Shown here: one piece after another, positions 1 to 29,645 of the stretch
How the letters are laid out: each line of letters starts with the position of its first letter
Numbering within the stretch: the stretch's first letter is position 1
IMG/VR virus record: IMGVR_UViG_3300003323_000672
Span: 1 to 29,645 of that record
Origin: a virus
Direction: 5' to 3' (one strand)
Length of the DNA stretch: 29,645 nt
Notes under the pieces: generated by a model
Told to the model about the DNA's origin: nothing
The model's database searches: none
What the model saw: only the letters and a program-made list of their open reading frames with translations
Program-made: the position numbers and the translations under genes

Positions 1-1188
1 CACATCAAGCAGTCGGTCGTGCAGGACACCTTCCCCAAGGTGATGAAGCTGTGCTTCCCAAAGGTCGAATACGACCTGCACCTGGCCGACCTGTACGTGA
101 CGTTCGAGAACGGCTCCGAGCTGTGGTTCGGCGGCCTGGACGACAAGGAACGCGTCGAGAAGATCCTGGGCAACGAATACGCCACCGTGGCCCTGAACGA
201 GTGCTCGCAGATCTCGTGGGCGGCCCGCAACATGGCCCTGACGCGCCTGGCGCAGCAGTGCACCGAGCGCGTTCAGATCGGCGACCAGGTCATCGAGCGC
301 CAACTGCCGCTGCGCATGTGGTACGACGAGAACCCGCCCGACAAGGCGCACTGGTCGTACCGCGCCTTCATCCAGAAGATTGATCCCGAGACCAAGAAGC
401 CGCTGCCCAACCCGGAGCAGTACGCGGCCATGCAGCTCAACCCGCACGGCAACGTCGCGAACCTGGCCGCCAACTACATCGAGTCGCTCTCGAGCATGTC
501 GGCGCGCATGCAAAAGCGCTTCCTGCACGGCGAATTCAAGGACGCCAACCCGGGCGCGCTGTTCCCGTCGGAGAACATCGACAAGTGGCGCGAGCTTGAC
601 ACCAGCGAACTGCCCGACATGCAGCGCATCGTGGTCGCGGTCGACCCCAGCGGCGCCGATGACGACGACAACATCGAGAACGACGCGATCGGCATCGTGG
701 TGGCGGGCCTGGGCACCGACGGCAACGGCTACCTGCTCGAGGATCTGACCGTCAAGGGTGGTCCGGCGCTGTGGGGCAAGGTCGTGAGCAACGCCTACGA
801 CCGCTGGGAGGCTGACAAGGTGGTCGCCGAGGTGAACTACGGCGGCGCGATGGTCAAGCAGGTCATCCAGTCCGCGCGCAAGGCCGCCGGACAGCCGCCG
901 GTGCCGTTCCGCGCGGTGACCGCCAGCCGCGGCAAGGTCGTGCGCGCCGAGCCCACCTCCGCGCTGGTCGAGACCGGCCGCATTCGCCTGGCCGGCTACT
1001 TCCACAAGCTCGAGGACGAGCTCGCGGCGATGACCACGCACGGCTACATGGGCGAGGACAGCCCGAACCGCGCCGACGCGTTCGTGTGGGCCTTCGCCGA
1101 GCTGTTCCCGGCGCTGGTGGTGGCCGAGAAGAAGGAAAGCGCGCCCGTGCGCCGTCGTGAGCCTGTCGTTGGAGGGTGGATGTCGTGA
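1..1188 (+). CDS. terL: Terminase large subunit, 3' part (5' end outside window)
   Basis: This is the ATP-driven DNA-packaging motor that cuts concatemeric phage DNA and pumps it into the prohead through the portal. The frame is open to base 1, so the start and Walker A region lie upstream; the first GTG, at 19, is unlikely to be the true start. Visible landmarks are a Walker-B-like hydrophobic strand ending in Asn-Glu (Glu codon 199-201), where large terminases carry Asp-Glu, and an RNase H-like nuclease domain. The nuclease has its first Asp in VDPSG (643-645), a second acidic residue in VVAEVNYGG (Glu 829-831) and a third Asp in SPNRADAF (1075-1077). That three-acid layout is typical of terminase nucleases. 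The stop overlaps the portal start by four bases (GTGA). The family call is secure. The assignment to a P22-type packaging strategy is inferred from neighbouring genes. Confidence 0.93.
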   Translation, partial: HIKQSVVQDTFPKVMKLCFPKVEYDLHLADLYVTFENGSELWFGGLDDKERVEKILGNEYATVALNECSQISWAARNMALTRLAQQCTERVQIGDQVIERQLPLRMWYDENPPDKAHWSYRAFIQKIDPETKKPLPNPEQYAAMQLNPHGNVANLAANYIESLSSMSARMQKRFLHGEFKDANPGALFPSENIDKWRELDTSELPDMQRIVVAVDPSGADDDDNIENDAIGIVVAGLGTDGNGYLLEDLTVKGGPALWGKVVSNAYDRWEADKVVAEVNYGGAMVKQVIQSARKAAGQPPVPFRAVTASRGKVVRAEPTSALVETGRIRLAGYFHKLEDELAAMTTHGYMGEDSPNRADAFVWAFAELFPALVVAEKKESAPVRRREPVVGGWMS

Positions 1189-3344
1189 GCGAAGCCATCG
1201 TCCTCGAGTGCCTCGAGTTCCTGCGCGGCGCCGAGACCGCCGAGTCCGAGACACGCAAGAAGGGCGAGGCCGCGCTCAACTTCTCCAAGCCCGGCGGCCA
1301 GCAGTGGCCCACCAGCATCCAGGTGCAGCGCGACCTCGAGAACCGGCCTTGCTTGACGATCAACAAGACGGACGCGTTCTGCCGCCAGGTGATCAACCAG
1401 ATGCGCCAGCAGCGCCCGCGCATGACGGTGCACCCGGTGGGCGACGGCGCCGACGTCGACAAGGCCGAGGTGATCAAGGGCGTGCTGCGGCACATCGAGG
1501 TCAACTCGAACGCCGACATCGCCTACGACACGGCCAACGAGTTCCAGGTGCGCGCCGGCCGCGGCTACTGGCGCGTCGCGCACCGCTACATCGCCGAGGA
1601 CTCGTTCGACCAGGACATCTTCATCGACCCGATCGAAGACCCGTTCACGGTGTACTTCGATCCCTCGAGTATGCAGCCCAACGGCCTGGACGCCGAACGC
1701 GTGCTCGTGCTGCAGATGATCCGGCGCGACGAGTTCAAGCGCCGGTGGCCCAACGCCGACCAGTGCGACTTCCGCTCGATGTCGGAGACGACCGAAAGCG
1801 AGTGGGCCACGCAGAACGAAGTCCGTGTGGGCGAGTTCTGGCGCGTTGAGAAGGTCAACGACAAGCTGGTCGAGTTCTCCGACGGCTGGACCGGGTTCCT
1901 GTCGCGCCGACCCAAGGAAGTGGTCGAGGCGCTCAAGGTCACGGTCGTGCGCGAGCGGCCGACGTACCGCCGCACGGTCAAGCGCTACCTGTGCAGCGCG
2001 CGCGACGTGCTCGAGGCCAACGACTGGCCAGGCCGTTACATCCCGATCGTGCCGGTCATCGGCAACCGCCTGAACATCGCTGGCGAGGTCGAGATCAGCG
2101 GCATGGTCGAGAACCTGGTCGACCCGCAGCGCATGTACAACTTCTGGCGCACCAGCGAGGCCGAGATCGTCGCGCTCGCGCCCAAGGCGCCCTGGGTCAT
2201 GGCCGAGGGCCAGGACGAGGGGCACGAGGCCGAGTGGGAGACGGCCAACACCAAGTCCTACAGCCGGCTCAAGTACAAGCCGATCGAGGACGCTGCAGGC
2301 AACGCGCTGCCCCCGCCGATGCGTCAGCAGCCGCAGCAGATCCCCGCGGCGAACGTGAACGCCGCCAACAATGCCGCCGAGGACATGAAGGCGGTTGCGG
2401 GCATCTTCGACGCCAGCCTGGGCGATCGCGAGCAGGACCCTTCCGGAGTCGCGCTGTCGCGGCACCAGATGGCGGCCGAGATCTCGAACTTCCATTTCTA
2501 CGACAACGTCTGCCGCTCGCTGTGCGCCACCGGCATCATCTGCCTGGACCTGATGCCGCACATCTACGGCCCTGACCGCGTGATGCGCATCATCGGCGAG
2601 GACGGCGAGGCCGAGACCGTCACGCTCAACCAGCGCAAGCGCGACGAGGCCGGCGCGGTCGTGGAGGTGCTCAACGACGTGTCGGTGGGCCGCTACGACA
2701 TCGTGATGGACACGGGCCCGGGCTACAACACGAAGCGCATCGAGGCCGCGGAGAACATGCTGCGGCTGCTGGCCACGCCGCTGGGCGAGAAGGTGGCCGA
2801 GGTGGCCGACGACGTCGTGGTGCGCCACTTCGATTGGCCCGGAGCGCGCGACCTGGCCGATCGCCTCGCCGCCGCCAACCCGATCGCGCAGGCAGAGATG
2901 ATGTCCGACCTGCCGCCCGAGGCCGTGCAGATCATCAAGCAGCTGCAGGCCAAGCTGCAGCAGGCCGGCATGGCCCTGCAGCAGGCCGAGATGGAGAAGA
3001 AGTACCGCCTCGACGCGGCGCAGATCCGCGAGCAGAGCCAGACGCACCGCACGGTCATCAGCGAGATGGCCGAGGGCTCGCGCCTGCGCTTCCGCGAGGC
3101 CCAGGAGAACCAGCGCCACGAGCAGACGCTCGAGAACAAGACGCACGACATCGCGATGCGCGATGCCACCAAGCGCCACGACACCGAGTTCCGCGCGTCG
3201 ACGGCGCTGTCGATCGCCGAGATCAACGCGATGGCCTCCCTCCTGGGCAAGCACATCGACGGCAAGCACCTCATGGCCGAGATCGAGGCGGAAGACCGCC
3301 GCACGGCCGAACTTGCCAAGCAGAACGAACCCGTCACGAGCTGA
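1185..3344 (+). CDS. Portal protein, P22 gp1-like
   Basis: Portal proteins form the dodecameric ring at the capsid vertex through which DNA enters and leaves. The product is about 719 aa, the size of P22-type portals, and has their N-terminal pattern: a paired-residue stretch NRPCLTINK, then FCRQVINQMRQQRP, an acidic IDPIEDPFTVYFDP segment and an EFKRRWP segment. The last ~130 residues are highly charged and rich in Gln, Glu, Lys and Ala, consistent with the helical C-terminal barrel of P22-like portals. I chose the GTG at 1185 over the GTG at 1176. It lies 8 bases after GGAGGG (1171-1176) and overlaps the terminase stop as GTGA, a typical coupled start. A terminator-like hairpin follows the stop. 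The portal call is by family pattern and gene order. Confidence 0.93.
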   Translation: MSEAIVLECLEFLRGAETAESETRKKGEAALNFSKPGGQQWPTSIQVQRDLENRPCLTINKTDAFCRQVINQMRQQRPRMTVHPVGDGADVDKAEVIKGVLRHIEVNSNADIAYDTANEFQVRAGRGYWRVAHRYIAEDSFDQDIFIDPIEDPFTVYFDPSSMQPNGLDAERVLVLQMIRRDEFKRRWPNADQCDFRSMSETTESEWATQNEVRVGEFWRVEKVNDKLVEFSDGWTGFLSRRPKEVVEALKVTVVRERPTYRRTVKRYLCSARDVLEANDWPGRYIPIVPVIGNRLNIAGEVEISGMVENLVDPQRMYNFWRTSEAEIVALAPKAPWVMAEGQDEGHEAEWETANTKSYSRLKYKPIEDAAGNALPPPMRQQPQQIPAANVNAANNAAEDMKAVAGIFDASLGDREQDPSGVALSRHQMAAEISNFHFYDNVCRSLCATGIICLDLMPHIYGPDRVMRIIGEDGEAETVTLNQRKRDEAGAVVEVLNDVSVGRYDIVMDTGPGYNTKRIEAAENMLRLLATPLGEKVAEVADDVVVRHFDWPGARDLADRLAAANPIAQAEMMSDLPPEAVQIIKQLQAKLQQAGMALQQAEMEKKYRLDAAQIREQSQTHRTVISEMAEGSRLRFREAQENQRHEQTLENKTHDIAMRDATKRHDTEFRASTALSIAEINAMASLLGKHIDGKHLMAEIEAEDRRTAELAKQNEPVTS

Positions 3345-3365
3345 CCGCGCACAGCTCGCGATGCC

Positions 3366-3398
3366 AAGCCGCCCGAGGCAACTCGAGGCGGCTTTTTC
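3366..3398 (+). terminator. Intrinsic-terminator-like hairpin after portal
   Basis: An 8-bp arm (AAGCCGCC / GGCGGCTT) is extended by CGAG/CTCG with a single A bulge, closes on a GCAA loop and is followed by a run of five T. It lies in the portal-scaffold gap. The structure fits a rho-independent terminator or an RNA-processing hairpin. If it stops transcription, expression of the capsid genes would need readthrough, antitermination or a new promoter; I see no clear promoter. Confidence 0.75.
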
Positions 3399-3443
3399 AT
3401 GCGCCCGTCCCGGCCCGAAGACCGCGGAACACGTGGAAACCCC

Positions 3444-4364
3444 ATGACCATCACCACCGTCACGAGCGAAAACGCCGCCGAGTTCTACGCCCAACGTCTG
3501 CAGCTGGAAAACCCGCCTGCCGATGACTCCACCGAAGCCAGCGCTGACGGCGCCGGCGAGGGCAAGAAGGACGGCAGCAACACCGAGACCAAGGATTCCC
3601 AGCACCAGACCCGCAAGCCCAAGCCCATCCAACCTCGCATCAACGAGTTGGTGGGCGAGCGCAACGCCGCGCGCACCGAAGCGGAAGCCAAAGCCGCCGA
3701 GGCCGAAGCCGCCCGCATCGAGGCGCAGGAGTTGCGTGACCGCCTCGAGGCCGCCGAGCGCCAGATCGCCGCGCTCAGCACCTCGAGCCAGAAGGAAGCC
3801 GATCCCCGTCCGACTCGCGACAAGTTCGCATCGGATGAGCAGTACCTGGACGCGCTCACCGACTGGAAGGTCGACCAACGCATCGCCGCGGACAAGCGCC
3901 GCGAGGCCGAAGCGCGGCACGCCGCCGCGCAGGCCGAGGTGACGCGCAACTGGCAGGCGCAGATCGAGGCCGGCAAGGACGACATGCCGGATTTCGATGC
4001 GGTCGTGGGTGCCGCGGAAATCAACTTCTCGCAGGTCGTGCTCGACGCCATCGTCGACGTCGGCCCGCGAGTGGCTTACCACCTGGCCAAGAACCCTGCC
4101 GAGGCGCGCCGCATCGCGGCGATGCGCCCCGTGCAGGCAATCGCGGCGGTGACCAAGCTCGGTGAACAGCTCACGACGGCGGCCGCGGCCTCGCCCGCGC
4201 CTTCTCCGGCCCCTACGCCTGCCGCAAAGGGCGAGACCAAGACCTTCAAAGCCCCCGAACCGATCGACCCACTCAAGGGCACCTCGACTCCGGCCGTTCG
4301 CGACCTGGACGACATCGAGGACTACGAAGAGTGGAAGGCCGCGTACAACGCCGGCCGGCGATAG
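3444..4364 (+). CDS. Probable capsid scaffolding protein
   Basis: The product (306 aa) sits exactly between portal and coat protein, where P22-type phages encode their scaffold. The sequence fits that role. It has an acidic, Asp/Glu/Lys-rich N-terminus, then a long Ala/Glu/Arg helix with heptad character over roughly residues 60-120 (for example ERNAARTEAEAKAAEAEA). A second helical segment precedes an Ala/Pro linker (AAAASPAPSPAPTPAAKG), and the C-terminus is charged (DDIEDYEEWKAAYNAGRR). Scaffold C-termini often bind coat protein through basic helices. I chose the ATG at 3444 rather than the in-frame ATG at 3399, because 3399 lies within the tail of the upstream hairpin. The ribosome-binding site is weak. 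The assignment rests on position and composition, not on a catalytic motif. A protease function is not supported. Confidence 0.75.
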   Translation: MTITTVTSENAAEFYAQRLQLENPPADDSTEASADGAGEGKKDGSNTETKDSQHQTRKPKPIQPRINELVGERNAARTEAEAKAAEAEAARIEAQELRDRLEAAERQIAALSTSSQKEADPRPTRDKFASDEQYLDALTDWKVDQRIAADKRREAEARHAAAQAEVTRNWQAQIEAGKDDMPDFDAVVGAAEINFSQVVLDAIVDVGPRVAYHLAKNPAEARRIAAMRPVQAIAAVTKLGEQLTTAAAASPAPSPAPTPAAKGETKTFKAPEPIDPLKGTSTPAVRDLDDIEDYEEWKAAYNAGRR

Positions 4365-4383
4365 GCGACGGGAAGTGATCAAC

Positions 4384-4410
4384 GGGGCCCCGTAGCGGGC
4401 CCCTCGTCAT
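4384..4410 (+). terminator. GC-rich hairpin between scaffold and coat genes
   Basis: A perfect 7-bp stem (GGGGCCC / GGGCCCC) with a CGTAGC loop is followed by TCGTCATTT. The T tract is interrupted, so termination would be weak. An attenuator or mRNA-stabilising hairpin 5' of the coat gene is equally plausible. Confidence 0.55.
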
Positions 4411-4425
4411 TTCGGAAAGCCCATC

Positions 4426-5751
4426 ATGAGCAACACCTTGCTTACCATCAGCAAGATCACCAACCGGATGCTGATGGTCCTCGAGAACGAGTGCGTTCTC
4501 GTCAGCCAGATCAACCGCGAGTACGACTCGCAGTTCGCGGTCACCGGCGCCAAGATCGGCGCGGTCGTCAACGTGCGCAAGCCCGCACGCTTCAAGGGCA
4601 CGCTGGGCCCGGCGCTCAACGTCGAGGACTTCAACGAGACCTCAATCCCCGTCGCGCTGACCAAGCAGTTCCACGTCGACACGCAGTTCACCACCGCCGA
4701 CCTAGCCCTGTCTCTGGACGAATTCAGCGAGCGCGTGATCCAGCCCGTCGTGGCCACGATCGCCAACAAGCTGGACTACGACACCGCGGTCGCCGGCTAC
4801 CAGGCCGTCGCCAACACGGTGGGCGTTCCCGGCACGTCGCCCACGGGCGCGCTGCCGTGGCTGCAGGCCGGCGCGCTGCTGGACTCCGAGGCGGTGCCGC
4901 GCGACGGCATGCGCAAGATCGTGATGGATCCGTGGTCGCAGGCCGCGACGGTGGACTCGCTCAAGGGCCTGTTCAACCCGCAAGGCGGCCTCGAGACCCA
5001 ATGGCGCAAGGGCCAGATGGGCAAGAACACGCTGGGCTTCGACTGGTTCCAGGACCAGAACGTGGTCAGCTACACGGTGGGCGCCCAAGGTGGCTCGCCG
5101 GTGTTCACCACGACCGGCACGTCGACGGCGCTGCTCACCTCGGGCTGGGCTGACAACGGCACGCTGCAGACCTCGGGCTGGACGGCCTCGGCCAACCCGC
5201 GCCTGAACGTGGGCGACGTGTTCACGATCGCCGGCGTGTACCTGGTCAACCCGCAGTCGCGCGCGCCGGTCGGCCCGAACCGCCTGCGTCAGTTCGTGGT
5301 GCGCCCCGCCACCGGCGTGACGCTGACCAACGGCACCTTCGCGCCCACATACGACGTCGACAACACCACGGTGACCGGCGGCACGTACTCGTCGAGCGCC
5401 GGCGGTGCGCTGACGCTGTCGATCGCCCCCGCGATCATCAGCGCCGGCCAGTTCCAGAACGTGACGGCCGCGCCGATCAACAACGCGGCCATCACGGTGC
5501 TGGGCACCGCGGGCACGGTCAGCCCCCAGAACCTGGCGTTCCACAAGAACTTCCTGACGCTGGCGATGGCCGACCTGCCGCTGCCCGAGGGCGTGCACTT
5601 CGCCGGCCGCGCGTCGACGAAGAAGGGCGGGTACTCCATCCGCATCGTGCGCCAGTACACGATCAACAACGACTCGCTGCCTTGCCGCGCGGACGTGCTG
5701 TACGGCCACGCGCCGCTGTATCGCGAGCTCGGCACCCGCGTGGCCGGCTAA
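4426..5751 (+). CDS. Major capsid protein, P22 coat (gp5)-like
   Basis: The product (441 aa, close to the 430 aa of P22 coat) forms the icosahedral shell. It shows the pattern of the P22 coat family: an N-terminal helix, then NREYDSQFA, then KIGAVVNVRKPARF and a TSIPVALTKQFHVDTQFTT strand. A helix FSERVIQPVVATIANKLDYD follows, which is the HK97-fold spine region. The second half carries GDVFTIAGVYLVNPQ and FHKNFLTLAMADLPLPEG, both typical of the family's C-terminal half, and ends in an IRIVRQYTINND β-strand. The start is ATG 4426 after a weak GGAAAG. It lies downstream of the scaffold and upstream of three small virion-type genes, as expected for a head module. The family call is confident. 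The boundaries of any P22-type inserted I-domain cannot be fixed by eye. Confidence 0.92.
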   Translation: MSNTLLTISKITNRMLMVLENECVLVSQINREYDSQFAVTGAKIGAVVNVRKPARFKGTLGPALNVEDFNETSIPVALTKQFHVDTQFTTADLALSLDEFSERVIQPVVATIANKLDYDTAVAGYQAVANTVGVPGTSPTGALPWLQAGALLDSEAVPRDGMRKIVMDPWSQAATVDSLKGLFNPQGGLETQWRKGQMGKNTLGFDWFQDQNVVSYTVGAQGGSPVFTTTGTSTALLTSGWADNGTLQTSGWTASANPRLNVGDVFTIAGVYLVNPQSRAPVGPNRLRQFVVRPATGVTLTNGTFAPTYDVDNTTVTGGTYSSSAGGALTLSIAPAIISAGQFQNVTAAPINNAAITVLGTAGTVSPQNLAFHKNFLTLAMADLPLPEGVHFAGRASTKKGGYSIRIVRQYTINNDSLPCRADVLYGHAPLYRELGTRVAG

Positions 5752-5778
5752 TCGACAACCACCTAAAGGAGCAACACC

Positions 5779-6162
5779 ATGCCCTTCACCAACCCGGGCC
5801 CGTCGATTCAGCAGACGACGAACACCCAACCGCCGATGTCGAACCTGTCGAAGATCGAGACCCTCTCGGTCAACCTCGGCACCATTGCGCAGATCGCAAC
5901 CATCACCGCCACTGAGATCACGTTCTCGGGTCTCGGCACCGGCCTCCTGCCGGGCGACGTGATCCTGAGCGTGAGCAAGCCCACGGCGCAAGCGGGCCTC
6001 GGCATCGCAGGCTGGCGCAACGACCCGACGGTCGCCGACAAGTTCTACATCACCTTCGTCAATCCGACGGCCGCGGGCATCACCCCGACCGCCAGCGAGG
6101 TGTATTCGATCACCGTCGGCCGCCCGATCCCGGGCTCGGCGTCGATCGCCCAGGTGGTCTGA
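5779..6162 (+). CDS. Putative head decoration/surface protein, paralogue 1
   Basis: This is a 127-aa protein with strong β-sheet character and no signal peptide or TM segment. It starts after a good AAAGGAG. Its core has alternating hydrophobic strands (IAQIATITATEITFSGL), then GDVILSV, DKFYITFVNPTAAGITPTAS and YSITVGRP. That order matches the two following proteins: a threonine-rich strand, a short G-L...GD turn, an N-x-T-x-G-x-x-TP turn, and a final strand ending in RP. I infer a small β-sandwich attached to the capsid, because it lies directly after the coat gene in a head module. It could instead be a tail or head-completion protein. It does not resemble a family I can name. Confidence 0.55.
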   Translation: MPFTNPGPSIQQTTNTQPPMSNLSKIETLSVNLGTIAQIATITATEITFSGLGTGLLPGDVILSVSKPTAQAGLGIAGWRNDPTVADKFYITFVNPTAAGITPTASEVYSITVGRPIPGSASIAQVV

Positions 6163-6166
6163 TCCT

Positions 6167-6196
6167 GCGGGCCCTTCGGGGCCCGCTCTTCTCTTT
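6167..6196 (+). terminator. UUCG-loop hairpin with T-rich tail
   Basis: A perfect 8-bp stem (GCGGGCCC / GGGCCCGC) is closed by the extra-stable TTCG tetraloop and followed by TCTTCTCTTTT. It starts five bases after the stop of the 127-aa gene. This is a good rho-independent terminator candidate, or a 3'-end stabiliser of the highly expressed coat mRNA. Confidence 0.75.
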
Positions 6197-6211
6197 TCAG
6201 AAGGAGCAGCG

Positions 6212-6538
6212 ATGCCAGGATCCACGATCCCCCGCGGCAACATCCTCTATTCGAAGCAGTTCGCCGTCGTCCTGACGCCTGCCTCGGTCGGGGCCAACAC
6301 CACCGCGGAACAGAACTTCACGATCCAAGGCCTGCAGGTGGGGGACTACCTCAACTGCCAATGCGCGGGAGCGCAGACGGCCGGGATCTCGGTGGCCAAC
6401 GTGCGCGTGACGGCGCCCAACACGGCCACGATCGCCTTCAACAACTCCACGGGCGGCTCCCTCACGCCGGCGTCGACCACGTACGGCTTCATCTGGGGTC
6501 GGCCGGAGACGTTGCCGCTACCCACGGACGCCACCTGA
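6212..6538 (+). CDS. Putative head decoration protein, paralogue 2
   Basis: This 108-aa protein follows AAGGAG, six bases before its ATG. It is a clear paralogue of the next gene. Both open with a short polar tail ending in I-x-RGN, then LTPASV, then TTAEQ-F-T followed by a GLQ-GD turn, then ANVRVTAPNT/VNVRVTANNT. Both share a TGGSLTP turn and end with RPE-x-x-PLPT. It contains two Cys (NCQC) absent from paralogue 3. The protein is predicted all-β, has no secretion signal, and sits in the head module. Function is inferred as capsid decoration or stabilisation from location, size and tandem duplication. A role in tail or fibre attachment is not excluded. Confidence 0.6.
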   Translation: MPGSTIPRGNILYSKQFAVVLTPASVGANTTAEQNFTIQGLQVGDYLNCQCAGAQTAGISVANVRVTAPNTATIAFNNSTGGSLTPASTTYGFIWGRPETLPLPTDAT

Positions 6539-6548
6539 GGAAGCGGCA

Positions 6549-6878
6549 ATGACGAGCACCACCATCAATCGCGGCAACGTCGCCACGACCATCCTTTGCA
6601 GCCTGAGCCTGACGCCTGCATCGGTGAACGCAACGACGACCGCAGAACAGACCTTCACCGTCCCCGGCCTGCAGGCTGGCGACCAGGTCTCAGCCCTGGA
6701 GCTGCAGGCCGCGTGGACCAGCGCCACGTCGATCGTGAACGTGCGGGTGACCGCCAACAACACGCTCGGGGTCTCGTTCCAGAACAACACCGGCGGCTCG
6801 CTGACGCCGCCGGCTGGAACCTATCTGCTCGAGGTCAATCGCCCCGAGTCCTTCCCTCTGCCCACCAACGCGAGCTGA
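6549..6878 (+). CDS. Putative head decoration protein, paralogue 3
   Basis: This 109-aa protein begins 10 bases after paralogue 2, with GAGGAAG as ribosome-binding site overlapping the upstream stop region. It aligns with paralogue 2 end to end without large gaps: INRGN, LTPASV, TTAEQTFTV, GLQAGDQV, VNVRVTANNT, NTGGSLTP, NRPESFPLPTNAS. The difference is concentrated in the middle strand pair, where paralogue 2 has NCQC and this one has SALELQ. The alignable arrangement suggests gene duplication followed by surface divergence. I infer a β-sandwich on the virion surface. No enzyme motif is present. Confidence 0.6.
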   Translation: MTSTTINRGNVATTILCSLSLTPASVNATTTAEQTFTVPGLQAGDQVSALELQAAWTSATSIVNVRVTANNTLGVSFQNNTGGSLTPPAGTYLLEVNRPESFPLPTNAS

Positions 6879-6882
6879 TGCC

Positions 6883-7164
6883 ATGACCACTCCGACCAAT
6901 CCCCTGCTGCCCGTCTACGAACAGCCCGGCGACTATCCGAAGATGCTGTACCGCTTCGACGGGCAGTTCCCCGACGAGGACGCGCTCAAGGCCGGCCTGT
7001 CGGTGGGCGGCGGCGTGCGCAGCCAGGCGGTCGCTGACCCGCAGGCCGAGGCCGATGCGGTGGCCAACGGCTGGACGGCGTACCCCACGGACTTCATCGC
7101 CCAACCCGGTGAGGTGACGCCAGCCGCCGCGCGCCGCGCTGCCAAGAAGGCGGCCGCCGAGTGA
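6883..7164 (+). CDS. Hypothetical small protein in head module
   Basis: The product (93 aa) lies four bases after paralogue 3 and overlaps the next gene by four bases (GTGA), so it is probably translationally coupled. The N-terminal half reads LYRFDGQFPDEDALKAG, then a segment with ANGWTAYPTDF. The tail is Ala/Arg/Lys-rich (TPAAARRAAKKAAAE). The W-x-x-x-P-x-D arrangement is reminiscent of short phage proteins placed near head-completion genes, but I cannot assign a function. No TM segment, Cys or catalytic motif is visible. The coding call rests on tight packing and protein-like composition. Confidence 0.6.
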   Translation: MTTPTNPLLPVYEQPGDYPKMLYRFDGQFPDEDALKAGLSVGGGVRSQAVADPQAEADAVANGWTAYPTDFIAQPGEVTPAAARRAAKKAAAE

Positions 7165-8108
7165 CCACGACCGCCATGGACTTGATCACCGGCGCGCTCC
7201 GGAAGATCAACGTCCTGGCCGCCGGCGAGGTGCCGAGCGCGTCCGAGCAGGCCGACGCCCTGGCCGTGCTTAACGACATGCTCGACACCTGGTCGACCGA
7301 GCACCTGTCGGTGATCAACAACACCGAGAACGTGCTGACCTTCACCAACGGGAAGTCGACGTACACCGTCGGCAACCCGGTGGTGGGCTCTTTCTCGGGC
7401 GTGGTCACGCAGGGCTCGAACGTCATCACTGGCGTGACGGTGCCCAGCGGCATCATCGTCGGCTCGGGTCTTTCCGCCCCTGGCATTCCCTCGGGCGCCA
7501 AGGTCACAGCGATCGGCGCCAACACGATCACCTTCACGCCGACGCTGCCAGCCACGGGCACCTTCGCCGCGCAGCTGATCTCGTTCACGGTGCCGGGCGA
7601 CTTCCCGATCGATCGCCCGCTGCGCATCACGAACGCCTACACGCGCCTGACGACGTCGGGGCAGTCCAACATCGACTACCCATGCGACATCTGGACGCTC
7701 GACCAGTACAGCGGCATCGGCCTCAAGACGCAGCCCGGTCCGTGGCCCAAGGTGCTGTTCTACAACCCGGGCTACCCGTACTCCACGATCAGCGTCTGGC
7801 CGGTGCCCAACGGCGCCGCGGAACTGCACATGTGGACGGACGCGATCATCTCGACGTTCGCGAACATGACCGACACGGTGCAGCTGCCGCAGGGCTACGT
7901 GCGGGCGATCAAGCTGTGCCTGGGGCTCGAGCTGGCGCCCGAGTACGGCAAGAAGGTCGATCCCGTCATGGCGGTCCAGGCCAAGAAGGCCAAGGACGCG
8001 CTGCGCGCGCTCAACGCGGTGCCCGACACGCCCAGCGGCTACGACGGCGGCATCGTGGCGACTTCGCGCGCTGATGCGGGGTGGATCCTCCACGGAGGGT
8101 TCCAGTAA
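7161..8108 (+). CDS. Head-tail adaptor / packaged-DNA stabilisation protein, P22 gp4-like, with inserted module
   Basis: gp4-type proteins bind below the portal and close the head after packaging. The N-terminal helical part (LITGALRKINVLAAGEVPSA, ALAVLNDMLDTWSTEHL) and the later IDYPCDIWTLDQYSGIGLK, YPYSTISVWPVPNGAAEL and GYVRAIKLCLGLELAPEYGK segments follow this family's layout. In relatives I know, a sequence like YTxGxxGDFxxxRPxRI is continuous. Here it is split between TYTVG (residues 68-71) and GDFPIDRPLRI (about 146-156) by a Gly/Thr/Val-rich β module of about 65 residues. The product is 315 aa, longer than P22 gp4. The start GTG at 7161 overlaps the previous stop, and the stop overlaps the next start (TAATG). 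Confidence 0.8.
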   Translation: MTTTAMDLITGALRKINVLAAGEVPSASEQADALAVLNDMLDTWSTEHLSVINNTENVLTFTNGKSTYTVGNPVVGSFSGVVTQGSNVITGVTVPSGIIVGSGLSAPGIPSGAKVTAIGANTITFTPTLPATGTFAAQLISFTVPGDFPIDRPLRITNAYTRLTTSGQSNIDYPCDIWTLDQYSGIGLKTQPGPWPKVLFYNPGYPYSTISVWPVPNGAAELHMWTDAIISTFANMTDTVQLPQGYVRAIKLCLGLELAPEYGKKVDPVMAVQAKKAKDALRALNAVPDTPSGYDGGIVATSRADAGWILHGGFQ

Positions 8109-9580
8109 TGGATTGGGGCTTCTGCGGGCCTGCCTACACGGCCGCCAACCCCGACCAGGACGCGCAGGAGCTGATCAACTGGTACCTCGAGAAGGCGCAG
8201 TCCGAGCATGCGGCGGAGAAGTTTGCGCTCCTGGGCGTGCCGGGCCGCATGCAAGTGGCGGCGCTCACGGCCGCCGAGGTGCGTGGCGCCTGGGTGCTCA
8301 CCGGTGGCACGCAATGCCTCTGGGTCGCAGGGAAGGGCGTCTGGCTGATGACCATCAATGCCGCAGCGACGTCGACGACGCCGGCGACGTTCACGGTCAA
8401 GCAGGTGGGCTCGATCGCGAGCAGCTCCGGCCAGGTCAGCATCCGAGACAACGCCACCGGCGGCGTGGCGGTCATCGTCGACGGGACCGCCGCGGGCTAC
8501 GTGTACAAGATCAGCACGCAGGTGCTATCGACGATCTCCGATCCGGCGTTCTATGGCGCCGACAAGGTCGCCTTCATCGATGGGTGGCTGGTGTTCAACA
8601 AACCCGGCACGCAGACCTTCTATACGTCGCCGCTGTATTGGGATGGAGTGAAGGCGTTCGACGCCACGTACTTCGCGCTCAAGGACTCCTCGAGCGACAA
8701 CCTCGTGACGCTGATTGAGTCGCTGCGCGAGCTGTGGCTGGTGGGCGAGCGTACGACCGAGATCTGGTACGACGCCGGCAATCAGTTCTTCCCGTTCTCG
8801 CGGCTTGAGGGCGTGACGCTGCAGATCGGCTGCTGCGCCAAGCACTCGATCACCCGATTCGGCGAGGGCCTTGCGTGGCTGGCCGGAAGCGAGCGCGGGC
8901 AGAACCTTGTGATGATGACGCAGGGCTACCAGGCCAAGCCCATCTCGAACGAGGCGGTCACGAATGCGATCAACTCGTACCCGGTGGTCTCGGATGCTAT
9001 CGGCTACAGCTACAGCGAGGCCGGGCACACGTTCTATGTGCTCACGTTCCCGACGGCCGATGTCACCTGGGTGTACGACGCGACGTCGGGCGAATGGCAC
9101 AAGCGCGCCGCCTTCGACGCGGCCGCGGGCCTGTTCCATCGCGAAGGCGCGAACTGCTACGTGAACTTCGCCAATCAGCGGTTGGTGGGAGACAAGTCAA
9201 ACGGCTCTGTCTGCGCGCTCAGCCGCACTGCCTACACCGACAACGGCGCGCCGCTCGTCGCACTTCGCCGCACCGCGCACGTGTGGGACGGCGACGAGCG
9301 CGAGCGCCTGTTCCACAACCGGCTGCAGATCAAGGTGCGTGCCGGGCTCGGCCCGTTGACGGGGCAGGGTTCGAATCCGCAGTTCATGGTGCGGTGGTCG
9401 AACGACAGCGGCCAGACTTGGAGCAATCAGCAACTCGTGGCCATCGGCCAAACGGGCGACACCCGCCACCGCGCGATCGCCAGGCGCCTCGGTTCCTCGC
9501 GCGATCGCATCTATGAAGTCTCGATCAGCGACCCGGTCTGCCGAGACATCGTCTCCGCTTCCTTGCAGGTATCCGAATGA
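8108..9580 (+). CDS. P22 gp10-like packaged-DNA stabilisation / tail needle-hub protein
   Basis: The product is 490 aa, near the 472 aa of P22 gp10. That protein forms the hub below the adaptor ring and helps retain DNA. Typical features are the N-terminal QELINWYLEKAQSEHA segment followed by LLGVPGRMQ, then repeated β-blade-like segments. A later landmark is EGVTLQIGCCAKHSITRF, followed by EGLAWLAGSERGQNLVMM and NEAVTNAINSYP. I chose ATG 8108 over an upstream in-frame codon at 8081. It has GGAGGG at 8095-8100 and forms a one-base TAATG overlap with the gp4-like gene. The 3' end overlaps the following start as ATGA. Identification is by family pattern and gene order. Confidence 0.82.
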   Translation: MDWGFCGPAYTAANPDQDAQELINWYLEKAQSEHAAEKFALLGVPGRMQVAALTAAEVRGAWVLTGGTQCLWVAGKGVWLMTINAAATSTTPATFTVKQVGSIASSSGQVSIRDNATGGVAVIVDGTAAGYVYKISTQVLSTISDPAFYGADKVAFIDGWLVFNKPGTQTFYTSPLYWDGVKAFDATYFALKDSSSDNLVTLIESLRELWLVGERTTEIWYDAGNQFFPFSRLEGVTLQIGCCAKHSITRFGEGLAWLAGSERGQNLVMMTQGYQAKPISNEAVTNAINSYPVVSDAIGYSYSEAGHTFYVLTFPTADVTWVYDATSGEWHKRAAFDAAAGLFHREGANCYVNFANQRLVGDKSNGSVCALSRTAYTDNGAPLVALRRTAHVWDGDERERLFHNRLQIKVRAGLGPLTGQGSNPQFMVRWSNDSGQTWSNQQLVAIGQTGDTRHRAIARRLGSSRDRIYEVSISDPVCRDIVSASLQVSE

Positions 9581-10155
9581 GCCTCACTACCGCCGCCAAG
9601 AACACGATGCTCAACGCGCTGACCATCGACACCGCGTCGCTGCATACCGCCTTCCCGGGCCTGACCGGGGCCAATGAGGTCTCCGGAGGCGCGCCGGCCT
9701 ATGCGCGCAAGGCAGTGAGCTTTGCGGCTGCCGCTGGCGGATCGCGCTCGCTGTCCGCCGCCGTCACGTTCGACGTGCCTGCCACGACGGTGCGGTGGTT
9801 CGGCTTCTGGTCGTCTGGAACATACGTCGGCTATGCAGCCAATGGTGGGCAGCAGCTGCTATTCCAAGTCGACGTGACCAACAACCTGGTGCGGTCCACC
9901 GCACACGGCCTCGCAAATGGTACGAAGGTCGTGTTCTTCAATTCGACCGTGCCCACGCCGCTGGTCGAGGGCACGGTCTACTTCGTGGTCAATGCCACGA
10001 CGGACACGTTCCAGGTGTCGGCGACCCTTGGCGGTCCAGCCATTGTGCTGACCGGCGCAGGCTCTGGCGATGCGCTGTCGACCATCATCGAGGACGTGTA
10101 CGCCGCCCAGGGTTCGCACACGCTCAGCGCCGACAGCTACGGCCTGATCTTCTGA
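9577..10155 (+). CDS. Tail-associated virion protein with inserted β module
   Basis: This 192-aa protein starts inside the stop of the gp10-like gene. Its N-terminal part (LTTAAKNTMLNALTID, SLHTAFPGLTGANEVSGG, AYARKAVSF, then a VRWFGFWSSGTYVG strand) matches a widespread family of short phage tail proteins of roughly 120-130 aa. It also has that family's end (AAQGSHTLSADSYGLIF). Between them lies an extra unit at about residues 99-167 with STAHGLANGTKVVF, VEGTVYFVVNATTDTFQVS and GGPAIVLTGAGSGD. I recognise this as a small β module that recurs in unrelated phage virion proteins. The role in the virion is unknown; tail tube or fibre attachment is a guess. Confidence 0.65.
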   Translation: MSLTTAAKNTMLNALTIDTASLHTAFPGLTGANEVSGGAPAYARKAVSFAAAAGGSRSLSAAVTFDVPATTVRWFGFWSSGTYVGYAANGGQQLLFQVDVTNNLVRSTAHGLANGTKVVFFNSTVPTPLVEGTVYFVVNATTDTFQVSATLGGPAIVLTGAGSGDALSTIIEDVYAAQGSHTLSADSYGLIF

Positions 10156-10159
10156 CGCC

Positions 10160-10657
10160 ATGGCCAGCGAATCCGCCTCGATCCTGATCGGGGTCACGCT
10201 CGGCAACACCAGCAAGAAGGGCGGCTCCGCGAGCGCGCAGATCGTCACCGGGGCGCTCGAACAGCCGCAACCGTACAGCGGCGGCTCGGGGGTCATCCAG
10301 TCCTCGAACGCTGCGGTCAAGGTGCAGATCCCGCACGTCAGCCAGATCTTCGGCCGCGTCAACGACGACGGCACGGTGTCGATCAGCAAGGACTGGTATC
10401 GGTTCCTGCACGACTTCTTCAACAAGATGGGCGGACCGCAGGGCGCGTCGATCGACGATCTGTCCACGACCGTCGTGGCCACGCGTGAGCAGGCGATCGT
10501 GGCGACCAACGGCGTGGCCGCGGTGAGCCAGCAAGTCGACGCCAACGCGCAGTCGCTCGCGGTCACGGTGCAGGTCGCCCAGAACAACTCGCTGGCGGGG
10601 TCGTCGCAGATTCCGCCCGTCACCTACAGCTCCAGGCCGGGGCAGATGGAAAGGTAA
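10160..10657 (+). CDS. Hypothetical virion-associated protein
   Basis: The product is 165 aa, four bases after the previous gene. A flexible Gly/Ser-rich N-terminus is followed by VQIPHVSQIFGRVNDDGTVSISKDWYRFLHDFFNKMGG. The 'SxDWYRFL' phrase is common in short phage proteins encoded between tail genes. The C-terminal half (VATREQAIVATNGVAAVSQQ, DANAQSLAVTVQVAQNN) looks like a helix or trimeric coiled coil of the kind found in fibre-like proteins. No enzyme motif is present. I cannot name the function; a structural or fibre-linked role is inferred from place and coiled-coil character. Confidence 0.6.
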   Translation: MASESASILIGVTLGNTSKKGGSASAQIVTGALEQPQPYSGGSGVIQSSNAAVKVQIPHVSQIFGRVNDDGTVSISKDWYRFLHDFFNKMGGPQGASIDDLSTTVVATREQAIVATNGVAAVSQQVDANAQSLAVTVQVAQNNSLAGSSQIPPVTYSSRPGQMER

Positions 10658-10662
10658 GGACC

Positions 10663-10998
10663 ATGTCCTCGAAAAAGTACAAGCGCGCGTCGACGGCCGA
10701 CGTCAACCTCGCGGTGATCCAGCAACTGGGCGCGAACCTGCGCGGCATCATCGCCACGAACACCAACGCGGCGGCGCGGTTCCTCAAGTTCTATGACAAG
10801 GCCGACCCGGTCGTGGTGGGCACCGACGTGCCGGTCATCACCATGGCCCTGGCTGCGTCGGGCCTGACCACCGCGTTCCCGACCGATGGGATCAACTTCA
10901 AGCTGGGGTTGGCCATGGCCATCACCGGCCTGGCCGCGGACAACGATGCGACGGCGGTGGGCGCCGGCGACGTGCTGTTGACGGTGCTGTTCGAATGA
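10663..10998 (+). CDS. Small virion-associated protein
   Basis: This 111-aa β-rich protein resembles short phage proteins that carry the phrases GIIATNTNAAARFLKFYDKA, VGTDVPVITMALAASG and GLAMAITGLAADNDATAV. I recognise these phrases from many tailed-phage structural regions. It follows an AAGG-type ribosome-binding site and overlaps the cupin gene by four bases (ATGA). No signal peptide or catalytic residues are seen. The likely role is a minor structural component. The precise position in the particle is unknown. Confidence 0.6.
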   Translation: MSSKKYKRASTADVNLAVIQQLGANLRGIIATNTNAAARFLKFYDKADPVVVGTDVPVITMALAASGLTTAFPTDGINFKLGLAMAITGLAADNDATAVGAGDVLLTVLFE

Positions 10999-11327
10999 AC
11001 CTCGCCGCCGAAATGGCCGCCCTCGGCATCGCCGACGAGCCGTACTTCGTGGGCGATGGATTCGCCAAGCTATTCAACATGCCCGCGGGCCGCGTGATTG
11101 GGCAACACGCCCACAAGGTGGGTCACCTGGGCATCTTGCTGCTGGGCACCGTGCGCGTGACCGTTCCACACGCCGTCACCGAGTACACGGCGCCGGCGGT
11201 GATCGAGCTGCCCGCGCATGTGGCGCACGAGATCGAATCAGTCACGACCGCGCTGTGGGCGTGCGTCTGGCCGAACGCGGATGGGGCCCTCAATGAGGCC
11301 GACTTCGAGACTCTGGTGGTCGAATGA
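10995..11327 (+). CDS. Cupin-fold protein
   Basis: This is a compact 110-aa single-domain cupin. The first metal-binding motif is G-x4-HAH at residues 36-40 (His38, His40), with a further His44 before GILLLGTVRV. The second motif lies around PAHVAHEIESV (His75, His78). The pattern implies a divalent metal site. Position 44 is His where classical cupins have Glu, so substrate and activity cannot be read from sequence. It overlaps by four bases both the preceding gene and the following oxygenase gene, so the three are probably co-translated. A metal-dependent accessory or sugar-binding/epimerase-like role is possible. A structural role in the virion is the alternative. Confidence 0.7.
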   Translation: MNLAAEMAALGIADEPYFVGDGFAKLFNMPAGRVIGQHAHKVGHLGILLLGTVRVTVPHAVTEYTAPAVIELPAHVAHEIESVTTALWACVWPNADGALNEADFETLVVE

Positions 11328-11938
11328 AAAACTTCGTGCAAATCGCCGCGAACGTCGACGTCATGCCGCTCGTGCTCGAGCTGCAGCGGCAGCCCGATCT
11401 GTGGGACAAGAACCCATGTCGCCTGTCGAAGTTCGGGCCGCATCGCGAGACGCAGGACATCTTCCTGCGCTACCGGGACGAGCGGCCGCACATCGAGAGC
11501 GGAAACTGGTCGACCTTCAGCGATGAGCACATTCCGGTCTGGTACCAGTCGATTGACCGGCTGCCGGCGGCGCGCCAGATCTGCTTCGATCTCATGGCGC
11601 GCGTCAAGGGCGAGATGCTCGGCGGCGTGTTCCTGTACCGTGTGCCACCCGGCAAGCAGATCTACCCGCACCGCGATCCCGGCTGGCACCCGACGTTCTA
11701 TGACAAGTTCAACGTGTGCCTGCAGTCCAACGACCAGACCGCGTTCGAGTACCCCGACGAGGGCGAGGCATTCGTGCAGCGCCGCGGCGACGTGCACTGG
11801 TTCCGCAACGACACGCGCCACCAGATCTTCAATCGAGGCCAGGACGATCACATCGTGCTGACCGTGTGCATCCGGCAGGACAGGGGCGAGCGCTGCCCCT
11901 GGTCGCCTGAGGGATGGACCATGGACGGGAGCCGCTGA
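11324..11938 (+). CDS. 2-oxoglutarate/Fe(II) oxygenase-like protein (Asp/Asn β-hydroxylase type)
   Basis: The product (204 aa) resembles the aspartyl/asparaginyl β-hydroxylase branch of the 2OG-Fe(II) dioxygenases. The iron-binding HxD is in YPHRDPGWHP (His116, Asp118) after a GGVFLYRVPPGKQIYPH strand. The distal His is probably in TRHQIFNRG (His166), followed by a DDHIVLTVCI strand and basic residues able to bind 2-oxoglutarate. Such enzymes hydroxylate protein side chains or small molecules. Its start overlaps the cupin stop (ATGA), and it sits between tail and ejection genes. A plausible target is a virion or host protein, but this is inference. All three iron ligands appear present, so it is probably active. 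Confidence 0.75.
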   Translation: MKNFVQIAANVDVMPLVLELQRQPDLWDKNPCRLSKFGPHRETQDIFLRYRDERPHIESGNWSTFSDEHIPVWYQSIDRLPAARQICFDLMARVKGEMLGGVFLYRVPPGKQIYPHRDPGWHPTFYDKFNVCLQSNDQTAFEYPDEGEAFVQRRGDVHWFRNDTRHQIFNRGQDDHIVLTVCIRQDRGERCPWSPEGWTMDGSR

Positions 11939-11939
11939 A

Positions 11940-12677
11940 ATGCCAGCCGCATGGGTAGGACTCGCCTCGGCCGCCGTCGGAGCCGTCGGCGCAATCACGG
12001 CATCGGGGCAGCAGTCAAGCGCCGCCAACAAGGCGACCGATGCGCAGCAGGCGATGTTCCAGCAGACGTTCGACGCCGGCTCGCCGTATCGGCTGGCAGG
12101 CCAGCAGGCCACCGGCAAGCTGTCGGACCTGCTCGGGATCTCGAGCAACACCGGCGCGGTGGGCTACGGGTCGCTCACGCAGCCCTTCACGGCCGCCGAC
12201 TACCTGGCCAACAAGGATCTGGGCTACCAGTTCCAGTTGAACCAAGGCCAGAATGCGCTGCAGAACTCGCAGGCCGCGCAGGGTGGGGCGCTGTCGGGCG
12301 CCGCGCTCAAGAGCCTGATCGCCTACAACCAAGACTACGCCTCGACGGGTTACCAGAACGCCTGGAATCGCTGGAACGCGCAGCAGACGAACACGATCAA
12401 CCGGCTGGGCAGCCTCGCGCAGCTTGGCCAAGCCGCGAGCACCAACAGCGCCACCGGCGCGAGCTCGTTCTCCAACGGCATCGCCAACACCATCACCGGC
12501 GCCGGCAACGCCGCGGCGGCCGGCACGGTGGGCGCCGCGAACGCGGTCAACAGCGGCCTGGGCTACTACTATCTGAGCCAGAACAACGGCGGCGGCTCGG
12601 TGCCTGGCTTCAACGGCAACGCCTCCACGGGCTACACCAACCAGGAACCCTGGACGGTGGGCCCGACGGGGCCGTGA
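11940..12677 (+). CDS. DNA-ejection / internal virion protein (short)
   Basis: This 245-aa protein belongs by pattern to a family common in podoviruses. It has a hydrophobic Ala/Gly N-terminus (GLASAAVGAVGAITASG), Gln/Ala-rich helix, GSPYRLAGQQATGKL, then PFTAADYLANKDLGYQFQLNQG, ALQNSQAAQGGALSGAALKSL and a long helical Asn/Gln/Ala-rich region ending in a Gly-rich tail. Such proteins are packed in the head and leave with the DNA to form part of the channel across the host envelope; P22 gp7 is one candidate equivalent. The start is one base after the oxygenase stop. The family resemblance is good, but the P22 equivalence is inferred from order. Confidence 0.72.
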   Translation: MPAAWVGLASAAVGAVGAITASGQQSSAANKATDAQQAMFQQTFDAGSPYRLAGQQATGKLSDLLGISSNTGAVGYGSLTQPFTAADYLANKDLGYQFQLNQGQNALQNSQAAQGGALSGAALKSLIAYNQDYASTGYQNAWNRWNAQQTNTINRLGSLAQLGQAASTNSATGASSFSNGIANTITGAGNAAAAGTVGAANAVNSGLGYYYLSQNNGGGSVPGFNGNASTGYTNQEPWTVGPTGP

Positions 12678-12689
12678 ACGAGGGACACG

Positions 12690-14198
12690 ATGGCACTCGA
12701 CACCTCCATCCCGCTGCAGACTGACGCGGGCGCGCCGCTCAAGACGCTGGGCAGTGTCCTGGCGATCCGCAACCAGCAGCAGCAGCTCCGGGCCGGCCAG
12801 ATGGCCAACCAGCAGGCCGGCATCGACCTGCAGGAGCGCCAGGGCGTGCAGGGCGTGCTGTCCAACATCAAGGACTACCAGGACGCCGCCGGCAACGTCG
12901 ACTACCAGAAGCTGACGCCGGCGATCATGTCTGTAGCGCCCACGACCGGCGCGGACGTGCTGTCGCGGGTCTACCAGGCGCAGTCGGCGGCCACCGCGGC
13001 CAAGACGTCGGTGGTCAGCCTCGACGCGGCGTCGCGCAAGGTCGTCGGCAACGCCCTGTACTCGCTCAAGGACCAGCCGCCCGAGGTCGTGTCTCGGACG
13101 ATGGAGGGCCTCAAGTCCGCCTACCCGTCGCTGGCGCCAGCGGTGGACTTCCTGGGCACGTACATCGTGGGCCCGAACGCGAACGATCCCAAGCAGCTGA
13201 ACCAGCACCTCGACGCCGCGGGCCGCTTCGTGCAGGAGGCCGGCACCCAGCAGTCAATGCAGACGCCCGAGGGTGTCACCGTCAACAACGGCGCATCGAC
13301 CAAGGTCGTCAGCACCAAGCCCGGCACCATGGTCGCGCCCGGCGAGGTCGTGCCCGGCACCGCGGCGACGCTGCAGCCAGGCCCGACGACGCCCACGGTC
13401 GATACCACCACCGGCCAGCCGGGCATCACCGGCGCCGCGCAGGCGGATTTCTCCGGCCTGCAGGGCCCGGGCCGCGGCGCGGCGCTGGCCGACATCGCCT
13501 CGGGCAACGCCGACGCCAACGTGCGCCGCGAGGCCGCCAACGCGCTTGCCGGCCGGCCGCAGGGGTTCATCCCACAGGGTCTGCCAGCGGGTCAAGCGCA
13601 GAACATCAGCGACAACGTCACGCAGATGAACACGCACTTCTCGCGCCTGCAGGACGAGGCGGCAGGCAACCAGCTCCAGCAAGGGCTCATTGGCAACATC
13701 AAGTCGCTGGCGGCCGGCGCGGCGACTGGCACCGGCGCAGGTCGCAAAGCGTTCATCTCCGGCTTGCTGGCGGCCTTTCACATCCCCGGCACCGGCGACG
13801 AGGCCAAGGACACCGATCTGCTTGAGAAGAACATGGCGCAGCTCAATCTGTCGACGCCAGCATCGACGGACGCCGCGCGCACGATTGTCAGCGCCGCGCG
13901 GCCGCATGGCACGATGCAAGAGGGCGCCATCATCGAGGCTGCCGACCAGCTCGCCGGGCAGATCCGCGCGAACGTGGCGATCCGCAACGCGTTGTCGAGC
14001 TACAAGATGATGGGCGACGTCCAGGGCTACCAGGCTGCGCGCCAGAAGATCGAGAGCATCGCCGATCCGCGTGCGTTCCAATTTGAAGCCGCTGATGACG
14101 CCGGCCGACGCAAGATGCTGGCCAACCTGACTCCGGATGACCGCGCGCAGCTACGTTCGAAGATCCAGCAGCTCGAAGAGATGGGGCTCGTCAAGTGA
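12690..14198 (+). CDS. Putative DNA-ejection protein, 502 aa
   Basis: The gene follows GAGGGA, six bases before its ATG. The N-terminal third is Gln/Ala-rich helix (AIRNQQQQLRAGQMANQQAGIDLQ, a pattern shared by phage internal proteins). A central low-complexity Thr/Pro/Val segment around residues 205-245 follows, and the C-terminal half is helical with ANLTPDDRAQLRSKIQQLEEMG at the end. There is no TM segment or catalytic motif. Its place between the short ejection protein and the large 719-aa protein, and its Ala/Gln bias, match the ejection block of P22-like phages. It overlaps the next gene by four bases (GTGA). No specific P22 homologue can be assigned by eye. Confidence 0.62.
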   Translation: MALDTSIPLQTDAGAPLKTLGSVLAIRNQQQQLRAGQMANQQAGIDLQERQGVQGVLSNIKDYQDAAGNVDYQKLTPAIMSVAPTTGADVLSRVYQAQSAATAAKTSVVSLDAASRKVVGNALYSLKDQPPEVVSRTMEGLKSAYPSLAPAVDFLGTYIVGPNANDPKQLNQHLDAAGRFVQEAGTQQSMQTPEGVTVNNGASTKVVSTKPGTMVAPGEVVPGTAATLQPGPTTPTVDTTTGQPGITGAAQADFSGLQGPGRGAALADIASGNADANVRREAANALAGRPQGFIPQGLPAGQAQNISDNVTQMNTHFSRLQDEAAGNQLQQGLIGNIKSLAAGAATGTGAGRKAFISGLLAAFHIPGTGDEAKDTDLLEKNMAQLNLSTPASTDAARTIVSAARPHGTMQEGAIIEAADQLAGQIRANVAIRNALSSYKMMGDVQGYQAARQKIESIADPRAFQFEAADDAGRRKMLANLTPDDRAQLRSKIQQLEEMGLVK

Positions 14199-16354
14199 GC
14201 TCGCTGCTCGACTCCTTCGATCAAGCCGCATCGGCGGCCGCGACGCCGGCCAAGAAAAAGAGCTTGACGTCGTCGTTCGATGAGGCAGCTGCCGCTGCGG
14301 CGCCCTCGGTGGCGATCGCGCCCGCGCCGGCAGCGCCGAAGCACTGGTGGGAGATCACGCCAGAACAGCAGGCGCAGCTCGACCAAGCCAAAGCGGCCAA
14401 TGGCGGCGCCGGCGGCGGTCTCTTGCAGGTGGGTGCGCATGCGGTCACTAGCGCGGTGGGCAACTTGGCCGGGTTGGCGCGCGCCGGCGGCGCATTCCTG
14501 GGCGGCGCGAACCTGAACGAGGCCACCGACGAACTCGAGCGCACACGCGATGCGCTGACGTACGAGCCGCCTCAGGGATCGGCCGGAGACACCCTGCTGA
14601 AGATGGCCGGCGGTTACAAGTACAGCCCGCTCAAGCTGCTTGCTGGCGCCACCGGGTACCTCGGCGACAAGACGCTGGATGCTACCGGCAGCCCCGCGCT
14701 TGCCACGTTGACGGATGTCGGCGCCAATGCCGCCGCAACCATGGGCGCCGGCAAGCTCGTGGGCCGCACGCTCGGGCCTGCGCGCGAGCCGGTGGCGCCG
14801 CCCGCGCGCGTCGAACCGACCCTGACGCCGCCGCCGCCCGCTCCTGTCGTCGCTGCGCCATCGCCGCCCGTGAACCTGCAACTGACCCCGCAGGAGCCAG
14901 TTCCTGCGCGTCCCGCACCGTTCCCAGGGGCGGAGCCTTCGCCGGCCGCTCCGAGCCCCGCCATGGCCCCTCCAGGCCGCGCCGTGACCACCCAACCGCC
15001 AGCCCCGACCTTCAGCGACCCGGCCGCCGGTGTCTTTGCTGAGGCGAACCCGGACGTCGCGGGCGGCCTTCCGGCAGCCGAGCAGTCCCGGCGCGCCGCG
15101 GTGCTTCGGCAGATCGGGCTGGATCGGGTCCGCGCGAGCGCCGTCACCGGCGATGCCGGCGCCGCGTCGACGGACTTCCAGACTTCGCGCCTGGACAGCC
15201 CGGCCGGCCTCGAGATGCGCAACTCGATCGCCAGCGAGAAGACCGCGCTGCAGAACTACGCCGAGGGCATTCGGGAGCGGACGGGCGGCTCCGCGCTCAA
15301 CGACCAGGCCGCCAAGTTGGCCCGCGGCAACACGATCGTGGCGCCGTTGGACGCGCTCAAGGACTTCTACGACAGCCGCATCAAGCAGCTGTACCAGACG
15401 GCCGACGAGCGCGCGCAAAGTGTGCCTACGCAGCTCGAGGGATTTCGCACGGCCCTGGGCGACGACTCGCAGCTCACGAACTCCGATCGTGTGCATCTGC
15501 AGACTGCGGTCAATGCCTATGCCAAGAAGCTGGGCATCGTAGATGACCAGGGCAACGTCTTCGCCAACGCCCAGCAGGCCGAGACGATGCGCAAGTACTT
15601 GAATGAGAACTGGAGCCCCCAGAACTCCGGCATGGTCGGACGGCTAAAGGATGCGCTCGACGACGACGTGACCAAGGCTGCGGGCGAAGACGTCTACGCC
15701 GAAGCGCGCGCGATGCGCACCGAGCGCGCGAACACGCTGGACAACCCGAACGGCATCGCCAAGCTCATGGACGCCTCGGGGCCGAACGAGGTCAATCGCA
15801 AGGTGCCGATCGAGCGCATCGCCGACACCGTCACGACAATGCCCGTGGCGCAGCTGCAGCACGTGGTCGACACGCTGCGCAACGCGCCACCGGAGATTCA
15901 GCCGCAGGCCAAAGCAGCGCTGGCCGAGATCAAGGCACAGTTCGCGCACAACGTGAGCGACATCGGCATGAAGCAGGCCGGCCAGTGGAACGCCAAGGGC
16001 GTGCGGCAGTACTTGGCCAACAACTCGGCGCGCATGCAGTCCGTGTTCAGCGGCGACGAGATGAACCAGTTCGGCACGCTCAACGACGCCGGCAACATCC
16101 TCGCGAAGGACCAGAGCTACCCGGGCGCCTACGCGCAGCACCAGAACCTGGTGCGCGCCGGCGTCACGCACGCGATCTCCGGCGGCACGACGGCGCTCGG
16201 AAGCGCGATTGGAGGCCCGGTCGGGGCGGCCCTGGGCAGCCTGGCCGGCAAGAAGATGGCTGGCAAGTTCGACGACGTAGCCAACTTGCGCGCAACGCGC
16301 AAGCGCATGACCAACCTATCCGATCTGGCCAACGACGACAACTCGGGTCAGTAG
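14195..16354 (+). CDS. Large DNA-ejection protein, 719 aa
   Basis: This is the largest protein of the ejection block, starting with a GTG coupled to the previous stop. A twin N-terminal motif is visible (SFDQAASAAATP and SFDEAAAAAAPS, residues 7-37). Then comes a segment with WWEITPEQQAQLDQ, a Gly/Ala-rich helical region, and an extremely Pro-rich linker at about residues 195-276. A long helical domain follows. Near the C-terminus, GGTTALGSAIGGPVGAALG is a glycine-zipper pattern, a type often membrane-inserting. The C-terminus is basic (KKMAGKFDDVANLRATRKRM). This architecture suits a protein extruded through the tail that inserts into the host membrane. No lytic transglycosylase motif is seen. 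Assignment is by position and architecture. Confidence 0.62.
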   Translation: MSSLLDSFDQAASAAATPAKKKSLTSSFDEAAAAAAPSVAIAPAPAAPKHWWEITPEQQAQLDQAKAANGGAGGGLLQVGAHAVTSAVGNLAGLARAGGAFLGGANLNEATDELERTRDALTYEPPQGSAGDTLLKMAGGYKYSPLKLLAGATGYLGDKTLDATGSPALATLTDVGANAAATMGAGKLVGRTLGPAREPVAPPARVEPTLTPPPPAPVVAAPSPPVNLQLTPQEPVPARPAPFPGAEPSPAAPSPAMAPPGRAVTTQPPAPTFSDPAAGVFAEANPDVAGGLPAAEQSRRAAVLRQIGLDRVRASAVTGDAGAASTDFQTSRLDSPAGLEMRNSIASEKTALQNYAEGIRERTGGSALNDQAAKLARGNTIVAPLDALKDFYDSRIKQLYQTADERAQSVPTQLEGFRTALGDDSQLTNSDRVHLQTAVNAYAKKLGIVDDQGNVFANAQQAETMRKYLNENWSPQNSGMVGRLKDALDDDVTKAAGEDVYAEARAMRTERANTLDNPNGIAKLMDASGPNEVNRKVPIERIADTVTTMPVAQLQHVVDTLRNAPPEIQPQAKAALAEIKAQFAHNVSDIGMKQAGQWNAKGVRQYLANNSARMQSVFSGDEMNQFGTLNDAGNILAKDQSYPGAYAQHQNLVRAGVTHAISGGTTALGSAIGGPVGAALGSLAGKKMAGKFDDVANLRATRKRMTNLSDLANDDNSGQ

Positions 16355-16530
16355 AGACCCTCGTACTCCCACCACCGCCGGCAGCGCGCCGGCGCTTCGA
16401 TCCGCGGGGCCGTCCCGGCCTCCCGTTGCGCGGCTTCGCGCTTGATGGCTTGGAGTTGCTCGGCCGTATAGGTGCGCCGGCGTCTGCGTTGTAGCGCTCC
16501 GATCAGCCAATAGACGACGAGCAGTTCCAT
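16348..16530 (-). CDS. Possible small membrane protein, opposite strand
   Basis: This is a 60-aa reading frame on the minus strand, filling most of the 240-base gap between the ejection and tail-spike genes. The N-terminus is hydrophobic (MELLVVYWLIGALQ), followed by an Arg cluster (RRRRR) in positive-inside orientation. A hydrophilic helix (YTAEQLQAIKREAAQREA) precedes a Trp/Tyr-rich end. The last seven bases overlap the 3' end of the ejection gene. A single hydrophobic segment with a cytoplasmic basic tail looks like a real small membrane protein rather than a random shadow. The ribosome-binding site is weak, however, and it is alone against the direction of all late genes. The frame stays open upstream to 16683. 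Moderate to low confidence. Confidence 0.4.
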   Translation of the reverse strand: MELLVVYWLIGALQRRRRRTYTAEQLQAIKREAAQREAGTAPRIEAPARCRRWWEYEGLY

Positions 16531-16541
16531 TTCGCACCCCG

Positions 16542-16571
16542 AGGGGGCTCGCACACGCGGGCCCCTATTTT
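16542..16571 (+). terminator. Hairpin with T tail upstream of tail-spike gene
   Basis: A 10-bp imperfect stem (AGGGG, one bulged G, CTCGC pairing with GCGGG plus CCCCT, one G-T pair) closes on an ACAC loop and is followed by ATTTT. It resembles the hairpins in the capsid region. It could terminate ejection-gene transcription, or regulate entry into the spike/lysis genes. Confidence 0.55.
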
Positions 16572-16594
16572 CATTCTGACACCGAAAGCTCTCC

Positions 16595-18982
16595 ATGATG
16601 GCAACGGTCAACCTTGCGCCGCTGGCCAAGCAGCGCTTCGTGGACAACAACGGCAACCCGTTGGCCGGCGGAAAGGTCTTCACCTACGCCGCGGGTACCA
16701 CAACCAAGCAGGCCAGCTACACGGACTCAACTGGGAGCACGCCCAACGCCAACCCGGTGCTGCTGGACGCGCGCGGCGAGGCCTCGATCTGGCTCGACCA
16801 GTCGCTCGCCTACAAGGTGGTGATCGCACCGTCGACCGACACCGATCCACCGACGAACCCGATTTGGACGCAGGATGGCATCTCGGCGCCGATCGCGGCG
16901 GCGGCGCTCAATTCCTACATCGCACTGCTTGCCAGCGCTTCCGGTGCGCTGTCGGTGGGCTACGCGCAGTCCGGAACCGGCGCGACGACGACCACTGTTC
17001 AGGCGCGCCTGCAGCGCATCGTCGACATCGTCGATTTCGGCGGGACGCCCGACAACTCGACCGACAACTACACGCCGCTGGTCAATGCGGTGTCGCGCCT
17101 GGCCGCCGGCGGCACCCTGCGCTTTCCGTACATCGCTGGCACCGCGAACATCTACAAGTTCGTGGCGATCTCCGATTACACGAAGTTCAACAACATCGCG
17201 CTCGACGTCGAGGAGGGTGTTCAGCTCACGGCACCAGACGACACGCTGCTGTATACGGGGCTGTCGTCAAGTCGCGTTGTGCGTCCATTCAAGTTGAACA
17301 ACGCAGCTCTATCGACGACCACGTGGGTGAGCGATCGCCGAAATCGTGCGCTCGTGGCCAAGCCGGCCACGCTGAACGGCAACGACGTCGACACCGCCAT
17401 CCTCAAGTCCATCAACTGCACCACGGACCTGCAATCGAAGTTCGTCGCGTGGCCTGCCGGCGATACGTTCACGACCGAGTCGCCGACGTCAGTGGCCGCC
17501 GACAGCGTGACATGGAGCAGCCCGTCGACCGGCAACATGCACGTCTCGATGGCGCGACTGCAGCCCGGCGACGAGCTGAGTTTCTATCCCACCGGCCTGA
17601 GCGGCACGAACGTTTCGATTGTCGCCATGGTGCGGGGCGCCGGCGGCTATGCGGGCTTCTTCACCGGGCCGCTGGACACGGGCGCGGGATCGACGTCGTT
17701 CTCCAAGGCAGTCGGCTCGGGCGCCGTGAGCGGCTCGATCACCGGCTACCCGGGCCAGGGCACCCATGCGAGCTATGCCGGCGCTCGCTCGGTCTGGACG
17801 CTGCGCCTGGTCAGCTGGACGAACTTCGTGGTGCTGTTCAACGGCGTGCAGGTTTCGCAGGGCACGATCCCCGGCGGCTGGATTGAGGAGGGGGGCTTCG
17901 GCTTCTACGTCAACTCGGGCACCGGCGGCGTGACGCTGCAGGACTGGGTGATCCGCCGCAACGTGGCCGATCCCGGCATCAGCCTGCCGCTGACGATCTC
18001 CTGCTTCGGCGACTCCATCACCGCGAGCCGCTACGAGTGCTGGCCGAACTACATGCGCGAGGAGCTCGAGGGCCTTCTCGGCATGCGCGTTCCCGTCATG
18101 GCCAACAACGCCGTCAGCGGCGCCACCGCGGCGCAGCAGTACACGACGATGTCCGGCACCGGTCTCGGGGGCGCCTCGATCGTCGTGATGCTGATCGGCA
18201 CGAACGACATCCAAGCGCTCACCAGCAAGGCCTCTTTCGTCGCGACGCTCACCTCGATCCTGAGCTACTGCACCACCAACAACGCGACGCTCATCCTGGG
18301 CGTGCCGCCGCTGTTCTACACGCAGGCCCAGGCCGGCGCGCGCGGCCAGGCGTCGACGAACTACGAGCAGGGTGCCTACATCCGATCGGCGGTGGCCAAG
18401 TTCTGCGCCGACAACGCGGTCAAGTGCGTGGACCTGAACCAGGCGCTCGGCCCGATCTTGGCCAACTATGTCAACAGCGGCCTGAGCCCGTACTACGGCG
18501 CCGACATCGCCAATGACCCGATGGTCTTCGACAACATCCATCCGAGCCCGGTGATGGAGCGGCTGATCGCGCGCGCGTTCGCCAAGGCGGTGGCCGCGGT
18601 GCTCGCGACGGTCGGCACGCGGGTTCTGCCGGGCGGCATGTACCAGCCGCCGACGAACTTCAGCAACTCGGTGCTCCAGAACAGCTGGGTCTTCACGACC
18701 GAGCGGGGGCGCTGGATGTGCGACGCCGCGGGCAACGTGGAGCTGGCCGGTGTCATCGACAAGGGAACCGGATCGCTGACCAACGGCACCGTGATCATGA
18801 CGCTGCCGCGCAACCTGATCCCTAGGGACACGAAGCGCGTCTGCTGCCCGACGGACGTGCAGGCGTCGCCGTGCTTCCTCTCGGTCGACGTGCCCACCGG
18901 CAACGTCGCGATCCACGGCGTGAATGCCGGCGCGACATACATCTACCTCGACGGGCTGCACTACAGCATTCGCCAGCAATGA
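16595..18982 (+). CDS. Tail spike with SGNH-hydrolase (esterase/deacetylase) domain
   Basis: This 795-aa receptor-binding protein has several regions. The N-terminus (LAPLAKQRFVDNNGNPLAGG, then KVFTYAAGTT and LLDARGEASIWL) is a virion-attachment domain found on many podovirus spikes. A short linker with RLQRIVDIVDFGGTPDN is typical of the junction to β-helix or lectin-like regions. A middle β-sandwich-like region spans about 240-455. The SGNH hydrolase has block I GDSIT (Ser474), block III GTND (Asn537) and block V DNIHPS (Asp646, His649). A short β-rich C-terminal domain follows, possibly for trimerisation. SGNH spike domains usually remove O-acetyl groups from host O-antigen or capsule. The Ser-Asp-His triad is complete, so activity is likely. 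ATG 16595 and 16598 are both possible starts. It precedes the lysis genes. Confidence 0.88.
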   Translation: MMATVNLAPLAKQRFVDNNGNPLAGGKVFTYAAGTTTKQASYTDSTGSTPNANPVLLDARGEASIWLDQSLAYKVVIAPSTDTDPPTNPIWTQDGISAPIAAAALNSYIALLASASGALSVGYAQSGTGATTTTVQARLQRIVDIVDFGGTPDNSTDNYTPLVNAVSRLAAGGTLRFPYIAGTANIYKFVAISDYTKFNNIALDVEEGVQLTAPDDTLLYTGLSSSRVVRPFKLNNAALSTTTWVSDRRNRALVAKPATLNGNDVDTAILKSINCTTDLQSKFVAWPAGDTFTTESPTSVAADSVTWSSPSTGNMHVSMARLQPGDELSFYPTGLSGTNVSIVAMVRGAGGYAGFFTGPLDTGAGSTSFSKAVGSGAVSGSITGYPGQGTHASYAGARSVWTLRLVSWTNFVVLFNGVQVSQGTIPGGWIEEGGFGFYVNSGTGGVTLQDWVIRRNVADPGISLPLTISCFGDSITASRYECWPNYMREELEGLLGMRVPVMANNAVSGATAAQQYTTMSGTGLGGASIVVMLIGTNDIQALTSKASFVATLTSILSYCTTNNATLILGVPPLFYTQAQAGARGQASTNYEQGAYIRSAVAKFCADNAVKCVDLNQALGPILANYVNSGLSPYYGADIANDPMVFDNIHPSPVMERLIARAFAKAVAAVLATVGTRVLPGGMYQPPTNFSNSVLQNSWVFTTERGRWMCDAAGNVELAGVIDKGTGSLTNGTVIMTLPRNLIPRDTKRVCCPTDVQASPCFLSVDVPTGNVAIHGVNAGATYIYLDGLHYSIRQQ

Positions 18983-19260
18983 CCATGGACCACACCACAC
19001 TCGAAGTCGCCCTCGTCGTCTTCAACGTCGTCGTCACCCTGATCGGCGCGCTCGTGGCCTGGTTTGTTCGTTCGCTGATGTCGCGCGTCGACAAGCTCGA
19101 GGAGCAGAACCTTCGGCAGTTGGAGAGCATCTCGGCGCTGCGCACGGACATGCCAACGCACTACGTGCGCCGCGACGACTTCAGCAAGCTCGCTGACGAC
19201 ATCTTCGCCGGCATGCGCCGCATCGAGGACAAGCTCGACAGAAAGGCGGATCGGTCATGA
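18979..19260 (+). CDS. Membrane-anchored coiled-coil lysis-cassette protein
   Basis: The product (93 aa) is translated from ATG 18979, which overlaps the spike stop (ATGA). One N-terminal TM segment (LEVALVVFNVVVTLIGALVAWFV) is followed by a basic residue and a helical, coiled-coil-like tail (SRVDKLEEQNLRQLESISAL, then DDIFAGMRRIEDKLDRKAD). This layout occurs in DUF2730-like phage proteins and in some holin-associated or i-spanin-like proteins. Sitting directly before the endolysin, and overlapping it by four bases, it is probably part of lysis. A spanin role is possible, but no matching outer-membrane spanin lipoprotein is seen within or next to it. Not a typical multi-TM holin. Confidence 0.65.
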   Translation: MTMDHTTLEVALVVFNVVVTLIGALVAWFVRSLMSRVDKLEEQNLRQLESISALRTDMPTHYVRRDDFSKLADDIFAGMRRIEDKLDRKADRS

Positions 19261-19757
19261 ACTTCGATCAGGCATTCGACGCGCTCATCGGCAACGAGGG
19301 CGGCTACAGCTTCGACGCGAACGACCCGGGTGGCGAGACCATGTGGGGCGTAACGGCCCGCGTGGCGCGGCGCAACGGCTACCTCGGCGACATGAAGCTG
19401 CTGCCGCGCGAGACCGCCAAGGGCATCTACGAGCACGAGTACTGGGCGCCCGCGCGCTGCGACGAGCTGCCGGCGGCGCTGCGCTTCCAGATGTTCGACG
19501 CCGCGGTCAACTCCGGGGTGCCGCAGGCGATCCTCTGGCTGCAGCGCGCCGTCGACGTCACCGCCGACTCCTTCATCGGGCCGGCCACGATTGCCGCGGC
19601 CAAGGCGGCCGACCCCATCGTCATCGGGATCCTGTTCGACGCTCAGCGTCTGGACTTCATGACCGACCGCCCGACCTGGGGCGCCTTCGGGCGCGGCTGG
19701 GCCAAGCGCATCGCGCGCAACCTGCGAACTCTCGCCACCGAAAGGCTCGCACCATGA
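19257..19757 (+). CDS. Endolysin, GH108-type lysozyme
   Basis: The product (166 aa) cuts the glycan strands of peptidoglycan at the end of infection. Family hallmarks are the N-terminal FDALIGNEGGYSFDANDPGG, with catalytic Glu14 in NEGGY, followed by TMWGVTARVARRNGY. Downstream is EHEYWAPARCDELPAALRFQMFDAAVN, then a peptidoglycan-binding-like C-terminal helix set (ILWLQRAVDV, DSFIGPATIAAAKA). No signal peptide or signal-anchor is seen, so release depends on the holin encoded next. The start overlaps the previous stop and the stop overlaps the holin start. The length is normal for the family. Confidence 0.93.
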   Translation: MNFDQAFDALIGNEGGYSFDANDPGGETMWGVTARVARRNGYLGDMKLLPRETAKGIYEHEYWAPARCDELPAALRFQMFDAAVNSGVPQAILWLQRAVDVTADSFIGPATIAAAKAADPIVIGILFDAQRLDFMTDRPTWGAFGRGWAKRIARNLRTLATERLAP

Positions 19758-20323
19758 ACTTCAATCTGAAGACCGCACTGGGCACGATCGCGCCGACGCT
19801 GGCCACGATGCTGGGCGGCCCGTTGGCGGGCACCGCCGTCACGGCGCTGGAGAGCGCGCTGGGCCTGGCGCCGGGCAGCGGCCAGGACGCCGTCACGGCG
19901 GCCGTGGCGCAGGGCATGACGCCCGAGACGATCGCCGCGGTGCGCGCCGCCGACCAGAAACACCTCGAGGTCATGGGGCAGCAGGGCATCGATCTGGCCA
20001 AGCTCAACGCCGACTTCACGCAGTCGATGGCCAAGGTCGACGCCGACGACCGCGACAGCGCCCGCAAGCGCGAGATCGCCATCGGCGGCTGGACGACGCC
20101 GGCGCTGGCGTGGCTGGTCGTCGCCGCTTCGATCGGCCTGGGCGCGGCCGTCGTCACGGGCTACGTCTCGAAGGATCCGCAGCTCGCGACCCTCGTGGGC
20201 ACCGTGCTGGGCTACGTCTTCAGCGAGGCCAAGCAGGTGTTGGCGTACTACTTCGGTTCGAGCGCCGGCAGCGCGCGCAAGGATGAGACCATCCAGGCGC
20301 AGGCCAAGGCCGCCGGCGGCTGA
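19754..20323 (+). CDS. Holin, 3-TM family
   Basis: The product (189 aa) starts at ATG 19754, overlapping the endolysin stop (ATGA). The first hydrophobic stretch (GTIAPTLATMLGGPLAGTAVTAL) is followed by a helical hydrophilic segment (AADQKHLEVMGQQGIDLAKL, DDRDSARKREI). Two TM helices follow: TPALAWLVVAASIGLGAAVVTGYV and a segment from TLVGTVLGYVFSE onward. This is the layout of 3-TM holins first described in gene-transfer agents (GTA_holin_3TM type). It would form inner-membrane lesions that let the endolysin out. It is the last gene of the late operon, and its TGA abuts the stop of the opposing lipoprotein gene. Confidence 0.85.
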   Translation: MNFNLKTALGTIAPTLATMLGGPLAGTAVTALESALGLAPGSGQDAVTAAVAQGMTPETIAAVRAADQKHLEVMGQQGIDLAKLNADFTQSMAKVDADDRDSARKREIAIGGWTTPALAWLVVAASIGLGAAVVTGYVSKDPQLATLVGTVLGYVFSEAKQVLAYYFGSSAGSARKDETIQAQAKAAGG

Positions 20324-20998
20324 TCAGCCCGCCTCGACGCGCGCGGCCATCTGCGCGTGCCCCCAGTCGTGCGGGTGCGCGTTGACGTCCGGATTCGAGA
20401 ACTGCGGCCCGCTCGTGTAGTCGGGGTTGCCCGGCGCGCCGGCGATGTCGCCGATGGGCACGAAGCTGCCGCCCGTGCACGCGGCCTGGATGGCCGAATC
20501 GATGGCCGGCGCCGTCCACCAGGTGGACAGGCAGACCACGCGATGCGGGTGCTTGGCCGCCAGCGCCGCCATCAGCCGGCCGTAGGCCGCGCCGTACGTC
20601 GCCGGATCGGTGTGCGAGCCCGCCGCGTTGTCGCCGATCTCCAGCACGACCAGCGTCGAGCTCGTGGTCTTGGCGGCGATGCTCGCGATGACGTCGTCCG
20701 ACGTGGCCGGCAGCCGCTCGATCGGCGAGCCGTCGACTACCGACAGCGTGGCGCCGTAGTGCGCGGCGATCAGGTGCGGGAAGTCGTGCGCGGCGTCGGA
20801 TGCGGCCATGCCCCAGTTGCCGGACCAGTCGTAGACCGGGTTGGCCGACTCGTAGGCCAGGCTGTTGCCCACGACGACCACGCTGGTGACCGCGGGAGCG
20901 GGTGGCGCGGGAACGGGCGCGGGCGCGGGGCTGTCGCCGCCACCACCGCAGGCCGCCAGGAACAGGGCGGCCAGGGCCGCCAGGCGTGTGCTGAGCAT
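20324..20998 (-). CDS. SGNH/GDSL-type hydrolase lipoprotein
   Basis: This 224-aa envelope protein begins with a lipoprotein signal (MLSTRLAALAALFLAAC): n-region Arg5, hydrophobic core, lipobox LAAC with Cys17. A Gly-rich then Pro/Ala-rich tether precedes the enzyme domain. Block I reads VVVVGNSLA (Ser46), with Asn in place of the Asp of GDSL. Block III is EIGDNAA (about 120-126) and block V is DWGHAQ (Asp211, His214), so a Ser-Asp-His triad is available. Asp rather than Ser follows Cys17, which in enterobacteria favours inner-membrane retention. ATG 20998 is chosen for its signal peptide and GGGAGAG. The gene reads against the late operon, as lysogenic-conversion genes do. A role in surface glycan de-esterification or superinfection exclusion is inferred. 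Confidence 0.82.
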   Translation of the reverse strand: MLSTRLAALAALFLAACGGGGDSPAPAPVPAPPAPAVTSVVVVGNSLAYESANPVYDWSGNWGMAASDAAHDFPHLIAAHYGATLSVVDGSPIERLPATSDDVIASIAAKTTSSTLVVLEIGDNAAGSHTDPATYGAAYGRLMAALAAKHPHRVVCLSTWWTAPAIDSAIQAACTGGSFVPIGDIAGAPGNPDYTSGPQFSNPDVNAHPHDWGHAQMAARVEAG

Positions 20999-21003
20999 TC
21001 GTT

Positions 21004-21025
21004 CTCTCCCTTGTGGGCGGGAGAG
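21004..21025 (-). promoter_or_regulatory. Hairpin overlapping lipoprotein ribosome-binding site
   Basis: On the minus strand, CTCTCCC and GGGAGAG form a perfect 7-bp stem around an 8-base loop. The 3' arm is the Shine-Dalgarno sequence itself, ending five bases before the ATG at 20998. Folding would hide the ribosome-binding site. The upstream stop lies only about seven bases away, so translation of the 108-aa gene could open the hairpin (translational coupling). Confidence 0.6.
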
Positions 21026-21032
21026 TAGCCGA

Positions 21033-21359
21033 TCAGGACGCCTGCAGGAAGTCCGCCGCCGGCTCCGCGCCGTGATACACCAGCTCGCCGCGGTCGACGA
21101 ACTGCCCGAAGTTGCGCGCGGCCACGAGCGAGCCCGGGAACTGCCGCGCATAGTGGGCCACGCTCCCGTCTCCCTCGCCCTTGGCCACGCCCCAGCAGCG
21201 CATCAGGTCGGCCGCATCCATCTCGAGGGCGTATGGCGGCAGCGGGATGTCAACCGCGCCGGCCGGGATGTAGAGGTGCGGCAGCTCGTCGATCAGTTCC
21301 AGGTGCTGGCTCGTGATCGCGCGCATGTCGTCGTGGGTGGCAAGGCGGATGGTGGGCAT
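21033..21359 (-). CDS. Hypothetical protein, 108 aa, moron cassette
   Basis: I do not recognise this protein. It is hydrophilic, apparently cytosolic, α/β in character, and opens with MPTIRLATHDDMRAITSQHL. That opening resembles the first strand and helix of GNAT acetyltransferases, but the product is too short and lacks the GxGxG/A acetyl-CoA loop, so I do not call one. Other visible segments are LPHLYIPAGAVDIPLPPYALEM, YARQFPGSLVAARNFGQF and DRGELVYHGAEPAADF. It lies between the 123-aa gene and the lipoprotein gene on the same strand with short gaps, indicating one operon. Its stop is close enough to the downstream hairpin for coupling. Confidence 0.55.
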   Translation of the reverse strand: MPTIRLATHDDMRAITSQHLELIDELPHLYIPAGAVDIPLPPYALEMDAADLMRCWGVAKGEGDGSVAHYARQFPGSLVAARNFGQFVDRGELVYHGAEPAADFLQAS

Positions 21360-21372
21360 GGGGCGATCCGAT

Positions 21373-21744
21373 CTACTTCCCGGCGGCCTGGCTCTCGACG
21401 AACTCGACCCAGCCCTGCACCTTGTCAGGGTTGGCGATCAGCCATGCGCCAACCCTCGACGCCGCATCCTTGGCCCTCGCCCAGCGGCTAATGCCGGCCT
21501 TCTCGAGCACCTCGGCTGCTGCGGCCTCGGTAGCCGGCTTGGCGGCGAGGTATTCGCGCAGGATGCGCGCGATCTCCTCGGGCGGCCCGTCGAACGGAAT
21601 CGGCGCGCCGCGCTCCTCGAAGAATGTGCCCACGTTGCTTACGTGCACGCCTTCGATGTTCGCCTCGAGGTTGCTGCCGGCCGGCACCGAGATGCCTTTG
21701 TCGCAGTCGGTGATCGAGCCACCTTTGATCGTCAATCTGGCCAT
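21373..21744 (-). CDS. Hypothetical protein with β-helix-like N-terminus, 123 aa
   Basis: This is an unrecognised 123-aa protein with two parts. Residues 1-50 (LTIKGGSITDCDKGISVPAGS, then ANIEGVHVSNVGTFFEERG) show the short-strand/turn rhythm of parallel β-helix rungs. Residues 55-123 look helical (PPEEIARILREYLAAKPATEAAAAEVLEKAG, then a Trp-containing segment ending EFVESQAAGK). A GGGAGG ribosome-binding site precedes ATG 21744 and follows closely on the stop of the 47-aa gene. No signal peptide, TM segment or catalytic motif is seen. A structural or protein-binding role in lysogen physiology is possible, but nothing in the sequence fixes it. Confidence 0.55.
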   Translation of the reverse strand: MARLTIKGGSITDCDKGISVPAGSNLEANIEGVHVSNVGTFFEERGAPIPFDGPPEEIARILREYLAAKPATEAAAAEVLEKAGISRWARAKDAASRVGAWLIANPDKVQGWVEFVESQAAGK

Positions 21745-21759
21745 GTGCCCTCCCGATAT

Positions 21760-21903
21760 TCAGCGTGGGTTTTGGCGTAGCTTTTCCTGCCACGCCTTGA
21801 ATCTCACTGCAAGAATACCCTGCTGCATCATCGGGGTATGACCCCCCGAGATTTCGTTCTCTGACTGGCTCATCCTACGATCCACCGCCTTGAGACAGTC
21901 CAT
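21760..21903 (-). CDS. Small hypothetical protein, 47 aa
   Basis: A short reading frame starts at ATG 21903 and ends 15 bases before the ATG of the 123-aa gene, whose ribosome-binding site lies between them. The peptide reads MDCLKAVDRRMSQSENEISG, then a middle with two Met, and a basic helical end (VRFKAWQEKLRQNPR). Composition is protein-like and less GC-biased than the shadows. The frame stays open for about 23 codons upstream (including KFARVHM at the junction) back to a TAG inside the palindrome. The real start could therefore lie upstream at a rare codon, or this could be the end of a degraded gene. No clear Shine-Dalgarno precedes ATG 21903. It would lead the moron operon. Confidence 0.4.
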   Translation of the reverse strand: MDCLKAVDRRMSQSENEISGGHTPMMQQGILAVRFKAWQEKLRQNPR

Positions 21904-21970
21904 GTGAACCCGTGCGAATTTGCCGGCATCCAGACCGGCGGCGTGGGTTTTACATCGACTGAGCCCTGAA

Positions 21971-21989
21971 ACCTACGCCGAGCGTAGGT
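21971..21989. promoter_or_regulatory. Perfect 19-base palindrome upstream of integrase
   Basis: ACCTACGC and GCGTAGGT are exact inverted copies around a CGA centre. The element lies in the divergent gap between the moron operon (-) and integrase (+), 38 bases before the integrase ATG. It is suited as a dimer-binding operator or as part of the attP/recombination region. An intrinsic-terminator role is unlikely, since no T tract follows on either strand. Confidence 0.5.
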
Positions 21990-22026
21990 CGTGGGTGAGA
22001 TTCGAGAGGAATTCAGAGGGGGGAAC

Positions 22027-23304
22027 ATGCAGTTTGACGTGCGCGCCGCCAAGGCGCTGAGGGTCGGGGAACACCTGATTATCCCCGGCGCGCCCGGGCT
22101 GAGATTGGAAGCGACGCAGACGACCCGGACGTTCGTCTACCGCTACAAGAGCCCGCTCGACGGGCGCATGAAGCAGATCAAGATCGGGGCCTGGCCCGCC
22201 ACCAGCGCGGCGCAAGCCGGCGTCGAGTGGGAGAAGCTGCGCGGCGAGCGCGAGCGCGGCGGCTGCCCGGCGACGTCGCGACGCCAGGCGCGTCACATCG
22301 CGGCCGTCGAGAAGCGCCAAGAGCGCGTCGGGCCGGTCGAGACGGTGGGCGAGCTGCTCGACCTCTACGCTGCCGCGGCGGCGTCCAAGCGCGCCGCCAA
22401 GGGGATGGCCGAGCTGGCCGGGGTCTTCCGACGCCACATCACGCCGGCCTTCCGCGCGATGCCACCGGCGCGCGTGACGCGCGCGGTCGCGTTCGACCTC
22501 ATCAATAGCAAGCGCGAGACGCCGGTCGAGGCGGCAAACCTACGCCGGGAGCTGGGCGCCGCGTGGGAATTCGGCCACGACGCCGGGCGCCTGGACGAGG
22601 ACGTGCCCAACTGGTGGCGTCAGGTTCTGCGGGGCAAGCTCAAGAGCAAGGGCCGCAAGATCCGCGGCGAGAACGTTGGCAGCACGAAGCGCGTGCTCTC
22701 GCTCGAGGAGGTCGGCGCGGTGATCCGCTTCCTGCCTGAGACGACGACGCTGGTGTCCGACCTGCTGACGCTGTACCTGTGGACGGGCTGCCGCGGTGCC
22801 GAGCTCGTGCAGATGGAGGGCGCCGAGCTCACGGACGATGCTGGCGTGCTGTGGTGGCGGCTGCCGAAGTCCAAGGTCAAGATGCGCAGCCACGAGCTGG
22901 CCGACGACTTGTGGATCCCGCTGCTGGGCCGAGCGCGCGAGATCGCGCTGCGTCGGCTGGAACGGTTCGGGCTGGGCTACCTGTTCCCGGTGGCGCGCGG
23001 CCGGGCGCCGCACGTCGAGCAGAAGGTGGTCGGGGTGGCCGTCTGGCAACACCACGCGGCGTGCGGCAGCCGGCCAGAGGTGCCGCGCGCGCGCTGGCCG
23101 ATCCCGCACTGGTCGCCGCACGACCTGCGCCGCACGGTGCGCACGCATCTGGCGCGGCTGAAGTGCCCGGGCGATATCGCCGAGGCGGTGCTGGGGCACA
23201 TCGACGTCGACGAGGACGTCTACGATCGCCACGACTACCGCGCGGAGCGGCTGGAGTGGCTCGGCAAGCTCACGGCCGCCTGGGAAGCGGCCGCTCGTCG
23301 CTGA
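22027..23304 (+). CDS. int: Tyrosine-family integrase, P4-like
   Basis: The product (425 aa) mediates site-specific phage integration and excision. The N-terminal arm-type DNA-binding domain (GLRLEATQTTRTFVYRYKSP, then GRMKQIKIGAWPATSAAQA) is of the DUF4102 type found in P4-like integrases. The core-binding helices follow, and then the catalytic domain. Active-site residues are Arg256 in WTGCRGAEL, Lys near LPKSKVKMR (281-285), His365 and Arg368 in SPHDLRRT, His391 in LGHID, and Tyr399 (or Tyr404) in EDVYDRHDY. I chose ATG 22027 over the upstream in-frame start at 21991, because it follows GAGGGGGG by four bases and matches usual family N-termini. The 3' end overlaps the excisionase-like gene by 35 bases tail to tail. 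Catalytically complete. Confidence 0.93.
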   Translation: MQFDVRAAKALRVGEHLIIPGAPGLRLEATQTTRTFVYRYKSPLDGRMKQIKIGAWPATSAAQAGVEWEKLRGERERGGCPATSRRQARHIAAVEKRQERVGPVETVGELLDLYAAAAASKRAAKGMAELAGVFRRHITPAFRAMPPARVTRAVAFDLINSKRETPVEAANLRRELGAAWEFGHDAGRLDEDVPNWWRQVLRGKLKSKGRKIRGENVGSTKRVLSLEEVGAVIRFLPETTTLVSDLLTLYLWTGCRGAELVQMEGAELTDDAGVLWWRLPKSKVKMRSHELADDLWIPLLGRAREIALRRLERFGLGYLFPVARGRAPHVEQKVVGVAVWQHHAACGSRPEVPRARWPIPHWSPHDLRRTVRTHLARLKCPGDIAEAVLGHIDVDEDVYDRHDYRAERLEWLGKLTAAWEAAARR

Positions 23305-23494
23305 CGGGCAGCTCGCGCGCCGCGGCCTGCAGTTCCTCGACGAGCCAGGTCGAGCGCGCGCCGATCTTGCGCGGCTTGGGCAGGTCGCCGCGGCTCACGC
23401 GCTCCAGGAAGGTGGAGCGGCCGATGCCGAACATGGCGGCCGCCGTCTCGACGTCGACGGCGATGGGCTGGGGTGGCATGGTCAAGGTTGTCAT
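23270..23494 (-). CDS. AlpA/excisionase-like helix-turn-helix protein
   Basis: The product (74 aa) has the MerR/AlpA-type winged-helix layout: a strand (PIAVDVETAAAMFGIGRSTF) containing the HTH, then ERVSRGDLPKPRKIGARSTW, where KPRKIG-x-R-x-x-W is the wing signature, and a C-terminal helix (LVEELQAAAREL). Such proteins act as excisionases or regulators of integrase transcription. It is the last gene of the leftward operon. Its ATG follows the upstream TGA directly (TGAATG), and its 3' end overlaps the integrase 3' end by 35 bases. Convergent, overlapping int/xis supports an excision-regulating role. ATG at 23479 (MPPQP) is an alternative start. Confidence 0.82.
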   Translation of the reverse strand: MTTLTMPPQPIAVDVETAAAMFGIGRSTFLERVSRGDLPKPRKIGARSTWLVEELQAAARELPVSDERPLPRRP

Positions 23495-23779
23495 TCAGGT
23501 CTCCGGGAACAGGCTCGGCTCGCGCTGCTCCTGCAGCGCGCGGTGGATCGGGCAGTAGTGGCGATCGGCCGCCACCTGGTGCGCGTGCTCGGCGCACAGC
23601 GGCGCGTCGCACGTGCCGCCGTTGACGGGCCAGTCGCAGAGGAACAGGCTGATGCCCTCGCAGCGCACGCGCAGGCCGCTGCGCTCGGTGGGCGCGCAGC
23701 ATGGCGCCGGTGGGTTCCTGGCCGCCTTGCCCGCGAGTTTCAGGTGCACGCGGCAGCCGTTGACGACGTACCAGGGCAT
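23495..23779 (-). CDS. Cys/His-rich, probably zinc-binding phage protein
   Basis: This 94-aa protein opens with MPWYVVNGCRVHLKLAGKAA and continues with scattered Cys: two adjacent in APCCAP, then RCEG, FLCDW, TCDAPLCAEHAHQVAADRHYCPIHR. The last segment (C-x4-C-x2-H-x-H-x7-8-C-x2-H) looks like a zinc-binding knuckle. I recall proteins of this type next to phage methyltransferase genes; that is memory, not a search result. It sits two bases after the methyltransferase stop and abuts the AlpA-like gene, so all three share one mRNA. A DNA-binding or anti-host adaptor role is conceivable but unproven. Confidence 0.7.
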   Translation of the reverse strand: MPWYVVNGCRVHLKLAGKAARNPPAPCCAPTERSGLRVRCEGISLFLCDWPVNGGTCDAPLCAEHAHQVAADRHYCPIHRALQEQREPSLFPET

Positions 23780-23781
23780 GG

Positions 23782-25026
23782 TCAGGCTGCCTCCTGCAGC
23801 TCGTAGTCGGAGTAGTTCGCGGCGACGATCGCGCGCGCCAGCTTCGGGCACACGCTGTTGCCGCACATCCGCACCTGGTCGCTCTTCGTGAGCGTGATGC
23901 GCCGGCCGGTCTCGGGCTCGATGCCCCACTCGATGATGTAGCTGTCGGGGAAGCCCTGGGCCCGGAACAGCTCGCGGGGCTGCAGCATGCGCATGCCGAT
24001 GTCGGCGATGACGTAGTCCTGGCCGGCGACCGTCACGATGGCGAAGCGGTCGCGCGTCGTCGCGGTGGGCAACGGGTTGGTGAGCTGCGCATCCTGCTCG
24101 GTGCCGTAGTACGCCAGCAGCAGCGCGCGCACCTCGGCGTGGTGCCAGCCGCCGGCGTGGATCGTGCGCAGCGGTTCCTCGTCGACGGCGTGCACGCGCC
24201 GCCCAGCGCGGTCGCGGTGCTCGCCATGCGCCAGGCCCACGATGAACGGCTTCTGCGCGGTCACCACGTAGCGCCAGACGCCGTGCGCGATGCGGCGCAT
24301 GGTCGCCGGCGCCAGCGGGCGCGCGCGCTCGAAGATGCTCGGGCACGGGAGCGACCAGTCGATGCACTCGGCCGCGGTGCGGTACGGGCGCAGGCCCGGG
24401 CCGTTGGTGGGCTCCGGCCAGACGATCGGACCCGTGCCGCGCTTCTTCGCGACCATGAACAGGCGCTTGCGCGTCGTCGGCGTGTCGTAATCCGCGGCCA
24501 CGAGCTCGCGGAACTCGACGTCGTAGCCCGGGCCGGTCCGCTGCAGCTGCAGCACGAAGCGGCGGAACGTCTTGCCGCGGCGCGCGGCGCACGGGCGGCC
24601 GGCCACCACGGGCCCCCAGTTCCGGAACTCGGGAATGTTCTCGAGGAAGATCGCGTCGGGTTCGACCTGCGCGGCCCACTTGATGACGACCCACGCCAGG
24701 CTGCGCACGCGGTCGCTGACCGGCGCGCCGCCCTTGGCGGGGCTGAAGTGGCGGCAGTCCGGCGAGGCCCACAGCGCGCCGACGCCGCGGCCGCCGAACC
24801 GGGCGACGATCGAGCGCGGCTCGACGTCCCACACGTTCGTGCGCAGGTGCAGCGTCTGCGGGTGGTTCGCCTGGTGCATCGCCAGGGCCTTCGGATCGTG
24901 GTTGATCGCGACGTCGACGTGACGGCCGATCGCCTGCTCGATGCCCGTCGACGCACCGCCGCCGCCGGCGAACAGGTCGACGACGATCTTGGTGGCCAGC
25001 GGCAGGATGAACTGCGGCGCGAGCAT
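23782..25026 (-). CDS. DNA (cytosine-5) methyltransferase
   Basis: The product (414 aa) transfers methyl from S-adenosylmethionine to cytosine C5. Motif I is DLFAGGGGASTG (about 17-28). Motif IV is ASPDCRHFSPAKGG with catalytic Cys91, preceded by Asp where classical enzymes have Pro-Cys. Motif VI is LENIPE (Glu129). Motif VIII is TPTTRKRLFMVA with R-x-R-type residues (185-187). Motif X has CGNSVCP near the C-terminus. The region between motifs VIII and X (PSIFERARPLAPATMRRI onward) would hold the target-recognition domain. No restriction enzyme partner is visible, so it is probably an orphan enzyme shielding phage DNA from host restriction. Start ATG 25026 lies three bases from the upstream stop. 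Confidence 0.92.
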   Translation of the reverse strand: MLAPQFILPLATKIVVDLFAGGGGASTGIEQAIGRHVDVAINHDPKALAMHQANHPQTLHLRTNVWDVEPRSIVARFGGRGVGALWASPDCRHFSPAKGGAPVSDRVRSLAWVVIKWAAQVEPDAIFLENIPEFRNWGPVVAGRPCAARRGKTFRRFVLQLQRTGPGYDVEFRELVAADYDTPTTRKRLFMVAKKRGTGPIVWPEPTNGPGLRPYRTAAECIDWSLPCPSIFERARPLAPATMRRIAHGVWRYVVTAQKPFIVGLAHGEHRDRAGRRVHAVDEEPLRTIHAGGWHHAEVRALLLAYYGTEQDAQLTNPLPTATTRDRFAIVTVAGQDYVIADIGMRMLQPRELFRAQGFPDSYIIEWGIEPETGRRITLTKSDQVRMCGNSVCPKLARAIVAANYSDYELQEAA

Positions 25027-25029
25027 CGG

Positions 25030-25485
25030 TCAGCCCTTCGGCGCCGGCAACGCCGGCAGCAAGTCGGAGGCGGCCGCGTGCTCCAGCACCGTCTTGCCGC
25101 TGGGCAGCAGGATCTGGCCGAGGAACGCGCCCTCGAAGGTCAGGATGCCCGTCTCCACCGCAGTGATCTGGCCCTTGATCCAGTCGCGCAGGATCGAATA
25201 GACGGCCACGCTGGCGATGTTCATCGCCTTGCGCTCGTGCTCGGCCCGCGTGCTGCGCGAGCGCGACATGTTCCAGGGGTGCTCCTTCAGCCAGGCCGCC
25301 GCGTAGCCGCGGATCGACGCCTTGACGCTCACAGGCCGGCCGCGATACTCGAACTGCACCAGGATCTCCTGCGCCTCGTCGTCGGACATGCTGCCGAACT
25401 TCGTGCAGCCGAAGCCGCGCAGAAGCTTCTGAATCTCGCCCAGCGCGCGCTCGCCGCTGGTGGCGTTTTCGTAGGGGAGGGGCAT
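25030..25485 (-). CDS. Conserved phage protein of unknown function, 151 aa
   Basis: The start is ATG 25485 (MPLPYENATSGERALGEIQK), two bases after the upstream TGA. Longer in-frame extensions would run inside the PP-loop gene and are rejected. The N-terminal half is α/β (LLRGFGCTKFGSMSDDEAQ, then ILVQFEYRGRPVSVKAS). A segment with YAAAWLKEHPWN follows, and then a helical part with AVYSILRDWIKGQITAVETG and FEGAFLGQILLPSGKTVLE. I recognise the overall pattern from phage early operons beside methyltransferase and PAPS-reductase-like genes, without a known role. No catalytic motif is apparent. The gene context suggests DNA modification or nucleotide metabolism; inference only. Confidence 0.65.
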   Translation of the reverse strand: MPLPYENATSGERALGEIQKLLRGFGCTKFGSMSDDEAQEILVQFEYRGRPVSVKASIRGYAAAWLKEHPWNMSRSRSTRAEHERKAMNIASVAVYSILRDWIKGQITAVETGILTFEGAFLGQILLPSGKTVLEHAAASDLLPALPAPKG

Positions 25486-25487
25486 TC

Positions 25488-26735
25488 TCAGTCTCCGAAC
25501 AGCAGCGGCTGGACTGCGCCGTTCTGGTAGACCACCGGCAGGACGGTGTCCGCGCGCGGCTCGTCGCCCTCCCAGCCGTTCGGCCAGGTTTCCAGCGCCA
25601 CGAGCTCGCGGATGCGCGCCTCCTCGGCGACGTTGATCAGGTCGATCAACGGGCGACCCGAAGCCGCTGCCGCGGCGTTGCATTCCGCCTGGATCTGCAG
25701 CACGCGCTCGAGCCCCATCAAGCGGGCGTCGAACGTGAGCGGGCCCATGCGTTGCGGGTTCTTGCCGATCGACCCGTCCTTCAGCCGCTCGATGCCGGCC
25801 TTCTTCAGGCGGTACTGAGGGAGGCGTAGCTCTCGCCACAGCGGTTTGATGCCGCGCAGCGGCGCCAGGTAGGCCCAGGCCGGCATCGCCAACACCGCCT
25901 CGAGCGCCTTCTCCTCCTGGGCGAGCGGGCAACCGATGCAGCCCGTGCGCGCGTTGATCTCCTCGGCCTCGTCGCCGCCGTAGGCGTCAGCGATCATGGC
26001 CGTCGACCAGTCGCCGAACTCGGCGCCTGGCGCCCAGTGTTTCAGCCACTCCCACACGTGGCAGACGCGCCAGTGCAGCAGCGGTGCGAGCGTCGCGATG
26101 CGTCCACGAAGCCCCTTCGCATTGGGCAGCACCTGCTGATACCAGCCCTGCCCGCACTCGGCACCGTCCTTGCTGCATGACATCTCGATCCTGCGGTCGC
26201 GGATCGCGCTCTCGCCCTGCCGCACGCCGGTGATCATGAGGATGTTGCCCTCGAGCTCGGCGAGACGCGCCTCGAGCGCGCGCTGCATCGGCTCGATCTT
26301 GATCTGGCTGGTGCACCAACGAAGCGTGTTGTTGTTGGGCGGAGGCACACCGCGGCCCAGGATGTAGACCATGAAGCGGTCGTCCATCGGGGCCGTTACG
26401 ACCTCGACGCGGATGCCGCGCTCGGCAAGCTCGTCCATGACGTGCTGCGCAGCGATGGCCAGCGGCGGCAACTCCTGGCGGGTGTCCGCGTAGAAGACCG
26501 TCAGCGTCTCGGGCTTGGCGATGCGGCCGGCGTCTAGCAGCCAGCAAAGTAGCGTCAGCGTCGCCGTGCTGTCCTTGCCGCCGGACCATGCGATGCCCCA
26601 GTGCGGATGATCGGCGCCGTACGCCTGTAGCGACTGGATCGTGAGCTCGATGCTCTCCGTCATCTGCAGCCGCTGGCCTCCATCGAAGAAGGAGGCCTGG
26701 CGCACGCGCGCGTCCGATGCAGGGCGGTGCAGCAT
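25488..26735 (-). CDS. DndC/PAPS-reductase-like PP-loop ATP pyrophosphatase
   Basis: The product (415 aa) has the PP-loop SGGKDS (51-56), which binds ATP and adenylates the substrate. FYADTRQELPPL and GRGVPPPNNNT follow, then RWCTSQIKIEPM (Cys141), a pattern seen in DndC and phage PAPS-reductase-like proteins. Further Cys at 187, 194, 225, 266 and 269 (GCIGCPL) could hold an Fe-S cluster, as in DndC. DndC helps place sulfur in the DNA backbone (phosphorothioation). Here no dndA, B, D or E neighbour is visible, so the product may borrow host sulfur donors or do another thiolation. ATG 26735 lies two bases after the previous stop; Met25 is an alternative start. The family is secure; the exact reaction is not. 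Confidence 0.88.
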   Translation of the reverse strand: MLHRPASDARVRQASFFDGGQRLQMTESIELTIQSLQAYGADHPHWGIAWSGGKDSTATLTLLCWLLDAGRIAKPETLTVFYADTRQELPPLAIAAQHVMDELAERGIRVEVVTAPMDDRFMVYILGRGVPPPNNNTLRWCTSQIKIEPMQRALEARLAELEGNILMITGVRQGESAIRDRRIEMSCSKDGAECGQGWYQQVLPNAKGLRGRIATLAPLLHWRVCHVWEWLKHWAPGAEFGDWSTAMIADAYGGDEAEEINARTGCIGCPLAQEEKALEAVLAMPAWAYLAPLRGIKPLWRELRLPQYRLKKAGIERLKDGSIGKNPQRMGPLTFDARLMGLERVLQIQAECNAAAAASGRPLIDLINVAEEARIRELVALETWPNGWEGDEPRADTVLPVVYQNGAVQPLLFGD

Positions 26736-26737
26736 GC

Positions 26738-27568
26738 TCAGGCCTCCTTCGCCTTGCGCGTGGCCGCCGCCTTCTCCGCGCGGATCTGCCCCGGCGTCTT
26801 GGCGCTGTGCCCGGGCCCGTTCTTGGCGACGTCGTCCAGCACCGCGTCCGTCGCGTCGCGCGGCGGGTTCGGGTCCATGCCCTCCGAGCCCGGCGGCACC
26901 GGCTCGGTGCCTGCCCGCGGGAAGGGCCAGTTGTCGCCGCGCTTGGGCTCGCCGGAGAACTGGGCTTCAGCCGCCTTGCGCGCCGCGCTGGGCTCGCTGG
27001 TCTCATTGCCGGTCGCGCCGTCCAGCGTGAGCTGGTTCGGGTCGCGCTCCTGCGAGCCGGCGTCCGGGTTGGTCTGCGTGGTCAGCGGCGCGGCCAGCAT
27101 CACGAAGACCTTCTGCTGCTGCTTGGACCACAGCCAGCCGGCGCTGCCCGCGCCGACGTCGCTCGTGCTGATGCGGCACTCGACCTCGATGCGCGCGGGC
27201 TTTTCGAACAGCTCGCACGTGAAGCCGTCGATCTTGGAGCCGCCCATCTCGATGTCGTCCTCGTCGTTGCCGGTGCGATCGAGGGTGACGGTCCATCCCT
27301 CGTAGCAGTTCTCCGGCGCCCAGTGGCGGATGTCCTTGGAGCGCAGCAGCGGGGTGGTGGGGTCGACGCCGGGCAGATCCTCCTGGCCGGGCTCGGCCAT
27401 GTAGAACACCTGGCGCGCGTTGGGCGACAGCAGGTCGAGCATCGTGTTTGGCAGGCTGAAGCGCAGCCGGAAGGACACCGCCGGCACCTTGTGCTTGCCA
27501 TGCGTCTCCACGCGGCCGGTGAAGGTGGTGAGGGTGGCCTCGGTTTTCGTCAACATCTCAAACGGCAT
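26738..27568 (-). CDS. Conserved phage early protein, 276 aa, possible DNA-binding
   Basis: The gene starts at ATG 27568, preceded by AGGAG, which overlaps the TAG stop of the HNH gene. The N-terminal 150 residues are β-rich (ATLTTFTGRVETHG, AVSFRLRFSLPNTMLDLL, FTCELFEKPARIEVECRISTSD). The middle has SKQQQKVFVMLAAPLTTQ. The C-terminal third is disordered, acidic and then basic, ending in RAEKAAATRKAKEA. This two-part layout (β domain plus charged tail) resembles phage single-strand-binding or recombination-accessory proteins, but no specific family can be confirmed by eye. It lies directly upstream of the PP-loop gene (two-base gap) in the same operon. Confidence 0.65.
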   Translation of the reverse strand: MPFEMLTKTEATLTTFTGRVETHGKHKVPAVSFRLRFSLPNTMLDLLSPNARQVFYMAEPGQEDLPGVDPTTPLLRSKDIRHWAPENCYEGWTVTLDRTGNDEDDIEMGGSKIDGFTCELFEKPARIEVECRISTSDVGAGSAGWLWSKQQQKVFVMLAAPLTTQTNPDAGSQERDPNQLTLDGATGNETSEPSAARKAAEAQFSGEPKRGDNWPFPRAGTEPVPPGSEGMDPNPPRDATDAVLDDVAKNGPGHSAKTPGQIRAEKAAATRKAKEA

Positions 27569-27576
27569 GGGTTCTC

Positions 27577-28080
27577 CTAGGCGATGTAGCTGTGGTTGTG
27601 GACGATGGCGTGGATGACTTGCTTGCGCACGCCGTAGCTGGCGGCGACTTCGGTCTGGCGCTCGCCAGAAGCGCAGCGGAGGCGCGCGTCTGCAGCTTGC
27701 TGCTCCGTGAGCAGCCGGCGGCCGCGCGGCGGCTTGAACAGGCCGATCGCGATGGCGTGACTGACGTTCTGAGACCGGGTGCAGTACTCGAGGTTGTCGA
27801 CCTGGTTGTTGGTCTTTACGCCGTCGATGTGGTTGATGTCGTGGCGCGCTGGCCGAGGGCCGATCCAGGCCTCGGCGACGAGCGAGTGCACCGTGCGCGT
27901 CTTGTTGATTCCGCGGTGGGTCAGCACCACCGTGAAGTAGCCGCCGCTGTTGATGCCGGCGCGCAGCCAGCGCTCAGCGTGCATGCCGTACCCCTTGCGC
28001 TTCGAGTGCGCGAACACGCGGCCGTCGGCCGTGACGGAGTAGAGGCCTTCATAGCCGGGGACCGGTCGCAGGTCGGGCAC
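27577..28080 (-). CDS. NUMOD4/HNH endonuclease, probable free-standing homing nuclease
   Basis: This 167-aa protein has three parts. The NUMOD4 DNA-recognition segment (VPGYEGLYSVTADGRVF) is at residues 7-23. The HNH nuclease core is at about residues 65-110: HSLVAEAWIG, then DINHIDGVKTNNQVDNLEYC, with the metal-binding H-N-N arrangement. The C-terminal HTH-like segment (RLLTEQQAADARL, then AASYGVRKQVIHAIV) fits DNA anchoring. The GTG at 28080 is used as start because AGGAG sits seven bases upstream. Such enzymes nick specific sites and spread in phage genomes. It is embedded in the early operon, and its own stop carries the ribosome-binding site of the next gene. All catalytic elements appear present. 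Confidence 0.88.
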   Translation of the reverse strand: MPDLRPVPGYEGLYSVTADGRVFAHSKRKGYGMHAERWLRAGINSGGYFTVVLTHRGINKTRTVHSLVAEAWIGPRPARHDINHIDGVKTNNQVDNLEYCTRSQNVSHAIAIGLFKPPRGRRLLTEQQAADARLRCASGERQTEVAASYGVRKQVIHAIVHNHSYIA

Positions 28081-28109
28081 GGGTGGGCTCCTAGTGGTTG
28101 CGGGGTTGG

Positions 28110-28631
28110 TCAGCCGACGACGTGCGCTGGCTCGCGGTCGCCTTGCGCCTCGACGAAGTTCGCGCCGAAGGTCTCGCGCAGGAAGTCCTGCAGGTCGGAC
28201 GAGCCGGGCTGCATGCCTGCGGCGCCGGCCTTGACGCAGAGGTGCCAGTTCGCGAGCACGGCCGCGGTGCTGATGCAGTGATGCAGCGCCTTGTCAACGT
28301 CGCCGTCCTTGTGCGCGGAGAGTGCCTTGCCGGCGAGGTAGCCGACCAGCCAGAACCAGTCGGCCGGTTCCTTGGCGCGGTCGTGCACGGTGCCCCAGCG
28401 CTCGACCTGGTGCGCGACTTCGTTGCGCACGCCCGCCAGGAAGCTGGCGGTCTCGGGCGAATTGATCAGCTTGTCCAGGCGCGCGTGCGCGTCGATCAGG
28501 TCGGTGACGTTGACGTTCTCGACGCCGTTCCAGAAGTAGACGCCGGGCCGCTCGAAGCGGCCGGCCTCGGCGAGGTAGAAGCCGCGGCCGTCGAACGAGC
28601 CGATCAGCGACATGGGGGCGGAAGTGGGCAT
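28110..28631 (-). CDS. Conserved phage protein with MazG-like helical core, 173 aa
   Basis: The product is 173 aa, from ATG 28631 after CGGAGA. The N-terminal part (GRGFYLAEAGRFERPGVYFW, then VTDLIDAHARLDKLI) is followed by a helical core. It includes VRNEVAHQVERWGTVHDRAK, then PADWFWLVGYLAGKALSAH and ALHHCISTAAVLANWHLCV. The pattern ERW-x-x-x-HD, then an aromatic helix with GYLAGKA and a later HH-x-IS-x-AA helix, recalls the all-α NTP pyrophosphohydrolase (MazG-like) fold. The usual E-x-x-E metal-binding motif is not clear, though, and activity cannot be assumed. It is widespread in temperate-phage early regions. Gene spacing fits the operon. Confidence 0.65.
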   Translation of the reverse strand: MPTSAPMSLIGSFDGRGFYLAEAGRFERPGVYFWNGVENVNVTDLIDAHARLDKLINSPETASFLAGVRNEVAHQVERWGTVHDRAKEPADWFWLVGYLAGKALSAHKDGDVDKALHHCISTAAVLANWHLCVKAGAAGMQPGSSDLQDFLRETFGANFVEAQGDREPAHVVG

Positions 28632-28669
28632 GCGGGTCTCCGGTAGTTGCGGGCTGGTGCTGCTGGCGC

Positions 28670-28855
28670 TCAGGCCGGCGTCTTGGCCTTGCGATCGCCG
28701 CGGCGCGCGGCCGCGGCCTTGGCCTCGTCGCTGGTGAACTGGTGCGCGTTGCCGCTGGCGTGCGCGGCCTTGCCGCCCATGCGGGCGATGGCCTGGCGCT
28801 GCTCGGTGGTCATCGCGGCGAAGCCGCGGGGGCGGCGGAATTCGGGACTGGTCAT
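28670..28855 (-). CDS. KGG-repeat (YciG/Con-10-like) small protein
   Basis: This 61-aa protein contains two copies of a Gly-rich KGG-like motif. The first is in RGFAAMTTEQRQAIARMGGK, followed by AAHASGNAHQFTSDEA. The second is a degenerate one in KAAAARRGDRK. Such proteins (YciG in enterobacteria, Con-10 in fungi) are small, hydrophilic and stress-associated, without a defined biochemical role. ATG 28855 is chosen because AGGAG lies six bases upstream. An in-frame ATG farther up would add about 32 residues of low plausibility. It sits between the exonuclease and the 173-aa gene on the same strand. A role in protecting DNA or protein in the lysogen is speculative. Confidence 0.8.
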   Translation of the reverse strand: MTSPEFRRPRGFAAMTTEQRQAIARMGGKAAHASGNAHQFTSDEAKAAAARRGDRKAKTPA

Positions 28856-29022
28856 CGAATGCTCCTGGTGGTGGTTGGAAAGGGCGGGGCGGCCGGGCTG
28901 CCTCCGCGTTGGTCGAGCTGTCGTCCTAGGCCTGTGTTCCAGCGCCGTCATCGGAGCGATCTGTCGGCTGCGCGCGCGTGGCGCCAGCCGCTCGGGCCAT
29001 GCGGTCGCCCCGCGCTGACGGG
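28856..29022. other. Gene-poor stretch in early operon
   Basis: These 167 bases between the exonuclease stop and the KGG gene hold no convincing coding frame. The only frame of note continues the KGG frame upstream as Arg/Pro-rich sequence. I see no clear -35/-10 pair, terminator or inverted repeat. It is the longest non-coding gap of the leftward operon and could hold a promoter that I cannot recognise. Confidence 0.4.
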
Positions 29023-29645
29023 TCAGGCCGCGACCGGCTGCGCCAGGTCGGTGACGTGCCAGTGGATGCGCAGCGTCGCGCGCACGTCGGTGAGCGCGCT
29101 GTGCGCGCCCGCCAGCGGCTCGCCGAAGAAGTGCTCGTAGGCCTCGGAGAGCTTCGGGCTCTTGAATTGCTTGCCGCGGCCCGCGCGGACCATCGCGGCC
29201 GTCGGCGGCAGCTTGCACATGGGCGTGACGACGGGCATGACGTCGTGGGCGATGCCGCCCTTCCACTCGTCGGCCAGCGCCTCGTCGAAGTGCCGGAAGC
29301 ACGCGATGCGCACCAGGCGCGCGTCGAAGCCTTCGTTGTAGCCGGCGCGCACGACCTGCGGGCTGCGGCGCCACATGCCGAAGAAGCGCTGCAGCACGTC
29401 GACGGCGGCCAGGCCTTCGGCCAGCGCGCGCTCGGTCGTGATGCCGTGGATGGCGGCCACGTCGTCGGGGATCGTCCAGCCCTCGGGCCTGATGATCTCG
29501 TCGAGCGCTTCGAGCTCCTCGCGCGTGTCCATGTCGACGAGCACGGCGCCGAGCTGCACGATGTGCGGCTGGTCCGGGTGCTCGCTGGGTTCCTTGAAGA
29601 GCGGCAGGCCCGATGTCTCGACGTCGTACCAGAGGCCCAGGTTGC
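29023..29645 (-). CDS. DnaQ-like 3'-5' exonuclease (5' end outside window)
   Basis: The frame is open to the right window edge, so the true start lies beyond 29645; an internal GTG at 29559 is not the start. The edge-proximal part encodes WYDVETSGLPLF, the Exo I motif D-x-E-T. Next come PHIVQLGAV, DEIIRPEGWTIPDDVAAIHG, then Exo II GYNEGFDARLV (Asn..Asp), and Exo III HSALTDVRATLRI (His and Asp five residues apart). This is the DEDDh exonuclease pattern, with all four acidic residues and the His present. The enzyme would trim 3' ends, in proofreading, repair or recombination of phage DNA. It is the first gene of the visible leftward operon. At least 207 aa are visible. Confidence 0.9.
   Translation of the reverse strand, partial: NLGLWYDVETSGLPLFKEPSEHPDQPHIVQLGAVLVDMDTREELEALDEIIRPEGWTIPDDVAAIHGITTERALAEGLAAVDVLQRFFGMWRRSPQVVRAGYNEGFDARLVRIACFRHFDEALADEWKGGIAHDVMPVVTPMCKLPPTAAMVRAGRGKQFKSPKLSEAYEHFFGEPLAGAHSALTDVRATLRIHWHVTDLAQPVAA

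Follow-up and report, generated by a model that had tools for sequence, protein, structure and literature searches.

The window analysed here, which spans an entire 29,645-base virus record that is itself a fragment, carries a gene that most plausibly encodes a lysogenic-conversion esterase removing O-acyl, probably O-acetyl, groups from envelope glycans, a reading to which we give a probability of about one half. The gene is intact, and its product combines a lipobox with an SGNH fold and conserved Ser, Asn and His residues. Additionally, the gene lies in a conversion slot in which it exchanges with an O-acyltransferase gene. Its portal, which among the phage collection matches that of Xanthomonas phage PBR31 best (49%), assigns the window to a P22-like temperate podovirus.

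The gene spans positions 20324-20998 on the minus strand, with an ATG at 20998 and a stop at 20326-20324, and encodes 224 residues; a sequence-only reading of the window had given it exactly these limits and had described its product as bearing a lipobox, which is indeed present (LAAC, with Cys17). A strong ribosome-binding site, AAGGGAGAGAACGAATG, precedes the ATG. The N-terminus of the product, MLSTRLAALAALFLAAC followed by GGGGDS, displays the Sec/SPII layout of a positive n-region, a hydrophobic h-region and a lipobox Cys (MLSTR-LAALAALFLAA-C17). Specifically, the lipoprotein signal (20948-20998, −) comprises residues 1-16 with the lipobox LAA and the lipidated Cys17 (codon 20950-20948), so that L14-A15-A16-C17 form the lipobox, followed by a Gly at +2, a Pro/Ala linker and a domain that begins at about residue 38. 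By the Lol rule of E. coli, the Gly at +2 suggests sorting to the outer membrane. In the NCBIfam profile search, a lipoprotein-tail model matched the signal and linker alone and is uninformative. A scan of positions 19000-23400 detected no sigma-70-like promoter, a weak test outside enterics, and neither an Rfam match nor a tRNA was found.

The gene faces the late genes, as the sequence-only reading had said. The endolysin gene (19257-19757, +; Glyco_hydro_108, E=9.4e-27) is followed by the last late gene (19754-20323, +), which encodes a putative holin-like membrane protein of 189 aa conserved in L006, L007, L182 and other relatives. At the tail-to-tail junction (20318-20329), the late-gene stop TGA (20321-20323) abuts the lipoprotein stop (TCA, 20324-20326), and both stops lie inside a perfect 12-bp palindrome, GGCTGATCAGCC; the junction has no room for separate terminators. 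Upstream of the lipoprotein gene and in the same direction lie two ORFs without a family match, one of 108 aa that is possibly co-transcribed with it (21033-21359, −) and one of 123 aa that is a possible first gene of the cassette (21373-21744, −). A tyrosine integrase gene (21991-23304, +; Phage_integrase, Arm-DNA-bind_3), with a homologue in L037, bounds the slot, giving the order late gene (+), SGNH gene (−), two ORFs (−) and integrase (+). Beyond it, the early region of the window encodes, as read by eye, a putative PAPS-reductase/DndC-like protein (25488-26735, −) and a DNA cytosine methyltransferase (23782-25026, −).

The position between late genes and integrase, on the strand opposite the late genes, is that of Oac in Shigella phage Sf6, in which a tail spike gene (+) is followed by oac (−) and the integrase gene (−). 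The earlier suggestion that the lipoprotein gene stands in the place of lysogenic-conversion genes is thus upheld by the matching site and orientation, and also by the O-acyltransferase gene in the slot of the nearest relative. Pfam finds no Acyl_transf_3 domain in the window protein, which is an SGNH lipoprotein instead. In L006, the nearest relative found (endolysin 76%), which has the same last late gene, an Acyl_transf_3 gene (L006:7068-8033, −; E=5.7e-26, above the cut-off) abuts the holin-like late gene stop to stop and occupies the exact slot of the window's SGNH lipoprotein. In L037, whose integrase is related, about 250 bp separate the late gene from the integrase gene, compared with 1,667 in the window. 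The acyltransferase in L006 and the near-empty slot in L037 indicate that the module in the slot is an exchangeable cassette. Elsewhere among the relatives, the slot is empty or is occupied by small genes of unrelated kinds, so that the slot alone is no proof of glycan editing; across these genomes it is best described as a general cargo site, not one reserved for glycan editing. A search that started from the last late gene yielded two new loci only, and inspection by eye recognised no esterase or acyltransferase gene beside either.

These comparisons bear on whether the protein is a lysis helper, that is, a late-made hydrolase of the cell wall or membrane that aids lysis, as the authors of the PBR31 paper suggested for gp40 (PMC10975493). 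The SGNH gene does adjoin endolysin and holin-like genes in the window, in PBR31 and in Burkholderia phage Magia, and TesA/lysophospholipase L1 is among the top structural matches of the window protein. We nevertheless consider a lysis role improbable: the gene lies on the opposite strand, stop against stop with the late operon, an arrangement in which late read-through transcription would be antisense to it, and relatives whose endolysin and late gene are related to those of the window have a near-empty slot or an acyltransferase in its place, which indicates that the SGNH gene is not needed for lysis. In PBR31, gp40 (L003:26930-27577, −) is an SGNH lipoprotein gene placed after the lysis genes and before the integrase gene, i.e. 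in the same slot. Published readings of gp40 conflict, in that the GenBank note gives a possible O-antigen modification and the paper the lysis helper; the slot comparison favours the GenBank note.

The assignment of the window protein to the SGNH hydrolases draws on its modelled structure and its conserved residues. Pfam PF13472 (Lipase_GDSL_2) matches it at E=2.7e-5 with 25.2 bits, under the curated cut-off of 32.9, and a sequence search of solved structures gave no match. An AlphaFold2 model, built from a seven-row alignment (mean pLDDT 69.7), obtained 20 Foldseek matches at E<1e-3, and VIA-align placed SGNH/GDSL enzymes at the top. The entries 3rjt and 4m8k score Z 13.1 over 164 residues, and acetylxylan esterases, TesA and family-2 carbohydrate esterases come just behind. 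In the model, the protein has the three-layer α/β/α fold of SGNH hydrolases. Because the structure matches tie within 1-2 Z units, the fold names no substrate.

Block I of the protein reads GNS (G44-N45-S46), as had been noted from the sequence before, and contains the presumed nucleophile Ser46 (20861-20863, −), identified from sequence and alignment. Block III reads GDN (G122-D123-N124), with Asn124 at 20627-20629 (−). The presumed catalytic His208 (HPHD; 20375-20377, −) lies within a C-terminal HPxDxG motif as the block V His and is placed by the alignment, the model having pLDDT <50 here. The block V Asp (DxxH) is absent: Val205 stands at −3 from His208, Asp204 at −4 is not conserved, and the subfamily as a whole is without an Asp at −3. 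Some SGNH enzymes function with a Ser-His pair, and the block V Asp is not invariant across the superfamily; membership is therefore founded on the fold together with the Ser, Asn and His residues. Catalysis may rely on a Ser-His pair or on another acid.

In an alignment of 23 rows, comprising the window protein and 22 homologous domains from bacteria (Granulicella, Verrucomicrobia), all members have the DWSGNWGMAAS signature in common, and W58, G63, A65, A66, D72, H75, N124, W161, P209 and G213 are invariant in every row. Signature and invariant residues shared with 22 bacterial domains show that the ORF is not a chance one. Ser46 and His208 are kept throughout the subfamily except in tandem paralogues without one or both, which look inactive from their sequences. 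Tandem pairs of this DW-GNWGMA subfamily occur in Verrucomicrobia (L076, L078, L079, L080 and L084), where one copy is without the catalytic Ser and/or His, and it is possible that they are pairs of an enzyme and a pseudoenzyme.

The closest known homologue, WP_157478236.1 of Granulicella tundricola (41%; L072:5818-6552, +), is encoded on plasmid pACIX902 directly ahead of a Wzi capsule-assembly gene, three glycosyltransferase genes and a Wzz-type gene. The frame upstream of its annotated start holds a lipoprotein signal, MPRTRPHTPRRYAKLAACSALVFLNGC, with the lipobox LNGC; this start is probably too late, and the protein is probably a lipoprotein as well. The verrucomicrobial homologues are scattered, occurring in 13 of the 195 genomes sampled across the phylum, and their neighbours reveal no clear polysaccharide-export context. 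Clear polysaccharide-export genes stand beside one homologue only. Taken together, the enzyme class and the context of the closest homologue point to esters of surface glycans. An Ape-like peptidoglycan O-acetylesterase, which would trim O-acetyl groups from the wall and thereby alter host physiology or enable a lysozyme-like endolysin, would fit the periplasm-facing anchor, and the SGNH enzymes Ape1 and PatB are among the structural matches (Z about 11.4-11.5). However, both rank under many carbohydrate acetylesterases within the broad tie, and the closest homologue belongs to an exopolysaccharide cluster and not with wall genes; a peptidoglycan substrate is accordingly an outside prospect.

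Searched against the phage collection, the window protein had no match beyond chance, and a DNA pattern for the DW-GNWGMA signature had none in IMG/VR contigs; the lipoprotein therefore looks rare in phages. SGNH lipoproteins of other kinds are found in several phages. PBR31, a related podovirus, has in gp40 an SGNH lipoprotein that shares the slot of the window protein, but gp40 belongs to another SGNH subfamily, with a GDST block I, and gives no blastp match to the window protein at E≤10. In Magia, the SGNH lipoprotein gp029, an outer-membrane-associated lipid esterase, faces the lysis genes from the opposite strand, as in the window, but is of yet another subfamily and adjoins an Acyl_transf_3 gene, and the tail type of Magia differs (baseplate and tape-measure genes). 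L002 and G202 carry SGNH lipoproteins elsewhere in the genome. The G202 protein (L177:4545-5318, +; 257 aa from the first ATG, lipobox VAGC) is very diverged and has an early-region position, and the endolysin of that phage is 63% like the window's. In record G201, an Acyl_transf_3 gene is followed by a membrane-anchored SGNH gene, the two (together L176:264-2101, +) facing the late genes. An ORF that by eye reads as an ISL3-type transposase (L176:2144-3571) separates this pair from the late genes, and the pair could be phage cargo or host flank.

In the tree, the window protein and Granulicella form one group (97/99), and another unites PBR31, Magia and L002 (88/95). Under the AU test, monophyly of the five phage SGNH lipoproteins is rejected (p-AU 0.0013, a value to be taken with care given the long branches), and a single origin of these proteins was discarded on this result. 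The long branches leave the exact number of captures unsure while making a single capture unlikely; from the sequences, phages have probably captured SGNH lipoproteins more than once, independently. This recurrence in similar late-end positions, and the exchange with an O-acyltransferase, are hard to square with neutral cargo, i.e. a general lipase or thioesterase or a nutrient-scavenging esterase. SGNH folds are broad, the nearest structures include TesA and many lipases, and the neighbours of the verrucomicrobial homologues, without a clear polysaccharide-export context, also fit such an enzyme, which we rate as the least probable of the alternatives.

The acyltransferase neighbours in Magia and G201 make a partner transferase the most serious rival to the esterase, although still an unlikely one. 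In such a system, the SGNH protein would take an acyl group from a membrane acyltransferase of host or phage and load it onto a surface glycan, in the manner of OafA- or PatA/PatB-type systems. SGNH proteins act as transferases in MBOAT-SGNH systems (PMC12148441), and an SGNH domain forms part of AT3-SGNH proteins (PMC9558356). On the other hand, neither the window's slot nor PBR31 has a recognisable acyltransferase, and the window subfamily differs from those of Magia and G201. The record of the window being a fragment, an acyltransferase gene may lie elsewhere in the genome. Co-occurrence of Acyl_transf_3 and SGNH genes was tallied in 48 records but not used as statistics, since PBR31 and Magia had been picked for their SGNH genes.

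The sequence-only reading had called the lipoprotein the second SGNH enzyme of this phage, rightly, as an SGNH domain is clearly present in the tail spike (16595-18982, +), at residues 470-652 (PF13472, E=3.7e-16; with GDSIT, GTND and DNIH). The lipoprotein and the spike domain gave no blastp match to each other (E≤10, database size 1e7), and paralogy by recent copying was thereby excluded. The same reading had gone on to suggest a self-exclusion circuit of spike and lipoprotein. For a dedicated circuit, the relatives offer no support, the two not being a conserved pair. PBR31 has a P22-like spike of the pectate-lyase type (PMC10975493) and still carries an SGNH lipoprotein; in L006, which has the acyltransferase, a profile scan of relatives found no SGNH spike; and two further relatives, partly fragments, show one SGNH match, within a long frame of tail type, with neither an Acyl_transf_3 nor a second SGNH match. 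Because the pairing is not general, the circuit is a fair hypothesis for the window phage and not an established feature of the group. Self-exclusion itself is plausible, since the spike is of SGNH type and phages with such spikes can need O-acetylated receptors. G7C, which has a deacetylase spike, does not infect hosts without O-acetylation (PMC10743462); phages that share the window's spike could therefore be kept out by an esterase that the lysogen makes. In Sf6, the resident Oac shuts out further Sf6 (PMC9558356). That the lipoprotein strips the ester needed by incoming particles is therefore a plausible proposal.

We propose that the prophage would make the SGNH esterase during lysogeny and that, once exported and with a lipid attached at Cys17, the enzyme would reach the outer membrane and sit on its inner, periplasmic side. 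Acting by hydrolysis and not by transfer, it would take O-acyl groups, most likely O-acetyl, off envelope glycans in the periplasm, before or during their export, the substrate presumably being O-antigen or capsule en route to the surface. The surface of the lysogen would become de-acylated, and the host surface would thus be altered while the virus is dormant. One likely benefit would be poorer adsorption of phages that need the acylated form, including the phage's own kind if its SGNH spike is a deacetylase. Points against this explanation are the negative promoter scan, the missing block V Asp, the varied contents of the slot, the single homologue with clear polysaccharide-export neighbours, and the periplasmic location, which would require action before the polymer is exported.

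Like Sf6 Oac, which lies on the opposite strand against the late-gene end and before the integrase, the window protein would act on O-acyl groups of surface glycans. Unlike it, the window protein is an SGNH lipoprotein of another fold and location and is expected to remove acetyl, whereas Sf6 Oac is an Acyl_transf_3 O-antigen acetylase, integral to the inner membrane, that adds acetyl and brings about serotype conversion and self-exclusion. Phage esterases that act on O-acetylated surface polysaccharides include G7C gp63.1, PP99 gp55 and SGNH fibres of Klebsiella prophages (PMC10743462, PMC6989608, PMC13123978). By domain, the window's own spike belongs with the deacetylase tail spikes; these are virion parts, in contrast to the lipoprotein, which is envelope-anchored and without a virion-attachment domain. 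In Serratia phage BZS1, a deacetylase tail protein occurs together with an Oac encoded on the other strand, and the authors of that study propose exclusion (PMC7556043). The window likewise pairs a deacetylase-type spike with a putative conversion enzyme on the opposite strand, but the resident enzyme of BZS1 adds acetyl and that of the window would remove it. Ltp of Streptococcus phage TP-J34 is not an SGNH enzyme, and its host is Gram-positive. Ltp-type superinfection-exclusion lipoproteins resemble the window protein in strategy and in nothing more, the Ltp of TP-J34 being prophage-encoded and protecting the lysogen (PMC3952083).

The phage conversions of this sort that are known add acetyl or glucose to the O-antigen, and epsilon15 is thought to inhibit acetylation (PMC9558356). 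A search of the freely accessible literature returned no resident phage esterase shown to remove acetyl or to work in lysogeny. Deacetylase spikes, Oac conversion genes and their combination in BZS1 (PMC7556043) are already known; the window differs in that its Oac slot is occupied by a resident enzyme that is anchored in the envelope and expected to have the opposite chemistry. More tentatively, temperate phages may on several occasions have taken up envelope-anchored SGNH esterases that act as a reverse Oac, such that the prophage de-acetylates a surface polymer of its host and, where the spike is a deacetylase that requires acetyl, removes the receptor and leads to self-exclusion. The slot argument also provides a simple gene finder, namely inspection of the opposite strand between the late genes and the integrase. 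If the esterase reading is true, prophages can both add acetyl groups to the host surface and remove them, with consequences for serotyping, for the prediction of host range and for the selection of phages with deacetylase spikes.
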